From: Armatimonadota bacterium
GTDB lineage: Bacteria > Sysuimicrobiota > Sysuimicrobiia > Sysuimicrobiales > Humicultoraceae
Direction of reading: 5' to 3'
Length of the DNA: 64,000 bases
NCBI GenBank assembly: GCA_031459855.1
Contig: JAVKHP010000001.1
Coordinates: 1,470,059 to 1,534,058, forward strand
Within the stretch, counting starts at the first letter, position 1, and each line of letters begins with the position of its first letter. Below the pieces are notes generated by a model. That model was not told the origin of the DNA. It saw nothing but the letters and a program-made list of their open reading frames with translations, and made no database searches. A program made the position numbers and the translations under genes. Positions 1-64,000 of this stretch are shown here, in pieces.

Positions 1-34
1 CTCCGTACCCCGTCTTCCGCTCCGTACCCCGTCT
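1..34. repeat. short direct repeat at window edge
   Basis: A 15-base motif (CTCCGTACCCCGTCT) occurs at 1-15 and 20-34, a period of 19 bases, just downstream of the first minus-strand gene. The array may continue beyond the window. It resembles the other short intergenic repeats in this sequence. Confidence 0.6.
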
Positions 35-36
35 CC

Positions 37-963
37 CTAGCGGTCGATCGCGATCTGGACGATCTTCTTCGCCGTCTCGAGGGTGCGCACCACCGCCTGC
101 ATGAGCTGCGCTGCCTCGTCGGAGACCCGCGCGGTCTGCACGTCGCCCTCCAGCCCGCCACCGCCGCCGGCTGGCTGCGTCCGCGCCGCGAGGGTCAGGG
201 CTTCGGCTGCCTGCCGGATCGCGCGGTCGACGAGCTGCTGGGCCTGCTCCTCCGGCCGCATCCCGCGGGTGCCTAGCACGCCGCTGGGTCCGACCGTCGC
301 GGAGAGGTCCAGCGCTGGCTGCGCGGGCTGTGGGGTCGTGGTCTCGGGGGCGGTCCCTGCCTGGGCGAGCTCGGCCACCTTCCTGGCCGCCGCCTCGGTC
401 CGGCGCTGCATCGCCGCGATCCACTGGACCTCGGCCGCCTCGCGGACCACCCGGGCCTGGATCAGCAGGGGCCGGACGCCCTTGTAGGTGTTGGGATCTC
501 CGGCGATCAGCCGGAACTGGGGCTCCCCGGCCCCCGCAAGCAGGTTCACCGACTCCTGGATGTGCCGCTGCTGCGCCGCCGCGTCCACCGCCACGACCGC
601 GAGCTTGGCTTCGTGGAGCGCGCGGTCGAGCTCGGCCATGGCCTGCATCAGGGGGGTCTTGTCCACGACCAGTTCGGGCAGCGGTTCGTCCTTCTCTTCT
701 TCGACCTGCGTCGGCACCTGACCCGTGGTCGCCTCCTGCTGCTGCGGCTTGGGGGGCTCGCTCTGGGCGACGACGGTCTTGCGGACCTCCGGCGCAAGGG
801 CGGGCGCCTGGGGGGCGGGCGCATCGGCTGCGACCGGCGCGATCACGGTCTCCTCGGCCGGCGGCGCGACCTCGTCGAGCGGATGCGTGTAGATGTGCGT
901 GAACGCCAGTGACGCCGTGGCCAGGATCGTCACCGGCACCAGCGCCAGCAGGAATCGCTTCAC
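37..963 (-). CDS. secreted or membrane-anchored protein of unknown function
   Basis: A 308-residue protein starting at GTG 963, with a GGAGG ribosome-binding site 8 bases upstream. Residues 1-22 form a basic N-terminus and hydrophobic stretch (signal peptide or anchor). About 80 residues rich in Pro, Ala, Glu and Gln follow, then an alanine-rich, probably helical region (about 100-210), a Gly-rich spacer, and a helical C-terminus. I recognise no catalytic motif or family. The composition suggests an exported, extended or coiled protein. It is transcribed away from the neighbouring tRNA on the same strand; no co-transcribed partner is visible because the window ends downstream. Confidence 0.75.
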   Translation of the reverse strand: MKRFLLALVPVTILATASLAFTHIYTHPLDEVAPPAEETVIAPVAADAPAPQAPALAPEVRKTVVAQSEPPKPQQQEATTGQVPTQVEEEKDEPLPELVVDKTPLMQAMAELDRALHEAKLAVVAVDAAAQQRHIQESVNLLAGAGEPQFRLIAGDPNTYKGVRPLLIQARVVREAAEVQWIAAMQRRTEAAARKVAELAQAGTAPETTTPQPAQPALDLSATVGPSGVLGTRGMRPEEQAQQLVDRAIRQAAEALTLAARTQPAGGGGGLEGDVQTARVSDEAAQLMQAVVRTLETAKKIVQIAIDR

Positions 964-1250
964 CGTGACACCTCCGGGGATTCAGGATCGTTCCCGTCTT
1001 TCTTATAAGGGTGCCAGCCGGCCGGGCGCCCGACCATGGTAGGGCCGTTCCCGGAAGGTGGAAATTCGGTCAGCGGCCCCGGACGGTCGAGGTCGTGGGG
1101 ACCCCAGACGACCACGGAGCGGGACGTCCGGACGCTGCCACGACGTGCGGTCTCCGCGGCGCCGCTGACGGGCAGACGATGGCGGCGCCCACGTGCCCGC
1201 GCGCACCATGCGACACCAGGATCCCTGCGGAATCGGTAACGCCCGGACGA

Positions 1251-1340
1251 TGGCGGAGGAGGTGGGATTTGAACCCACGAGGCGCGCATGCGCCCAACGG
1301 TTTTCGAGACCGTCCGGGTACCGGGCTCCCGAACTCCTCC
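1251..1340 (-). tRNA. tRNA-Ser (anticodon CGA)
   Basis: Read on the minus strand, the sequence folds as a class II tRNA: 7-bp acceptor stem (GGAGGAG with CTCCTCC), anticodon loop CTCGAAA in a 5-bp stem, a long variable arm (GGGCGCATGCGCGCC region), a T-arm with GTTCAAATC, and an encoded CCA end at 1251-1253. The long variable arm and CGA anticodon identify tRNA-Ser reading UCG. Confidence 0.97.
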
Positions 1341-1368
1341 AACGTCTCAATGTACCATGTCGCGGCCC

Positions 1369-1398
1369 TTGACGCCATGCGAGCCGGTGCGGTGTAAT
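1369..1398 (+). promoter_or_regulatory. sigma70-type promoter of the DUF1646 gene
   Basis: TTGACG at 1369-1374 and TGTAAT at 1393-1398 are separated by 18 bases. The predicted transcription start (about 1405) falls at the GTG start codon of the next gene at 1407, which has no Shine-Dalgarno sequence. The transcript may therefore be leaderless. Confidence 0.55.
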
Positions 1399-1406
1399 CC
1401 TGAACC

Positions 1407-2576
1407 GTGCCGTTCCCCATCCTCGCCAACCTCGTCGTCCTGCTGGTGGTCCTGGCGGGCCCGTTCCTCTCCCGCCGGATCGAGCAGAACCTCGAGGCAT
1501 TCCTGTTCGTCGCCGGCGTGGCCTCGGCCCTGGCGTCGGGGGTGCTCACGGTGCCCCTGATCGGTGAGGCGCTGCGCCATCCGCTGCCGATCACCGCAGC
1601 GGTCTTCGGGTTCGGCCTGCTCTTCCTGTGGGCGCGCACCCACGTGGGGCAGGCCGTCGACTGGGCCCAGGCCCGGATCGGCGCCGGCGCCCTCGTGGCG
1701 GTGGCCACCGTGGGGCTGGGGCTGGCCGCGAGTGTCGTCACGGCGATCATCGCCTCGCTGGTGCTCGTGGAGTTCATCTCGGCCCTGCGCCTGCCCCGGC
1801 GCACCGAGACCCGCATCGTGGTGTTCGCCTGCTTCGCCATCGGCCTGGGCGCCGCGCTCACGCCGGTCGGCGAGCCGCTGTCGACCATCGCCACGGCCAA
1901 GCTCCGGCAGGAGTTCTGGTTCCTGCTGCGGCTGCTGGGGCCCTACGTCGTCCCGGGCGTGGTGGCGCTGGGAGTGCTGGCGCGCGTGGCAGCGCGGGAC
2001 GCCGTGCGGGGCGCGGGCGACGCCGCATCGACCGGTGCGCCGGGCGCACCGCTCGCAGACGCGCCGGGCGCCTCCGGGACCCCCGACGCCCCCCTGGCCT
2101 CGGCAGCGGGCGCGTCGCCCGACGCCCTCCCAGCCCCCGCAGCGGGCGCGTCGCCCGACGCCTCCCTGATCGCGTCGCCTGCGGTCGAGTCGGTGCGCAC
2201 CGTGGTGGTCCGGGCCGCCCGCGTCTACCTCTTCGTGGTGGCGCTCACGCTGCTGGGGGAAGGGTTCCGGCCGGTGATCGAGGCGTACGTGATCGGCCTC
2301 GACGCGCGCGTGCTCTACTGGATCAACATGGTCTCGGCCGTGCTGGACAACGCGACGCTGACAGCCGCCGAGGTCGACGCGCGCATGAGCGCCCGGCAGG
2401 TCCAGGCCGTGCTCATGGGGCTGCTGGTCAGCGGTGGGATGCTGATCCCCGGCAACATCCCCAACATCGTCGCCGCGGGGCGCCTGGGGATCGGGAGCCG
2501 CCAGTGGGCGCAAGTGGCGGTGCCGGTGGGCGCCGCGCTCCTCGTGCTCTACTACGTCGTCCTGTTCGTGCTGTAA
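1407..2576 (+). CDS. DUF1646 family membrane transporter
   Basis: A 389-residue polytopic membrane protein starting at GTG. The N-terminus (MPFPILANLVVLLVVLAGPF), the SRRIEQNLE segment and the LTPVGEPLST motif around residues 150-160 match the DUF1646 family, predicted cation transporters related to the ArsB/NhaD ion-transporter superfamily. The substrate is unknown. Between helices, residues about 200-255 form an unusual Ala/Pro/Asp/Gly linker with a repeated unit (AAGASPDA), which looks like a repeat-driven insertion. The family's C-terminal helices with SGGMLIPGNIPN are intact. The gene stands alone behind its own promoter. Confidence 0.85.
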   Translation: MPFPILANLVVLLVVLAGPFLSRRIEQNLEAFLFVAGVASALASGVLTVPLIGEALRHPLPITAAVFGFGLLFLWARTHVGQAVDWAQARIGAGALVAVATVGLGLAASVVTAIIASLVLVEFISALRLPRRTETRIVVFACFAIGLGAALTPVGEPLSTIATAKLRQEFWFLLRLLGPYVVPGVVALGVLARVAARDAVRGAGDAASTGAPGAPLADAPGASGTPDAPLASAAGASPDALPAPAAGASPDASLIASPAVESVRTVVVRAARVYLFVVALTLLGEGFRPVIEAYVIGLDARVLYWINMVSAVLDNATLTAAEVDARMSARQVQAVLMGLLVSGGMLIPGNIPNIVAAGRLGIGSRQWAQVAVPVGAALLVLYYVVLFVL

Positions 2577-2635
2577 ACGACAAACGACCGGAGACTGCAC
2601 CACGCGGCCGGCCGCTGGCGTGGTGGCCGCGGGTG

Positions 2636-2663
2636 GCAGCCCCGGTACCGGCACCGGGGCTGC
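2636..2663. terminator. perfect 11-bp hairpin downstream of the DUF1646 gene
   Basis: GCAGCCCCGGT (2636-2646) pairs perfectly with ACCGGGGCTGC (2653-2663) across a 6-base loop, 60 bases after the stop codon. There is no T-run, so it could be a non-canonical terminator or a processing/stability hairpin. The rest of the 2577-2934 gap is GC-rich and holds no gene I can support. Confidence 0.35.
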
Positions 2664-2934
2664 GATGTCCCGCAGGACGCAATAGCGGCACGACGACATC
2701 GGAGGCCACACGGCGCCGAAGGCTGCGCGCCGGCGCAGGCCGAACCCCTCCAGCGGCGGTGCGGGACAGGACGCGGGGCGCGTTCGCGGGCGCGCCGCCG
2801 GGGCCGACCCCGTGGTGCGTCGTCGGGGGTGCCAGAGGGCGCCCCGTCGGCGTCGACTACGGCGCCCCGGCACGTGGGCGGCAGGTGGAGGACGTGCGGT
2901 GCGTCGGAGGACGTGCCGTCGGGGAGGGACGACG

Positions 2935-3945
2935 ATGCGGCAGACGATGTGGGTCGCAGCGGGTGTGGTGCTCGCCGCCGCGGCGCTGGCGGCCGCGACG
3001 GCAGCGGGGGGCGTGGCGGGGTTCCTGTGGGGCGCCCGCATGGGCGGCCTCGCGCGCTGGGACGCACCGGCGGAACGCTACCTGAGCGGCGAGGGGCCGG
3101 AGAAGATCGCGGTCGTGCGGGTCGTCGGGCCGATCTCGCGCGAGGGCCGGGGTGTCGCGCTGCTGGGCACCGGGGCCTCCAGCCGCGCCCTCGTGGCGTT
3201 GCTGGAGCGTGCGCGGCGCGATCCGGCCATCCGGGCGGTGATCGTCGAGCTGGACACGCCGGGCGGCTCGGTGGTGGCCAGCGACGAACTCTACCAAGCC
3301 CTCGTCGCGCTGCGGCGTGCCGGCAAACCGGTCGTGGCCCTCCTGACCGAGGTGGCGGCCTCGGGTGGGTACTACGTCGCCGCGGCCGCCGACCACATCG
3401 TCGCAGCGCCCACCACCGTCACGGGTAGCATCGGCGTGATCGTGGCGCTGGCCAACACCGAGGCGTTGAGCCGCAAGATCGGCGTCCGCACCATCGTGTT
3501 CAAGAGCGGTGCGTTCAAGGACCTGGGTAACCCCAACCGCCCGATGACGCCGGCCGAAGCCGCGATCGTGCAGCGCCTGGTCGACGAGGCCTACGCGCGG
3601 TTCGTCGAGGCGGTGGCCCGGGGCCGCAGGATGGATCCCGCGCGCGTGCGGCGGCTCGCCGACGGACGCATCTACACCGGGCTGCAGGCGCAGCGGCTGG
3701 GCCTGGTCGACAGCCTGGGCCACCTGCCCGCAGCGGTGACGATCGCCATGCGGCGCGCAGGGCTCGCGCAGGCGACCGTGGTCGAGTACGGCGCCGGCGG
3801 CGGCCTGCTGCAGGCCCTGCTCGGCGCGCTCGGCCGCAGCCTGCCCGTGGGGTGGGACGCGGTCGACCCGGCACCGGTGCCCGAGGCCACGGGGGCGGCG
3901 CTGGCGGGCTGGGGACTCAGCGTCCAGTACCTGATGGTGCCCTGA
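2935..3945 (+). CDS. sppA: signal peptide peptidase SppA-type protease (S49)
   Basis: A 336-residue membrane-anchored serine protease that would degrade leftover signal peptides or membrane protein fragments. The start is ATG 2935, preceded by GGGGAGGG; open frame further upstream lacks family similarity. Residues 5-32 form the N-terminal membrane anchor. ELDTPGGS (about 105-112) and ASGGYYVAA with Ser143 are the S49 nucleophile region. Lys195 in KSGAFKD sits 52 residues later, the spacing of the Ser/Lys dyad in Bacillus SppA. The length fits the short (36K) single-domain form. The patatin gene follows after 6 bases, so the two are probably co-transcribed. Confidence 0.92.
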   Translation: MRQTMWVAAGVVLAAAALAAATAAGGVAGFLWGARMGGLARWDAPAERYLSGEGPEKIAVVRVVGPISREGRGVALLGTGASSRALVALLERARRDPAIRAVIVELDTPGGSVVASDELYQALVALRRAGKPVVALLTEVAASGGYYVAAAADHIVAAPTTVTGSIGVIVALANTEALSRKIGVRTIVFKSGAFKDLGNPNRPMTPAEAAIVQRLVDEAYARFVEAVARGRRMDPARVRRLADGRIYTGLQAQRLGLVDSLGHLPAAVTIAMRRAGLAQATVVEYGAGGGLLQALLGALGRSLPVGWDAVDPAPVPEATGAALAGWGLSVQYLMVP

Positions 3946-3951
3946 GGGCGC

Positions 3952-5613
3952 GTGGCCGTGACGACGCGGCTGGCGCTGGTGCTCTCGGGCGGCGTCTCGC
4001 TGGGCGCCTACCAGGCGGGCGCGGTCGCCGAGCTGCTCTGGGCCCTCGAACATCGCCTCGACGCGTCTGCACCCGTCGTGCTCGACGTGGTCACGGGGGC
4101 GTCGGCGGGGGCGATGACCGCAGCGGTGCTGGCCCGCGCGCTGATGGTCGACCGCGCCGCGGCGGCCGACCTGCACCGCGCCTGGGTCAGGGAGATCTCG
4201 TTCGCGCAGCTGACCGAGGGGCCGCCGGGTGCGAGCTTCTTCTCCGATCGGGCCATCTGGGCGCTGGCCCGGGCGATCCTGCTCCGCCACCCCGCGACGG
4301 CTGCGCGTCCCGCGGCGGGCCCCCACCCCGCGGCCCCCGCCACCCTGCGCGTGGCGTTCGCGCTCGCCAACCTGAACGGTGTGCGCTACTCACTGGGGTA
4401 CGCCAACACCCCGGGACGGTTCGACACCGCGCTCTTCGCCGACTGGATCACCTTCACGGTGCGGGCGGGCGTTCCCGCCGACTGGCAGGCGATCGCCCGG
4501 GCGGCGATCGCCTCCGGCGCGTTTCCGTTCGCATTCCCCACCGTCCGCCTCGAGCGGCGCCTGGCCGACTACCGGCACGCGGACATCTACGCGCCGGACG
4601 GCATGCGGGCCTTCACCTACGCCGACGGCGGGCTGTTCAACAACGAGCCGGTGGGGCTGGCCCGCGACCTCGTCGAGGCGGTGGAAGACGAGGAGCCGGC
4701 AGCGGCGGCCGACCGCAGGGTCTACCTCCTCGTCGACCCGTTCCCCGGTGCGGCGGCGGTGGCACCGGACCTGGGCGAGGCGCCGCTGTCTGCGCGCGTG
4801 CTGGCCGATCGACTCCTCAACGCGGTGCTGGGCGAGGCGTCCAAGCGCGACTGGATCCGCGCCAGCCGCATCAACACGCGGCTGCGCTGGCAGGACCGCC
4901 TGCTCGACTGCCTGGCGGCCGTGGTCGCCGACGCCCCGGCACCGTCGCGCGCGGCGGCCGCAGCGCGGGCCGCGGACCTGGTGGCGGAGATCGCAACGTT
5001 CAAGGGCACCCGCGCGGCCGGCGAGACCGTCCCGCCCGAGGAGGCACGCCGCCGCCACCTCGACGAGAACCTGCGCCGCCTGGGCCCGCTGCTGGCCCGC
5101 GACGACGCGCTCTACGCGCGGGTGCGCGACGATCCCGCGGCGGCCGCGCTCTTCCTCGACCTGGCCTACGCGCTCGAGAACGTCGCGGGGCTGCGCAACA
5201 AAGTCGACCTGGACCTGCACCTCATCGCGCCGGCGCCCGGCACGCTGGCCGGCGACTTCCTGGGCAACTTCGGCGGCTTCTTCGACGAGGCATGGCGCGA
5301 GCACGACTACCGCCGCGGACGCGCCGACGCCCGGCAGGTGCTGGAGGCGCTGGCACAGACGGTGCCCGCGCTGGCCTACGTCCCGGATGCCGCGGAAGCC
5401 TACCGCCCCGCGCGCGACCTAAGCGCGGTGGGCGGCCCCGACGTGCCACCTGCGGCCGCCGCGCACCTGGCGGCGCGGCTCGCCGCACACCTCGCCTGCG
5501 CCCTTGTCCCCTCCGCGCGGCCGCGCCTGTGGCGCGCGCTGGCGACGCTGGGCGCCCGCATCGCGGCCCGGCGCATCGTGGCGGGGCTGCTGCGCCGTCC
5601 CGCCGGCAGCTAG
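3952..5613 (+). CDS. patatin-like phospholipase
   Basis: A 553-residue acyl hydrolase with a GTG start 6 bases after sppA. The patatin motifs are present in order: the oxyanion loop SGGVSLGAYQAG (12-23), the GASAG nucleophile elbow with Ser51, and the DGG triad at 225-227 (ADGGLFNN). About 300 further residues are Ala/Arg-rich and largely helical, longer than minimal patatins and like the extended cytosolic or peripheral bacterial forms. No signal peptide is visible. The family hydrolyses phospholipid or other lipid acyl esters; the substrate here is unknown. Linkage to SppA suggests a membrane-turnover role, which is inference. Confidence 0.9.
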   Translation: MAVTTRLALVLSGGVSLGAYQAGAVAELLWALEHRLDASAPVVLDVVTGASAGAMTAAVLARALMVDRAAAADLHRAWVREISFAQLTEGPPGASFFSDRAIWALARAILLRHPATAARPAAGPHPAAPATLRVAFALANLNGVRYSLGYANTPGRFDTALFADWITFTVRAGVPADWQAIARAAIASGAFPFAFPTVRLERRLADYRHADIYAPDGMRAFTYADGGLFNNEPVGLARDLVEAVEDEEPAAAADRRVYLLVDPFPGAAAVAPDLGEAPLSARVLADRLLNAVLGEASKRDWIRASRINTRLRWQDRLLDCLAAVVADAPAPSRAAAAARAADLVAEIATFKGTRAAGETVPPEEARRRHLDENLRRLGPLLARDDALYARVRDDPAAAALFLDLAYALENVAGLRNKVDLDLHLIAPAPGTLAGDFLGNFGGFFDEAWREHDYRRGRADARQVLEALAQTVPALAYVPDAAEAYRPARDLSAVGGPDVPPAAAAHLAARLAAHLACALVPSARPRLWRALATLGARIAARRIVAGLLRRPAGS

Positions 5614-5642
5614 TCGCTTCGAGACACCTGCGGCCGCCCCAG

Positions 5643-5698
5643 CGCGCGTCGGGGCGCATGCGCGTCGGGGCACATGCGCATCGGGGCTCCACATCGGG
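5643..5698. repeat. 16-bp tandem repeat, about three copies
   Basis: GCGCGTCGGGGCGCAT, GCGCGTCGGGGCACAT and GCGCATCGGGGCTCCA follow one another from 5643, trailing into ATCGGGAC. The array lies between the patatin gene and the operator of the next operon. Confidence 0.65.
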
Positions 5699-5802
5699 AC
5701 GCACGCTCGTCAGGGAGCCGGGGGCCCCGCGTCGCACCGCCGGCTTCGGGCAGGGGATCGGGCCGGTGCTGCCGAACGCCTATATGCACGTTTGCGCGTT
5801 CA

Positions 5803-5816
5803 TGAACATTTGTTCA
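5803..5816. promoter_or_regulatory. palindromic operator, probable SorC-regulator site
   Basis: TGAACA-TT-TGTTCA is a perfect inverted repeat ending 8 bases before the ATG at 5825, inside an unusually AT-rich stretch. TATATG at 5781-5786 could be a -10 element, so the palindrome would sit just after the transcription start. A SorC-family regulator is encoded by the operon's second gene, making autoregulation the simplest reading. No Shine-Dalgarno sequence precedes the first gene. Confidence 0.6.
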
Positions 5817-5824
5817 CTTTGCCG

Positions 5825-7168
5825 ATGGGACTGCTGACGCGCCTGCAGGCGCGCGCGCGCGAGGGACGGCCGATCCGCGTGGCGGTGGTCGGCGCGGGCC
5901 AGATGGGCGCGAGCCTGTGCCGGCGGTTGGGACGCCTGCCCGGGTTCGTCCTGGTGGGTGCCTGCGACGTGGTGCCCGACCGCGCGGCGGCGGCGCTGGC
6001 GCACGCCGGCGTCCCCGTCGGGTCTGCCGGGGACGACGGTGAGGCCACGCGCCTCGCGCACGCAGGGCGCGCGGTGGCCACCACGCGCGCCGATGTGCTC
6101 CTCGACCTGCCCGAGGTCGACGTGGTCGTAGACGCCACGGGCGACCCCGACGCCGGTGGGCGGCTGGCGCTGGCGGCGCTGGCGCGGCGGCGTGCCGTGG
6201 TCACCCTCAACGTCGAGGCCGAGGCCACGGTGGGGCCGCTCCTGGCGTGGCAGGCGCGCGCTGCCGGCGTGGTCTACACGCTGGCCGCCGGCGACGAGCC
6301 CGCGGTCCTGGCCGAGCTGGTCGAGTTCGCGCGGGTGGTGGGGCTCGACGTGGTCTGTGCGGGGAAGGGCAAGAACAACCGCCTCGACCGTACCGCCACC
6401 GCGGCGTCGGTGGCGCTGGAGGCCGCGCAGCGGGGCATGAGCCCGCGCATGCTGGCCGCCTTCGTGGACGGCACCAAGACCATGGCGGAGCTCACGGTCC
6501 TGGCCAACGCCACCGGCCTCGTCCCCGACCGCCCTGGCCTCCACGGTCCGCGGGCAGACCTGGCCGACCTGCTGCGCGTGTTCGTGCCCGTCGCCGACGG
6601 CGGCCTCCTGCAGCGCAGCGGTGTGGTCGACTTCGCCGTGGGCGACGTGGCGCCCGGGGTCTTCGTGGTGGGCCGGACGGACGATGCTGCGTTGCGGCGG
6701 GACCTCGCCTACCTCCGGATGGGTGCGGGGCCCTACTACCTGCTCTACCGTCCGTACCACCTGGCCAGCCTGGAGGCGCCGGTGACGATCGCGCGCGCCG
6801 TGCTCGACGGCGAGGTGACCATGGCGGCATCCGGCGCCCCCGTGGCCGAGTGCGTCGCGGCCGCCAAGCGCGACCTCCACCCGGGCGACGTGCTCGACGG
6901 CATCGGCGGGGATGCGGTCTACGGCGTGACCCTGGCGGCCGACGAGGCGCGGGCGCGCGAGGCCGTGCCGGTGGGGGTGACCACCGGGGCGCGCGTGCGC
7001 CGCCCGGTGGCCCGCGACGCGCTGCTGACGGCGGCCGACGTTGAGCTCGACGAGTCCCTGGCCGTGGTGCACCTGCGGCGGCTGCAGGACGTCCTGGTGC
7101 GCGACGGCACGCTGCCGCCGCTGGCCGCAGACGCCGGGCGCCTGCCCGCGCGGGCGGGATCGGCATGA
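5825..7168 (+). CDS. NAD(P)-binding oxidoreductase with C-terminal SAF domain
   Basis: A 447-residue protein resembling homoserine-dehydrogenase-type NAD(P) enzymes that carry a SAF domain. A Rossmann GAGQMG motif lies at about 23-28, VVDATGDPDAG in the cofactor domain, and a middle region includes GKGKNNRLDRTAT and FVDGTKTMAEL. The C-terminal 90 residues (from about KRDLHPGDVLDGIGGD) look like a SAF fold, as in sugar-acid dehydratases and antifreeze/FlgA-like domains. Members of this family occur in sugar, polyol or sugar-acid degradation clusters; the substrate is not readable here. It is the first gene of an operon with SorC and E1 genes, behind the TGAACA palindrome. Confidence 0.75.
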   Translation: MGLLTRLQARAREGRPIRVAVVGAGQMGASLCRRLGRLPGFVLVGACDVVPDRAAAALAHAGVPVGSAGDDGEATRLAHAGRAVATTRADVLLDLPEVDVVVDATGDPDAGGRLALAALARRRAVVTLNVEAEATVGPLLAWQARAAGVVYTLAAGDEPAVLAELVEFARVVGLDVVCAGKGKNNRLDRTATAASVALEAAQRGMSPRMLAAFVDGTKTMAELTVLANATGLVPDRPGLHGPRADLADLLRVFVPVADGGLLQRSGVVDFAVGDVAPGVFVVGRTDDAALRRDLAYLRMGAGPYYLLYRPYHLASLEAPVTIARAVLDGEVTMAASGAPVAECVAAAKRDLHPGDVLDGIGGDAVYGVTLAADEARAREAVPVGVTTGARVRRPVARDALLTAADVELDESLAVVHLRRLQDVLVRDGTLPPLAADAGRLPARAGSA

Positions 7169-7232
7169 CGCACCGCACCCCGGCGCCTCGCGTCCCGGCT
7201 CTGCCACATCGGGGCTGGCGGGTGCACGCGTC

Positions 7233-8285
7233 ATGAGCCGCGGCGAGACGGGCGCGGGCGAGACGCGCGCGATGGAGGGCCGGACACAGGCCGCGCGCGC
7301 GGGGGCGCGCGCCGCCGCGCTGCTGGCCAAGGTGGCCGACCTGTACTACCTGCGCGACCTCACGCAGCAGGAGATCGCCGCACGCCTGGGGCTGTCGCGG
7401 CCCACGGTCTCGCGCCTGCTGCGGCGCGCCCGCGAGGTGGGCGTCGTGCGCATCGAGATCGCGGCCCCGCCCGGGACGCACCACGAGCTCGAGCGCGCCC
7501 TGGAGGACCGCTTCGGCCTGCGCGAGGCCATCGTGGTCACCGGCGACGCCGGCGATCCCGAGGCGACGCGGCGCGCGCTGGGCCGCGCCGGCGCCCGCTA
7601 CCTCGAACGCGCGCTGCAGGGCGGTGCGCGCGTGGGCATCTCGTGGGGGACCACGCTGCGGGCGGTGGTGGACCACCTGCGGCCCCGGCCATTGCGGCCG
7701 GTGGTCGTGCCGCTGGTGGGCGGCGTCGGGCAGGTGGCACCCGGCATCCACGCCAACGACCTGGCCGCCGGCCTGGCCGCTGCGTTCGCGGGCCAGGCCC
7801 ACCTGCTCCACGCGCCGGCCATCGTCGCAGCGCCCGCGCTGGCGCGCGCCCTGCTGGCCGACGTCGGCATCCGACGGGTGCTGGCGCAGGCGCGGACGGT
7901 GGACGTGGCGGTGGTGGGGATCGGCGCGCTCGTGCCGTCGTCCACGCTGGTGCGCAGCGGCTACTTCTCGGCGGCCGACCTGGCGCAGCTGCGGCGGCGG
8001 GGCGCCGTGGGCGACATCTGCACGCGGGCCTACACCGCGACGGGCGCACCCGTCGACGGCGCCCTCGACCGGCGCATCCTGGCGGTGACCCTCGACGACC
8101 TCCGGCGCATCCGCACCGTGGTGGCGGTGGCCGGCGGGGCAGAGAAGGCGGCGGCGATCGCCGGGGCGCTGCGGGGCGGCCTGGTGGACGTGCTCGTCAC
8201 CGACCACGTGGCGGCCGCCGCCGTGCTGGACGCTGCCCGCACCGCGACGGTGGCCTCCGCAGCGCGCGCGGAGGGCGTACGGTGA
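7233..8285 (+). CDS. SorC family transcriptional regulator
   Basis: A 350-residue sugar-responsive regulator. The N-terminal helix-turn-helix includes [20 protein letters not shown] (about 50-69); the remainder is the SorC sugar-phosphate-binding domain, with GISWGTT and PLVGGVG segments typical of the family. The start at ATG 7233 gives a 35-residue arginine/alanine-rich extension; ATG 7272 is an alternative start. The stop overlaps the next start (GTGA), indicating translational coupling to the E1 alpha gene. SorC proteins usually bind phosphorylated sugars and control their own catabolic operon; the palindrome at 5803 is the likely site. Confidence 0.9.
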
Positions 8286-9418
8286 AGGCGCTGGCCCTGC
8301 CCACCGATCGGCTCGTCGGGCTCCTGCGCACCATGCTGCTCATTCGGGCGTTCGAGGAGCGGGCGGAGGTGCTCTTCACCCAGGGGCGCGTCCACGGCAC
8401 GATGCACCTGAGCATCGGGCAGGAGGCGGTCGCCGCGGGCGTCTGCGCGGCGCTGCGGCCCGACGACTACATCCTCAGCACCCACCGGGGCCACGGCCAC
8501 TGCCTGGCCAAGGGCGCCGACGTGCGCGCCATGATGGCCGAGTTCCTCGGGAAGGCCACGGGGCTGTGCCGCGGCCGGGGCGGCAGCATGCACATCGCCG
8601 ACGTCGAGGGCGGCAACCTGGGCGCCAACGGCATCGTGGCCGGCGGCCTCCCGATTGCCACCGGGGTGGGGCTATCGATCCAGCTGCGGCGCAGCGGCCA
8701 GGTGTGCGTGGCGTTCTTCGGCGACGGCGCCGCCAACGAGGGCGCGTTCCACGAGGCGCTGAACCTGGCCTCCATCTGGCGGCTGCCGGTGGTGTTCGTC
8801 TGCGAGAACAACCAGTACGCCATGTCCATGCCCGTGGCGCGCAGCATGAACGTCGAGCGCATCAGCCAGCGCGCCTGCGCCTACGGCATCCCCGGGGAGA
8901 CCATCGACGGCATGGACGTCCTGGCGGTCTACACCGCGGCGGCTGCCGCCGTGGCTCGGGCGCGCGCCGGCGAGGGCCCGACGCTGCTGGAGTGCGTCAC
9001 CTACCGCTACCGGGGCCACAGCAAGAGCGACCTCCAGCGCTATCGCACCCGCGACGAGGTCGACGCCTGGCGGCAGCGCGACCCCATCGTGCGCTTCCGG
9101 CAGTGGCTGGTGGCCGAAGGCCTGCTGACCGACGACGCGGCGGCGCGGCTCGAGGCCGAGGCGCGTGCGATCATCGACGACGCGCTGCGGTTCGCCGAGG
9201 CCAGCCCCGAGCCCGATCCGGCGACGCTGCTCGACGACGTCTACGCAGACGACGGCCCGACCGCTGCCGCCCCTGACCCGGCCGCTGGCGATCCCGATGC
9301 TCATGCGCGCCGCCCCCGCGACGGCCAGGGTCCGCCTCGGGTGCCGGATGCCGATTCTGCGGGCGCCGACGCGCCCCACCGCGGGTCGGGGCACGCTCCG
9401 GAGGCCGGCGCGCTGTGA
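8282..9418 (+). CDS. thiamine-diphosphate E1 alpha subunit (pyruvate/acetoin dehydrogenase type)
   Basis: A 378-residue alpha subunit of a 2-oxo acid or acetoin dehydrogenase E1, starting at GTG in a GTGA overlap with the SorC gene. The ThDP-binding motif [15 protein letters not shown] (about 141-155) ending in CENN and the family motif [10 protein letters not shown] are both present. After the conserved core the last 45 residues are Ala/Pro/Asp-rich and not conserved, a low-complexity tail. The stop overlaps the beta-subunit start. It acts with the beta subunit to decarboxylate a 2-oxo acid or cleave acetoin; which one cannot be told. Confidence 0.9.
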
Positions 9419-10407
9419 TGACGGCCACGCGTGAGCTCACCTACCGCGAGGCGCTGCGCGAGGCCCTGCGCGCGGAGATGCGCCGTGACCCGCGGGTCGT
9501 GCTGCTGGGCGAGGACATCGGCGTCTACGGCGGCGCGTTCGCGGTCACCGACGGCCTGCTGGCCGAGTTCGGCCCCGAGCGGGTGCGCGACACGCCCATC
9601 TCGGAGGCCGCCATCACCGGGTGCGCCATCGGCGCGGCCCTCACGGGCCTGCGGCCCGTGCTGGAGATCCAGTTCATGGACTTCATCACGCTGGCCATGG
9701 AGCAGCTGGTGCTGCAGGCCGCGAAGATCCGCTACATGTTCGGTGGCAAGGCGCGTGTGCCCATGGTGGTCCGCACGCCTGCGGGCTCGGGCACCGGCGC
9801 CGCCGCCCAGCACTCCGAGAGCCTGGAGGCGTGGTTCGCGCACGTGCCCGGGTTGAAGGTGGTGGCGCCGGCCACGCCGGCCGACGCGGCCGGGCTGCTG
9901 CTGGCGAGCATCCGTGACGACAACCCGGTGGTGTTCGTGGAGCACAAGCTGCTCTACAAGGAGCGCGGCCCCGTGCCCGAGCCGCTGACCCCGGTACCGC
10001 TGGGCCAGGCCGCGGTGGTGCGCCCGGGCAGCGACGTCACCGTGATCGCCACGTCGGTGATGGTCGGGCGCGCCCTGGCCGCCGCCGCCCGGCTGGCGCA
10101 GGAGGGCATCAGCGTCGAGGTGGTCGATCCCCGCACCCTGCGGCCGCTCGACGTGCCCACGCTGGAGGCCTCGGCGCGCAAGACCGGGCGCGTGGTCATC
10201 GTCTACGAGGCCACCAAGACCCTGGGCATCGGCGCCGAGATCGCCGCGCGGCTGGCCGAGACGGAGACGTTCTACTACCTCGACGCGCCCATCGTGCGCC
10301 TGGGCGGACAGGAGTGCCCGCTGCCGTACAACCGCACCCTCGAGCGCGCCGCGGTGCCGCAAGAGGAGGACATCGTCGCCGCCGTCCGGCAGGTGCTGGG
10401 CGGCTAG
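9418..10407 (+). CDS. E1 beta subunit (transketolase-like, pyruvate/acetoin dehydrogenase type)
   Basis: A 329-residue beta subunit starting at ATG 9418 (GTG 9415 also possible), overlapping the alpha stop. [12 protein letters not shown], the LEIQFMDFI pyrimidine-domain region, [15 protein letters not shown] and the C-terminal transketolase domain ([11 protein letters not shown]) are all typical. It forms an alpha2beta2 E1 with the preceding gene. Genes for E2 (lipoyl acyltransferase) and E3 are not in the operon, so the pair either uses partners encoded elsewhere or has another role. Confidence 0.92.
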
Positions 10408-10443
10408 GGGCGGAAGCAGGTCTGGGTCCACGCGGAGGACACC

Positions 10444-11640
10444 GTGCCGACCGTCGAGGAACGCTACGAGGTCGAACTCTACTGCGGGCGCTGCCGGCGG
10501 GCCACGGCGCACCTGGTGGCGCCCGGGGCCGGCGGGCTGTCGCGCGTGCTGTGCGCGGTCTGCGGCCGCGCCGTGGCCGTCGACACCCTGCACTTCATGG
10601 AGCAGTACGTCAACAGCGTGGCGCGTCGCCTGCTGGCCAAGCCCTTCGAGATCACCACCGAGTTCCGGCGGAGCCCGCGGGAGTTCATCACCACGCTGCC
10701 CGGGCGCGTCTTCACCAAGCCCTTCCGCGTGGCGGCCGAACTGCGGGCGACCATGGACATCGTGCGCCCGCGGCCCCGGCCGCGGCGCCGCCACCGGCCG
10801 GTGCTGGCCGCCGCGCCGGGCGAGTTGCCGCCGGTGCAGCGCCACTGCCAGGTGCTGCTGAGCGCGCCGCTGCTGTGGGCGCACGACCCCGCCGACGTGC
10901 TGGATGCCGCCGTGGAGTTCGGCTACGACGGCGTCGAGCTGTGGGCCTACCACCTGGTGCGCGACGGCGCCGACCCCGCGGCGCTCGGGGAGGCCGCGCG
11001 CCGGCGGGGCCTCGTGGTGGTCCTGCACGCGCTCAGCTGGGACCTGAACGTCACCTCGACGCTGGAGGGCATCCGCCGGGCGTCGCTGGAGGCGCTGCAG
11101 ACGTCGCTCGCCATGGCGGTGGCCCTGGGCGCCCGGCTCGTGGTGATGCACCCCGGGCGCACCACGGCGCCGCACGACGACGCCGAGGCCTACTGGCCCG
11201 GGCTGGTGGCGGCGGTCCGCACGCTGGCCGACGAGGCGGCGGCCAGGGGCCTGGTGGTGGGCGTCGAGCACATGGAGCCGCGCCAGGGCGAGTTCGTCGT
11301 AACGCCCGCTGACGCCAACCGGCTGGTGCGCGAGGTCGACCGCGCCAACGTCGGCACCGTGGTCGACGTCGCGCACATCCCATGGGGCGAGGACGAGGTG
11401 GCGTTCATCGCGCAGCTCGAGCGGGTGGTCCACGTCCACCTCAGCGACGCCGACGAGGCGCGTCTGCACCTCCCCCTGGGCCAGGGCGGCCGCGACCTCG
11501 CGCGCATCCTGGCGGGGCTGCGCGACTACCGGGCGGCCATCGCCCTGGAGGGCTTCTCGCTGGGCGCCGGGCGCGACCTGGCCCGCTGGAACAAGGCGCG
11601 CTTCGAGGAGCTCTGGCGCGAGGCCGTGGTGCCGACCTGA
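10444..11640 (+). CDS. zinc-ribbon ('bh protein'-like) domain fused to a sugar isomerase/epimerase TIM barrel
   Basis: A 398-residue protein with a GTG start and GGAGG site. Residues about 10-45 hold CGRC and CAVCG pairs, a zinc-ribbon arrangement, followed by a basic helical segment; together (about 1-110) this resembles the small stand-alone 'bh protein' family. Residues about 130-390 form a xylose-isomerase-like/AP-endonuclease-2 TIM barrel, with candidate metal ligands in VEHMEP, VDVAHIPWG and HVHLSD. The barrel family isomerises or epimerises sugars and sugar acids. The fusion is unusual and no internal stop separates the halves. It lies 36 bases after the E1 beta gene. Confidence 0.8.
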   Translation: MPTVEERYEVELYCGRCRRATAHLVAPGAGGLSRVLCAVCGRAVAVDTLHFMEQYVNSVARRLLAKPFEITTEFRRSPREFITTLPGRVFTKPFRVAAELRATMDIVRPRPRPRRRHRPVLAAAPGELPPVQRHCQVLLSAPLLWAHDPADVLDAAVEFGYDGVELWAYHLVRDGADPAALGEAARRRGLVVVLHALSWDLNVTSTLEGIRRASLEALQTSLAMAVALGARLVVMHPGRTTAPHDDAEAYWPGLVAAVRTLADEAAARGLVVGVEHMEPRQGEFVVTPADANRLVREVDRANVGTVVDVAHIPWGEDEVAFIAQLERVVHVHLSDADEARLHLPLGQGGRDLARILAGLRDYRAAIALEGFSLGAGRDLARWNKARFEELWREAVVPT

Positions 11641-11808
11641 CCGACGCGCCCCCGCGGGCCCACGGCGCGGGTGATGGTGCGGGCGGCGGCGCGACGGGTA
11701 ACGAGTGTCGAGATCCCAAAGCGTCGACGGGGTGGCCGGGCGCCGGTGCCCTCGGCACGCGCGACGGCGTAACGCCCGTCGAGATCACGTGGTGGAGGAG
11801 GGTAGCGT

Positions 11809-12810
11809 ATGATGCGTGGCGTGCTGGTCGCGATCCTGATCGCCCTGCTGGCGGCGGGCGGCCCGGGGGCCGCGGGCGCCGGGCCTGCAGTCAGCGGGAC
11901 GTTCACGCTCTATACGTCAGAGTCCGAGGACGACATCAACCTGCTGGTGGGCGACTTCAAGCGACGCCATCCGGGCGTCGACGTGAAGATCTTCCGGGCC
12001 GGCTCGGGGCCGGTGGTCGCCAAGCTGCAGGCCGAGCTCCAGGGCGGCCGCATCCAGGCCGACGTCATCTGGTTCGCCGACATCGCCTTCTTCCAGGACC
12101 TGGCCCGGCGCGACCTGCTGCTGGCCTACGCCCCGCCCACCGGCCGACGGGCCGACCCCAAGCTGCACTACGACGGCAACCGCTACCACGAGGTGCGCCT
12201 GATCTTCAACGTGGTGGCGTTCAACACCAACCACGTCCGGTTCCGGCCGACGTCGTGGTGGGACCTGACGCTGCCGCGCTACCGGGGCCGCGCGGGCATG
12301 CCCAACCCGTTCGTCTCGGGCGCCGCCTTCGCCCACGTCGGCACCTTCGCCAGCATGCGGGAGTTCGGGTGGGACTACTACCGCAAGCTGAAGGAGAACG
12401 ACGCCAGGATCCTCCGCGCGAACGGCGACGTGCTGCGGGCGCTGGCCGCCGGCGAGATCAGCATCGCCCAGATCGTCGACTTCTTCGTGCGCGCGGCCAA
12501 GGCCCAGGGCTCGCCGGTGGACCACATCTGGCCCCAGGAGGGCGCCGTGCTGGTGCCCACGCCGATCGCCATCATCAAGGGGACGCCCAACGAGGCCGCC
12601 GCCAAGGCGTTCCTCGACTACCTGTACACGCCCGAGGCCCAGCGCCTGTTCGTGCAGCGGGCGTACGTGCCGGTGATCCCGGGCATCCCGCTGCCGCAGG
12701 GGGCGCCCGATCCGTCCGACCTGAAGCTCATCCAGACCAACCTGGGCTACATCGACAGGCACCGCGAGGAGATCAAGCGGACCTTCTCGGAGCTGTTCGG
12801 CATCCAGTGA
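11809..12810 (+). CDS. ABC transporter periplasmic binding protein (iron/phosphonate/polyamine type, family 1)
   Basis: A 333-residue exported solute-binding protein preceded by GGAGGAGGG; ATG 11812 is an alternative start 3 bases later. Residues 1-26 are a signal peptide. FTLYTSESEDD, DVIWFADIAFFQDL and the C-terminal EAQRLFVQRAYVPVIPG pattern match the FbpA/AfuA/PhnS-like cluster of binding proteins. The ligand is unknown and the usual iron-binding tyrosine pair is not clearly present, so an organic substrate is plausible given the catabolic operon. The permease gene overlaps or abuts its stop. Confidence 0.88.
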   Translation: MMRGVLVAILIALLAAGGPGAAGAGPAVSGTFTLYTSESEDDINLLVGDFKRRHPGVDVKIFRAGSGPVVAKLQAELQGGRIQADVIWFADIAFFQDLARRDLLLAYAPPTGRRADPKLHYDGNRYHEVRLIFNVVAFNTNHVRFRPTSWWDLTLPRYRGRAGMPNPFVSGAAFAHVGTFASMREFGWDYYRKLKENDARILRANGDVLRALAAGEISIAQIVDFFVRAAKAQGSPVDHIWPQEGAVLVPTPIAIIKGTPNEAAAKAFLDYLYTPEAQRLFVQRAYVPVIPGIPLPQGAPDPSDLKLIQTNLGYIDRHREEIKRTFSELFGIQ

Positions 12811-12815
12811 CGGCC

Positions 12816-14540
12816 ATGCAGGAGGCCGCCGTCCCGCTGCGCCGGACGGACTGGCCGCGCGCCGCCCTGCGCGTGGGGGCCGCCGCGGCCGCCGTGGCGC
12901 TTGCGGGACTCCTGCTGGTGCTGGTGCTCTACCCCTCGGTGGTCCTCATCCTCCAGTCGTTCGTCGCCGAGGGGCGTCTCTCGATGGCGCACTACGTGCG
13001 CCTGGCCCGCGACCCGGCGGCCCAGCGCGTGCTGGTCAACAGCCTGGTGACCTCGGGGTGGGCGACCGTGGGCGGCACGGCCCTGGGCGCGGTGCTGGCC
13101 TGGCTCGTGGCCCGCACCGACCTGCCGGGCCGCGGCCTCTGGCGCACCCTGCTCCTGCTGCCCTACATGATCCCGCCGTTCATCGGCGCCATCGCGTGGG
13201 TCTACCTGGCTGGCCCCGCCGGGTACCTCAACCAGGCGTGGCGCGCGCTGACCGGCGCCCAGGAGCCGCTGGTGGTGATCTACGGCCAGGCCGGGATCGT
13301 GCTGGTCCTGATCCTCTACGGCTACCCCATCGCGTACCTGGCGGCGCTGGGCGTGCTCGAGCGCATGGACCCGTCGCTGGAAGCCGCGGCGCGCCTGGCG
13401 GGCGCGGGCCCCTGGCGCGTGCTGCGCGACGTCACGCTGCCGCTGGCCGCGCCGGGCGTGCTGGCCGGCGCGCTGCTGCTGGCCATGTCGTCGCTGGCCA
13501 ACTTCGGCATCCCCGCGGTGCTGGGCTTTCCCGCCCGCTACTTCGTGCTGCCCACGCGCATCTACACCACGATCCTGAACTTCGACCTGCGCGACAACCT
13601 GCGGGTGGCCGCCGCGCTGTCGATGTGGCTGGTGGCGATCGCGGGCGTGCTGCTGGCGGCGCAGCGCGCGCTCCTGCGCCGCGGGCGGTTCACCGTCGTG
13701 GGCGGTCAGACCGCCCAGCGGCACCTGGTGGCGCTGGGTCGGTGGCGCGGCCCGGTGGCGGCGCTCCTGGGCCTGTTCGTGTGCATCAGCGCCGGGCTGC
13801 CCTTCCTGGCGGTGCTGTTGACCTCGCTCATCCGCGCCTACGGCCTGCCACCCCACTGGGAGCACTTCACCCTGCAGCACTACGCCACGGCGCTGTTTGG
13901 CATCCCCAAGGTGCACCGCGCGCTGCTCAACAGCCTGCTGCTGGCCGGCGGCGCCGCCACGCTGGTGGTGATCCTGGGCGCGGCCATCGGCTACCTGCGC
14001 ACCCGTGCACGCCTCCCCGGCGCCGGGGCGGTGGACCTGCTGGTCATGCTGCCCTACGCGGTGCCGGGGACGGTGGTCGCGCTGGCGATGATCCTGGCCT
14101 GGGTGCGGCCGGTGCCCGTGCTCGGCATCCGGCTCTACGACACGATCTGGATCCTGCTGGTGGCGTACGTAGCGCGCTTCCTGGCGTTTGGCGTGCGTAC
14201 GGCGGCAGCGGGCCTGGCCCAGGTGCACGAGTCGCTGGAAGAGGCCGCGCGGTGCAGCGGGGCGCGCCCGCTGCAGGCGTTTCGCGACATCGTGCTGCCC
14301 ATCATCCGTCCCAGCCTGATCGCCGGATGGCTGCTGGCGTTCATCCCGGCGGTGGCCGAACTCACCCTGTCGATCCTGCTGTTCTCGGTGGGCAACGAGA
14401 CGCTGGGCGTGGTGATCTTCGGGCTGCACGACGAGGGCAAGATCGCCCTGAGCGCGGCCCTGGCGGTGCTGGTCACCACCCTGCTGGTGGCCTTCAACCT
14501 GCTGGCCCGGCGCGTGCTGCAGGGCGAGGTCGGGGTCTAA
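12816..14540 (+). CDS. ABC transporter permease, fused FbpB-type
   Basis: A 574-residue protein with about 12 membrane helices in two homologous halves, each with a binding-protein-dependent transport signature (EAAARLAGAGPWRVLRDVTL and EEAARCSGARPLQAFRDIVL). This duplicated layout is typical of FbpB/ThiP-type permeases working with FbpA-like binding proteins. ATG 12816 is used; GTG 12807 would overlap the upstream stop and is equally possible. No ATP-binding subunit gene follows: the next gene is on the other strand, so the ATPase must be encoded elsewhere or shared. Confidence 0.9.
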   Translation: MQEAAVPLRRTDWPRAALRVGAAAAAVALAGLLLVLVLYPSVVLILQSFVAEGRLSMAHYVRLARDPAAQRVLVNSLVTSGWATVGGTALGAVLAWLVARTDLPGRGLWRTLLLLPYMIPPFIGAIAWVYLAGPAGYLNQAWRALTGAQEPLVVIYGQAGIVLVLILYGYPIAYLAALGVLERMDPSLEAAARLAGAGPWRVLRDVTLPLAAPGVLAGALLLAMSSLANFGIPAVLGFPARYFVLPTRIYTTILNFDLRDNLRVAAALSMWLVAIAGVLLAAQRALLRRGRFTVVGGQTAQRHLVALGRWRGPVAALLGLFVCISAGLPFLAVLLTSLIRAYGLPPHWEHFTLQHYATALFGIPKVHRALLNSLLLAGGAATLVVILGAAIGYLRTRARLPGAGAVDLLVMLPYAVPGTVVALAMILAWVRPVPVLGIRLYDTIWILLVAYVARFLAFGVRTAAAGLAQVHESLEEAARCSGARPLQAFRDIVLPIIRPSLIAGWLLAFIPAVAELTLSILLFSVGNETLGVVIFGLHDEGKIALSAALAVLVTTLLVAFNLLARRVLQGEVGV

Positions 14541-14562
14541 GGCCGCCCGCGCGCCCACAGCG

Positions 14563-15216
14563 TCACTTGCGGCGGAGGTCGTCGACCAGGGCCACCACGT
14601 CCGCGGGGTGGGCCGCCTCGTAGTCCGGGCCGGCCGCCCGCAGCCGCCCGGCTTCGCGGCTGCCCCATAGCGCCGCCACGGCCCGCACGCCCGCGCGCCG
14701 CGCCGCCTCGATGTCGAAGACGCCGTCCCCGACCAGCAGCGCGTCGGCAGGGGTGGCCCCCAACGCGTGCAGCGCATGCCAGATCGGGTCGGGCGCCGGC
14801 TTGGGGCGCGGTGTGTCCTGCTCGGTCACCACGACGTCGATCCACCGGTCGAGGCCGAAAGCACGCACCGCCAGGTCGGTGGTGCGCCGGCGCTTCGACG
14901 TCACGATGGCCATGCGGCAGCCGCGCGCCCGCAGTGCGTCCAGCATCTCGGGGACCCCGGGGAAGAGACGGGCCAGGCGGTCGTGGGCCGCCTCGTAGGC
15001 GGTCAGGTAGGCGTCCATGAGCGGCCGCACCTGCTCGGGCCGCACGCCGGGGAGGCGTTCGAACCGCCGCCGCAACGGCGCGCCCCAGTCGGCGGTGATC
15101 TCCTCCTCGGTGAGGTCGCGCCCCAGCACCTCCTGGCAGGCGTGACGGAACGCCTCGCTGATCAGGCGGTACGAGTCGAGGAGCGTGCCGTCCAGGTCGA
15201 AGAGGACGCACCGCAC
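14563..15216 (-). CDS. HAD-superfamily hydrolase, phosphoglycolate-phosphatase-like
   Basis: A 217-residue phosphatase with LFDLDGTLLDS (motif I), IVTSK (motif II), KPAPDP (motif III lysine) and LLVGDGVFDIEAA (motif IV). Length and cap position fit Gph/PpaX-like enzymes. I chose GTG 15216 because similarity starts there. The same frame is open upstream to a GTG at 15447 that overlaps the tctA stop as GTGA; that start would add a 77-residue Pro/Gly/Ala-rich extension with a 12-residue repeat (PVPEGALPGVAA, PVPGGALPGDAT). It follows the tct operon and may be its last gene. Confidence 0.88.
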   Translation of the reverse strand: MRCVLFDLDGTLLDSYRLISEAFRHACQEVLGRDLTEEEITADWGAPLRRRFERLPGVRPEQVRPLMDAYLTAYEAAHDRLARLFPGVPEMLDALRARGCRMAIVTSKRRRTTDLAVRAFGLDRWIDVVVTEQDTPRPKPAPDPIWHALHALGATPADALLVGDGVFDIEAARRAGVRAVAALWGSREAGRLRAAGPDYEAAHPADVVALVDDLRRK

Positions 15217-15443
15217 GGCCCCGTCGCCATCCCGCCTCGACCCACGGACGCCCCGGGCGGCCACCGCCGGTTCCTCCGCGCTCCCGGGCGCCGGCGTCGC
15301 GTCGCCAGGGAGCGCGCCCCCGGGCACCGGCGCCGCAACACCTGGAAGCGCGCCCTCAGGCACCGGCCCGCGCCGATCCGCTTCCTGCCCGTGGTTGGAC
15401 GGTGAGTTCCCAAGCGCCGCTGGCCCGCGGCGCACCGGCCCGC

Positions 15444-16946
15444 TCACGCAGCGCTCGCGCGCTGCCGCCACCTGCGGTAGCGCGCGACGAGGACCGGCGC
15501 GGCCAGCGAGACGGCGGCCAGCGCCAGGATGACCGCCGAGATCGGCCGCCGCACGAAGGTGGTGGGGTCGCCGTTGCTGATGATGAGGGCCTGGCGCATC
15601 GTCTGCTCGAGCCGGTCGCCCAGCACCAGGCCCAGGATCGCCGGCCCCAACGGGTAGTCGTGCTTGCGCATGTAGTAGCCCACGGCCCCCAGCGCGACCA
15701 TCAACGTCAGGTCCACCTGGCTGCGGCCCACGACGTAGACGCCGATGACGCAGACGGCCATGATCAGCGGGTAGAGGTAGCGCTCGGGCGTGCGCAGGAT
15801 CTGCACGAACAGCCCCACCAGCGGCAGGTTCATGACCAGCAGGACCGTGTTGCTGACGTACATGCTGGCGATCAGGCCCCAGACCACGTCGGGGTGCTTC
15901 TGGAAGAGCGTGGGCCCGGGCAGGACGTTGAGGATCAGCAGCGCGCCCATCATCACCGCGGTGGTGGACGATCCGGGCAGGCCCAGGGTGAGCATGGGGA
16001 TCATGTTCCCCACGGCCGCGGCGTTGTTGGCCGCCTCGGGCGCCGCCACGCCCCGGATGTCGCCCTTCCCGAAGGTCGAGGGGTCCCGGGCGAGGCGCTT
16101 CTCCAGGCCGTAGGAGAGGAACGACGCGATGGTGGCGCCGGCGGCCGGCAGGATGCCGATGTAGAAGCCCACGACGGTGCCGCGGATGATCGCCCAGAAC
16201 GCGTCGGCGAAGTCGCGCGCCGACAGCCAGATGCGCTGGAGGGCCAGCAGCCGCGGCCGGATGGCGATCTCGTTGACCACCAGCATGACCTCCGAGACCG
16301 CGAACAGGCCCACGGCGACCGTGACCAGGTCGATGCCGTCCAGCAGCTGCGGGATGCCGAAGGTGTAGCGGTCGGTGCCCGTGACCAGGTCGGTGCCAAC
16401 GGTGGCCAGCATCAGCCCGAAGCAGGTCGCCAGCAGCGCTTTCACCAGCGACTCCCCCGCCAGGGTCGAGACGCTGGACAGCCCCAGGACCATCAGCGCG
16501 AAGTTCTCGGCCGGGCCGAAGGCCAGGGCGTAGGTGGCCAGCGGCACCGAGAACAGCATGAGCGCCACGATGCTCAACGTCCCGGCGATGAACGAGCCGA
16601 CGGCCGCGATGGCCAGCGCGGGCCCGGCGCGGCCCTGCAGCGCCATCTGGTAGCCGTCGAAGGTCGTCGCCACCGACGACGCCTCGCCGGGCACGTTCAT
16701 CAGGATCGACGTGGTCGAGCCGCCGTACATCGTGCCGTAGTAGACCGCGGTGAGCATGATCATCGCCGACGCGGGGTGCAGGCCCACGATGAGCGGAATC
16801 AGCAGGGCGATGCCGCTGACCGGGCCGATGCCCGGGAGCACCCCGATCATCGTGCCCACGAAGGCGCCCACGAACGCCAGCAGGAGGTTGGTGGGCTGCA
16901 GGGCCACCCCGAAGCCGTACCACAGGTTGTGGAGGATCTCGGTCAT
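15444..16946 (-). CDS. tctA: tripartite tricarboxylate transporter, large permease TctA
   Basis: A 500-residue membrane protein with about 11-12 helices. GTMIGVLPGIGPVSGIALL and YYGTMYGGSTTSILMNVPGE are the family signatures; LGLPGSSTTAVMMGAL is the repeated counterpart in the second half. It forms the main channel of the secondary transporter that takes up citrate, tartrate, phthalate or similar anions with the TctC binding protein. The start overlaps the tctB stop as ATGA. Downstream lies the HAD phosphatase. Confidence 0.95.
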   Translation of the reverse strand: MTEILHNLWYGFGVALQPTNLLLAFVGAFVGTMIGVLPGIGPVSGIALLIPLIVGLHPASAMIMLTAVYYGTMYGGSTTSILMNVPGEASSVATTFDGYQMALQGRAGPALAIAAVGSFIAGTLSIVALMLFSVPLATYALAFGPAENFALMVLGLSSVSTLAGESLVKALLATCFGLMLATVGTDLVTGTDRYTFGIPQLLDGIDLVTVAVGLFAVSEVMLVVNEIAIRPRLLALQRIWLSARDFADAFWAIIRGTVVGFYIGILPAAGATIASFLSYGLEKRLARDPSTFGKGDIRGVAAPEAANNAAAVGNMIPMLTLGLPGSSTTAVMMGALLILNVLPGPTLFQKHPDVVWGLIASMYVSNTVLLVMNLPLVGLFVQILRTPERYLYPLIMAVCVIGVYVVGRSQVDLTLMVALGAVGYYMRKHDYPLGPAILGLVLGDRLEQTMRQALIISNGDPTTFVRRPISAVILALAAVSLAAPVLVARYRRWRQRASAA

Positions 16947-17410
16947 CGGCCCAGCACGCCGGCCGGCAGCACCAGACCCAGGACGCCGGCGGGCAGCGCC
17001 AGGCCCAGCGCGCGGTCGAACACGAGCCACAGGGCCGTGGTGAGGCCCGCGGCCAGCAGCACGGCGCGGGCCGGGCGGCGCTCGCCCAGCCACAGGTGCG
17101 AGCCCGCCAAGTAGAGGAACGTGGAGACGACGAACCCCAGCGGCTCCAGTGCCCGGGTGTAGGCGAAGAGGCTGGCTGCCAGCAGGATGGGCCGGCCGTG
17201 CTGCCGCCAGAACGGCTCACCGCCGGCGCCGTCGCGCGGGCGAACGAACTGGACAGCCGCCAGCAGGGCGGCGAGGCTGCCAACGAGCACGGGATACGCC
17301 GAGGGCCCCACCACGTCGGCCACGGTCGCCCCGCGGAAGGTGGTGGCCTCCCGCGCGTAGAGCACGGCGACGGCGAAGATGACCAGGGCAGCCAGGCGGT
17401 CGGACGTCAC
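16943..17410 (-). CDS. tctB: tripartite tricarboxylate transporter, small permease TctB
   Basis: A 155-residue protein with four membrane segments, starting at GTG 17410. Its position between tctC and tctA and the pattern (FLYLAGSHLWLGERRPARAV, GLALPAGVLG) identify the small, poorly conserved TctB subunit. A repeated LPAGVLG at the C-terminus is a short internal duplication. The stop overlaps the tctA start. Confidence 0.88.
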   Translation of the reverse strand: MTSDRLAALVIFAVAVLYAREATTFRGATVADVVGPSAYPVLVGSLAALLAAVQFVRPRDGAGGEPFWRQHGRPILLAASLFAYTRALEPLGFVVSTFLYLAGSHLWLGERRPARAVLLAAGLTTALWLVFDRALGLALPAGVLGLVLPAGVLGR

Positions 17411-17453
17411 GGGCAGAGCCTGGCGCGCTGGCGCCCGCCCCCGCCCACTGCGG

Positions 17454-18434
17454 CTATCGGATGAGTCCGAGGTCGCGCAGGACGCCCTGGGTCGTGGCCA
17501 GGTCGCGGTCGAGGAACTGCCGCAAGCGCTCGCCCGTCAGGACGAACGGCTCCCAGCGCGTCTCCTGCAGGATCCTGGCCCAGGTGCGGCTGCCGAGCAT
17601 CTTCGCGAACGTGTCCTCCCAGAACTTCACCACATCGGCGGGTGTCTCGGGCGGCATGTAGAACCCGCGCCAGTTGGCGAACACGAAGTCCACGCCCTGC
17701 TCGCGCGCGGTGGGGATGGTCCGGAGCGCGCCGCCCAGACGCTGCGGCGCCGTCACGGCCAGCACCCGGATCTGCCCGGCCTCGATGTTCGCCAGGGTCT
17801 CCGAGAGGCTGCTGGACAGCACGGTGGTGGTCCCGCCCAGGATCGACGCCATGGCGGCGGCCCCGTCGCCGAACGGCACGTAGCGCACCTTCGTCACGTC
17901 GACGCCGACCAGCCCGGCGAGCTGCGCGAAGGTCAGGTGGTCCAGCGCCCCGGGTGCCGACCCGCCGCCCACCGTGATCGCGCCCGGGTCGCGCTTGAAC
18001 ACCTCGAGCAGCGTCTTGAGGCTGTTGAACGCCGAGTCCTTGCGGACCGCGATCACCTGGAAGTCGGCGGTGATGGCGATGATCGGCGTCACGTCGCGGT
18101 AGGTGTAGGGCACGGCGCGCCGGGCCAGGGTGCCGGTGAGGGCCGAGCCCATCACGGCCAGCACATGGGTGTCGCCGCGGCGGCGCGTCACCATGTGGGC
18201 GATCCCGACCGCGCCGCTGCCGCCCGGCATGTTGATCACCGAGATCGGCACCGTCACCAGGCGCTCTTCGGTCAGCGCCTTGGCGGTCATGCGCGCGGTG
18301 GTGTCCCAGCCGCCGCCGGGGCCGGCCGGGGCGATGAACTCCAGGGCCTTGCTGGGGTACGCGGGCCCGGCGCCACCGTGCGCGAGGCCTGCGAGCAGCA
18401 CGAACGCTGCCACCAGGACGGCTGTTCGTCTCAT
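17454..18434 (-). CDS. tctC: tripartite tricarboxylate transporter binding protein TctC
   Basis: A 326-residue periplasmic binding protein. ATG 18434 is preceded by GGAGGTG and begins a clear signal peptide (residues 1-25); an upstream in-frame ATG lacks both. IAPAGPGGGWDTTARM, NMPGGSGAVGI and the DITHK-like DVTKVRYVPFGDGAAAM region match the TctC/Bug family, whose members bind carboxylic acids. It is the first gene of the tctCBA transport operon. The 18435-18684 gap upstream carries a degenerate copy of the end of the PrpD-like gene but no gene. Confidence 0.95.
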   Translation of the reverse strand: MRRTAVLVAAFVLLAGLAHGGAGPAYPSKALEFIAPAGPGGGWDTTARMTAKALTEERLVTVPISVINMPGGSGAVGIAHMVTRRRGDTHVLAVMGSALTGTLARRAVPYTYRDVTPIIAITADFQVIAVRKDSAFNSLKTLLEVFKRDPGAITVGGGSAPGALDHLTFAQLAGLVGVDVTKVRYVPFGDGAAAMASILGGTTTVLSSSLSETLANIEAGQIRVLAVTAPQRLGGALRTIPTAREQGVDFVFANWRGFYMPPETPADVVKFWEDTFAKMLGSRTWARILQETRWEPFVLTGERLRQFLDRDLATTQGVLRDLGLIR

Positions 18435-18684
18435 CGGTGTCACCTCCGGATGCTTCCTGGCTTCTCCCTGGCGTACGAGTCTTCCTACGCGCACCCTGCG
18501 CGTACCTGCGCCCCACGCGCCCGGCCCCCGGCGTGCCGCAGCGGTGCGCCCCTGTCCCCCGCGCGGCCCACGGCCGTTCCTGTTCCCTGACCCCGCTGTT
18601 GTCCCGCCGCGCCGGCGCCCGGCCTACCCACCGTGGGGCTCCTCGCCGACCCTCCGCTGGCCGCCATCGTTGCCGACGGCCGAC

Positions 18685-20133
18685 CTACTCGCCGTGGGGC
18701 GCCCCTGGCCGCACCAGCAGCGGGGTGACCTCCCGGACGGACGCGTACTGGTCGAGCGTCCACAACGCCCGCAGCGCCGCGTCGGTCCGCGGGCCCAGCA
18801 CCGGCTGGGCCAGGTGCCGGAACTTCTCCTCGAGCTGCGCGTCGCTCAACGGGTTGCGTGCGTGGCCCGGCGGGAAGTCCACGCGCGCCGTCCACGTGCG
18901 CCCCGACCGCTCATACACCTCCACGACCGTGGGGATGCCGCGCGGATAGGCCGCGGTCAACGCTGGGTCCTCGACCACCTCGGTGCGCGCCATGAGCTGG
19001 CGGACATCCTCGCGCTGGATGCGCGCCGGCGCGAACTGGCGCGCGGTCACCTCGCCGTCCAGGAGGGCCGCCGCCACCAGGTAGGGCATGCTGTGGTCGG
19101 CCGTCTCGCGCGTCGTCGGCGCCCATTTCTCGGGCTCGCCGCCGATGATCTCGACCGCCACCCGGAACGTGCGGATGACCACCCGGTCGATCGCCTCGGG
19201 CCGCAGCCCCTGCTGGCGCAGGTCGAGGGCCGCCGCGATCGCAGCCTGCGAGTGGTACTCGGCCGGCCAGTACTTGATGTCGGTCTCCAGGAGCTTGAAG
19301 GTGGCCGGCGGCGGGGGCGTAGCGTCTGCGGGCCTGCCGCCTTCCTCTTCCCATCGCAGCTCGTTCTCCGAGGGCTCGGGCGCCTCGCCCGCCATGGGCG
19401 GAATGGCAAGCGGGCCCGAGACCTGGGCCATGAAGCCCCGGCGTCCCTCGAAGACCGGCGACGGTCCGGTGATGCCCTCCGTCGCCAGGTAGGCGGCGAA
19501 GACGGCGTTGTGGCTGGCGCCGCCGTAGGCCGCGCCCTTCCACATCGACAGGTGCCCGACGCGGGTCTGGCGCAGGTTGATCCCCGTGGTGGCGGCGATG
19601 TTGATCGCCTGCTCGATGGCGTCGACGTCGCCCCCCAGCAGGCGGGCGGCGCCCGCAGCCACGGCGATCCCGCCGTAGGTCACGTGGTCCCAGCCGCGGT
19701 CACGGATGCTGCTGGCGTCGGCCAGCCGGCAGACGATCTCGTAGGCCGCGACCAGCGCGGCGAGCAGGTCGCGGCCGGTGGCCCCGGCGTCCTCGGCCGC
19801 AGCCAGCAGCCCGGCCAGGTTGTCCGACGGGTGCAGGGCTTCCCTGGACAGGTAGGTGTCGTTGTAGTCGAGGTAGCGCACCATGTACCCGTTCACGAAG
19901 GCAGCCACGTCGGGCGCCGTGCGCTCGCCCCACGCCAGCACCGTGGCCCCGCCGGACGGGCTCAGCCGGCCGGCCGCGCGTCGGGCCGCCGCGATGGGCG
20001 GCTCGGCGGCCGCGCCCAGGGCGCACGCCACGGCGTCGATCACCCGGCGCTTGGCCTCGTGGATCACCTGGGCGGGAAGGGCCTCGTAGGCCAGGCCCGC
20101 CATGTACGCGGCGAAGCGGCGGGCCAGCGTCAC
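18685..20133 (-). CDS. MmgE/PrpD family protein
   Basis: A 482-residue enzyme of the MmgE/PrpD family (2-methylcitrate dehydratase, cis-aconitate decarboxylase and relatives), starting at GTG 20133. The conserved N-terminal helical domain includes AKRRVIDAVACALG and FVNGYMVRYLDYNDTY; LHPSDNLAGLLAAAE follows. In the lid region, KYWPAEYHSQAAI corresponds to the family's substrate-pocket segment. It lies between a PrpB-like lyase and the Tct transporter, suggesting it dehydrates or decarboxylates an imported tri- or dicarboxylate. The exact substrate is inference. Confidence 0.92.
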   Translation of the reverse strand: MTLARRFAAYMAGLAYEALPAQVIHEAKRRVIDAVACALGAAAEPPIAAARRAAGRLSPSGGATVLAWGERTAPDVAAFVNGYMVRYLDYNDTYLSREALHPSDNLAGLLAAAEDAGATGRDLLAALVAAYEIVCRLADASSIRDRGWDHVTYGGIAVAAGAARLLGGDVDAIEQAINIAATTGINLRQTRVGHLSMWKGAAYGGASHNAVFAAYLATEGITGPSPVFEGRRGFMAQVSGPLAIPPMAGEAPEPSENELRWEEEGGRPADATPPPPATFKLLETDIKYWPAEYHSQAAIAAALDLRQQGLRPEAIDRVVIRTFRVAVEIIGGEPEKWAPTTRETADHSMPYLVAAALLDGEVTARQFAPARIQREDVRQLMARTEVVEDPALTAAYPRGIPTVVEVYERSGRTWTARVDFPPGHARNPLSDAQLEEKFRHLAQPVLGPRTDAALRALWTLDQYASVREVTPLLVRPGAPHGE

Positions 20134-20215
20134 GGGCCGGTGCCCCTGTACGGCTGGCGGGCGGCAGCCGCGCCGCCGGGTCGGGCACAGCGCTGGGTGT
20201 GCCTGCGTGCCGACC

Positions 20216-21118
20216 TCACCGCATGGCCTCCCCGCGGGCGGATATTGCCCCGTAGCGGCGTTCCCGCTCCTCCCATGCGGGCAGGTCCACGAGCCGGTCG
20301 CGTTCCGCGAACGAGGCAAGCCGGTCGCCCATGCCCGTGGCCGTGCCCGTGGTGCGCACCAGGGCGGCAGCTTCCTGCATGGCGGCGATGGCCGCCCGCT
20401 GCAGGTCGGAGGGCACGATCATGATGCGGTACCCCATGGCCTCCAGGCGCGCGGGTGGCACCAGAGGGGTCTTGCCGCCCGCGAACATGTTCACCAGCAG
20501 CGGTGCTGCCACGGCGCGCGCGATGCGTTCGAGCTCGTCTTCCGATTCGGGGGCCTCCACGAAGAGCACGTCGGCGCCGGCCTCGGCGTAGCGGTTGGCG
20601 CGTTCGATCGCGGCCGCAAGCCCCAGCACCGCCCGGGCGTCGGTGCGGGCGATGATCACCAGGTCGGGGTCGCGCCGGGCATCGAGCGCGGCGCGCAGCT
20701 TGCCCACGAACTCGTCGGTGGAAACCAGCTGCTTGCCCGCGTAGTGCCCGCACTTCTTGGGCGTCACCTGGTCCTCCAGGTGCAGGGCGGCCACGCCCGC
20801 CCGCTCGAACTCCCGCACCGTGCGGACGACGTTGAGGGCGTTGCCGTAGCCCGCGTCGGCGTCGGCGATCACGGGCAGCGGCGTGGCGTCGGTGATCTCG
20901 CGGACCCGGGCCAGCACCTCGGACAGGCCCAGCAGGCCCAGGTCGGGCAGGCCCGCGCTGCGCGCGATGGCGCCGCCGCTGGCGTAGAGCGCCTCGAACC
21001 CGGCCTCGGTGGCGATGCGTGCCGACAGCCCGTCGAAGACCCCCGGGGCGATCAGCAGGCCCCCGGCCCGCAGCCGCTCGCGCAGCCGGCGGGCTGGTGA
21101 GGGCGCGGTGTGGGACAT
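20216..21118 (-). CDS. isocitrate lyase/PEP mutase family carboligase-lyase (PrpB-like)
   Basis: A 300-residue TIM-barrel enzyme with GGGAGG before ATG 21118. The signature [12 protein letters not shown] (active-site loop), [15 protein letters not shown] and LEDQ metal-binding segment identify the methylisocitrate lyase / oxaloacetate decarboxylase / carboxyphosphonoenolpyruvate mutase group. Such enzymes cleave 2-methylisocitrate or related C-C bonds. With the PrpD-like gene 82 bases downstream and TctCBA after it, it probably belongs to a carboxylate uptake and cleavage pathway. No PrpC (methylcitrate synthase) gene is present, so the substrate is likely imported rather than made. Confidence 0.9.
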
Positions 21119-21170
21119 CGTCGGGGCCTCCCGGAACGTCAGGGTGTCGTGCAGTCTGCAGCATACGGGA

Positions 21171-21200
21171 TTCCCCGCGGCCTGGCAACGCGGGTACAAT
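21171..21200 (+). promoter_or_regulatory. candidate promoter of the YyaL-like gene
   Basis: TACAAT at 21195-21200 is a good -10 element; TTCCCC at 21171-21176, 18 bases upstream, is a poor -35. AAAGGA at 21202-21207 is the ribosome-binding site of ATG 21210. The 21119-21209 region is divergent, so it must also serve the PrpB-like gene on the minus strand. Confidence 0.45.
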
Positions 21201-21209
21201 GAAAGGACG

Positions 21210-23243
21210 ATGCCCAACCGCCTGATCGGCGAAACGAGTCCCTACCTCCTGCAGCACGCCCACAACCCCGTCGACTGGTACCCCTGGGGTGAAGAGGCGT
21301 TGCGCCGGGCGCGGGAGGAGGACAAGCCCATCTTCCTCAGCATCGGCTACGCCGCGTGCCACTGGTGCCACGTGATGGAGCGCGAGTCGTTCGAGGACCC
21401 CGCGGTGGCGCGCCTGATGAACGAGCACTTCGTCAACGTCAAGGTCGACCGCGAGGAGCGCCCCGACCTCGACGACATCTACATGCAGGCGGTCGTCGCC
21501 CTCACCGGGCACGGGGGCTGGCCGATGAGCGTCTTCCTCACGCCTGACGGCGTCCCGTTCTACGGCGGCACCTACTTCCCGCCCGAGCCGCGGCACGGCC
21601 TGCCGTCGTTCCGACAGGTGCTCGAAGCCATCGCGGCCGCCTGGCGCCACCGGCGCGACGAGGTGCTGCGCGGCGGCCAGGCCCTGCTGGAGGTGCTGCG
21701 TCGGAGCAGCGCGCCGCCGCAGGCCGACAGCACCCTGCGCCCGGCCACGCTGGATGCCGCCTTCGCGCAGCTGGAGCGGCAGTTCGACCTGGCCCACGGC
21801 GGCTGGGGCGGCGCGCCCAAGTTCCCCCAGCCCATGGCCCTGGAGTTCCTGCTGCGGACCTACGTGCGCACGGGCGAGGAGAGCGCGCGCCGCATGGCCG
21901 AGCGCACCCTGGAGAAGATGGCGCGCGGGGGCATCTACGACCACCTGGGCGGCGGGTTCCACCGGTACGCGGTCGACGCCCTCTGGCGCGTGCCCCACTT
22001 CGAGAAGATGCTCTACGACAACGCGCAGCTGGCGCGCGTCTACGTGCAGGCCTGGCAGGCGACCCGGCGCCCCCTCTACCGCGCGGTCGCCGAGGAGACG
22101 GCGGACTTCCTGCTGCGCGAGATGCAGGACCCCGCTGGCGGCTTCTACAGCAGCCTCGACGCCGACAGCGAGGGCGAAGAGGGGAAGTTCTACGTCTGGA
22201 CGCGCCAGGAGCTCCGCGCGGTGCTGGGCGAGGACGCCCCGCTCTTCGAGGACGCCTACGGTGTCACCGCCGAGGGGAACTTCGAGGGGCGGTGCGTGCT
22301 GTACCGGGCGCGCGAGCCCGACGTGCTGGCCGAGCGCTGGGGTGCGGACGCCGACGTGCTGGAGGCGCGGTTGGCCGCGGCCCGGCGCCGGCTGCTGGCC
22401 GTGCGCGCCGCGCGCGTGCGGCCGGGGTGCGACGACAAGGTGCTGGCGGCGTGGAACGGCCTCGCGATCGGCGCCCTGGCCGACGCGGCGCGGGTGCTGG
22501 GGCGCGACGACTACCGTGAGGCCGCCGCGCGCGCTGCGGCGTTCGTGCTGGAGGCGATGCGCACGCCCCAGGGCCGCCTGCGGCGCTCGTGGCGCCAGGG
22601 CGTGGCCAGGGGCGAGGCCTTCCTGGAAGACTACGCGAACCTCGCCGACGGGCTGCTGGCGCTCTACGAGGCCACGTTCGAGGGCCGCTGGTTCGTCGAG
22701 GCACAGCGGCTGGCCGAGGTGATGCTCTCCGGCTACCGCGATCCCGCCGGCGGCTTCTTCGACGTGGCCGACGACCACGAGGCGCTGGTCGTGCGGCCCA
22801 AGAGCCTGCAGGACACCGCCACGCCATCGGGCGGCGCCGCGGCCGCCGGGGCACTGCTGCGTCTGGCCGCGCTGACCGGCGAGGGACGCTACCGCGACCT
22901 GGCCGAGGAGGCCCTGCGCGCGGTCCAGCCGCTGGCCGCCACCTATCCGACCGCGTTCGCCCGCTGGCTGTGCGCGCTCGACTTCGCGCTCGCCCCGCCC
23001 CGCGAGGTGGCCCTGGTCGGCGACCCCGCCAGCGCCGACACGCGGGCGCTGCTCGACGTGCTCTGGGGCGCGTACCGACCCAACCAGGTCGTCGCTCTGG
23101 CGCGGCCGGGCGAGGTGCCCGTGGTGCCGCTCCTGGAAGGGCGCACGGCGCAGGACGGTAAGGCCACGGCGTTCGTCTGCGAGCGGTTCGCCTGCCGGTT
23201 GCCGGTCACCGACCCCGCGGCCCTGGCCGCCCAGCTGGGCTGA
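21210..23243 (+). CDS. thioredoxin-domain DUF255 protein (YyaL/SPATA20 family)
   Basis: A 677-residue protein. The N-terminal thioredoxin-like domain carries the family hallmark [20 protein letters not shown] and [14 protein letters not shown], with [12 protein letters not shown] following. The rest is an alpha/alpha-toroid like N-acylglucosamine 2-epimerase or cellulase folds ([25 protein letters not shown]-type pattern here as [14 protein letters not shown]). Biochemical function is not established for the family. It is a single-gene unit with its own promoter and an AAAGGA site. Confidence 0.95.
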
Positions 23244-23266
23244 CGGCGGGGCGCTTGCCTAGCGGC

Positions 23267-24451
<1,185 letters not shown>

Positions 24452-24559
24452 GATCGCCCCCCCTGTCCGTGGCCGAGATGCTGCCGCGACGGCGACAGCC
24501 CCGACCGGGATCCCCGAGTGCGGGTCCGTAACAATGATCGAACCACTGTGCGGGGGTTC

Positions 24560-24774
24560 TGTCAACGGCAGTTTGCCGGCAGTTTGGGGAAGTGCCGATC
24601 GCACGTGGCAGGGCATCGGTGGACGCTTTGTCCACGGCGGTTCGCCGGCGGCTCGGGGGAGGGCTTGCGGCGTCTGGCAGAGGTCAGCAACAGGTGGGCA
24701 GCTGGCGATCGGCTTCAGACTGCTGCGGTAGAGGCCCGCAGTGCGGCGTCCGTTAGGGGCCAGCAACAGGTGGG
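24560..24774. repeat. degenerate direct repeats in the 24452-24841 gap
   Basis: Two related pairs occur. TGTCAACGGCAGTTTGCCGG at 24560 and TGTCCACGGCGGTTCGCCGG at 24629 begin copies of about 31 bases. GCGGCGTC followed by CAGCAACAGGTGGG occurs at about 24667-24698 and again ending at 24774, a 76-base period with a few mismatches. No coding region is supported. TAGAAT at 24782-24787 could be a -10 for the next gene. Confidence 0.6.
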
Positions 24775-24841
24775 GGCAGGGTAGAATACAGGGCAGGCGC
24801 TCAAGCACTCGCAGGCGCGCGTGGCAGGAGGCAGCCGCCTG

Positions 24842-26308
24842 ATGCTGCACTCGGTGCCAGGCGGCATGGAGGGCTCGACGATACGACCGGTTGCGGGCAG
24901 GCAGCAGCGATCTGGCGCGTCCAGCGCGGCGCAGGGCACTGCGCTCGTGGCCGTGCTCGTCGTCCTGCTGCTGGCGACGGCGCTCGCAGGGTCGGCCGCG
25001 TGGCTGTTGCAGCGCCAGCAGGCTCGGGCCGGCACCCGCTACCGCTCGGCTGCCGCCCTGGCCGCGGCCGAGGCCGGCGTCCACCGGGCGCTGGCGGTCC
25101 TGGAGTCGGTGGCGCCCGACGGCTGGTCGCCGGGCGCCCTCTGGCGACCGAGCGGGCACGTCGAGCACCACCGCGTCGGGGCCCTGGATGCGCGCTCGAT
25201 CGTGAGCATCACCGACGAGGCCGACGGGGCCCTGCTCGTCACGGCCACCGGTGAGGCCGGGGGTACCGCCAGGCGCATACGCGCGCGCGTCTACCTGGCG
25301 TCGCCGGCCCTGCTGGTGGGCCTCTACGCCACCAGCCTCGTACGCCTGGAGGAGCCCCCAGCCGCGACCGTCGTGCTTCCCTACGGGCACGGCATTGGGG
25401 ATCGCCCGTGGGTCCACGTCGCCGCGGGCGAGGGCGTGTGGTTTGCGACGGGCAGCGTGTCCATCAACGACCCGTCGGTGCGCCTTCCGATCGGCCCGGG
25501 CCCGGTCGACCCGCCCGGCGCGCCGCCCGAAGCGCCCCGCGCGGGGCCCGTGCGCCTGCTGCTGGCGCGCCGCGCCCAGCTGACACTGGGATGGGACCGG
25601 CAGCCGGTCGAGCTGGCGTTCCTGCGCGCGGCGGGCATCCACGTGGAGGGCGTGGTCTACCGCGACGAGGCGTTGCCCGCGCTGCCGCAGGTCGATCGTG
25701 CCTACTACCGCGCCCGCGCCGCGGCCAACCACCTGAATGCGCCCGTGCACCGGGCCGCGGGCGTGTTCCTGGGCGACCGCGCCCTGACCGACAAGCTCGA
25801 CAGCGTTTACACGCCCGAGGAACTGCGACAGGTGCTGCGCTACTTCCGGAAGAGCGGTGCGCCACCGCGGCTGGCTGGCATCGTCTACGTGCGGGGCGGG
25901 GTCGAGCTGGTGGATCGCGCGCGGCTCGTCGTCATCGACGGCGCGCTGGTCGCCGAAAGTACCGTGCACCTCATCGAGGAGGCCGTCCTCGAGATCCTGC
26001 ACTCGCCCGCCACGCGCACCTGGCCGGGCCTGGTGGTGCTCGACGACGGTGCCCTGCTGCTGGCCCAGGGCGCGCGCCTGCGGGTGCACGGCCTCGTCTA
26101 CGTCAGCCGCCTGGTCGACGCGGGCGACGGCGTGACGGTCGATGTCGTGGGCGCGGTGCTGGCGGGCGATCCACGCCACAGCGTGCGCAACCGCGCGGCG
26201 ACAGTGGTGATCCGCTACGATCCTGCCGTGATGGGCACCCCGGGCCTCCGCTGGACGCCCGGCGGGGCCCCGGTCGTCTGGGTGGCCGCCTGGGAGGAAC
26301 TCCCGTAG
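24842..26308 (+). CDS. membrane-anchored protein with PilX-like N-terminus
   Basis: A 488-residue protein; ATG 24842 has GGAGG 10 bases upstream, and ATG 24866 or GTG 24821 are alternatives. After a short basic leader comes GTALVAVLVVLLLATALAGS then QRQQARAGTRYRSAAALAAAEAG, the hydrophobic helix and alpha-helix of PilX-type minor pilins that begin with 'G-x-x-L...' and lead into an AAEAG segment. The remaining 400 residues are beta-rich with repeated VVxxGxLVxx patterns (for example VVLDDGALLLAQGARLRVHGLVYV), like bactofilin/DUF-type polymer-forming or adhesin domains. I infer a pilus- or surface-associated protein. It is monocistronic. Confidence 0.6.
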   Translation: MLHSVPGGMEGSTIRPVAGRQQRSGASSAAQGTALVAVLVVLLLATALAGSAAWLLQRQQARAGTRYRSAAALAAAEAGVHRALAVLESVAPDGWSPGALWRPSGHVEHHRVGALDARSIVSITDEADGALLVTATGEAGGTARRIRARVYLASPALLVGLYATSLVRLEEPPAATVVLPYGHGIGDRPWVHVAAGEGVWFATGSVSINDPSVRLPIGPGPVDPPGAPPEAPRAGPVRLLLARRAQLTLGWDRQPVELAFLRAAGIHVEGVVYRDEALPALPQVDRAYYRARAAANHLNAPVHRAAGVFLGDRALTDKLDSVYTPEELRQVLRYFRKSGAPPRLAGIVYVRGGVELVDRARLVVIDGALVAESTVHLIEEAVLEILHSPATRTWPGLVVLDDGALLLAQGARLRVHGLVYVSRLVDAGDGVTVDVVGAVLAGDPRHSVRNRAATVVIRYDPAVMGTPGLRWTPGGAPVVWVAAWEELP

Positions 26309-26359
26309 CGCCAGACCGGCGACTGCGGAGCCGAGGCGTGGTGGGCCGACGCTTTAACC

Positions 26360-27064
26360 TCACCCGCCGGCCGGGCGGCCGGAGACCGCGGGCGCGAAGG
26401 TATCGAGGATGCGCTGGATCTGGTGGCGGGCAGCCGGCCGTAGCAGCGGCAGCTGCACGCCGGCGTCCCGGTAGGCCGCAATGCGCCGCGCCACGTCGTC
26501 GGCCGTCCCGCACGCGGTGAGCTCCTCGATGTAGGCCCGGGGGAGGGCGCGGGCCAGCGCCTCGGGGCCGCCCTGCTCGAAGGCCGCCCGAAAGGCCGGC
26601 AGGTCGTCCTCACGGATGACCGGCTCGCCCACCGCCGTGCGGACGCGGGCGTTGTACGCCATGCGCCGGGGGTGGAACTTGCTCGCCACCTCCCAGCGGA
26701 TGGCCTCGATGGCGGCCTCGCGCGTCTCCTCCAGCGAGGTCGGCACGATGGCCGCCACCTCGAACTGCGCCCAGTCCCGCCCGGCCGCCTCGGCCGCCTG
26801 CCGCACGATGCGCAGCGCGTTGGCCGCGTAGCCCGGTGAGGTGACGGCGTTCAACAGCACGCCGTCGCCGATCTCGCCAGCCAGGCGCAGGCGCCGCGTC
26901 GCACCGGCGAACGCGGCGAGCGCGCTCACGGAGTCGCGCACGAGGTTGATCGTTTCGGAGAAGAAGCCCAGCTCGTACCCGCGGGCGTCGGCGTACTGCA
27001 TCCAGGAGGCCATCTCCTGGACGCGCATCGTCGGATCGTACCCCAGGGCGAAACCGATGCGCAT
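26360..27064 (-). CDS. luciferase-like (LLM) flavin-dependent oxidoreductase with internal deletion
   Basis: A 234-residue protein whose first 57 residues (MRIGFALGYDP..., SETINLVRDSVSALAAFAGAT) and last 170 (AGEIGDGVLLNAVTSPGYA...) match the two ends of F420/FMN-dependent luciferase-like monooxygenases, normally about 330-350 residues. Roughly 100 central residues, which form much of the barrel and flavin site, are missing between ATRRLRL and AGEIGDG. The join is in frame and may use an RLRL microhomology. It is probably inactive or changed in function. It lies 14 bases after the amidohydrolase in the peptide operon. Confidence 0.8.
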   Translation of the reverse strand: MRIGFALGYDPTMRVQEMASWMQYADARGYELGFFSETINLVRDSVSALAAFAGATRRLRLAGEIGDGVLLNAVTSPGYAANALRIVRQAAEAAGRDWAQFEVAAIVPTSLEETREAAIEAIRWEVASKFHPRRMAYNARVRTAVGEPVIREDDLPAFRAAFEQGGPEALARALPRAYIEELTACGTADDVARRIAAYRDAGVQLPLLRPAARHQIQRILDTFAPAVSGRPAGG

Positions 27065-27078
27065 CGTCCGCGGCGCGC

Positions 27079-28341
27079 CTAGATCAGGTCCTGTCCGTCC
27101 CACCGCACGAACCGGCCGGCGGCGACGATGCCGTCGATGCGCTGCTGCTCGCCCGGGGCCAGCACCCGCAGGTCCTGGAGCGGGTCGCCGTCGACCACCA
27201 GCAGGTCGGCGGCCAGCCCCGGTCGGACCGCGCCCGTCACGCGCTCCAGACCCAGCGCCCGGGCGGCCTCGGACGTGGCCGCGGCCAGGACCTCGCGTGG
27301 ACTGTACCCGCAGGCGGCCAGCATCAGCATCTCGACGCCCACCGACCCGTGGCAGAACAGCGCGTTGCCGCCGGCATCGGTGCCCGTCGCGACCCGCACG
27401 CCATGGGCACGCGCGATGCGCATGCGCTCGTGCACCCGCGGCACCACGAACCCCATCGCCTCGAGCTCGCGCTGGCGCGCGGCCTGCGCCGGGGGCACGG
27501 CCTGGCGCTCGCGCGCCTGGTCCAGGAAGTGGTGCACCGCCAGCGTCGGCACCAGCCACGTGCCCTGCGCGGCCATGCGGGCCGCCAGCGCGTCGTCCAG
27601 GAAGGTGCCGTGCTCGAGGGTGTCGACGCCGGCCTCCAGCGCGATCTCGATGCCGGCGCGCGCGTGGGCGTGGGCGGCCACCCGACGGCCCCACCGGTGG
27701 GCCTCGTCGACCGCCGCCCGCACCTCCTCCAGCCGGTACTGGGGTAGCCGCGGGTCCTGGCCGGGCGAGGCCAGGCCGCCGGTCACGCCCATGACCTTGA
27801 TCCAGTCGACCCCCTGGGCCACGTGCTCGCGCACCGCCCGGCGCACGCCCTCCTCGCCGTCGGCCTGCAGGCAGCGCCAGTGCACGTGCCCGCCCGTGGG
27901 CGTGATCCCCAGGCCGGCGGCGACGATCCGCGGCCCGACCACCAGCCCCGCGGCCACCGCTTCCCGGAGGTGCACGTCGAGGTAGGCGCGGCACCCCAGC
28001 ACGCGCACCGTGGTGATGCCGGCCAGCAGCGTGCGGCGTGCGGCCTCGACGGTGCGCAACGCGTGCAGCCCTTCGGGTTCGTGCAGGCGCCGCGAGGTGG
28101 GATAGTCGCCGTAGGGCAGGGGCTCGCCCCCGACCAGGTGGGTGTGGGCGTCGATCAGGCCCGGCATCACCGTCTTGCCGCCCACGTCGAAGCGCACGGT
28201 GTACTCCGACGGCACCGCCAGCCCGGCGGCGGCCGCGACGATCCGCCCGTCCTCGACGAGGATGGTGGCACCGGCCACGTCGCCGCCCTCCCCGTCCAGC
28301 AGGCGGGCGCCGGTGAGCGCGAAGCGCGGTGGCGCCATCAT
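27079..28341 (-). CDS. amidohydrolase family metal-dependent hydrolase
   Basis: A 420-residue imidazolonepropionase-like amidohydrolase. Metal ligands are visible: DAHTH (about 64-68), the lysine in WIKVMGVTGG, AAHAHA, LEHGTF and TGTDAGG, with the C-terminal PGLAADLLVVDGDPL of the composite domain. The related subgroup includes Xaa-Pro/Xaa-Arg dipeptidases and N-acyl amino acid hydrolases. Tandem ATGs at 28341 and 28338 are both possible starts. Between DppA and the LLM gene it may process imported peptides or amides. Confidence 0.9.
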   Translation of the reverse strand: MMAPPRFALTGARLLDGEGGDVAGATILVEDGRIVAAAAGLAVPSEYTVRFDVGGKTVMPGLIDAHTHLVGGEPLPYGDYPTSRRLHEPEGLHALRTVEAARRTLLAGITTVRVLGCRAYLDVHLREAVAAGLVVGPRIVAAGLGITPTGGHVHWRCLQADGEEGVRRAVREHVAQGVDWIKVMGVTGGLASPGQDPRLPQYRLEEVRAAVDEAHRWGRRVAAHAHARAGIEIALEAGVDTLEHGTFLDDALAARMAAQGTWLVPTLAVHHFLDQARERQAVPPAQAARQRELEAMGFVVPRVHERMRIARAHGVRVATGTDAGGNALFCHGSVGVEMLMLAACGYSPREVLAAATSEAARALGLERVTGAVRPGLAADLLVVDGDPLQDLRVLAPGEQQRIDGIVAAGRFVRWDGQDLI

Positions 28342-28433
28342 CGGGAGCCGGGGTGCGCACCGCGCGGTGCTGGCGGCAATGCACGGTTGGCGCGCCGGCC
28401 GCCATCTCTCGCGATCTCCGGGCAGCCCTGCCC

Positions 28434-28540
28434 CGTCACGGCACGCAAACCAGGTGCATCCACGCCAGTGGCAGGGCGGAGAGGGGCTTCGTCGTCCGCG
28501 ACCTTCGTCACGGCACGCTGACCAGGTGCATCCACTGCAG
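28434..28540. repeat. duplicated 3' end of the dppA-like gene
   Basis: CGTCACGGCACGC-ACCAGGTGCATCCAC occurs at the end of the binding-protein gene (28506 onward) and again from about 28434, in the gap before the amidohydrolase. The two copies differ at a handful of positions. The gap 28342-28507 thus holds a decayed copy of the gene's last 10-11 codons and stop. Confidence 0.65.
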
Positions 28541-30085
28541 GGCGTCGCGGATGCCGAGGTCGGGGTAGCCCTGCACCCGCTTGTTCATCGCCAGGATCTC
28601 GGTCTGGTAGTAGATCCACACCACCGGCACGTCCTGGTAGATGAGCTCCTGCAGCTTGTGGTAGAGCTCGACGCGTCTGCGGCGGTCGATCGTCTGCCGG
28701 GCCGCGGCCATCAGCCGGTCCACCTCGGGGTTGGAGTAGCCGTAGTGGTTGTTGACGCCGCCCGTGGTGTACTCGGGGGTCTTGTCGGGGTCGGGCGGGG
28801 TGATGCGCCAGCCGGTGCGGGCGTCGTAGTCGCCCGGCAGGGCGTTGCCGCGCCGGATGTAGACCGACCACTCCTCCGCGGTGAGCTTCACGTCGGCGCC
28901 CAGTTGCCTCCACGCCTGCTGCGTGACCAGGGCCATCTGCTCCCGCACCGGGTTCCCGCGGTCGACCATCAGCTCGAACGCCAGCCGCCGCCCGTCCTTG
29001 GCCAGCACGCCGTCGGGCCCCGGACGGAACCCCGCCTCGGCCAGCAGCTGCCGGGCTTTGGTGACGTCGAAGGGGTAGGGCTTGAGGGCTGTGTTGACGA
29101 ACGGGCCGAAGGCGTTGGCGTAGGCCCCGGCGGCGAGCGGCGCCGTGCCCTTGAGGATCTGCCGCACCATCAGCTCGCGGTTGAGCCCGTACATCAGGGC
29201 CTGCCGCACCAGGCGCTCGCTGAACGGCCAGCGGGTGTTGTTGAGGGCGATGTAGAAGGCGCTGGGCAGTTCGGTGATCTTGAACTGCAGGTGCGGCACC
29301 CGCTCCAGCGCCTCCTTGTGCACCGCCTCCACCACCGCCAGGTCCAGCTCGCCTGTGCGCAGCTGCGCCACGACCGTGTTGATGTCGGGGATCACCTTGA
29401 ACACGATGCTCTTCAGCTTGGGCGCGCCCCCGTAGTAGTCCGGGTTGGCCTCCACGGTGATGTGCGAACCCTTCACCGCCTCCTTGTAGCGGAACGGGCC
29501 GGTGCCCACCGGGCGCTGCGCGAAGTCGCTCAGGTCGTTGAGGTCCTTGCCCTCCAGCAGGTGCTTGGGCGCGATGGGGATGTTCCAGGCCAGCACGATG
29601 GGCAGCGAGGGGTAGGGCGCGTCGAACTCCATGCGCACCGTGTAGTCGTCGAGGGCGTCCACCTGGCGCAGCCCGCGCAGCGTGCTGCGGAATAGGGCGC
29701 GCACCCGGGGGTTGACGATGTTCTCGTAGGTGAACTTCACGTCGGCGGCGGTGAACGGCCGTCCGTCGTGCCACCGCACCCCGCGCTTCAACTTGAACAC
29801 CCAGACGCGGCCGTCTTCTGCCGCCACCCACGACGTGGCCAGGTCGCCCACCGGCTGCAGGTCACCGGGCCGGTAGCGCGTCAGCGTGCTGAAGACCACC
29901 TTGGCGACCATCGTCGTGGGCAGCTGCTGGGGCAGGGTGAACGGGTTCAGGGTCACGTCGCCGATGATGGCGATGCGCAGCACCCCCGCGGGCGCCTGGG
30001 CCAGCGCCGGCGGGCCGCCGGCGAGCCCGCCGGCCAGGGCCGCGGCCACCACGGCGACGACCGTCGCAGTCAGCACTCGTCGCAT
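28508..30085 (-). CDS. ABC transporter substrate-binding protein, family 5 (peptide/opine/nickel type)
   Basis: A 525-residue periplasmic binding protein with a perfect AAAGGAGG site before ATG 30085 and a signal peptide ending near residue 30 (ALAQA). VWVFKLKRGVRWHDGRPFTAADVKFTYE and GTGPFRYKE are family-5 signatures. The last residues, WMHLVSVP, are duplicated just downstream. It serves the DppB/DppC permeases encoded upstream in the operon. The ligand is probably a peptide or peptide-like compound, judged from the M28 peptidase and amidohydrolase neighbours. Confidence 0.95.
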   Translation of the reverse strand: MRRVLTATVVAVVAAALAGGLAGGPPALAQAPAGVLRIAIIGDVTLNPFTLPQQLPTTMVAKVVFSTLTRYRPGDLQPVGDLATSWVAAEDGRVWVFKLKRGVRWHDGRPFTAADVKFTYENIVNPRVRALFRSTLRGLRQVDALDDYTVRMEFDAPYPSLPIVLAWNIPIAPKHLLEGKDLNDLSDFAQRPVGTGPFRYKEAVKGSHITVEANPDYYGGAPKLKSIVFKVIPDINTVVAQLRTGELDLAVVEAVHKEALERVPHLQFKITELPSAFYIALNNTRWPFSERLVRQALMYGLNRELMVRQILKGTAPLAAGAYANAFGPFVNTALKPYPFDVTKARQLLAEAGFRPGPDGVLAKDGRRLAFELMVDRGNPVREQMALVTQQAWRQLGADVKLTAEEWSVYIRRGNALPGDYDARTGWRITPPDPDKTPEYTTGGVNNHYGYSNPEVDRLMAAARQTIDRRRRVELYHKLQELIYQDVPVVWIYYQTEILAMNKRVQGYPDLGIRDALQWMHLVSVP

Positions 30086-30180
30086 GCGCACTCTCCTCCT
30101 TTCGGGATCACATCGTCGACCTGGCGTTCCCTGTGCCTCCGGTGCGCGACCCACCCGGTGACCGCGCCGGCTGCTCCGGC

Positions 30181-31074
30181 TCATGTCCCCGCATGGCGCG
30201 GGTCCAGTGTGTCGCGCAGCGCGTCCCCCACGGCATTGTACGACAGCACCGTGAGCATGATCATGGCGCCGGGGTAGACGGCCAGGATCGGCTTCGTCCA
30301 CACGTAGTGCTGGGCTCCGGTCAGCATGTTTCCCCACGTCGGCATGGGCGGCTGGACGCCCAGCCCCAGGTAACTCAGGGCCGACTCCGTGAGGATCGCG
30401 TAGGCGACGCCCAGGGTCGCCGCCACGATCATCGAGGGCAGGGCCTGCGGCAGCAGGTGGCGGAAGAGGAGGCGCGCATCGCTGGCACCGATGGCCCGCG
30501 CCGCCGCCACGAACTCCTGGGGGAGCGTGCGCAGCACCTCCGCGCGGACCACCCGGGCCACCACCATCCACCCCATGCCCCCGATGGTCAGCACCACGTT
30601 GACGATGTTGGACCCGAACACGGCCAGCACCAGCAGCGCCAGGAAGAAGGTCGGGATGGTCAGCATGCCGTCGGCGACGCGCATCACGATCGCGTCGACC
30701 ACCCCGCCGTAGAAGCCGCTGACTGCGCCCAGCAACGCCCCGATGGTCATGGCCACGGCCATGGCCGCCAGCCCCACCGCCAGCGACGTCCGGGCGCCGA
30801 AGATCAGGCGCGAGAGGACGTCGCGGCCGGTCTCGTCGGTGCCCAGCGGGTGGTCCCGCGAGCGCGGCCCGAACTGGTTGAGGAGGTCGATGGCCTCCGG
30901 CGGGTGAGGGGCCAGCCGGGGGGCGAGGACCGCCACGAGGTGGACGACCAGGAGGTAGGCCAGCGCCACCAGCGCCAGCCGGTTGCGCCGGAAGCGTCGC
31001 CACAGGTGGCCCGCGCGGCGGTCGGCGGGTACCGTCGGCGCCAGGGGGATCGCGACCAGCGTGCGCTGTGCCAC
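30181..31074 (-). CDS. dppC: peptide-type ABC transporter permease DppC
   Basis: A 297-residue permease starting at GTG 31074 with six membrane helices. The N-terminal LWRRFRRNRLALVALAYLL helix, HPLGTDETGRDVLSRLIFGA (OppC/DppC N-terminal signature) and the EAA loop EFVAAARAIGASDARLLFRH identify it. It pairs with DppB 10 bases upstream. No DppD/DppF ATPase genes are in this operon. Confidence 0.93.
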   Translation of the reverse strand: MAQRTLVAIPLAPTVPADRRAGHLWRRFRRNRLALVALAYLLVVHLVAVLAPRLAPHPPEAIDLLNQFGPRSRDHPLGTDETGRDVLSRLIFGARTSLAVGLAAMAVAMTIGALLGAVSGFYGGVVDAIVMRVADGMLTIPTFFLALLVLAVFGSNIVNVVLTIGGMGWMVVARVVRAEVLRTLPQEFVAAARAIGASDARLLFRHLLPQALPSMIVAATLGVAYAILTESALSYLGLGVQPPMPTWGNMLTGAQHYVWTKPILAVYPGAMIMLTVLSYNAVGDALRDTLDPRHAGT

Positions 31075-31084
31075 CGTCGCCTCC

Positions 31085-32032
31085 CTACCGGAGCGTGATC
31101 CGCGGGTCGAGGGCCACGTAGGCCAGGTCGGTCAGCAGGTTGCTGAGCACCACCATCCCCGAGACGAGCAGCGTCACGCCCATGATCACCGGGTAGTCGC
31201 GCGTGATCGCCGAGTCCACGGCCAGCCGGCCCAGTCCCGGCCAGGCGAAGATCGCCTCGGTGATGACCGCGCCGCCCAGCAGGCGGGGGACCAGCACGCC
31301 CAGCACCGTGACGACGGGGATGAGCGCGTTGCGCAGCGCGTGGCGGACCAGCACCGCCACCTCCCCGAGCCCCTTGCTGCGCGCCGTCCGGACGTAGTCC
31401 TGGGCGAGCACCTCGACCATGCTCGACCGCATGTAGCGCGCCAGCTGCGCCAGCGGGAACGTCGACAGCACCACCGCGGGCATGAGCAGGTGGCGCAACA
31501 GGTCGCCCCACGAGAACGCCGCGCCCACCGTGGTCATGCCCGCCGAGGGGAGCCACCCCAGGTGCACCGAGAAGACGATGATCAGCATGATCCCCAGCCA
31601 GAAGATGGGGATCGAGACGCCGAAGAACGCCGTGACCGTGGCGGCGTAGTCGAGCAGCGAGTACCGGTAGACCGCCGAGACGACCCCCAGCGGCACGGCC
31701 ACCAGCACGGCCAGGACCAGCGCCGTGCCCGACAGCAACAGCGTGTTGGGGATCCGCCCGGCCAGGAGCTGGGCCGTGGGGATCCCGTGCTGGTAGGACC
31801 GCCCCAGGTTGCCCTGCAGCACGTTGCGCAGCCAGCGGGCGTACTGGACCGGAATGGGGTCGTCCAGGCCCAGGGCCTGCCGGTACTCACGGGCCAGCGT
31901 GGGGTCCACGTCGGGGTTGTTGAGCAGGGCGGGGCCGCCCGGCGCTGCGTGGACGATGGCGAAGACCACCATGCTGACCACCAGCAGCAGGAGCACGCCC
32001 TGGAGGAGTCGGCTCGCGATGTACCGGCTCAC
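31085..32032 (-). CDS. dppB: peptide-type ABC transporter permease DppB
   Basis: A 315-residue six-helix permease starting at GTG 32032. RYIASRLLQGVLLLLVVSMVVF, the GDLGRS-like NLGRSYQHG segment, and the EAA loop DYVRTARSKGLGEVAVLVRHALRN are typical of OppB/DppB. It begins 10 bases after the M28 peptidase stop, placing peptide cleavage and transport in one transcript. Confidence 0.93.
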   Translation of the reverse strand: MSRYIASRLLQGVLLLLVVSMVVFAIVHAAPGGPALLNNPDVDPTLAREYRQALGLDDPIPVQYARWLRNVLQGNLGRSYQHGIPTAQLLAGRIPNTLLLSGTALVLAVLVAVPLGVVSAVYRYSLLDYAATVTAFFGVSIPIFWLGIMLIIVFSVHLGWLPSAGMTTVGAAFSWGDLLRHLLMPAVVLSTFPLAQLARYMRSSMVEVLAQDYVRTARSKGLGEVAVLVRHALRNALIPVVTVLGVLVPRLLGGAVITEAIFAWPGLGRLAVDSAITRDYPVIMGVTLLVSGMVVLSNLLTDLAYVALDPRITLR

Positions 32033-32042
32033 GGCGCACCGC

Positions 32043-33839
32043 TCACCCCACCGCCGCCAGCAGCTCCTCCACGTGCTCGATGGCCGCCTGCAGCGCGTCG
32101 GCGACGCGGTTGCGCTCGCGTACCAGCCGGGTCCGCAGGAAGCCGTACGCGTCGCTGGTGGGGTCGAGCCGGGCCAGGGCCCGCACGCGCTGCAGGCCGG
32201 GCAGCAGCGGCACCTGCAGTGCCGGGTCGTGGTGGTAGGGGCCCTCGACCGTGTACAGCACCGGGTTGAGGATGCGCGACAGGCGCATCAGGCCGCGGTT
32301 GAGGCGCGCGATGCGCGCCGCGGTCTTCCCCCGCGGCCGCGCGGGGGCGCTGGCCGCGGCCGCTGCCCGCACGCCCTCCAGCCGCGCCGCCAGGCCCTGC
32401 AGGTGCGTGGCCCGGGCCACCAGGTCGTCCAGCGCCAGCGTCCCGCCCGCAGCCTCGTGCAGCTCGCGAAGCAGCCTGACGAAGTCGCCCGCAGCGGGTA
32501 CGAAGTTGAAGGGCAACACCGGCGGGACCACCAGGCGTGCCGCGATGGTGAGGTAGAGCCCGGTGTCCTGCGCCAGGATCTCGGGGTCGGCCTTGTCGAG
32601 CGTGTCGGCGGGCGTGTGCCACCACCAGCCCCCGCCGCTGCCGCCCACGGTGGCGCGGTCGGGATGGTCCAGCGGCAGCATGCGGAACGCACCCAGCGAC
32701 GGCAGCCCGATGCCCCAGAACGACTGGTCGCCCGCCTTGAACGGCCGCCGGATGTTGGGCGACTGGCCCGTGACCTCGGGCACCACCTGCCGCATCAGGT
32801 CCTCGACCTCGCCCATGTTGTACCGGCAGTCGAAGATGGCGGTCTCGCGCACGCCCGGCGAGTCGATGTTGAGGTAGCCCAGGGCCCGCTGGCGCAGCTC
32901 GTCGAAGGCCGCATCCGCGTACCACGTTGACCCCGCGTAGCGGCCGTGGGAGTGCCCCGGCCACCACGCGAAGCGCAGCCCGCGGCGCAGCCATCGGCGG
33001 TGCCGGTGGGCCACGCGCGCCATCTCCATCAGGCAGGCGTCGCCGGTGGCGTTGTCGGTGATGCCCTCGTACCACGAGTCGATGTGGGCGCCCACCAGCA
33101 GGAACTCGGGCTCCGCGCCGGGCACGTCGGCCACCAGCAGCGGCAGCGTGCGCCACGTGGTCTCGGTGCGGGCCCGGATGCGCACGCGCACCGGCCCGCG
33201 GGCCAGCAGCGCCCGCAGCCGCTCGCCATCGGCCTTCGCCAGCGACAGCGCGGGAATCGTGGGCAACCGACCGATCGACTCGGGCGTGGGCGTGCCCCAG
33301 ATGCTGGTGACGATCATCTCGTGGATCGCATCCTCGCCCGAGGGCCACATGTGGAGGTATGCGATGGCGCCGTGCTCCATCGCCCGCTTGACGCCATCGG
33401 GGCCGCCGGCAGTCCCCAGCACCACCTTGCCGCGGGCGTCGATCCCCTCGTACTCCGACTCCTCGCCGGTGCGGGCGAAGATCATCGCCGTGCGGTCTTC
33501 CTCCAGCGAGCCCACGAAGACCAGCTCGCCCTCCAGCCCGTCGGGCGGCGTGCTGGCCCCGAACGACCGCGGGCGGCAGGGCAGGGTCATCGGCTCCGGC
33601 GCCACCACCTCCAGGCTCGCCTCCCGCGGGAAGCTCACGAACCCGCGGAACTCGTGCAGGCGCGTGGCGATGCCGTGGCCTTGGAGCGTGGTGGCGATGT
33701 AGTCGACCGCGGCGCGCTCGTCGGGGCCCCCGGTCTCCCGGTGCCACCGCGCGAAGCGGCGCAGGTGCCCGGCGAGCCGCCGGGCCGAGACGGCCGCGCG
33801 CAGCCGGGTCTCCAGGTCGACGCGCTGTGCTACTGCCAT
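32043..33839 (-). CDS. M28-family aminopeptidase with PA-like domain
   Basis: A 598-residue zinc peptidase. Two ATGs compete: 33845 lies only 1 base after GGAGG, whereas 33839 lies 7 bases after it, so the second is chosen. A PA-type insert (about 100-230) precedes the catalytic domain, in which AHIDSWYEGITDNATG supplies His/Asp zinc ligands and GYLNIDSPG and WWWHTPADTLDK the later ones. A helical C-terminal region (about 500-590) follows. There is no signal peptide, so a cytoplasmic role on imported peptides fits. It follows aroM in the operon. Confidence 0.88.
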   Translation of the reverse strand: MAVAQRVDLETRLRAAVSARRLAGHLRRFARWHRETGGPDERAAVDYIATTLQGHGIATRLHEFRGFVSFPREASLEVVAPEPMTLPCRPRSFGASTPPDGLEGELVFVGSLEEDRTAMIFARTGEESEYEGIDARGKVVLGTAGGPDGVKRAMEHGAIAYLHMWPSGEDAIHEMIVTSIWGTPTPESIGRLPTIPALSLAKADGERLRALLARGPVRVRIRARTETTWRTLPLLVADVPGAEPEFLLVGAHIDSWYEGITDNATGDACLMEMARVAHRHRRWLRRGLRFAWWPGHSHGRYAGSTWYADAAFDELRQRALGYLNIDSPGVRETAIFDCRYNMGEVEDLMRQVVPEVTGQSPNIRRPFKAGDQSFWGIGLPSLGAFRMLPLDHPDRATVGGSGGGWWWHTPADTLDKADPEILAQDTGLYLTIAARLVVPPVLPFNFVPAAGDFVRLLRELHEAAGGTLALDDLVARATHLQGLAARLEGVRAAAAASAPARPRGKTAARIARLNRGLMRLSRILNPVLYTVEGPYHHDPALQVPLLPGLQRVRALARLDPTSDAYGFLRTRLVRERNRVADALQAAIEHVEELLAAVG

Positions 33840-33877
33840 CTGCATGCCTCCATCTGTCGGATCTGGTGTGCCGGATC

Positions 33878-34576
33878 TCAGGCCACCGCGACGCGTTCGA
33901 CCGCCAGGAACTCGTCGATGATCCGGGCCAGGATCGTGCGGGCCAGGATCACCGGCTTCCCGGTGACCTCGCGCACGATCGTCCGCATCGCCTCGTCCAT
34001 GCCCACACACGTCATCCAGACCAGGTCCACGCCCGCGTCCCGCAGGGTCTGCGCCGCCACCCGCACGTCGTGCAGGCGCTGTGGCCCCGTGTACGGCGAC
34101 GCCGCCGTGACCACCGCATCGATCCCGCGCTCGGCGAACTGCCGGCGCGCCTGCTCGACCTGGCCGGGCGACGGCTTGATGACCCCCAGCCGCCAGCCCG
34201 CCGCCAGCGCTGAGATCACCGCTGGGTAGACCCTGCCCGGGTTGACGACCAGCACGGGCGAGCGGATCGCCGACCAGTCGGCCCCGCACAGGATCACGAT
34301 CAGCCCGACGCCCCGCGCGACGGCCTGGTCGACCAGCGCCTGCATCCTGGGAAGGATCTTGCGATGCGAGAGGAGCGTCGACGACCCGTCGCGCAGCCGG
34401 GCGACGATGCCGACCTCCCCCGGCTCGGGAGCCAGTGCCGCCATGGCCTCACGGGAGAGGCCGTCGAGGACCCCGGCTTCCCAGATCGCGACCTTGCGTG
34501 AGAAGACCGCGGCCATGTGCGGCACCAGGTCGTCGCGGGGTGCCTGGCCTACGGTCAGCATGGCGATGGCGTCCAT
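33878..34576 (-). CDS. AroM family protein
   Basis: A 232-residue protein with GGAGGGAG before ATG 34576. MLTVGQAPRDDLVPHMA, EAGVLDGLS and LLSHRKILPRMQALVDQ match the AroM family, named from an E. coli gene next to aroL whose function is unknown. The fold resembles Asp/Glu racemase-like proteins (LVWMTCVGMDEAM). Homologues in other genomes often accompany M28/M20 peptidases and amino-acid transporters, as here. It is the first gene of the aroM-M28-dppBC-dppA-amidohydrolase-LLM transcript. Confidence 0.9.
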   Translation of the reverse strand: MDAIAMLTVGQAPRDDLVPHMAAVFSRKVAIWEAGVLDGLSREAMAALAPEPGEVGIVARLRDGSSTLLSHRKILPRMQALVDQAVARGVGLIVILCGADWSAIRSPVLVVNPGRVYPAVISALAAGWRLGVIKPSPGQVEQARRQFAERGIDAVVTAASPYTGPQRLHDVRVAAQTLRDAGVDLVWMTCVGMDEAMRTIVREVTGKPVILARTILARIIDEFLAVERVAVA

Positions 34577-35044
34577 TGCTCTCCCTCCGGGTGCGTGCCG
34601 TCGCCCGCCCGGGTAGCGCTCGGCCCGGGCACGGGTATCTGGCGCGGAACCACCGTACTCCAGGCGGGCACGCGCACGCGGCGGTCTACTGCTGTGCAAG
34701 TACGACGCTACTTCCCGACGCGGGAAGCCAACTCCTCCGACGTCTGGCGTCTCGAGCGGCAGTAGCGGTCACCGGCTGCTGCACTCTCCGATCAGCTGTC
34801 GCCTTGGCACGCGTGACCCGGCAGAGGTGCAGCGCCCCGGCCGCTGCGGTCGTCGAAGGCCGGCTGTCGCGCCTCCACGCCCACGGCCGCGGAACCGTTT
34901 TCGCTCCGGGCCCGTATCACGTGTCGGAGCGACTGCGCACGTGGGACCCAGGGCGCGCGCTCGTCCGCCCGATCGCCCGGGGCAGTGGCGCGTGCCGGCG
35001 CGACCACGCACGTGGGCCATCGGGCGCCACAGGAGGGAGCAGTC
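34577..35044. other. divergent intergenic region, no gene seen
   Basis: This 468-base gap separates the aroM operon (-) from the duplicated-domain gene (+). A 7-bp perfect hairpin (CTTCCCG-ACG-CGGGAAG) lies at 34711-34727 in its less GC-rich part. I see no convincing -35/-10 pair and no coding region. Confidence 0.5.
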
Positions 35045-35971
35045 ATGCGGCAGGCGGTGTCGTGGATCGCAGTGCTCGTCGTCGTCCTTGCCCTTGCAGG
35101 GAGCGCGCCCGTGCGCGCCCAGAACGATCCGCCCGGGGCCGACCCGCCCCGGCCGCCCGACGGGGATACGGTCTCCGACGCCGACGCCCATGGCGCACCG
35201 GACCTCCTGGTCCCGCGGGCTGGGTACTCGATCTGGATCGAGGGCGACGTGGTGCGCGTGCGGTGGTCCAGCAGGGGGGCGTCCCGCCTGTTCAGCGGCG
35301 ATGCCACTGCCGACCGGGCGCTCCTCGACGTCCGGGCCGTGGGCCTGGAACCCGGTGACGTCGTGCGCCGCGTCGGCAACACCGTGACCTGGCTCGCCCG
35401 CGCCCGCGGGGGTGTCGACGGCGTCGACCTCCTGGCTGCGCGCGCGACCCGCTGGGTGCGCTTCACGCTGCTGATCGACGGCCGGCTGGCGACCCGTGAC
35501 GAGATCGTCCTGGGACGCGGCCTGCGCCGTCCGCCGGGCAATCCATTCGTCCTGAGCCTGGCGCCGGACTTCGGCCGCGACCGCTGGCCCCCGATCGTCC
35601 GTGGACGTCCGGGCACCGTCCTAGGGGTCGGGTACCTCATCTGGCTCGACGACGACCTCTGGCAGGTCCGTTGGGTGGGTGCGGGGCGCGAGGCCGCCGG
35701 TCTGGTGACCACCGACGGCCGGTTCCACGAGGTGCGGCGCGAGCGCCTGGAGGGCGACGACCGGATGGCGCGGGGAGGGTCGCTGGTGGCCTGGGCCGCG
35801 CGGGGCTACGACCTCGACGGCGTGGCCTTCCGCACCGACGGCAGCCGGCTCACCTTCACGCTGCTGCTGGACGGCGCCCTGGCGGCACCGCACCAGATCT
35901 GGCTGGGGGCGCGCGGCGCGCACCCGCCGCGCAATCCGTTCACGGTGGGGCGCACCGCGGTGATCTACTGA
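35045..35971 (+). CDS. secreted protein with two tandem copies of an unknown domain
   Basis: A 308-residue protein with GGAGGGAGCAGTC before ATG 35045 and a signal peptide (1-25, ending PVRAQ). After an Asp/Pro spacer, two homologous repeats follow: about 58-170 and 192-303. Each has a GYxIWxxxDxxxVRW start, a GxxVxWxARxxxxDGV middle, and an RFTLLxDGxLAxxxxIxLGxGxxxPPxNPF end. I do not recognise the domain. The beta-rich pattern suggests a binding or surface module. It is monocistronic and convergent with pilT. Confidence 0.75.
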   Translation: MRQAVSWIAVLVVVLALAGSAPVRAQNDPPGADPPRPPDGDTVSDADAHGAPDLLVPRAGYSIWIEGDVVRVRWSSRGASRLFSGDATADRALLDVRAVGLEPGDVVRRVGNTVTWLARARGGVDGVDLLAARATRWVRFTLLIDGRLATRDEIVLGRGLRRPPGNPFVLSLAPDFGRDRWPPIVRGRPGTVLGVGYLIWLDDDLWQVRWVGAGREAAGLVTTDGRFHEVRRERLEGDDRMARGGSLVAWAARGYDLDGVAFRTDGSRLTFTLLLDGALAAPHQIWLGARGAHPPRNPFTVGRTAVIY

Positions 35972-35982
35972 CCGCCGGCTCA

Positions 35983-36136
35983 CTGTCCCGAACCGGCGGC
36001 TGCCGGGGAACCGCCTGTCGACTCTCCGGGAAACCGGCCGTCCGGGGAACCGACGGCCGCTCGGGAGCCACCGACTGCCCGGGAGCCGCCAGCCGCCCGA
36101 GAACGACAGACTGCCCGGGAGCCACCGGTCGACCGC
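35983..36136. repeat. degenerate ~18-bp tandem repeats between convergent genes
   Basis: Seven units beginning CCGGGGAACCG, CCGGGAAACCGG, CCGGGGAACCG, TCGGGAGCCACCG, CCGGGAGCCGCC, CCGAGAACGAC and CCGGGAGCCACCG succeed one another between the duplicated-domain gene and the 3' end of pilT. They fill the intergenic space completely. Confidence 0.55.
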
Positions 36137-37261
36137 CTACGACTCGCCGGCCACCGACCCTGCCCGGCGGCTCAGGAACCCCATGGGCTCGGCAGGCGGC
36201 GCGCTGGCGGCAGGTCGCTGCGGGCCGAACGCCTCGCGCTCGGTCGCGCGCTTGACCGCTTCCTCGGGGCTGATGCGGCGCTGCTTGACCAGGGTCTTGA
36301 GGTGCTGGTCGAGGCTCTGCATCCCCTCGCGCGCGCCCGTCTGGATCGCCGACGGGAGCTGGTGCACCTTGTTCTCGCGGATCATGTTCCGCACCGCGGG
36401 GGTGGCCACCATGATCTCCAGGGCGGCCACCCGGCCCTGCCCGTCGAGGGTCGGGATCAGCGTCTGCGCGATCACGCCCAGCAGCGACTCCGCCAGCTGC
36501 GTGCGGATCTGCTCCTGCTGGTGCGTGGGGAAGACGTCGACGATGCGGTTGATGGTCTGCGGCGCGCTGTTGGTGTGCAGGGTGGACAGCACCAGGTGGC
36601 CCGTCTCGGCCGCGGTGAGGGCCTGCTGGATCGTCTCGAGGTCGCGCATCTCGCCCACCAGGATCACGTCGGGGTCCTCCCGCAGCGCGCTGCGCAGCGC
36701 GGCCGCGAACGACAGCGTGTGGGGGCCGACCTCGCGCTGGTTGATGTTGCACTTCTTGGGCCTGTGCACGAACTCGATGGGGTCCTCGATGGTGATGATG
36801 TGGTGCTCGCGGTGCTCGTTGATGTGGTCCACCATCGCTGCCAGCGTGGTGGACTTCCCTGAGCCCGTGGGTCCCGTCACCAGGATCAGCCCCCGGTCCC
36901 GCATGGCCAGGTCCTTGAGGATCGGCGGCATCTCCAGCTCGTCCAGCGTCCGGATCCGGTCGGGGATCAGGCGCAGCACCATGCCCTCGCCGTGGCGCTG
37001 CACGAAGGCGTTGACCCGGAAGCGGCCGACGCCGGCGAGCTCCAGCGAGAAGTCCAGGTCGTGGGTGGCCTCGAACCGGGCCTTCTGCTCGTCGGTCATG
37101 AGGTCGTAGAGCATCGCGTGCATCGCCTCGCGCGACAAGGGCGCCGCGTCCAGCCGCACCAACCGGCCGTGCACCCGCAGGCTGGGCGGCGCCCCGGCCG
37201 CCAGGTGCAGGTCGGAGGCGCCCCGTTCCTTGGTGAGGATCAGCAGGTCGGTGATGTCCAT
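36137..37261 (-). CDS. pilT: type IV pilus retraction ATPase PilT
   Basis: A 374-residue twitching-motility ATPase. The Walker A motif GPTGSGKS is at 130-137; ITIEDPIEF (Asp box), DPDVILVGEMRD (Walker B), and the His box GHLVLSTLHTN are all intact, as is the AIRNLIRE-like AVRNMIREN motif needed for retraction. The start overlaps the preceding REC-PilB-like gene by 22 bases, so they are translated from one message. It depolymerises pilin for retraction, or acts in other secretion-like systems. It is the last gene of the five-gene signalling operon. Confidence 0.97.
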   Translation of the reverse strand: MDITDLLILTKERGASDLHLAAGAPPSLRVHGRLVRLDAAPLSREAMHAMLYDLMTDEQKARFEATHDLDFSLELAGVGRFRVNAFVQRHGEGMVLRLIPDRIRTLDELEMPPILKDLAMRDRGLILVTGPTGSGKSTTLAAMVDHINEHREHHIITIEDPIEFVHRPKKCNINQREVGPHTLSFAAALRSALREDPDVILVGEMRDLETIQQALTAAETGHLVLSTLHTNSAPQTINRIVDVFPTHQQEQIRTQLAESLLGVIAQTLIPTLDGQGRVAALEIMVATPAVRNMIRENKVHQLPSAIQTGAREGMQSLDQHLKTLVKQRRISPEEAVKRATEREAFGPQRPAASAPPAEPMGFLSRRAGSVAGES

Positions 37262-39309
37262 GGCGTCTGGGGGGCGAGGATGTCCATCACGGCGGCGAGC
37301 TCCGCGGGGCAAACGAGCCCGTCGTCCAGCAGGGCTGTGGCCTGCGCGCGCAGCTGCGCGTCCAGCGGCTCCGCCGCGCGCGCGAGCGCGTCGGCCCGCT
37401 GTCCGGCGCGCAGCAGCGTCCGGGTCTGCGGGTCGACCACCCACACCTGGGCGAGGAGGCGCTGCCCGCGGTAGCCGGTGAACCCGCAGGCCTCGCACCC
37501 CACCGGCAGGAAGGTGCGCCGTCCCCCGACTGCGGGTGGGGCGGCCTGCTTGCAGGCAGGACACAGCAGGCGCACGGGGCGTGCGGCGAGCACCGCGCGC
37601 AGCACGGACGCCGTCAGCGCCGTCCCCAGCGCGTCGACCATCTCGGCCAGCAGGTCGAGGGCGTTGCCCTGCGGGTGGCCCGCCAGCACCGTGGCGCGGC
37701 GGGCGGCGTCGGCCGCGGCGGCCAGCGCCTCGGGTGCGGCCACGTCGTCGATGCCGATGTAGTCGGGACGTGCGGCGGCCACCAGGCGGACCTGGGCGGC
37801 CAGCCCCTCCGGGGTGGTCAGGGTCTGGTGCAGGGTCGGCCGCCGGAACACCGGCACCGTCTCCACCGTCCAGCCCTTGCCCTGGGGCGCCGCCGCCAGC
37901 AGCCCGTGCAGCAGGGCGGCGCGCACAGCGCGGTCGACGCAGCCGACGAGGACCAGGCCGCCGGGAGGCTGCAGGGCGGCGCGCAGCGCCGCGAGCTCGC
38001 GGCCGGCGACGCCCAGCTGCGCCAGATCCGGCACGTCGCTGCGCTCCGGGTAGAGCGTGACCGTCGCGGCCGGCCCCGCCGCCGTGGGGACGAACGCTGC
38101 GACCAGGGTGAGGGCACTGCTGCCGGCGGTCACGCGCGCGGTGCCCACCCCGGCGCTCGCCTCCTGCCCGGTCAGCCGGCGCAGGTGCTCGAGGATGGCC
38201 GCGTGCAGCTCGCCGGGCGCTCCGGTCCGGTCCACCAGCACTCCCTGGATGCGGTAGCGGATCCGGCCCTCGCCGTCGGGCCCCACGTCGAGGTGGATCT
38301 CCGTGGCGCCCTGCTGGAGCGCCTGCACCAGGTGGAACTGGAGGTACTGCGCCGCAGGGCTGCCGCTCGCGGCCGACGGCGCGCGAGCGGCCCGCGGTCG
38401 CGCGAAGACCTCGTCCAGTACCGTCGCGATGTTCGACGCCAGCGCCAGCGCGCGGTTGATGCGCAGGCCCGTGCGCGCGGCCACCTCGTCGATCGTGGCC
38501 TGGTCGGTGGGGTCGGCCATCGCCAGCGTCATCTCGTGCCCGAACTTCAACACCGGCAGCACCCGCCGCTCGCGCATGAAACCCTCGGGCAACAGGCGCA
38601 CGGCTTCCTCGTCCACGAGGTCGCGGGTGAGGAAGACGTACGGGTAGCCGAGCTGGTTGGCCAGCGCCCACGCGATGTCGTCCTCGGTGAGCACGCCCTG
38701 CTCGACCAGCACCTGCCCCAGGCGTTTGCCGCTGCGCGCCTGCGCCTCGATGGCCCGGGCGAGCTGGTCGCGCGTGACGAGGCCGTTGGCGACCAGGATT
38801 TCGCCCAGCAGGTCCCGGGGCCGCCGTGCGCCGTCCTCCTGCCGGTCCTGTGCTGCCGCACCCCGCCCTGGCGGCGTGGCGGCAGGCGCAGGGCTGGGGC
38901 GGTCCTGCCCCCGATCCTGCGACGCCGCGCCCGGTCGCAGCCAGCGCGCGACGCTTTGCGCGAACGTCGCAACGTCGATGGGTTTCGCGATCACGTCGGC
39001 GCACCCCGCCTGCAGCCAGAGCGCCCGATCCTCGGGGGTGACCATGGCGCTGACGGCCACGACCGGCAGCGCGGCGCCCCAGGGGCTTTCGCGCAGCCGA
39101 CGCAGGACCTCGAGCCCGTGCATGTCGGGCAGGTGCATGTCGAGCAGCACGAGATCCGGCCGCGTCTCCTGCGCGAGGGCCAGCGCTTCGGCACCCGAGC
39201 GCGCCACCCTGACGTCGAAACCCTCGCGCTCGAGCACGTGGCGCACCAGCGCCAGGCTGGCCGGCTGGTCCTCCACGGCGAGCACCCGGGCGCCCGTGCG
39301 CGTGGTCAT
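37240..39309 (-). CDS. response-regulator receiver fused to an ATPase-dead PilB/GspE-like protein
   Basis: A 689-residue protein in three parts. Residues 8-125 are a receiver domain with phospho-acceptor Asp57 (LVLLDMHLP) and Lys109. Residues about 165-300 are a GspE/MshEN N-terminal domain (LLGEILVANGLVTRDQL, ALANQLGYPYVFL), which in relatives can bind c-di-GMP. Residues 320-650 align with PilB, but the Walker A is GCVDRAVRA (456-464), the Asp box is TVETVPVF, Walker B is ARPDYIGIDDVA and the His box ATVLAGHPQGN. The zinc-binding CPAC (583-586) and CEACGFTGYRG (605 on) are kept. It is a likely pseudo-ATPase. The start overlaps the lone REC gene as ATGA. Confidence 0.88.
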   Translation of the reverse strand: MTTRTGARVLAVEDQPASLALVRHVLEREGFDVRVARSGAEALALAQETRPDLVLLDMHLPDMHGLEVLRRLRESPWGAALPVVAVSAMVTPEDRALWLQAGCADVIAKPIDVATFAQSVARWLRPGAASQDRGQDRPSPAPAATPPGRGAAAQDRQEDGARRPRDLLGEILVANGLVTRDQLARAIEAQARSGKRLGQVLVEQGVLTEDDIAWALANQLGYPYVFLTRDLVDEEAVRLLPEGFMRERRVLPVLKFGHEMTLAMADPTDQATIDEVAARTGLRINRALALASNIATVLDEVFARPRAARAPSAASGSPAAQYLQFHLVQALQQGATEIHLDVGPDGEGRIRYRIQGVLVDRTGAPGELHAAILEHLRRLTGQEASAGVGTARVTAGSSALTLVAAFVPTAAGPAATVTLYPERSDVPDLAQLGVAGRELAALRAALQPPGGLVLVGCVDRAVRAALLHGLLAAAPQGKGWTVETVPVFRRPTLHQTLTTPEGLAAQVRLVAAARPDYIGIDDVAAPEALAAAADAARRATVLAGHPQGNALDLLAEMVDALGTALTASVLRAVLAARPVRLLCPACKQAAPPAVGGRRTFLPVGCEACGFTGYRGQRLLAQVWVVDPQTRTLLRAGQRADALARAAEPLDAQLRAQATALLDDGLVCPAELAAVMDILAPQTPWTSPTC

Positions 39310-39791
39310 CGGTCGCAGCTGCCTGTGCTCGCTGCAGGGGGCCGCCCGGCCCCGCCGGTCCGCCGGTAGAGGTCGTCCTCCGCGTACCGCTGGCGCAACC
39401 GCGCGCCGACCCGGGCGGCCAGCTCCGCGGCGTCGAACGGTTTGGTCACGTAGTCATAGGCGCCGATATCGAAGGCGCGAACCTTGGTGTCGACGTCTGT
39501 CAACGCGGTGAGGAAGATCACCGGGATGCGGGCCGTGGTCGGGTCGGCCTGCAACGCCTGGCAGACCGCGAGGCCGTCCATCCCCGGCATGAGGATGTCC
39601 AGGAGGATGAGATCGGGCTGGAAGGCGCGCGCGGCGGCCAGCGCGTCCTGTCCCGTCGACGCGGTGGCGACCGTGCAGCGCCAGCGCTCCAGGTGCCCCG
39701 CCAGCACTGCCAGGTTGGCCGGGTGATCGTCCACCACCAGGATGCGCGGCACGCGGTCGCCGATGAACGGGGCGAGGGGCGTCTCAGGCAT
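39306..39791 (-). CDS. stand-alone response-regulator receiver protein
   Basis: A 161-residue CheY-like receiver: VVDDHPAN at 19-26, phospho-acceptor Asp in LILLDILMPGMDG (about residue 64), conserved Thr in FLTALTD and Lys in VTKPFDA. A short Arg/Gly-rich tail follows with no output domain. It overlaps its neighbours by 8 bases upstream and 4 bases (ATGA) downstream, so it is translationally coupled. It could relay phosphate or act by binding a pilus component. Confidence 0.92.
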   Translation of the reverse strand: MPETPLAPFIGDRVPRILVVDDHPANLAVLAGHLERWRCTVATASTGQDALAAARAFQPDLILLDILMPGMDGLAVCQALQADPTTARIPVIFLTALTDVDTKVRAFDIGAYDYVTKPFDAAELAARVGARLRQRYAEDDLYRRTGGAGRPPAASTGSCDR

Positions 39792-40896
39792 GGCCCGTCC
39801 CCTGGCTGTCGGTCAGGTCGTCGCGCGGCTCCTCGCGCAGAAACGCGGCCACCACGGCCGGGTCCCACTGCGTGCCCGCACCGGCGGCGAGGATCTGCCG
39901 CGCCTCCTCAGGGCTCCGCGCCGGCTGGTAGGGGCGGGGGGAGGTCATGGCGTCGTAGGCATCGGCCACCGCGACGATGCGGCCGGCCAGCGGCGTCGCC
40001 GCACCCGCCAGGCCGCGTGGATACCCCTGCCCGTCCCAGCGCTCGTGGTGGGTCCAGGCGATCGTCTCGGCCATGCGCATCAGGGGGAAGCGTCCGCCGC
40101 CCAGCAGCCGCGCGCCGATCGTCGCGTGACTCTGCACGACCGCCATCTCTGCCGGCGTCAGCGGGCCCGGCTTGAGCAGGATCTCGTCCGGCACCGCGAT
40201 CTTGCCCACGTCGTGCAGGGGCGCGGTGCGCTCGATCAGCGTGACGAACGTCTCGGGCATGCCCAGGGCGCGCGCCAGCCTGGCCGCCAGGGCGCCCACA
40301 CGCCGCGTGTGCTGGCCGGTGGCATCGTCGCGGAACTCCGCGGCGGCGGCCAGCCGGTCGAGGATCTCGAGCTGCGTCTGCTCCAGCTCGCGGGTGCGTG
40401 CCCGCACGCGGGCTTCGAGCAGTTCGTTCTGACGGGCGAGCGCCTGGTGGAGCCGGCGCGTGCCCAGGAGGTTGCGAATGCGCAGCAGCACCTCCGCGGG
40501 GTCGAAAGGCTTGGTGAGGAAGTCGCTGGCGCCCGCCTCGAGCGCCTGCGCGCGGGCCTGGCGCGTGGCGTCGGCTGTCAGGACCACGATGGGCAGGAAC
40601 GCGCCCGCGGGCGTCCGCGCGCGCAGCCGCCGCAGCAGCGCGATGCCGTCCAGCTGCGGCATGTGCAGGTCGAGCAGCACGAGGTCGGGGGCCGTCGCGT
40701 CGAACAGCCGCTCGGCGTCGAGTGGATCGGTGGTGCTCACCAGGTCCGCGTACCCGGCCCGGTCGAGGGTGGCCTCCAGCACGCGCACGTTGGCGTACTG
40801 GTCGTCGACGATCAGAATCCGCGACCGCGCGGCCCCGGCATCCAGACCCTCTGCCGGACCCCTGCCCGGTGCCGCGCGTCCGGCGGAGGCGGTCAT
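39784..40896 (-). CDS. response regulator with HD-GYP phosphodiesterase domain (RpfG-like)
   Basis: A 370-residue protein. The receiver (about 25-145) has ILIVDDQYAN, phospho-acceptor Asp in LVLLDLHMPQLDG and Lys in LTKPFDP. A coiled linker (about 155-180) leads to an HD-GYP domain with the canonical HDVGKIAVPD and HHERWDGQGYPRGL motifs, consistent with c-di-GMP hydrolysis. It starts one base after the upstream gene's stop. Together with the neighbouring MshEN-like and PilT genes it points to c-di-GMP control of surface motility; no sensor kinase is encoded nearby. Confidence 0.93.
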   Translation of the reverse strand: MTASAGRAAPGRGPAEGLDAGAARSRILIVDDQYANVRVLEATLDRAGYADLVSTTDPLDAERLFDATAPDLVLLDLHMPQLDGIALLRRLRARTPAGAFLPIVVLTADATRQARAQALEAGASDFLTKPFDPAEVLLRIRNLLGTRRLHQALARQNELLEARVRARTRELEQTQLEILDRLAAAAEFRDDATGQHTRRVGALAARLARALGMPETFVTLIERTAPLHDVGKIAVPDEILLKPGPLTPAEMAVVQSHATIGARLLGGGRFPLMRMAETIAWTHHERWDGQGYPRGLAGAATPLAGRIVAVADAYDAMTSPRPYQPARSPEEARQILAAGAGTQWDPAVVAAFLREEPRDDLTDSQGTGHA

Positions 40897-40897
40897 C

Positions 40898-41929
40898 TTA
40901 CCGGTGGTCCGGCAACAACTGATGCAGGCGGAGCAGCCGTTGCTCGCGCTCCGCCACCAGCCGTTCGCTCACCGCACGCGCGATGGGGTCGAACAGCTCG
41001 ACCAGGCCGGGCTCCCACTGGCCGTCGGCGCCAAACCACAGGACCTCCAGCGCCTCCGACGCCGACAGCGCGGGCCGGTGCGGCCGGTCGGAGGTCAGGC
41101 TGTCGAAGGCGTCGGCGATGGCGACGATGCGCGCACCGAGAGGAATCGCCTCGCCCTTGAGGCCGTCGGGGTACCCGCCGCCGCCCCACTGTTCGTGGTG
41201 TGCCCGCACGATCGCGCTCATCTGCGCGCCGTCGGCGAGCGCGGCGAGGAGGTCTGCGCCCACCACGGGATGGCGTTTCACCGCCGCGAACTCCTCGGCC
41301 GTCAGCGCCCGGGGCTGCGTCAGGATGGTCTCGGGCACCGCGATCATGCCCACGTCGTGCAGCAACGCCGCCCGCTGCACCACTGCCAGCGCCTCGTCCT
41401 CGAGCCCGGCTGCCCGCGCCAGCTCGGCGCTGTACCGCGCCACGCGCCAGGGGTGCTCGGCGCTGTGGTGGCTGCGCCGCTCGATCGCCACCGCCAGCGC
41501 CGCCAGCGCGGCCTCGGCCGCTTCGGCGGTCTGCTGCGCCCGGCGCAGCCGCACCAGCCGCCGGACCCACGACAGCAGCAGCGCCCGGTTGAACGGCTTG
41601 GGGACCACGACGTCGGCACCGCTGGTCAGCCACATGTCCTCGAGCGTCGGCACGGCCGTGAGGAACACCACCGGGAGGTGTGCCGTGGCGGGATCGGCCC
41701 GCAGCCGGGCGCAGAACGTCGGCCCGTCTTCGCCTGGCATCATCACGTCGAGCAGCACCACGTCGGGCGGATGGCGCTCCATGGCACCCCGCGCCTCGGC
41801 GGCGCTGCCCACGGCGACGACGCGGTAGCCTTCGGTGGTCAGCATGCGCTGCAGCAGGCTGCGGATGCCCGGATCGTCGTCGACAATGAGGATTATCGGT
41901 GGTTGAGCGACAGTTGACTTCGAACTCAC
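40898..41929 (-). CDS. response regulator with degenerate HD-GYP domain
   Basis: A 343-residue REC-HD-GYP protein. GTG 41929 has GGAGGG 7-12 bases upstream and is preferred to an ATG at 42025 that adds non-conserved residues. The receiver contains LIVDDDPG, VVLLDVMMPGEDG (Asp) and PKPFNRA (Lys). The output domain has HDVGMIAVPE (Lys of HDxGK replaced by Met) and HHEQWGGGGYPDGL (Asp of HHExxDG replaced by Gly). These changes at two conserved positions suggest lost or altered phosphodiesterase activity, perhaps c-di-GMP sensing. It is the first gene of the operon. Confidence 0.88.
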   Translation of the reverse strand: MSSKSTVAQPPIILIVDDDPGIRSLLQRMLTTEGYRVVAVGSAAEARGAMERHPPDVVLLDVMMPGEDGPTFCARLRADPATAHLPVVFLTAVPTLEDMWLTSGADVVVPKPFNRALLLSWVRRLVRLRRAQQTAEAAEAALAALAVAIERRSHHSAEHPWRVARYSAELARAAGLEDEALAVVQRAALLHDVGMIAVPETILTQPRALTAEEFAAVKRHPVVGADLLAALADGAQMSAIVRAHHEQWGGGGYPDGLKGEAIPLGARIVAIADAFDSLTSDRPHRPALSASEALEVLWFGADGQWEPGLVELFDPIARAVSERLVAEREQRLLRLHQLLPDHR

Positions 41930-42087
41930 GTGCGGCCCTCCGTCGTGGTTTTTCCCGATCCAGGGCGTCGATAGACCCCACCCGTACCTCCGCGCCGTGT
42001 TAGCCGCCGCTGCGCCGGGCATCACGGCACGCCTGCGAGGAGAGACGGTACCTCGTCGGCTCGGCGTGCGCGCGCAGCGCCCCGGGA

Positions 42088-42265
42088 CCCCACGCCGGCG
42101 ATGAAGACATCTCCCGAGGCGATCGCCGACGGCTCGCTACTTGCTGGCCGCTGCCAGGCCCACGCCGGCCAGGACGAGACCCAGCCTCGGCGATGGCCGC
42201 GCAGATGCGCTTGCGGGCCCCACGCCGGCCAGGAAGAGACCTCCCCCGAGGCGAAGACGGTGCGG
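42088..42265. repeat. three imperfect ~45-bp direct repeats upstream of the molybdoenzyme gene
   Basis: CCCACGCCGGC followed by variants of CAGGAAGAGACCTCCCCCGAGG starts near 42088, 42159 and 42218. The spacing is about 71 and 59 bases. They occupy most of the 41930-42278 gap between the divergent signalling operon and the fdhF-like gene; the last copy runs up to its ribosome-binding site. Confidence 0.6.
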
Positions 42266-42278
42266 GGAGGAAACCGCG

Positions 42279-44654
42279 ATGCGGTGGACCCCGGCGCTGT
42301 GGGCGAGCCGCCGGCCGTTCGGGCTCGGCGAGCAGCGCCCCAACAACTACCTGGAGATCTGGCGGGCGCTGTGGGAGAACCGCGGCGCGCTGCCCTACGC
42401 GTGGCGCATCCTCACGCAGGGCGTCTGCGACGGGTGCGCGCTCGGCACCAGCGGGCTGCGCGACTGGACCCTGCCCGGCGTGCACCTGTGCAACGTCCGC
42501 CTGCGGCTGCTGCGGCTGAACACCGCCCCGGCCCTCGACATCCGGCTGCTGGCCGACGTGGGCCGCCTGCGCGGGCGTCCCGCCCATGCGCTGCGCGCGC
42601 TGGGCCGGCTCCCCTACCCGATGATCCGGCGCCGTGGCGAGGCCGGCTTCCGACGCGTCGCCTGGGACGAGGCCCTCGACCTGGTCGCGGCCCGCATCCG
42701 CACGGCCGGACCCGAGCGGCTGGGCGTCTACCTCACCAGCCGGGGGGTGCCCAACGAGACCTACTACGCGGCGCAGAAGGCGGTGCGCGCCATGGGCACC
42801 AACGCCATCGACAACGCCGCCCGCGTCTGCCACGCGCCCTCCACGTTCGGGCTCAAGCAGGCCCTGGGCGTGGCGGCGTCCACCTGCTCGTACACCGACT
42901 GGATCGGCACCGACCTGCTGGTGTTCATCGGGTCCAACGTGGCCAACAACCAGCCGGTGGCCATGAAGTACCTGCACTACGCGCGCAAGGCCGGCACGCG
43001 GGTCGTGTGCGTCAACCCCTACCGCGAGCCCGGCATGGCGCGCTACTGGGTCCCGTCGGTGCTCGAGAGCGCGCTGTTCGGCACGACGATCACCGACCGC
43101 TTCTTCCTGGTGAACGTGGGCGGCGACGTCGCCTTCCTCAACGGCGCCCTCAAGTGGATGCTCGCCCGCGGCTGGGTCGACCGCGCGTTCGTCGACGGGC
43201 ACACCACCGGCTTCCCCGAGCTGGCAGCAGCCCTGGCCGCGCAGCCGTGGGAGGCGCTCGAGCGCGCCAGCGGCGCCTCGCGCGAGGAGATGCTGGCGTT
43301 CGCCGAGCTGGTGGGCACCGCCCGCACCGCCGTGTTCGTCTGGTCGATGGGCGTCACGCAGCACGAACACGGCGAGGACAACGTGCGGGCCATCGTGAAC
43401 CTGGCCCTCGCCCGCGGCTTCGTGGGACGGCCGCACTGCGGGCTGATGCCCATCCGCGGCCACTCCGGCGTGCAGGGGGGCGCCGAGATGGGCGCCTACG
43501 CCACGGTCTTCCCCGGCGGGCTGCCCATCACGCCCGAGCACGCCCGGCGGTTCGCCGCGCTGTGGGGCTTCCCGGTGCCGGCGACGCCCGGGCTGACCGC
43601 GCCCCAGATGATCGACGCCGCTGCCGAGGGCCGCCTCGAGGTGCTCGTGTCGGTGGGCGGGAACTTCCTCGAGGTGCTGCCCGACCCGCGCTACGTGCGG
43701 GCGGCGCTGGAGCGCGTGCCGGTGCGGGTGCACCTGGACATCGTGCTCTCCACGCAGATGCTGCTCGAGCCCGGCGACGTGGTCGTCCTGCTGCCGGCGG
43801 CGACCCGCTACGAGACGCCGGGCGGGGTGACCCAGACCACGACCGAGCGGCGGGTGATCTTCAGCCCCGAGGTCCCGGGGCCCCGCATCGGCGAGGCGCG
43901 GCCCGAGTGGGAGGTGTTCATGGACCTCGCGCGGCGCGTGCGCCCCGAGTGGGCCGATCGCCTGACCTTCCGCGACACCGCGGCGATCCGCGAGGAGATC
44001 GCCCGGGCCGTGCCCTTCTACGACGGCATCCAGCGGCTGCGCCGCGCCGGCGACCAGTTCCAGTACGGCGGGCCGCACCTGTGCGCCGGCTGGACCTTTC
44101 CCACGGCCGACGGCCGGGCGCACTTCGCCGTGGTGACGCCCCCGGTGGTGGAGGTGCCCGCCGGGCAGTTCCTGCTGGCCACCCGCCGGGGCAAGCAGTT
44201 CAACAGCATCGTGCACGAGCGCACCGACGCCCTCACCGGGGCCGGACGCGACGCCGTCTTCATGCACCCCACCGACGCCGCGCGCCTGGGCCTGGCCGAG
44301 GGCGCGCCGGTGGTCGTACGCAGCGCCGCCGGCGAACTGCGCGGCCGCGTGCGGCTGGCGCCGGTGAAACCCGGCAACCTCGAGGTGCACTGGCCCGAGG
44401 GCAACGTGCTGCTCGACCGGCGGCGACGGTCGCGCGAAGCGGGCATCCCCGACTACAACGCGGTGGTCACGGTGACGCCCGCCGCGGTGGCGCAGCCGGC
44501 CGCCGCGGCGGCGGGGGTTGCGTCGGTTGCCACGAACCCGCACGGCGACCCCGTGGTGCAGCGGGTGCAGCCGGTCACCGCGCCGGTGGACGCCGCACCG
44601 GTTGATGCCGCACCGGTGGATGTCGCGCCGGGCGCCAGGGCGCCCCAGGCGTAG
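42279..44654 (+). CDS. FdhF/YdeP-type molybdopterin oxidoreductase, Cys form
   Basis: A 791-residue molybdoenzyme with GGGGAGG 8 bases before ATG 42279. CDGC (50-53) plus Cys71 form a partial iron-sulfur type pattern. AIDNAARVCHAPSTFGL places Cys184 where E. coli FdhF has selenocysteine, so a Cys ligand to molybdenum is expected. FIGSNVANNQPV, MGVTQHEHGEDNV and the C-terminal MGD-binding domain (RRGKQFNSIVHERTDALTG) are typical of the YdeP branch. The C-terminal 30 residues are an Ala/Pro/Val/Asp repeat. FdhD follows 16 bases downstream. Formate is the family substrate; for the YdeP branch it is unproven. Confidence 0.9.
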   Translation: MRWTPALWASRRPFGLGEQRPNNYLEIWRALWENRGALPYAWRILTQGVCDGCALGTSGLRDWTLPGVHLCNVRLRLLRLNTAPALDIRLLADVGRLRGRPAHALRALGRLPYPMIRRRGEAGFRRVAWDEALDLVAARIRTAGPERLGVYLTSRGVPNETYYAAQKAVRAMGTNAIDNAARVCHAPSTFGLKQALGVAASTCSYTDWIGTDLLVFIGSNVANNQPVAMKYLHYARKAGTRVVCVNPYREPGMARYWVPSVLESALFGTTITDRFFLVNVGGDVAFLNGALKWMLARGWVDRAFVDGHTTGFPELAAALAAQPWEALERASGASREEMLAFAELVGTARTAVFVWSMGVTQHEHGEDNVRAIVNLALARGFVGRPHCGLMPIRGHSGVQGGAEMGAYATVFPGGLPITPEHARRFAALWGFPVPATPGLTAPQMIDAAAEGRLEVLVSVGGNFLEVLPDPRYVRAALERVPVRVHLDIVLSTQMLLEPGDVVVLLPAATRYETPGGVTQTTTERRVIFSPEVPGPRIGEARPEWEVFMDLARRVRPEWADRLTFRDTAAIREEIARAVPFYDGIQRLRRAGDQFQYGGPHLCAGWTFPTADGRAHFAVVTPPVVEVPAGQFLLATRRGKQFNSIVHERTDALTGAGRDAVFMHPTDAARLGLAEGAPVVVRSAAGELRGRVRLAPVKPGNLEVHWPEGNVLLDRRRRSREAGIPDYNAVVTVTPAAVAQPAAAAAGVASVATNPHGDPVVQRVQPVTAPVDAAPVDAAPVDVAPGARAPQA

Positions 44655-44670
44655 GGCGCCTGCCGCCGCC

Positions 44671-45612
44671 ATGGACGCGCGCCCATCCAGCAAGACCCGC
44701 CTCGACCTGATCGAGGTGGAGGCGGGCCGCCGCCGCTCCCGCACCGACCTGGTGGTGACCGAAGAGCCTCTCGAGATCCGCCTGGCCGCGGGCGGCGAGC
44801 GGCGCACCGTCGCCGTCACCATGCGCACGCCCGGCGCCGACTTCGAGCTGGCGGCCGGGTTCCTGCTGGGGGAAGGCGTCGTCGCCGGCCGCGACGCCAT
44901 CGCCCGCATCGCCTACTGCACCGATCCCGACCTGGACGCCGCCCAGCAGTACAACGTCGTACAAGTGACGCTGCGCGCCGATCGCCTGCCGCCACTGCAG
45001 TCGCTGGAGCGGCACTTCTACACCACCAGCGCGTGCGGCGTGTGCGGGAAGGCCAGCCTGGAGGCGCTGCGGGCCCGGGGCCTGCGCCCGCCCGCCGGCG
45101 AGGTTGCGGTCAGCGCCGACGTGCTGCGCGCGCTGCCCGGCCGCCTGCGCCAGGCCCAGGGGTTGTTCGCGGCCACCGGCGGGCTGCACGCCGCCGCGCT
45201 CTTCACCGCGCAGGGCGACCTGCTGGCGGTGCGCGAGGACGTGGGCCGGCACAACGCGCTGGACAAGCTGGTCGGCTGGGCGCTGCTCACCGACAGGCTT
45301 CCGCTGTCCGCGCATGTCCTCCTGGTGAGCGGGCGCGCCAGCTTCGAGCTGGTGCAGAAGGCGCTCGCCGCGGGCGTGCCCGTCTTCTGCGCCATCTCGG
45401 CGCCCAGCAGCCTGGCGGTGGCGCTGGCCCGCGAGTTCGGGGTGACCCTGGTGGGCTTCCTGCGGGGCGAGCGGTTCAACGTGTACGCGGCGCCGGCGCG
45501 GGTGCGCGTGGCGCCCGAGGGCGAGCCGCCGGTCGCGAGCGATGCCCGGGCCGCCCGCGGGTCCCCGAGCGATGCCCGCGCCCCCCGTGGATCCGCCGGG
45601 CTCGCGCGGTAG
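44671..45612 (+). CDS. fdhD: FdhD sulfurtransferase for formate dehydrogenase
   Basis: A 313-residue protein that in E. coli passes sulfur from IscS to the molybdenum cofactor of FdhF. The active-site loop TTSACGVCGKASLEAL contains the CxxC pair (about 115-118); MRTPGADFELAAGFLLGEG and REDVGRHNALDKLVG are the other family hallmarks. The last 25 residues are a non-conserved Ser/Asp/Ala/Arg repeat (SDARAPRGS). Its place directly after the fdhF-like gene supports its role in maturing that enzyme. Confidence 0.96.
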   Translation: MDARPSSKTRLDLIEVEAGRRRSRTDLVVTEEPLEIRLAAGGERRTVAVTMRTPGADFELAAGFLLGEGVVAGRDAIARIAYCTDPDLDAAQQYNVVQVTLRADRLPPLQSLERHFYTTSACGVCGKASLEALRARGLRPPAGEVAVSADVLRALPGRLRQAQGLFAATGGLHAAALFTAQGDLLAVREDVGRHNALDKLVGWALLTDRLPLSAHVLLVSGRASFELVQKALAAGVPVFCAISAPSSLAVALAREFGVTLVGFLRGERFNVYAAPARVRVAPEGEPPVASDARAARGSPSDARAPRGSAGLAR

Positions 45613-45752
45613 GCTACGCCGACCGCCCGCGTCCTCCACCAGCAGCACCGGCCTCCCATGCAACTGCAGACTCCGCACGGCAAGCCACCCGCGCCGGCCA
45701 TCCATGGAACCCCCGAGTTCCCGGCGTACCGCCCGGATCGGTCACCGACCGG

Positions 45753-46487
45753 CTACTCCGCGGCGATCTCCCTCGCGCGCACCAGATCGTCTGGCGTATT
45801 GATGTTGAAGAAACTGTGCAGCTCGGGGTCGTCTGCCCTGAGCACCTCCTCGGACACGTAGGCCACGCGCGAGCCCAGGGCGTCCAGCAGGGCGTGCATC
45901 GCGCGCCGGGGCCCGGACAGCAGGTCTTCGGCCACCGAGGCCACGCGCGCCGCATACACCGCGCACAGCGGCTGCGCCCGTCCGCCCACCACGGGCACCA
46001 CCGCATCCTGGCCCCCGGCCCGGGCGATCGCGATGAGGCGGGCGAGCACCGCCGGCGCGACGAAGGGCATGTCGACCGCAACCACCGCCGCCAGCGCAGC
46101 CTCCCCCCCGGCGGGCTCGCCCGGCGCACCTTCCAGGAAGCGCAGCCCGGTCGCCAGCCCTCCCAGCGGCCCCGCCTCGGGCCACCGGTCGGCGACGACC
46201 GCGACCTGGCTCTCGCGCGGCGTTGCCACGGAGGCGAGCAGGGCACGGGCCGCCGGCGCCGACGCCGCCACCACGATCACGGGCCGACAGACCGCCGCCA
46301 GGCGCCGCACCGCCCGCGCCAGCAGCGTCTCGTCGCCCAGGCGCAACGCCGCCTTGTCGACGCCCAGGCGTCGGCTGCGGCCGCCGGCGAGCACGATGCC
46401 TGCGTTCCAGAGCGAGTGGGTGTCCTTCAGCGGTCCCCCGGCACACCCGCGCGCGGCACCGATCCCGGCGGGCCGCGTGGGGCACAT
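45753..46487 (-). CDS. mobA: molybdenum cofactor guanylyltransferase MobA
   Basis: A 244-residue nucleotidyltransferase that makes Mo-MGD cofactor from molybdopterin and GTP. The nucleotide-binding loop is VLAGGRSRRLGVDKAAL (about 32-48); VDMPFVAP is the metal-binding segment, and NINTPDDL near the C-terminus is characteristic. The ATG 46487 start gives a 28-residue leader before the conserved part and lies only one base after AGGAG, so the true start may be further in. It is convergent with fdhD and serves the neighbouring molybdoenzyme. The pilin gene lies 18 bases upstream on the same strand. Confidence 0.92.
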   Translation of the reverse strand: MCPTRPAGIGAARGCAGGPLKDTHSLWNAGIVLAGGRSRRLGVDKAALRLGDETLLARAVRRLAAVCRPVIVVAASAPAARALLASVATPRESQVAVVADRWPEAGPLGGLATGLRFLEGAPGEPAGGEAALAAVVAVDMPFVAPAVLARLIAIARAGGQDAVVPVVGGRAQPLCAVYAARVASVAEDLLSGPRRAMHALLDALGSRVAYVSEEVLRADDPELHSFFNINTPDDLVRAREIAAE

Positions 46488-46505
46488 GCTCCTGGTTAGT
46501 GCGCG

Positions 46506-47009
46506 CTAGGGCAGCGCCTGGACCCGCTGCGAGGACCCGTCACTGTTGAGGGTCAACGTGATCGTCACGCCAAGCGCGGGCGCACACTCGATGGGCGGTG
46601 AGGCGCCCGTGGCCTTAACCTGGATCTGAGTGTCCGTCGCTGCCTCCACGCTATAGGTCCAGCACGACGATGGCGCCGGGGTGAAGCCCAGGCGGGCCTG
46701 CACGTTGCTGGTGTCGATCCCCTCCCATGACTCGTGCTGCTGGTAGTAGGCCCAGGCCAGGGTCTTCACTTCCTGCAGGATGTGGTTCGCCTCGGCGATC
46801 AGTGCGTTGCGGCGCGCCGCCAGGTACCGCGGCACCGCGATGGCCAGCAGGATACCGATAATGGCCAGGACCGTGACGAGCTCGAGCAGCGTCAAGCCGC
46901 TCTCGGTGCGCCTGGCGGCGTGCCCTCCGTTGGCGGGCGCCCGCGGAGAGCGGTTGGACACGGGCGTGCGCGGCGCGGCCGTTCCCCATGCGGACATGCG
47001 CGTCGACAC
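46506..47009 (-). CDS. type IV pilin-like protein
   Basis: A 167-residue prepilin-like protein. GTG 47009 has a GGGGGG-rich site upstream and is preferred; ATG 46997 is the alternative. A long basic leader (38 residues) ends in ESG, followed by LTLLELVTVLAIIGILLAIA, with Glu at mature position 5. Leu at mature position 1 is less usual than Phe/Met. Two cysteines (SSCWTY and IECAP) could form a C-terminal disulfide. It is the only clear pilin in the window, 10 kb from pilT, and is probably processed by a prepilin peptidase encoded elsewhere. Confidence 0.85.
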   Translation of the reverse strand: MSTRMSAWGTAAPRTPVSNRSPRAPANGGHAARRTESGLTLLELVTVLAIIGILLAIAVPRYLAARRNALIAEANHILQEVKTLAWAYYQQHESWEGIDTSNVQARLGFTPAPSSCWTYSVEAATDTQIQVKATGASPPIECAPALGVTITLTLNSDGSSQRVQALP

Positions 47010-47244
47010 AGGCACCCCCCACGTGCTCGGTGTCGCGAACGCTCGACATCGAGGTCGCATCCCTGTATGTTGCCAGCAACGCCCGCACGCGCCAAAGGCG
47101 TGTCGGCGGCGACGCCAAGGTCGCACTTCTGTTATGATACGGTACCCCCGCGGCCCTGTTTGTAGACCCTGCGCGCGGACGCCTGCGCGCGACTACGCTT
47201 GTCTGCGCCAGGTCGAAGCATAGGCCCGCATGGAGGTGTCGACC

Positions 47245-47490
47245 TCACAGGGCTTCAGCCAGCAGGCGCGCTGCCTCGCCGGGCTGAGGAAACCGGCCGG
47301 CGCTGGCCTTGTTGAAGATCGTGCGCCTGCCGGCGAAGATGGCGAACCGCCCACCCGACGACGGGACGATCACCACCGACGCGATGCGGTCCGCGTGCTC
47401 GCCGAGCAGCTCCTCCGCCACACGGGCGGCGTGTCCTTCGTACCCTCATTCCGCGCAGTACTCGATGCGCACCGTAATGCGCTCGGGCAT
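47245..47490 (-). CDS. SelW/Rdx-family selenoprotein with in-frame UGA (CxxU)
   Basis: An 81-residue thioredoxin-fold redox protein. ATG 47490 follows GGAGGTG at a good distance. The reading frame gives MPERITVRIEYCAE, then TGA (47446-47448) as codon 15, then GYEGHAARVAEELLGEH and so on to a true TGA stop at 47245. Cys12 and the UGA form CxxU, the exact redox motif of the SelW/SelT/SelH (Rdx) family. Downstream conserved features SSGGRFAIF, FNK and GRFPQPGEAARLL also fit. Because of the UGA, standard gene calling splits it. Selenocysteine insertion would need SelA, SelB, SelC and SelD encoded elsewhere. Confidence 0.88.
47416..47434 (-). promoter_or_regulatory. candidate bacterial SECIS hairpin after the UGA
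   Basis: On the minus strand ACACG pairs with CGTGT (47434-47430 and 47424-47420) around loop CCGCC, its 5' arm starting 12 bases after the UGA codon. Alternatively CGCC pairs with GGCG around an 8-base loop beginning with G. Position fits bacterial SECIS elements, but the stem is short and unproven. Confidence 0.35.
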
Positions 47491-47885
47491 CTGTCACCTC
47501 CGGGTGCGCTCCCGCAAGCCCACGTGGGAGAACGAAATTCTTCTACAATAGTCTTCTACAAAGTTGGCGGGAGATCCCGGTCACCCTGCTGCAGGCGGCT
47601 GCCACTCTAGAATAGCCCGTTCGGGTGCTCGCACGTGCGACGGACTGGCGGTGCCGCGGCTGCAGGCCCGTGACCCTGGAGCTGTGTGGTTGGCTGATTG
47701 TGCGGGACGACGAGCTGAGGATACAGCCACCGCGGTCCCAAACCTACGGTCAGCTGTCCATGGATCGCGCGCGGAGGTGAGCCGGCGATACCGCGGCGGC
47801 GGGCGCCCCGTCCCGTAGGTGGCCGTTGGGTGGCGGTTGGGTGGCCGTTGGGCGGCCGTTGTAGATGGGCCCGTTGCGTTTCCCG
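47491..47885. repeat. gene-free region with two short repeat families
   Basis: Upstream of the SelW-like gene lie two copies of TCTTCTACAA (47539-47548 and 47552-47561, period 13) in a locally AT-rich stretch, possibly part of its promoter or operator. At 47818-47861 there are four tandem copies of an 11-base unit (GGTGGCCGTTG with single changes), just downstream of the stop of the next gene. No coding sequence is supported between them. Confidence 0.6.
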
Positions 47886-48545
47886 TTATGGAAGAGGTAC
47901 CGTTACTCCCCCATCGAGGATCCACGCCAGCACCCGCGGCAGCACCATCCCGGACGGCCGCACGACGGCGTTGCGGCCGACCAGCAACACCACGATGCGG
48001 TCGGCGATCAAGCGGCCGGTGGCCGCCCGCCAGCCGTCGACCCTGATCAGGTCGTCCGGGGCCAGGGCGGCGGCCGACGTCCGCAGCCCTGTCACGTGGC
48101 TGGTCGCCGTGACGAGCACCTCGACCGTCCTGTCGCCGACGGCCAGCGTCAGCACGTCGCCGGTACGGGCGACGACGAACCCCTTGGTGGACTGGTAGAT
48201 CCGGAGGGAGGGCCCGGTTTGGATGGTCGGGACGCCAGGTGCGGTCGTGGTGGCCAGAGCGACGAGCGCGGTCTGGCTGGTCGAAGCGACGGATATCGTC
48301 TGATCGGTCGGAGCGCCGGATATGGTCTGGCTGGCCGGAGGAATGTGCAGGGTCCGGCTGCCGCGGACAGCGGGCACGGTTTGGTCGGCGAGGGCCATGG
48401 TTGGAGCGAGCGGTGTCGCGGGGGCGTGCGCAAGCGCGGGGCTTCCCGGGCCTGTCAGGACCAGTAGCACGATCCAGAGGACCCCTAGCACGAGCACGGC
48501 GCAGGGCACGCCTCGCACGGTCCAGGGCACGCCGGCGCGCAACAT
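47886..48545 (-). CDS. exported protein with OB-like C-terminal domain, function unknown
   Basis: A 219-residue protein; GGAGGGAG lies 7 bases before ATG 48545. A hydrophobic segment (AVLVLGVLWIVLLVLTG, about 15-31) is a signal or anchor. Residues 45-110 are Ser/Thr-rich with a repeated SQTIS/DQTIS pattern. The C-terminal part (GFVVARTGDVLTLAVGDRTVEVLV and IRVDGWRAATGRLIADRIVVLL) resembles DUF5666-like OB-fold modules, in which a small beta-barrel repeats a VxGxV pattern. I assign no function. It stands upstream of the SelW-like gene on the same strand, 395 bases away. Confidence 0.6.
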   Translation of the reverse strand: MLRAGVPWTVRGVPCAVLVLGVLWIVLLVLTGPGSPALAHAPATPLAPTMALADQTVPAVRGSRTLHIPPASQTISGAPTDQTISVASTSQTALVALATTTAPGVPTIQTGPSLRIYQSTKGFVVARTGDVLTLAVGDRTVEVLVTATSHVTGLRTSAAALAPDDLIRVDGWRAATGRLIADRIVVLLVGRNAVVRPSGMVLPRVLAWILDGGVTVPLP

Positions 48546-49061
48546 GGGCAACTCCCTCCCCGTCACGGTCGGCCCTCCGGCGGCCTGTTGCGTCCAGCGT
48601 GCAGAGGATACGGTGGAAATACCATGGCGGGCAGGTGGGGAAAAGGTCCGGGTTTGGTTCCGGTACCATCTGGGCCCCGGGCACTCATGATGCATAGGTC
48701 AAAGATACTCAACCGGCGTAGCCCAGGGGACCTGAGGGTGACAAACGTAGGGGGGCATGGGGGAATCTCCACGTCCGCGAGCCCAGCACAGCCCTTTACG
48801 GCCGAGGGGGGTTGCGCCCAGGTGGTACTCTATGGGGCGGGTCCGGGACGTGATGGGGCCGGTTCGGATGTACTGTGCCCCGCAGCATGCCCTGCTGCGC
48901 GATCCATCTAACCTGGATCTACCGGAAGCCGCACCGTCTGGCCCGGCTTCTGCGGGGGTGCGTCTGGTGCGGTGCGTCCGGGTATTCGGGCATGAGAGAT
49001 TGGGGAGTCGTGACGCTACCCGTACCTGGGGGCGCCGAACGCTGTTTCACTGAGGTGTAGT
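48546..49061. other. divergent intergenic region, no gene seen
   Basis: This stretch separates the exported protein (-) from the phosphorylase (+). Several short open frames occur but none has family similarity or a ribosome-binding site. I recognise no riboswitch or small RNA family. GAGGTG at 49052-49057 is the likely ribosome-binding site of the phosphorylase. Confidence 0.5.
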
Positions 49062-49082
49062 CTGACCGTCGCGTACTTTTCC

Positions 49083-50738
49083 ATGGAAGTCGGTCTCGAG
49101 CCCGGCATGCCGACCTACAGCGGCGGCCTGGGGGTGCTGGCCGGCGATACCTTGCGGGCCGCGGCCGACCGGGGGCTGCCCATGGTGGGCCTGACCCTGC
49201 TCCACCGGGGCGGGTACTTCCGCCAAGTACTCGACGAGCACGGGCATCAGTCCGAGCTGCCGGTCAGTTGGGAGCCCGAGGCCTACATGCGGCCGCTGCC
49301 TACCACGGTCACGGTGACGATCGAGGGCCGGCCCGTGCAGGTGCAGCCGTGGCGCTACCTGGTGCGGGGCGTGAACGGCCACGGCGTGCCCGTGCTGTTC
49401 CTCGACGCCGCGCTACCCGCCAACGCCCCGGAAGATCAGGCCCTGACAGGTGTGCTCTACGGCGGCGACGCCCGCTACCGCCTCGCGCAAGAGGTGCTGC
49501 TCGGCTACGGGGGCATCGCAGTGCTTCGGGCGCTGGGCTACACCGACGTGCGGGCCTACCACATGAACGAAGGCCACTCGGCGTTGCTCACCCTGGCGCT
49601 CCTGGAGGAGCGCACGCGCGGCCGCGGCCTGCGCAGCGCGACCGACGCCGACCTCGAGGCCGTGCGCCGCCAGTGCGTCTTCACCACCCACACGCCCGTG
49701 CCCGCCGGGCACGATCAGTTCGGCATCGACCTCGTGCGTCAAGTGCTGGGCGCCGAGCGCGCCGCCTTCCTCGAAGGCTCGCCCGCCTGCCCCGGCGGCG
49801 TGCTGAACATGACGGCGCTCGCGCTGTACCTGGCGCGCTACGTCAACGGTGTGGCGATGCGCCACAGCGAGGTCTCGCGGCACCTGTTCCCCGCCTACCC
49901 GATCAACGCCATCACCAACGGCGTGCACGCCGTCCACTGGACCTCGCCACCCTTCGCCCGGCTGTACGACCGACACATCCCGGAGTGGCGGCGGGACAAC
50001 CTCTACCTGCGGTACGCTGTGGGCATCCCGCTGGAGGAGATCCAGGCCGCCCACGCCGAGGCCGAGGCTGCGCTGCTCGCCGAGGTCGAACGCCGCACCG
50101 GAAGGCGGCTCGCCCCCGGGGTACTCACCCTGGCCTTCGCCCGTCGCGCCACCGCCTACAAGCGGGCCGACCTGCTGCTGAGCGATCCCGAGCGGCTACG
50201 GCGGATCGCACAGCAGAGCGGGGGGCTCCAGGTGCTCTACGCCGGCAAAGCGCACCCGCGCGACGACGACGGCAAGGCGCTCATCCGCCGCGTGTTCGGC
50301 ATCGCGGCGGCGCTGCGCGACGCCGTGCCCATCGTCTACCTGGAAGAGTACGATCTGGCGCTGGCGCGCCTGCTGTGTGCCGGTGCGGACGTGTGGCTCA
50401 ACACCCCGCAGAAACCGCAGGAGGCCTCCGGCACCAGTGGCATGAAGGCCGCGCTGAACGGCGTGCCCAGCCTGAGCGTGCTCGACGGCTGGTGGATCGA
50501 AGGGCACGTCGAGGGAGTGACCGGGTGGGCCATCGGCGACAGCAGCCCCGCCAGCGATCCCGTCGCCGAGGCCGCCAGCCTCTACCACCAGCTCGAAGCG
50601 GTCGTCGCGCCGCTGTTCTACCACCGTCCCGACGAGTTCCTACGCGTGCGCCGGGCCGCCATCGCGCTGAACGCCGCGTTCTTCAACGCGCAGCGCATGC
50701 TGGATCAGTACATCAGGAACGCGTACGTGGCCGAGTAG
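49083..50738 (+). CDS. glgP: alpha-glucan phosphorylase, short form (GT35)
   Basis: A 551-residue (from ATG 49083) glycogen/maltodextrin phosphorylase that releases glucose-1-phosphate. YSGGLGVLAGDTLRAAADRG, YHMNEGHSA, ARRATAYKRADLL and the C-terminal SGTSGMKAALNG with the PLP-binding lysine are all present. The family motif (VAYFSMEIxL) starts before the first ATG: in the same frame the preceding codons read LTVAYFS from CTG 49062, 4 bases after GAGGTG, so initiation at CTG is likely and would give 558 residues. The short family lacks the N-terminal regulatory domain of GlgP. Confidence 0.92.
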   Translation: MEVGLEPGMPTYSGGLGVLAGDTLRAAADRGLPMVGLTLLHRGGYFRQVLDEHGHQSELPVSWEPEAYMRPLPTTVTVTIEGRPVQVQPWRYLVRGVNGHGVPVLFLDAALPANAPEDQALTGVLYGGDARYRLAQEVLLGYGGIAVLRALGYTDVRAYHMNEGHSALLTLALLEERTRGRGLRSATDADLEAVRRQCVFTTHTPVPAGHDQFGIDLVRQVLGAERAAFLEGSPACPGGVLNMTALALYLARYVNGVAMRHSEVSRHLFPAYPINAITNGVHAVHWTSPPFARLYDRHIPEWRRDNLYLRYAVGIPLEEIQAAHAEAEAALLAEVERRTGRRLAPGVLTLAFARRATAYKRADLLLSDPERLRRIAQQSGGLQVLYAGKAHPRDDDGKALIRRVFGIAAALRDAVPIVYLEEYDLALARLLCAGADVWLNTPQKPQEASGTSGMKAALNGVPSLSVLDGWWIEGHVEGVTGWAIGDSSPASDPVAEAASLYHQLEAVVAPLFYHRPDEFLRVRRAAIALNAAFFNAQRMLDQYIRNAYVAE

Positions 50739-50830
50739 CGTCCCGCTGGCCATCCCAGGCAGTAGCCCCGCGCGGCCCGGAGGCGCTCCGCGACGCTCGT
50801 CCACCGTAGACACCCGGTGTAACACTTAGC

Positions 50831-50961
50831 GTAAACGCCCAGCGTAAACCACCCAGGGTAACCACCGAGGGTAACCACCCAGGGTAAGCACCCAGGGTAA
50901 CCACCCAGGGTAACCACCCAGGGTAACCACCCAGGGTAACCACCCAGGGTAACCACCCGGG
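50831..50961. repeat. 13-bp tandem repeat, ten copies
   Basis: GTAACCACCCAGG repeats head to tail from 50831 to 50961, with a first degenerate unit, one 14-base unit at 50844 and single-base variants. The array lies between the convergent phosphorylase and mnhG genes. The 13-base period excludes coding. The rest of 50739-51126 holds the palindromes described next and no gene. Confidence 0.92.
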
Positions 50962-51044
50962 TTCGACACAACTGCGTCCAGCGGCCCCTGTGCCGCAGCA
51001 GCCGTCCCCTGTCGACGCCCGCACCCTAGTTCGACAGCCCGGGT

Positions 51045-51111
51045 GTACGAACTGTTAGTACACCCGCCTGATTCTTCTAGGGAAACACCATCGCGTACTA
51101 ACTGTTAGTAC
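51045..51111. promoter_or_regulatory. pair of 17-bp palindromes 50 bp apart
   Basis: GTACTAACTGTTAGTAC (51095-51111) is a perfect palindrome around a central T. GTACGAACTGTTAGTAC (51045-51061) matches it with one mismatch. Both are followed by ACCCG. They look like binding sites of a dimeric DNA-binding protein, yet lie 3' of both flanking genes rather than at a promoter. Confidence 0.6.
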
Positions 51112-51126
51112 ACCCGGCCGTTTCCA

Positions 51127-51549
51127 CTACGATCGTGTGTTCGGGGTACCCGCGCCCCAGCGCTCATCGCCGCGGGGTGTTGACGCTCCCCGACTGCGCC
51201 CGGGCTGCCGTCCCTGCCACTCGTCGACCAGCGTGCCGTCCCACAGGTCGGCGCCGTCCAGGTAGCCGGCGCGCGCGATCATGTGGGCCGCTACAGGCGC
51301 CGTCAGCAGCACGAAGACCACCGCGGCGAGAGCCCGCGTCCGCACGCCCGGATCGTCGGTAGCCAGCGCCACGGCCAGCAGCAGGCAGCCCGTCCCCAGC
51401 GTGGTCGCTTTGCTGGCCGGCTGCATGCGGGTGAAGAGGTCGGGCATGCGAGCCACGCCCAGCGCGGCCAGCAGTACGAACAGGCTTCCGAACACGAGCA
51501 GCCCGGCGAGCAGCCACTCCGCCACCGGCACCAGGACCGGCAGCATCAT
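51127..51549 (-). CDS. mnhG: Na+/H+ antiporter subunit MnhG/MrpG
   Basis: A 140-residue protein with three membrane helices and the family motifs [22 protein letters not shown] and [10 protein letters not shown]. The C-terminal 30 residues are a hydrophilic tail not usual in MrpG (typically about 110-125 residues). The start overlaps the mnhF stop. Last gene of the mnhABCDEFG operon. Confidence 0.95.
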
Positions 51550-52019
51550 CGTCGGGTTCTCCGTTCGAGGTAGCGGGCGAACGCCACCGTGCTGAGGAAG
51601 CCGATCAACGCCAGCACGATCGCGGCATCCAGAAGGGCCGCCTCGCCGGTCTGGATCACGTAGACCGCGATGAGGCCCACCACGATCAATGCGGTGAGGT
51701 CCAGGGCCACCACGCGGTCGGCCAGGTGGGGGCCGCGCACGAGCCGGGAGAACGCCAGGACCAGCGCTGCGCTGAGCAGCACTTGCGCGAGGGGCACCAC
51801 CACGGCCAACGGCCCTCCCCGCGTGAGCGCCAAGTCTCCAGCTGGAAGCGCCGCGCCCGGGCCCTGCGCCATCGCCCCTGCATCAAGGACCACGGCCCCA
51901 ACACCCGGCACCACGGCCCCAACACCCGGCACCGCCATCCCGACACCCGCCACCGCCATCCCGGCACCCAGCACCACCGCTCCAACGCCCAGCACCATCG
52001 CGCTCACGCGCATCCCCAT
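51546..52019 (-). CDS. mnhF: Na+/H+ antiporter subunit MnhF/MrpF with repeat-rich N-terminal extension
   Basis: A 157-residue protein; MrpF is usually about 90. The conserved core (about 70-157) has [23 protein letters not shown] and [22 protein letters not shown]. The first 60 residues are a Gly/Val/Ala-rich sequence with an internal 6-residue repeat (GVGAVV, GVGMAV), encoded by 18-base DNA repeats at about 51890-52010. A start closer to the core could exist, but the extension is in frame and the mnhE stop lies just upstream of ATG 52019. Confidence 0.88.
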
Positions 52020-52026
52020 CCCCCGC

Positions 52027-52494
52027 TCACCGGAACAACTCCAGCACCCGCCGCTCGAGCTGGTCCTTCAGGCGCCGCCGGAATGCCTCCACGTCGTCGA
52101 TGTACATGGCGTGGATGTAGAGGACACGGCGGTCGGGCGTGACGTCCAGGCTGAGGGTCCCCGGGGTCAGGGTGATGAGGTTGGCGAACAACGTGATCTC
52201 GGCGTCAGTCTGTACGTCGAGGGGGATCGCCAGGATGCCGGGCCGCATGTGGTGCGTGCGCGTTACGACGTCGTAAGCCACGCGCAGGTTCGCCAGCAGC
52301 AGCTCCCACAGGTAGAACAACGCGAAGCCCAGCGCCAGGCGCAGCCGGCGTCCGTAGCGCCCGTCGCCGCCGCCCGCCAGCCGCAGCGCCGCGAACCCCA
52401 GCAGGAACCCGACCGCGAAGTTGGCGAACGTGAAGCGCCCCGTCACCGCCATCCAGACCAGGGCCAGCAGCACGTTGGCGAGCAGGGGCGTCAC
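52027..52494 (-). CDS. mnhE: Na+/H+ antiporter subunit MnhE/MrpE
   Basis: A 155-residue membrane protein starting at GTG 52494, overlapping the mnhD stop (GTGA). [57 protein letters not shown] and the C-terminal [10 protein letters not shown] match MrpE. It supports assembly or activity of the hetero-oligomeric antiporter. Confidence 0.94.
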
Positions 52495-54101
52495 CGGGCG
52501 TCTCCTAGCACGGCCCGTACGTAACCCGTCGGGTCGGCCAGCTGCGCCGCGGCGCGCGCCGTGAGCCTGAACGCGGGCTCGGCGAGGAGCCCGAACAGCA
52601 CGGTGATGACGGCCAACCCCACGATGGGCGCCAGCATCGCGAGGGTTCGTCCGCGGGCCTGCGCACCCGCGCCATGCGAGCGTACACTCCCGCGCACACC
52701 AGCCGTGCGCACACCACGCGCACCCACCGCCGGCAGACCCGCCTCCTCCCTTCCCATCGACGGCAACAGCCGCTCCTCGGGCTCGAGGACCACCTCCGGG
52801 GCGTCCTTCCAGAACACCTCGTGCCAGATCTTGGTCATCGAGAACAGCGTGAGCAGGCCCACCACCAGCGCCGTGGCCACGATGGCGTAGGCTGCGCCCG
52901 CCAGCCCCGCCTGCACCAGCGCCAGCTTGGCCGCGAACCCCGACAGCGGCGGCATGCCCGCCAGCGACAGCGCGGGAATCGCGAACAGCAGTGCCAGCGC
53001 GGGCGCGTCGCGGTAGAGGCCACCCAGCGGTGCCAGCGCATACGTCCCCCGCAACCGCCACACCGCACCGCTGACCAGGAACAGGTTGGTCTTCACGATG
53101 ATGTGGTGCACGATGTAGAAGATGCTCCCCGCCAGCGCCGCCGGCGTGTAGAGCCCCAGGCCCATGATCATGTACCCGATCTGGCTGATGATGTGAAACG
53201 AGAGGATCCGCCGGAACTCACGCTGGGCCACCGCCCCCAGCACCCCTGTGACCATCGTGAGTCCGGCGAGCACCAGGATCACCCGGTGCGTGGTCCCCGG
53301 GTCGTGCACGAACAGCAGGGTGAAGACGCGCAGCAGGGCGTAGACGCCCACCTTGGTCAGCAGGCCCGCGAACACGGCCGAGGTGGCCGCCGGGGGCGTG
53401 TGGTACGATGCCGGCAGCCAGAAGAACAGCGGGAACACCGCCGCCTTGATGCCGAACGCCGCCAGGAAGAGCATGGCCAGCGTGGTCTGCAGCCCCGGGC
53501 TCGCCACCTGGGGGAGCCGGCGCGACAGGTCGGCCAGGTTCAGCGTGCCCGCCACCCCGTAGAGGATCCCCACGGCCGTGAGGAACAGCGCCGAGGCCAG
53601 CAGGTTGATGGTCACGTACTTGATCGTGCCTTCCATCTGGGCGCGCTCGCCGCCCAACGCCAGCAGCGCGAACGAGCCGATCAGCATCACCTCGAACCAC
53701 ACGTAGAGGTTGAACACGTCGCCGGCCAGGAACGCGCCGCAGACGCCCAGCAGCAGCACGTGGTACAGCGCTTGGTAGCCGAAGGCCTCCCGCCGGGCGT
53801 CCATCGTGCCCAGCGCGTAGGTGGCCACCGCGAGCCCCACCAGGCCCGTCACCGCCACCATGATCGCCGCGAAGAGGTCGGCCACCAGCGTGATGCCAAA
53901 CGGCGCGGGCCACCCGCCGGCCTGCGTGGCCGTAATACCCCGCGCTGCGACCGTCCACAGCAGGAAGAGTCCGGCTCCCAGCAGCCCGGCCGCGCCCGCC
54001 AGGCTCAGGCGCCGCTGCACGGCGGGCCGGCCCCACGCCAGCAGGCAGGCCACGGCCGTGCCCAGGGGGATGAGCAGCGGCAGTGCCAGGACGGCTGTCA
54101 C
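52491..54101 (-). CDS. mnhD: Na+/H+ antiporter subunit MnhD/MrpD
   Basis: A 536-residue, about 14-helix protein related to NuoM/NuoN proton-channel subunits, starting at GTG 54101 in overlap with mnh[18 protein letters not shown] (Glu in TM5), [13 protein letters not shown] (Lys) and [22 protein letters not shown] are the functional segments. A hydrophilic insert of about 45 residues lies before the last helices ([16 protein letters not shown] and a Gly/Ala/Arg stretch). Confidence 0.95.
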
Positions 54102-54445
54102 GTGTCCGTGCTCCGCATCGCGTCGAGGTCGTCGGTGCCCACGGTCTGCACCACCCGGTGGACCAGCACCACCATGAACGCCAGCACGCCGAAGCCGATC
54201 ACGATCGCCGTCAGGATCAACGCCTGGGCCACCGGATCGGCAGTGGGACCCGGTGGTGCCACGGCGCCCGGTGGGACGATCGGCGGCCGCGCGCGCACCA
54301 GGCCCGCGGAGGTGAAGATCACCAGGTTGGTGGCGTTGTTCAACAGGGCCAGGCCGATCAGCAGCTTCACGATGCTGCGGCGCAGCATCATGTACAGGCC
54401 GACGGCGTACAGCCCGCCGATCACCAGCGCCAGCAGTCCCGTCAC
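54098..54445 (-). CDS. mnhC: Na+/H+ antiporter subunit MnhC/MrpC
   Basis: A 115-residue three-helix protein homologous to Nuo[25 protein letters not shown] and [21 protein letters not shown] are characteristic, and the loop between helices 2 and 3 is Pro-rich. The stop overlaps the mnhD start as GTGA. Confidence 0.95.
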
Positions 54446-54481
54446 CCCAGCCCTCCTCCGGCGCCCAACGGTCCCATGACC

Positions 54482-54898
54482 TCAGCTCTCCTCCGCCAGC
54501 GACAGCACGATCACCAGCGTCGCGCCCACCACGACGAGGAAGACGCCGACGTCGAACAACAGCGGGGTACCCACCTCCAGGGCGCGGCCGCCCCCCAGCG
54601 ACACCGCCACCCACAGGCCCGCCAGCAACCCGCGCCCCGCCGCGAGCCCGGCCAGCGCGCTCGTAGCGGCCACGAGCAGGCCCGCGCCGATCAGGCGCAG
54701 CGGGTCGGCGCGCAGCAAGCGCCGCGCCGCGTCCGGCCCTTCCGCGAACGCCACCAGCGCCACCGCTCCCGCAGCCACCAGCCCGGCCGCGAACCCCCCG
54801 CCTGGCTCGTGGTGCCCGCGCACGAGCAGGAAGGCGGCAAACAGCAGCAGCAGGGGCAACAGGAACCGCGCGGCCGCACTGAGGATCACCGACCGCAC
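54482..54898 (-). CDS. mnhB: Na+/H+ antiporter subunit MnhB/MrpB
   Basis: A 138-residue four-helix protein with the MrpB hallmark [30 protein letters not shown] and [17 protein letters not shown] start at 54898. It lies between mnhA and mnhC, 65 bases after the mnhA stop. Confidence 0.95.
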
Positions 54899-54963
54899 CG
54901 ACCCTCACCTCCGATGTGCTGCTGCCGCCGCGCCCACTTCACCCTGGCTCTCCTGTCCCGGCG

Positions 54964-57687
54964 TCACCCGCCCGCACCACCCACACCGCCCGCACCACCG
55001 GCGCCGCCCGCACCACCCCGGCCCTCGCTCCCGCGCAGCCGCAGCATCACGTACACTCCCATGGCAGCCGTCGCCAGCACCGTGATCTCGCCCAGCGTGT
55101 CGAGCCCGCGGAAGTCCACGAGGATGACGTTCACCACGTTGCGGCCATGCGCGGCCGGCAGGCTCTGCTCGGCGTAGTAGCGCGCGACCTGCCTGCCCTT
55201 GGGCGCCCCCGCCGCCATCAGCACCAGCACCGCGGCCAGCGTGCCGACCACCCCGGCGGCCAGCGCGTCGCGCACCCGCGCCGGCCGGCTGCTCAACCGG
55301 GCGAAGCGCGGGAGGTGGTAGAACGCCAGCACGAACAGCAGCACCGTCAGCGCCTCCACCAGGATCTGCGTCATCGCCAGGTCGGGCGCGCCGAACAGCG
55401 CGTAGATCAGCGAGACGCCAGCGCCGACCACTCCCAGCGCGGCCACCGCCCCCAGCCGCGACCGCGACGCCGCTGCGACCAGCGCCCCCGCGAGAATCAG
55501 GCCCGCCACCACGACCTCGTAGAGGTGCACGTCGGCGAGGTACACGTCGGCCCACCCTGGCACCGACGAGGTCGACACGGACGAGGTCGACGCGGGCGAG
55601 GTCGACACAGACAAAGTCTGCGCAGACGAAGCCGGCACGGACGACGTGGCCCCGGGCAGCGTCGCAACCCCTGCCGGTGCCACAATTCCCGCAGCGCCCC
55701 GCGCGAGCGCCAGCCACGCGGCCCCACCGCTCGCCACCATGATCAGCAACAGGTACAGGCGCAGGTAGCCGCTCTGCAGCAGGCGCGTCTGCCGGTCGGC
55801 CGTCCAGGCAAGCAGACGCAACCCGGCGTCGTACCAGCGCGCCGGCCCCCACCAGCGTGCGGGCGCAGCGACCGCGCGCACCCGCGGCCACCCCAGGTAG
55901 ATGCCGACCCCGACCACCACTGCTGCCGCGCTCGCCGCCAGCGACGGGCTCAGACCATGCCATAGCGCCAGGTCGACCGGCACCGGGCGGCCCGCGACGC
56001 TGGCCGCTGCGGGCGCGACGAGCGCGTACACGAGCGCCGGCTGTATCCCGAAGACCACGCCCAGCACAGCCAGCAGCAGGGGCCCCGCGGTCATGGCCCA
56101 CGGCGCTTCGTGCGTCGTCTGGTCACCGGTTTCGGCCCGGTCCGGTCGCGGGGCTCTCGCCCTCTTGGCGTCGGCTCGCTCCGGTGGCGGGGCTCCCGAT
56201 CCCCGGGCCTCGGTCCAATCGGGTGGCGCGCCCCCCGACCCCTCACCTTCGGCCCACTCCGGTGGCGGGGCTCCCGATCCCCGGGCCTCGGTCCAATCGG
56301 GTGGCGCGCCCCCCGACCTCTCACCTTCAGCCCAATCGGATGGCGCGCCCTCAGACCTCTCGCCTTCGGCCCCAGTCGGTTCCACCGGCAACGGCGCGCC
56401 GACCCCAGGCGTGACACCGGCCCCCGGCGACCCGAAGAACGGCCGCAGGAACACCACGCCCGCCAGCGCGACCCCCGCGGCCGCCGACGCCCACAGCGCT
56501 GCCACGGCGACCATCTGTAGCCCGCTCGCCGCCCCACCGGCCAGCAGCGCCTCGAACGCCATCTCCTTCCCCACGAAACTCAGCACCGGGCCCATGCCCG
56601 CAAGCCCCAGCGCCGCCACGCCCATGACGACCGCGGTTGCGGGCATGCTCGCCCCTAACCCGCCCAGCGCCGACACGTCGCGCGACCCCGTGCCGTGCTC
56701 GATGCTGCCCGCGCCCAGGAACAGCGCGCCCTTGTACAGCGCGTGGGCGAGCAGCACCACGACCGCTGCCGCCACCGCCGCGGGGCTGCCCGCGCCAAGC
56801 AGCATCACCAGCACCCCGAGCGCGCTCACCGTGGTGCAGGCCAGGATTCGCTTGAGGTCGGTGGTGCCCAGCGCCAGCACCGCGCCCGCCACCGCCGTGG
56901 CCGCGCCGCCCGCGGTCACGCTCACCTGCCACAGCGCCGTGCCCCCGAGCGCAGGCGCCAGCCGCGCCAGCAGGTAGACCCCCGCTTTGACCATGGTGGC
57001 CGCGTGCAGGTATGCGCTGACCGGTGTGGGCGCCTCCATGGCCGCCGGCAGCCAGAAGTGGAAGGGTACCTGCGCCGACTTCGTGAACGCACCCACCAGC
57101 ACCAGCCCCAGCGCGGCCGGATAGCGCGCATCGGCGCGCACCGCCGCGCCGGCCCGCACGATCGCCGACAGCTCGGTGCTGCCTGCCATCGCTGCCAGCA
57201 GCAGCAGGCCCCCAAGCAGCGCCAACCCGCCCAGCCCCGTGACCAGCAGCGCCTGCAGCGCGGCCTCGCGCGCCGCGGCCCGCTCGTGCCGGAACCCGAT
57301 GAGCACGTACGAGGCCAAGCTGGTGAGCTCCCAGCACACGAAGAGCAGGATCACGTTGTCGGCCAGCACCACGCCCAGCATCGCCGCCGCGAACAGCGCC
57401 AGCGCCGCGTAGAACTGCCCCAGGCGCGCCTCGCCGCGCAGGTAGGCACCCGCGTAGAGAAACACCACGGCCCCGATGCCGGTGACCAGCAGCGCGAAGA
57501 GCAGGCTCAGGCCGTCGAGGTGGAACGACAGGCGCGCGCCCAGCGTCGGGATCCACGGCAGGCCGACGACCAGCGTCTGCCCCGCCACCACCGCCTCGAT
57601 GCGCGCCGCCAGCACCGAAAACAGCGCTGCAGCGCTCGCAGCAAGGGCCACGCCCCCGACCGGCAGCCGGGCACGGGTCCTGGTCAT
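54964..57687 (-). CDS. mnhA: Na+/H+ antiporter subunit MnhA/MrpA
   Basis: A 907-residue, NuoL-like subunit, the largest of the antiporter complex. LFVCWELTSLASYVLIGFRHE (Glu TM5), GAFTKSAQVPFHFWLPAAMEAPTPVSAYLHAATMVKAGVYLL and the C-terminal MbhD/E-like part (FGAPDLAMTQILVEALTVLLFVL and NVVNVILVDFRGLDTLGEITVL) identify it. Between two helices (about 415-495) is a hydrophilic insert of tandem 26-residue units (PPDWTEARGSGAPPPEWAEG-type), encoded by a 78-base DNA repeat at 56181-56340. The C-terminus ends in a Gly/Ala repeat. The start overlaps an upstream small ORF as ATGA. Confidence 0.95.
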   Translation of the reverse strand: MTRTRARLPVGGVALAASAAALFSVLAARIEAVVAGQTLVVGLPWIPTLGARLSFHLDGLSLLFALLVTGIGAVVFLYAGAYLRGEARLGQFYAALALFAAAMLGVVLADNVILLFVCWELTSLASYVLIGFRHERAAAREAALQALLVTGLGGLALLGGLLLLAAMAGSTELSAIVRAGAAVRADARYPAALGLVLVGAFTKSAQVPFHFWLPAAMEAPTPVSAYLHAATMVKAGVYLLARLAPALGGTALWQVSVTAGGAATAVAGAVLALGTTDLKRILACTTVSALGVLVMLLGAGSPAAVAAAVVVLLAHALYKGALFLGAGSIEHGTGSRDVSALGGLGASMPATAVVMGVAALGLAGMGPVLSFVGKEMAFEALLAGGAASGLQMVAVAALWASAAAGVALAGVVFLRPFFGSPGAGVTPGVGAPLPVEPTGAEGERSEGAPSDWAEGERSGGAPPDWTEARGSGAPPPEWAEGEGSGGAPPDWTEARGSGAPPPERADAKRARAPRPDRAETGDQTTHEAPWAMTAGPLLLAVLGVVFGIQPALVYALVAPAAASVAGRPVPVDLALWHGLSPSLAASAAAVVVGVGIYLGWPRVRAVAAPARWWGPARWYDAGLRLLAWTADRQTRLLQSGYLRLYLLLIMVASGGAAWLALARGAAGIVAPAGVATLPGATSSVPASSAQTLSVSTSPASTSSVSTSSVPGWADVYLADVHLYEVVVAGLILAGALVAAASRSRLGAVAALGVVGAGVSLIYALFGAPDLAMTQILVEALTVLLFVLAFYHLPRFARLSSRPARVRDALAAGVVGTLAAVLVLMAAGAPKGRQVARYYAEQSLPAAHGRNVVNVILVDFRGLDTLGEITVLATAAMGVYVMLRLRGSEGRGGAGGAGGAGGVGGAGG

Positions 57688-57773
57688 GACGCCTCGCCTG
57701 CGTGACGCCTCGGGAGCACGTCCCGTCTCCCCATCACGTCCCGCCTCCCCATCACGTCCCGCCTTCCGCTCAT
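57684..57773 (-). CDS. 29-residue mini-ORF coupled to mnhA
   Basis: An ATG at 57773 preceded by GGGGAGGC opens a frame of 29 codons with three repeats of a GRRDVM motif (18-base DNA repeat), ending in a TGA that overlaps the mnhA start as ATGA. This is the arrangement of translational coupling. Translation is not shown. The product is basic and has no known relative. It may be only a by-product of duplication of the mnhA start region. Confidence 0.4.
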   Translation of the reverse strand: MSGRRDVMGRRDVMGRRDVLPRRHAGEAS

Positions 57774-57823
57774 GCTGCCTCCCCGTGGTGACCTCTCCCG
57801 ATGGTCCGACGCGTCCTGGTCAT
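57770..57823 (-). CDS. 17-residue mini-ORF, second of the chain
   Basis: ATG 57823, preceded by GGGAGGCGCT, encodes MTRTRRTIGRGHHGEAA, then TGA overlapping the ATG of the 29-residue ORF. Its first residues MTRTR repeat those of MnhA (MTRTRARL). The same frame extends upstream without stop to about 57970, so it could also be the end of a 66-residue frame. Confidence 0.3.
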   Translation of the reverse strand: MTRTRRTIGRGHHGEAA

Positions 57824-57940
57824 AGCGCCTCCCTGCCGTGACCTCTCCCGATGGTCCGACGCGTCCTGGTCATAGCGCCTCCCTGCCGTGGCCTCTCCCG
57901 ATGGTCTCGCACGTGCTGTCATGGCGCCTCCCTGTGGTGA
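57791..57940. repeat. 50-bp tandem repeat derived from the mnhA start region
   Basis: Two perfect 50-base units (57791-57840 and 57841-57890) and a third degenerate one follow one another. Each contains a segment matching the mnhA ribosome-binding site and first codons (plus-strand GTCCTGGTCAT..CGCCTC). The 57941-58139 stretch beyond it holds no gene I can support. Confidence 0.85.
57820..57873 (-). CDS. 17-residue mini-ORF, first of the chain
   Basis: ATG 57873, again after GGGAGGCGCT, encodes MTRTRRTIGRGHGREAL and ends in a TGA overlapping the next ATG. It differs from the second copy only near its C-terminus. Start-to-start distance is 50 bases. Confidence 0.3.
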   Translation of the reverse strand: MTRTRRTIGRGHGREAL

Positions 57941-58139
57941 CCTTCCGCTCATCCGACACCTTTGGCGCATGGCGTGTCACGGCATCTAGCGGCGCGCATT
58001 AACCGGCGCGCATTAACGAAAGGGGCCGACCCTGCCGGTCAGCCCCACTGGCAATCCCCTGACGTGCCACAGCCGTGTGAACGTGTCGCCTGTGGCACAC
58101 AGGATTCGCAATCGCCGGGGCTTCTCCTGCCCTGCAGCC

Positions 58140-58382
58140 TCTGCCGCCTCGCATGTCACCCGTCCGTCTGGACGCGGACGGGCGCGCTCATACTGGAACC
58201 GCATCGACGCATGCACCAGACGACCCGTCTACACGCGGACGGGCGGGCTCCGCTGATGCGTCGCCTTTGCCGCCGTGCATGCCGCCCGTCCGCCCGGCGA
58301 TACCCGTAGCCTACCTGTTGTACGCGCGGGCGGGGTGAGGGCAGTTGCCGCCGCGCATGCCGCCCGTCCGCCCGGCCATACC
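58140..58382. repeat. three dispersed copies of a ~37-bp repeat
   Basis: TGCCGCC(T/G/C)(C/T/C)GCATG(T/C)C(A/G)CCCGTCCG occurs at about 58140, 58267 and 58346; the last two copies are nearly identical for 37 bases and 78 bases apart. From 58383 to 58609 the sequence is less GC-rich and probably holds the promoter of the NusG-like gene; I cannot pick its elements with confidence. Confidence 0.6.
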
Positions 58383-58609
58383 CACCGGGCTTGCCGGCTA
58401 GACCGGTTGGGCTTGCGGTACTGCCCTGGAAGATCTCCGTCGATTCGAGGTTGACTTCGGAGAAGGAGTTCGCCATCCAGCAGAGAATATGAGAACCCAA
58501 CAGCCAACGTTGATGGCTTTACTCAACTAAGTACGGGCGGGTGTTCTAGCAACTGCAAGGGGCCAGGGTCCTTGTATGTTGCGACGTCGCTGCCGTTCAG
58601 CAGCGGCCT

Positions 58610-59122
58610 ATGTTTGCGATGACCGAACCATCCTGGTTCGTGGTGCAGACCAAACCCCGGGCCGAGGACCACGCCGAGGGGATGCTGGCGCAGCGCGCGG
58701 TGCCCACGTTCCTCCCGCGGCTGCTGGTTCGCAAGCGCCACGGGTCCCGCCGCTGGGATGCCCTCGAGCCGCTGTTCCCCGGGTACCTCTTCTGCCGGTT
58801 CGTCCCTACCCCCGAGGCCATCGCGCGCGTCCGGTGGGCGCCAGGGGTCAAGCGGCTGCTGGGCGACGACGACGGGCCGATCCCGGTGGCCGACGACGTG
58901 GTGGGCTACCTCCAGGCGCGGGCAGCAGGCACCGGCTACATCGTGGCCGGTCGGCCGCTGGCGCCCGGCGACCGGGTGCGTTTTCGCAGCGGTCCGTTCG
59001 CGTTGCTGGAAGGCATCATCGACCGTCCGGCTTCGCGGGCCGAGCGGGTGCGGGTGTTGCTGGTGTTGATGAACGTGCCGGTCACCGTCGAGGTCGACGC
59101 GGCGGAACTGGAGCGCATCTGA
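58610..59122 (+). CDS. NusG paralogue of the RfaH/LoaP/UpxY type
   Basis: A 170-residue specialised transcription elongation factor. The N-terminal NGN domain has WFVVQTKPRAEDHAEGML, FLPRLLVRKRH and PLFPGYLFCRF; a KOW domain follows (PGDRVRFRSGPFALLEGII). Length and sequence match NusG paralogues such as RfaH, LoaP and UpxY, which act on single long operons, often for polysaccharides. Start ATG 58610 or 58619. Its place ahead of Wza-like and capsule genes supports the same role. Housekeeping NusG is usually next to secE/rplK, absent here. Confidence 0.9.
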   Translation: MFAMTEPSWFVVQTKPRAEDHAEGMLAQRAVPTFLPRLLVRKRHGSRRWDALEPLFPGYLFCRFVPTPEAIARVRWAPGVKRLLGDDDGPIPVADDVVGYLQARAAGTGYIVAGRPLAPGDRVRFRSGPFALLEGIIDRPASRAERVRVLLVLMNVPVTVEVDAAELERI

Positions 59123-59420
59123 CAGGGGCCGTGCCGGCGAAGCGCAGGAGGCACGGACGCCGGCTCGGGCTGGCGGATTGCAAGACGCATCCGACGCCAG
59201 GCCAGGCCCGGTGGCCTGCAAGAGGCAGGGGACGTCGGGTGGAGCCTGGCGCGTAGCAGCGGGCAACAGGCGGTGCGGCCGTCACCCTGGCCGCACCCGG
59301 CAGTGATCCGAGCACGGCCGCAGCGATGATCGCGGCCGCAGCGCGCAACGCAGGACGCTCGGGGGCGAGGACCGTGTACCCCACGGGCGGAGCCATGCCC
59401 GGCCCGTCCACGTCGCCTTG

Positions 59421-59660
59421 CACACCGCCTGGCGAGGCGTGCCTCCACGGCGCACAGGAGGCCGCGGGCGTCAGGCTCGTGCACGTCGTCCCGCACACCG
59501 CCTGGCGAGGCGTGCCTCCACGGCGTACACGAGGCGGCGGGCGTCAGGCTCGTGCACGTCGTCCCGCACGCCGCCTGGCGAGGCGTGCCTCCACGGCGCG
59601 CAGGAGGCGGCGGGCGTCAGGCCAATGCACGTCGTCCCGCACGTCGCCCCGCGCGAGGTT
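59421..59660. repeat. 73-bp tandem repeat, three copies plus a partial
   Basis: Units start at 59421, 59494 and 59567 with CAC(A/G)CCGCCTGGCGAGGCG and differ by few bases; a partial fourth begins at 59640. The period is not a multiple of three and the frames differ between copies, so it is non-coding. Units are contiguous with no spacers, so it is not a CRISPR. The rest of 59123-59711 has no supported gene. Confidence 0.92.
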
Positions 59661-59711
59661 GTGAACAGGCCTGCGCGGGGTCGTGAGCAGGCTGACCAAA
59701 GGGGGTACGCG

Positions 59712-59942
59712 GTGGGCGTCGACTCCTCTCCGCACCGTACGAACGCCGTCGAGAGGTCACCCGGACCCACATTCGACGGCGACCTGCGGTCCTGCGAGGC
59801 CAAGCTGCTCTCGTACATCCGGAACCACTGGGCCCTCGAGTTCGGCACCCGGGAGGTCCGGCTCGTCATCGAGTACCAGAACGGCGTGCCGGTCCTGATC
59901 CGCGTCACGGGCAACATCGTCAAGGAGGAGAAGTTGCGGTAG
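59712..59942 (+). CDS. DUF2292 family small protein
   Basis: A 76-residue protein starting at GTG 59712 with AAAGGGGG 6 bases upstream. The C-terminal half, AKLLSYIRNHWALEFGTREVRLVIEYQNGVPVLIRV, matches the DUF2292 pattern (LLxYIRxxxYGxVxVxIxxGxPVxI). The N-terminal 25 residues are not conserved. Function is unknown for the family. It lies between the NusG paralogue and the exporter. Confidence 0.75.
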   Translation: MGVDSSPHRTNAVERSPGPTFDGDLRSCEAKLLSYIRNHWALEFGTREVRLVIEYQNGVPVLIRVTGNIVKEEKLR

Positions 59943-60175
59943 CGCTGCGCACGGCGGTGGCCCGCCCCGCAGTGCGGTAACGCACGCGCACAGCGCTGTG
60001 GCGCGAACGCACCGCGGCCGGCGGGAGCGAGATCACGGTGGCGTGATCCACTGCCCGGCCGCTGGTCCACCAGACGGCGCGGCCCGCCGACGACGCACAG
60101 ACTGCGGCGGCAGGATCCGCGCCAGCCGCCGCGCAACTGCATAACCAACCCGGGTCCCTGACCCGATGAGCCGGG

Positions 60176-60227
60176 AGGGGGCCGTTCGCGGGCGTGTGCT
60201 CCAGGCGCGCCCGACGAGCGGCCCCCT
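60176..60227 (+). promoter_or_regulatory. long leader hairpin, candidate attenuator of the exporter gene
   Basis: AGGGGGCCGTTCG (60176-60188) pairs with CGAGCGGCCCCCT (60215-60227) with one G-U; the interior can form a second stem (CGGGCG with CGCCCG). TTTCG follows the stem, so it could terminate transcription weakly. It lies 80 bases before the Wza-like start, downstream of a NusG-paralogue gene that could act on it. The remainder of 59943-60305 contains nothing else I can name. Confidence 0.55.
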
Positions 60228-60305
60228 TTCGCGTTGACGGTGTCCGTTCAGTCTCAGGAGGTTGTTCCGATCGGGTTGCTCGTTCAGCCCAAGGGGGTTA
60301 CGCCG

Positions 60306-61535
60306 ATGCGTCGTGCGGTCTCGATCGCCCTGCTCCTCGTGCTGGCAGGCGGCGTGCCTGCGCCCGCGCAACCTGGCCCGCCGCCCACGCCGGGTGCTGC
60401 GCCGACGAACGCCACAGCACCCGCCGGCGCCTACGTGCTCGGCCCCGAAGACGTGCTCGAGATCTCCGTCTGGGGCTACCCCGACCTCACGCGTGTGGTG
60501 GCCGTCCTGCCCGATGGCCGCGTCAGCGTGCCGCTGGTGGGCTACGTGCGGGCGGCCGGCCTAACCGTCGAGCAGCTCACCCGCGCCCTCGTGCGCGGCT
60601 TCGCGCGCTACATCCGCGACCCGCAGGTCACGGTGATCGTGAAGGAGTTCCGCCGGGTGCGGGCGTCGGTGCTCGGCCAGGTGACCAAGCCCGGCACCTA
60701 CGCGCTGCCGCCCGGGGCGCGGCTGCTCGACCTGATCTCGGCAGCGGGCGGGCTCACCGAGCTCGCCTCGACCGGCGACGCGCAGTTGCTGCGCCCCGAC
60801 CGCTCGGCGGTCACCGTCGACCTCGAGCGCGTGCTGGCCGGCGACCCCGACGCCAACGTCGAGTTGACTGGCGGCGAGACGCTGGTGGTGCGCGAGGACC
60901 TGGTCAACCTCGTCAACGTCGCCGGCGAGGTGGCGAAGCCCGGCCGCTACCGCCTCAAGGGCGAGATGCGCGTGCTCGACGTGCTGCTGCTGGCCGGCGG
61001 GCTCACCGAGAAGGCCTCGGTCACGGAAGCCCGCCTGGTGCGCGCCGGCCAGGCCGTGCCGCTGGGCCTCGACGCGCTGCTGCTACGGCAGGAGATGAGC
61101 CGCAACGTCCGCCTGCAGCCCGGGGACACGCTGCTCGTGCCCGAGGAGACCAACAACAAGATCTACGTCGTCGGCGACGTGAACCACCCCGGCGTCTTCG
61201 CCCTGAAGGGCGACGTGACGCTGCTGCAGGCCGTGGCCATGGCCGGCGGGCCGGTGCAGCGCGGGCCGGCCACGGCGCGCACCGTGCACATCGTGCGCCG
61301 CGGCACCGTCGAGCGCACCGTGGTGGCCGGCGCCGGTCGCGAGGTGAAGGTCGAGGCGCTGCCCGGCGGCCGCGCGCTGATCACCGCCGACCTGCAGGCG
61401 CTGCTGCGCCAGAGCGCCACCCGCGACATCGCCGTGGCCCCGGGCGACGTCATCGTCGTGCCGCAGTCGGGGCTCACGGGCCTGCAGATCGCCCTGAACA
61501 TCCTGGCGGGTCTGGTGTGGCCGTTCCGGTGGTAG
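60306..61535 (+). CDS. polysaccharide export protein (Wza/BexD-like, SLBB domains)
   Basis: A 409-residue exported protein; AAGGGGG stands 8 bases before ATG 60306, and an earlier in-frame ATG/GTG lacks such a site. Residues 1-21 are a signal peptide without a clear lipobox cysteine. YVLGPEDVLEISVWGYPDLT starts the Poly_export domain; SLBB repeats follow (VLGQVTKPGTYALPPGARLLDLI, VAGEVAKPGRYRLKGEMRVLDVL, VVGDVNHPGVFALKGDVTLLQAV). A C-terminal hydrophobic helix (IALNILAGLVWPF) may span the outer membrane as in Wza. Usual partners Wzc/Wzb are not seen here. Confidence 0.92.
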   Translation: MRRAVSIALLLVLAGGVPAPAQPGPPPTPGAAPTNATAPAGAYVLGPEDVLEISVWGYPDLTRVVAVLPDGRVSVPLVGYVRAAGLTVEQLTRALVRGFARYIRDPQVTVIVKEFRRVRASVLGQVTKPGTYALPPGARLLDLISAAGGLTELASTGDAQLLRPDRSAVTVDLERVLAGDPDANVELTGGETLVVREDLVNLVNVAGEVAKPGRYRLKGEMRVLDVLLLAGGLTEKASVTEARLVRAGQAVPLGLDALLLRQEMSRNVRLQPGDTLLVPEETNNKIYVVGDVNHPGVFALKGDVTLLQAVAMAGGPVQRGPATARTVHIVRRGTVERTVVAGAGREVKVEALPGGRALITADLQALLRQSATRDIAVAPGDVIVVPQSGLTGLQIALNILAGLVWPFRW

Positions 61536-61578
61536 GATTGCGGATAAGGGGCGCGAAAATGGACGCCCCGGTGAGCCC

Positions 61579-61941
61579 ATGCCGATCTACGAGTACCGTT
61601 GTGCCGACTGCCGGGCGCGCTTCTCGGTCTTCTTCCTGCCGCCCGAGCAGCCCGAACCGCGCTGCCGTCGCTGTGGCAGCACCAACGCCGTGCGCCTGAT
61701 GTCGCGGTTCGCCACCGTGCGCTCCGACGAGGCGCGCCTCGAAGCCCTGGCCGACGACCCCGACCTGTCGCAGGTCGACGAGTCCGACCCGCGCAGCGTC
61801 GCCAGGTGGATGAAGCGCCTGGGGCGCGAGATGGGCGAAGACCTGGGCCCCGAGTTCGACGAGGCGGTGGAGGAGCTGGAAGCCGGCGGGGAGCGCGGGG
61901 ACGAAAGCCCGGGGGAACGGGAAGGTACCGAGCTGGATTGA
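61579..61941 (+). CDS. FmdB family zinc-ribbon protein
   Basis: A 120-residue protein starting MPIYEYRCADCRARFSVFF, the hallmark of FmdB-like small zinc ribbons. CADC and CRRCGS supply the four zinc cysteines. The C-terminal 70 residues are acidic (DPDLSQVDESDP, Glu-rich tail) and probably partly disordered. The family is named from a putative formamidase-operon regulator, but no function is established. It follows the exporter by 43 bases. Confidence 0.93.
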   Translation: MPIYEYRCADCRARFSVFFLPPEQPEPRCRRCGSTNAVRLMSRFATVRSDEARLEALADDPDLSQVDESDPRSVARWMKRLGREMGEDLGPEFDEAVEELEAGGERGDESPGEREGTELD

Positions 61942-61977
61942 GGCGACATGTCTCGGGAGAGGTTCGCAGAGAAACCC

Positions 61978-62382
61978 TCAGGGTTGCACCACGAATCGAC
62001 CGTATTGGCGGAAGTGCTCGTCGAAAGTGAAGGCTCGGTCGAGACGTAGATGCTCCATGAGCGCGAAGCTCGTGCAGTCGGTAAAGCTGAACTCTTTGTC
62101 CGCGAAGGCTTTGAAGATCCTCCAGGCCGCTTCGATGATCTCCTCGGTGAGGTATTCGATTCGGAGCAAACGGCTCGCTCGGATATCCTCGCCAAACTGC
62201 ACAGCTATCGTATGCCCTGCCCGAAGCCTGATGAGCGTATAGCTCTCGTCCAGTACGTAATCGCTAGTGACGAAAGTCTCGCCCGCTTCGAGCGCGGCGG
62301 CGCGGAAGCCAAGGGCCTTTTCGTGATGGGCGTCGCGGCGGTTCTCGATGGCGAGGAACGCCGCCGTGTCTACGAAGATCAT
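61978..62382 (-). CDS. vapC: VapC-type PIN-domain toxin
   Basis: A 134-residue PIN RNase. The four acidic metal ligands are at Asp5 (IFVDTAAF), Glu46 (VLDES), Asp102 (FTDCTSFALM) and Asp121 (FTFDEHF). VapC toxins cleave tRNA or rRNA until bound by antitoxin. The start overlaps the antitoxin stop by 4 bases. The gene is visibly lower in GC than its surroundings, suggesting recent transfer. Confidence 0.93.
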   Translation of the reverse strand: MIFVDTAAFLAIENRRDAHHEKALGFRAAALEAGETFVTSDYVLDESYTLIRLRAGHTIAVQFGEDIRASRLLRIEYLTEEIIEAAWRIFKAFADKEFSFTDCTSFALMEHLRLDRAFTFDEHFRQYGRFVVQP

Positions 62383-62636
62383 CCGCCCTGCCTTGACCGG
62401 TAGAGGTAGCGGTCGTGCCGCTCGGCTAGGTCCGGCGGGCCGTCGAAGGAGCCGCTGCGCCGGGCGAACGGGTCTGTGGAGTACAACGCTCTGAGGTCCT
62501 CGGAAGGCCGGGCACGGTGTTCTTCGATCAGCTTGCGGATCAGGGCGGAAACAGTCGTTCCTCTGGCCGCAGCCTCCTTGCGGAGAAACTCATGCTGGTC
62601 CACCGGTAGCTCGATTGTCAGCCGCTTGGTCGCCAT
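62379..62636 (-). CDS. vapB: VapB-type ribbon-helix-helix antitoxin
   Basis: An 85-residue protein whose N-terminal 45 residues (TKRLTIELPVDQHEFLRKEA then TTVSALIRKLIEEH) form a ribbon-helix-helix DNA-binding fold. The C-terminal half, ending in YRSRQGG, would wrap the toxin. It precedes vapC in a coupled pair and probably represses the operon. Confidence 0.85.
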   Translation of the reverse strand: MATKRLTIELPVDQHEFLRKEAAARGTTVSALIRKLIEEHRARPSEDLRALYSTDPFARRSGSFDGPPDLAERHDRYLYRSRQGG

Positions 62637-62664
62637 AATTCACCCGATAGCACGTACCCCACTT

Positions 62665-64000
62665 ATGTACGTGCACATCCGAGCCTATCAGTCACCAGGC
62701 CGGCCGGTCAATTGGACGAGCGGTGTTGGCGGTCACAGGGGCTTCGCAGCGGCGAGCGGTGTTGCGGTCCTGTGTGCCAGCCTCGCGACCTGCGCATTGC
62801 TCGTCGCGCTGGCGCAGGGTGTCGCATCCGCCAGCCCCAACGCCTTCGTCCCCGCCGACCACTGGACCTACACCGCGCTCTACCGGCTGGCCGCCCGGGG
62901 GCTCGCCCCGCTGTGGACCACATCCGCCAGACCCCTGCCCCGTCTCGAGCTCGCCCGCATGGTGGCCGATGCGCTCGAGCGCGCCGCGCAGCGTGAGACG
63001 ACCCCGATGAGCGAGGGCGTGCGCGCCGACCTCGCCGCCCTGCGCGACGAGTTTGCCGACGAGCTGCGGGCCCTGGCAGCCGCGCGCGCCGGCCAGCCGC
63101 TGCCAGCCGCTGTAGCCGTTGGCGTCGCCGGTACTGCGCGCCTGCTCGACGGCGCGCCCCCACGCTTCGTCCGTCACACCGGGGGCGGAGTCGAGCTCAC
63201 CCGGCTCTCCCTCGCCGGCCGGTTCGGCGACGTGGCCGCCTGGGCCGGACACGAGCCCCTCTGGTGGGGACCTGGCTACCGCGGGGCGTTCCTGCTCTCC
63301 GAGAACACCGGGTCTCTCACAAGTCTCACAGTGACGCTGGCCTCGGGGCCGTTGCGTGTTACTAAACTGATTGCACCGCTCTCCGCGCCTGGAGTACTCC
63401 CGGCTCCGCCCGTGCCCTCGATGCTCACCTCACCCGGTCCCCTGGCCCTACTGGCAACACCTGCCCCCTCGGAACGCTACCTCTACGGCCTGCGCGTCGA
63501 CTGGCTCGCCCGCGACGACCTGCGGGTGGGTTTCGGCGAGGTCATGGTGGGCGTTGGCGGCCTGTCACCGCTCTACGCCCTGAACGTCGTCCCCGGACTG
63601 GCCTACGCCATCGCCCTGCGCGTCCGCGCACCCACCTACGACGACAACTACAACTTCACCCTCGACGTCGAGTGGCGGCCGCGCCCCGGCATAGTGGTCT
63701 ACGCGGAAGCCTACGTCGACGATCTCGTCGGTCCCGGCAACCCGTTCCCCCACCGCCTGGGCGGCACCGCCGGGCTCTTCCTCGCCGACCCCTTCGCCGA
63801 CGGCCGCACCAGCGTGCGGTTCGAACACAGCCGCGCCACCAACTGGATCTACGCGACCCCCAATCCTGCCGGCGCGTACATCCGTGACGGCCGGGCCCTC
63901 GGTCACTGGTGCGCGCCCGACTGCGAACTGTGGTCGGTCGCCGTCGTCCGCGCCCTGTCGCCTGCGGCCAGCCTGACCGTGGGCTACGACCTGATCCGCA
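62665..64000 (+). CDS. capsule assembly Wzi-like outer membrane protein, 3' end outside window
   Basis: At least 445 residues, open to the window end. ATG 62665 (or GTG 62671) is the first start; neither has a clear ribosome-binding site. A hydrophobic signal segment lies at about 32-54 (GVAVLCASLATCALLVALAQ). An alpha-helical N-terminal part (DHWTYTALYRLAARG) precedes the Wzi-type barrel with EPLWWGPGYRGAFLLSENTG. Alternating hydrophobic strands continue to the end. Wzi anchors group 1 capsule at the outer membrane; here it probably works with the Wza-like exporter. A diderm envelope is implied. Confidence 0.85.
   Translation, partial: MYVHIRAYQSPGRPVNWTSGVGGHRGFAAASGVAVLCASLATCALLVALAQGVASASPNAFVPADHWTYTALYRLAARGLAPLWTTSARPLPRLELARMVADALERAAQRETTPMSEGVRADLAALRDEFADELRALAAARAGQPLPAAVAVGVAGTARLLDGAPPRFVRHTGGGVELTRLSLAGRFGDVAAWAGHEPLWWGPGYRGAFLLSENTGSLTSLTVTLASGPLRVTKLIAPLSAPGVLPAPPVPSMLTSPGPLALLATPAPSERYLYGLRVDWLARDDLRVGFGEVMVGVGGLSPLYALNVVPGLAYAIALRVRAPTYDDNYNFTLDVEWRPRPGIVVYAEAYVDDLVGPGNPFPHRLGGTAGLFLADPFADGRTSVRFEHSRATNWIYATPNPAGAYIRDGRALGHWCAPDCELWSVAVVRALSPAASLTVGYDLIR

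Follow-up and report, generated by a model that had tools for sequence, protein, structure and literature searches.

Bacterial selenoproteins of the SelW type were recognized about two decades ago. Those with a CxxU active site rank among the most frequent selenoproteins of marine metagenomes and are known from many bacteria (PMC1794560, PMC2398784). The phylum CSP1-3 has been renamed Sysuimicrobiota, and the paper describing it mentions no selenium or selenoprotein (PMC11604079). We examined a small gene from a member of this phylum within a stretch of 64,000 nucleotides (the window), and we conclude that it almost certainly encodes a SelW-like selenoprotein of the Rdx family, in which UGA codon 15 would be decoded as selenocysteine (Sec) by means of a hairpin, SelB and Sec-tRNA-Sec.

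Gene, product and predicted fold

The features of the locus are listed below, each with the evidence on which it is based.

47245..47490, minus strand: selW-like gene (Rdx family), 81 amino acids, predicted Sec at position 15 (ORF reading, Pfam/TIGR profiles, AlphaFold model)
47495..47501, minus strand: Shine-Dalgarno-like GGAGGTG, 4 nt ahead of the ATG (read from the sequence)
47490, minus strand: start codon ATG (read from the sequence)
47446..47448, minus strand: in-frame TGA (UGA), codon 15, predicted to be read as Sec, second position of CAEU (of the phylum's 19 Rdx genes, 18 have TGA here and one has TGC)
47415..47429, minus strand: predicted SECIS hairpin CCGCC-CGUGU-GGCGG, 5-bp stem and 5-nt loop (conservation, RNAalifold)
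47247..47245, minus strand: the gene's own stop, TGA (read from the sequence)

The originally predicted start, a minus-strand ATG at 47490 with GGAGGTG upstream, is borne out (GGAGGTG at 47501..47495). From this ATG to the stop at 47247..47245 the frame contains only one internal TGA, at codon 15, and reading through it yields a product of 81 residues, MPERITVRIEYCAEUGYEGHAARVAEELLGEHADRIASVVIVPSSGGRFAIFAGRRTIFNKASAGRFPQPGEAARLLAEAL. Gene callers that take TGA as a stop would cut the gene after 14 codons. The claim that a full Rdx-family protein appears once this codon is read through agrees with the profile matches to PF10262 and TIGR02174, both of which span the TGA. The Pfam Rdx profile (PF10262) matches residues 6-76 over profile positions 1-71 of 74 (E 8.2e-18, 64.8 bits against a cut-off of 22.6), and the product also scores above the cut-off of TIGR02174 CXXU_selWTH (48.8 against 34.2 bits). 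The closest NCBIfam model by score is NF041051 SelTWH_Campy, at 72.5 bits, which is less than the 88 bits set for membership of that equivalog.

The active-site motif, C12-A-E-U15, follows the first strand (strand 5-12 in the AlphaFold model). The UGA had been assigned to the correct position of the CxxC/CxxU motif; the wording needs amendment, for what it replaces is the second Cys of CxxC and not the second residue, giving the motif CAEU. The AlphaFold model, computed from an 11-sequence alignment, has a pLDDT of 93.9. When it was compared with known structures using Foldseek, TM-scores of about 0.9 were obtained to the bacterial SelW/Rdx crystal structures 2obk, 2fa8 and 2p0g, and of 0.68 (query-normalised) to mouse SelW 2npb, with weaker matches also to thioredoxins. 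As modelled, the product has the thioredoxin-like SelW fold, and knowledge of the family suggests that it is probably a thiol/selenol oxidoreductase with a CAEU active site.

The neighbors of the gene encode a molybdopterin oxidoreductase, FdhD, a MobA-like protein, a prepilin-like protein and a carbohydrate phosphorylase, and no shared neighborhood was obvious in the ORF layouts of six relatives. Elsewhere in the window, a tRNA-Arg(acg) called by ARAGORN at 52298..52392 on the minus strand is probably a false positive; it has no Rfam support and overlaps long ORFs on the same strand.

Conservation of the TGA codon

An Rdx gene is present in 19 of the 43 Sysuimicrobiota genomes surveyed. Alignment with SelW/Rdx homologs, which the original prediction had named as a check, shows the motif TGA at the same codon in 18 of these genes and TGC (Cys) in one. 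This sole Cys form in the phylum (L009, G018:C3:19827-20042) has the motif CSEC; the genome that carries it retains selA, selB, selD and tRNA-Sec. When the window gene is compared with its homolog L020, dN/dS is about 0.37 upstream of the TGA and about 0.32 downstream. Purifying selection thus acts on both flanks, and the latter value indicates that the downstream part is translated. In nine of the ten family relatives searched an Rdx gene was not found, and the gene is therefore dispensable in the lineage.

Selenocysteine machinery

The prediction had been made dependent on selA, selB, selD and tRNA-Sec, the absence of which would speak against it, and all four were found in the same genome (3.19 Mb, 4 contigs, 97.7% complete). 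The tRNA-Sec gene, at C1:2651865-2651956, scores 66 bits to RF01852 and is called tRNA-SeC with anticodon TCA (UCA) by ARAGORN; the Rfam model matches other tRNAs weakly in all control genomes, and the match counted is the strongest one, confirmed by ARAGORN. Both selB (348.9 bits, over cut-off) and selA (549.3 bits) lie within 6 kb of it. The selD gene is located elsewhere (L050, G000:C1:1149867-1150790, 388.5 bits) and has its own in-frame TGA, which makes it a selenoprotein gene too (CAGU); the same holds for nearly all relatives that possess selD. Between tRNA-Sec and selB there are two adjacent ORFs on the opposite strand (L033 7844-10030, G000:C1), which by eye resemble two divergent versions of a single proline-rich protein.

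Three selenoprotein families were tested in this genome (SelD, SelW and FdhA), and in-frame TGA genes occur only in SelD and SelW. The formate dehydrogenase-like genes of this genome, including the one at 42141-44654 of the window, contain no in-frame TGA. A formate dehydrogenase alpha subunit (TIGR01591) with one in-frame TGA occurs in several relatives, for example G001, G002, G008, G018, G021 and G027.

The predicted SECIS hairpin

A putative SECIS hairpin lies immediately 3' of the UGA, a feature that the original prediction did not include. It begins 16 nt after the UGA and its apical loop begins 21 nt after it. The bacterial SECIS (bSECIS) model quoted in PMC13188914 specifies a loop of 3-9 nt, a stem of 4-16 bp, a G in the first two loop positions, a distance of 16-37 nt from the UGA, and an MFE at or below -7.5. 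The window hairpin conforms to this model, with a loop of 5 (CGUGU), a stem of 5, a spacing of 21 and an MFE of -7.5 for the bare 15-mer; the surrounding 25-nt stretch gives an MFE of -9.8 as a variant with a 6-bp stem and a 4-nt loop, and the bare hairpins of some relatives are weaker (-4.8, -5.4). Taken alone the window hairpin does not exceed chance expectation: when the peptide was resampled with synonymous codons, a model-conforming hairpin formed in 51% of cases, and the 51-nt fold of the window sequence has a z of +1.3. We rejected single-sequence folding as SECIS evidence because in GC-rich coding DNA it does not outperform chance, and the evidence for the SECIS is therefore the conservation of the hairpin.

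Across 19 distinct sequences, a set that includes Campylobacter (L044) and an Oligoflexia bacterium (L045), all 95 of 95 pair cells are standard pairs (100% paired). Both sides have changed in three of the five pairs, with pair 4 varying as C-G, U-G and U-A and with two pairs changed on both sides in Campylobacter. The covariation score was reached by none of 500 shuffles. Two lineages contribute most of the covariation, which therefore counts as few events. Controls with the partners slid by 1-3 columns scored far lower, and RNAalifold recovers the same hairpin unaided.

The codons themselves are constrained in the phylum, as seen in an alignment of 18 of its sequences, which comprise 17 of the TGA genes of the surveyed genomes and L037, with L024 left out because its register is broken. 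Codons +6, +8 and +9 (GCC CGT GTG) are invariant including the third base, and codons +7 and +10 vary only as Ala/Val or Ala/Thr codons. The Arg codon of the hairpin is the rare CGT in 18 of 18, a codon that accounts for 5.7% of Arg codons in five neighboring genes. The more distant homolog L024 has a similar 5-bp hairpin with the loop CGUGA, four bases nearer to the UGA. The Cys homolog L009 lacks the SECIS hairpin.

Relatives with two UGA codons

Both motif positions are TGA (UAEU) in three Rdx genes: L025 (G017), L026 (G029) and L037 (QHUL01000094.1). These genes have one conserved hairpin after the second TGA, the same as in the CxxU genes, and their first UGA is 30 nt from the hairpin loop, still inside the range of the bSECIS model. 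L037 and L025 have diverged (dS 0.74, dN 0.08 downstream) with both TGAs kept, which amounts to strong purifying selection and makes an assembly error unlikely. A two-TGA Rdx gene was not found among 28 Rdx matches with one TGA in the three other phyla searched. Two reviews give SelW-like proteins as CxxU only and list UxxU for other families; a literature search found nothing on tandem UGA in SelW, and SelW and UxxU are both missing from the deep-Sep paper. We consider it likely that this one lineage turned a CxxU SelW into a UxxU form with a diselenide-type site, in which a single hairpin would assist the decoding of two UGA codons three apart. The UxxU form is possibly an unlisted SelW subtype. 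C-xx-U, U-xx-U and C-xx-C forms, some with the hairpin and some lacking it, make the Rdx family here a natural series.

Proposed decoding of UGA codon 15 and alternative explanations

The gene, the machinery, the conserved UGA, the conserved hairpin and the predicted fold are shown here, and from these we infer that Sec is actually inserted at codon 15 and that the product has a redox role. Translation would start at the ATG behind GGAGGTG. The hairpin downstream of UGA codon 15 would recruit SelB with Sec-tRNA-Sec, the latter charged by SelA with selenophosphate supplied by SelD, and the ribosome would insert Sec at this codon without stopping, while the final UGA, having no recoding role, would lead to termination. 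The expected product is thioredoxin-like and 81 residues long. Its first strand ends at the CxxU active site, and it most likely works in the cytosol as a thiol/selenol oxidoreductase.

Since a single base change from the Cys form gives the window's sequence, two other origins of the TGA have to be weighed: a nonsense mutation that disrupted a Cys-type Rdx gene, or a sequencing error from TGC or TGT to TGA. We find this exceedingly improbable, because the TGA and the downstream frame are conserved: 17 further genomes of the phylum carry TGA at this codon, which disposes of the sequencing error that had been named as a possible refutation, purifying selection acts on the sequence beyond the TGA, and the hairpin is conserved. 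A random nonsense mutation at exactly this codon had been judged a notable coincidence, and with the same TGA in nearly all Rdx genes of the phylum chance is excluded. Scarcely any probability attaches either to the suggestion that UGA stands for Trp or Gly genome-wide and hence not for Sec. Any code that assigns a residue to TGA would indeed leave the frame open, but other genes are without in-frame TGA and this reading is refuted by them: selA and selB of this genome have no in-frame stops and long ORFs of the window have no internal TGA. Moreover, the selW-like ORF itself needs TGA as its stop, the only non-TGA homolog in the phylum has Cys at that codon, and the genome encodes tRNA-Sec(UCA).

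The selenoprotein reading may be refined further. One study describes recoding and RF2 termination as competing at bacterial UGA/SECIS sites, with recoding of 30-40% that needs enough selenium (PMC4513850). Recoding of codon 15 might accordingly be partial or conditional, with low selenium leading to termination or to Cys and expression tied to selenium supply, a possibility that we put forward tentatively and hold to be rather unlikely.

Comparison with known systems

The window gene resembles the SelW-like selenoproteins of Geobacter, Symbiobacterium, Desulfotomaculum and marine metagenomes (PMC1794560, PMC2398784) in its PF10262 domain, in the Sec position within CxxU and in the accompanying Sec machinery. 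It differs from them in coming from another phylum, Sysuimicrobiota, nearly all members of which share the hairpin loop CGUGU, setting them apart from other bacterial SelW-like selenoproteins. The similarity to the Campylobacter SelT/SelW/SelH (seleno)protein family (NF041051) extends to the Campylobacter gene L044, in which the corresponding codon is likewise TGA and the hairpin is compensated; however, the window product falls below the equivalog cut-off and is about 37% identical to L044. The bacterial Rdx crystal structures 2obk, 2fa8, 2p0g, 2oka, 2ojl and 3dex have the same fold (TM about 0.9) and are sequence relatives (E 3e-6 to 5e-8), with which the window product is 26-30% identical. 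We take these proteins to carry Cys and not Sec. Like the SECIS of Escherichia coli fdhF, the hairpin sits within the coding sequence directly downstream of the UGA and has a small apical loop with a G near its 5' side. It is shorter than the fdhF element (5 bp) and has another loop sequence. A securely supported selenoprotein is thereby added in a phylum whose description is silent on selenium. The window gene is an ordinary bacterial SelW-type selenoprotein, one more member of a known family.
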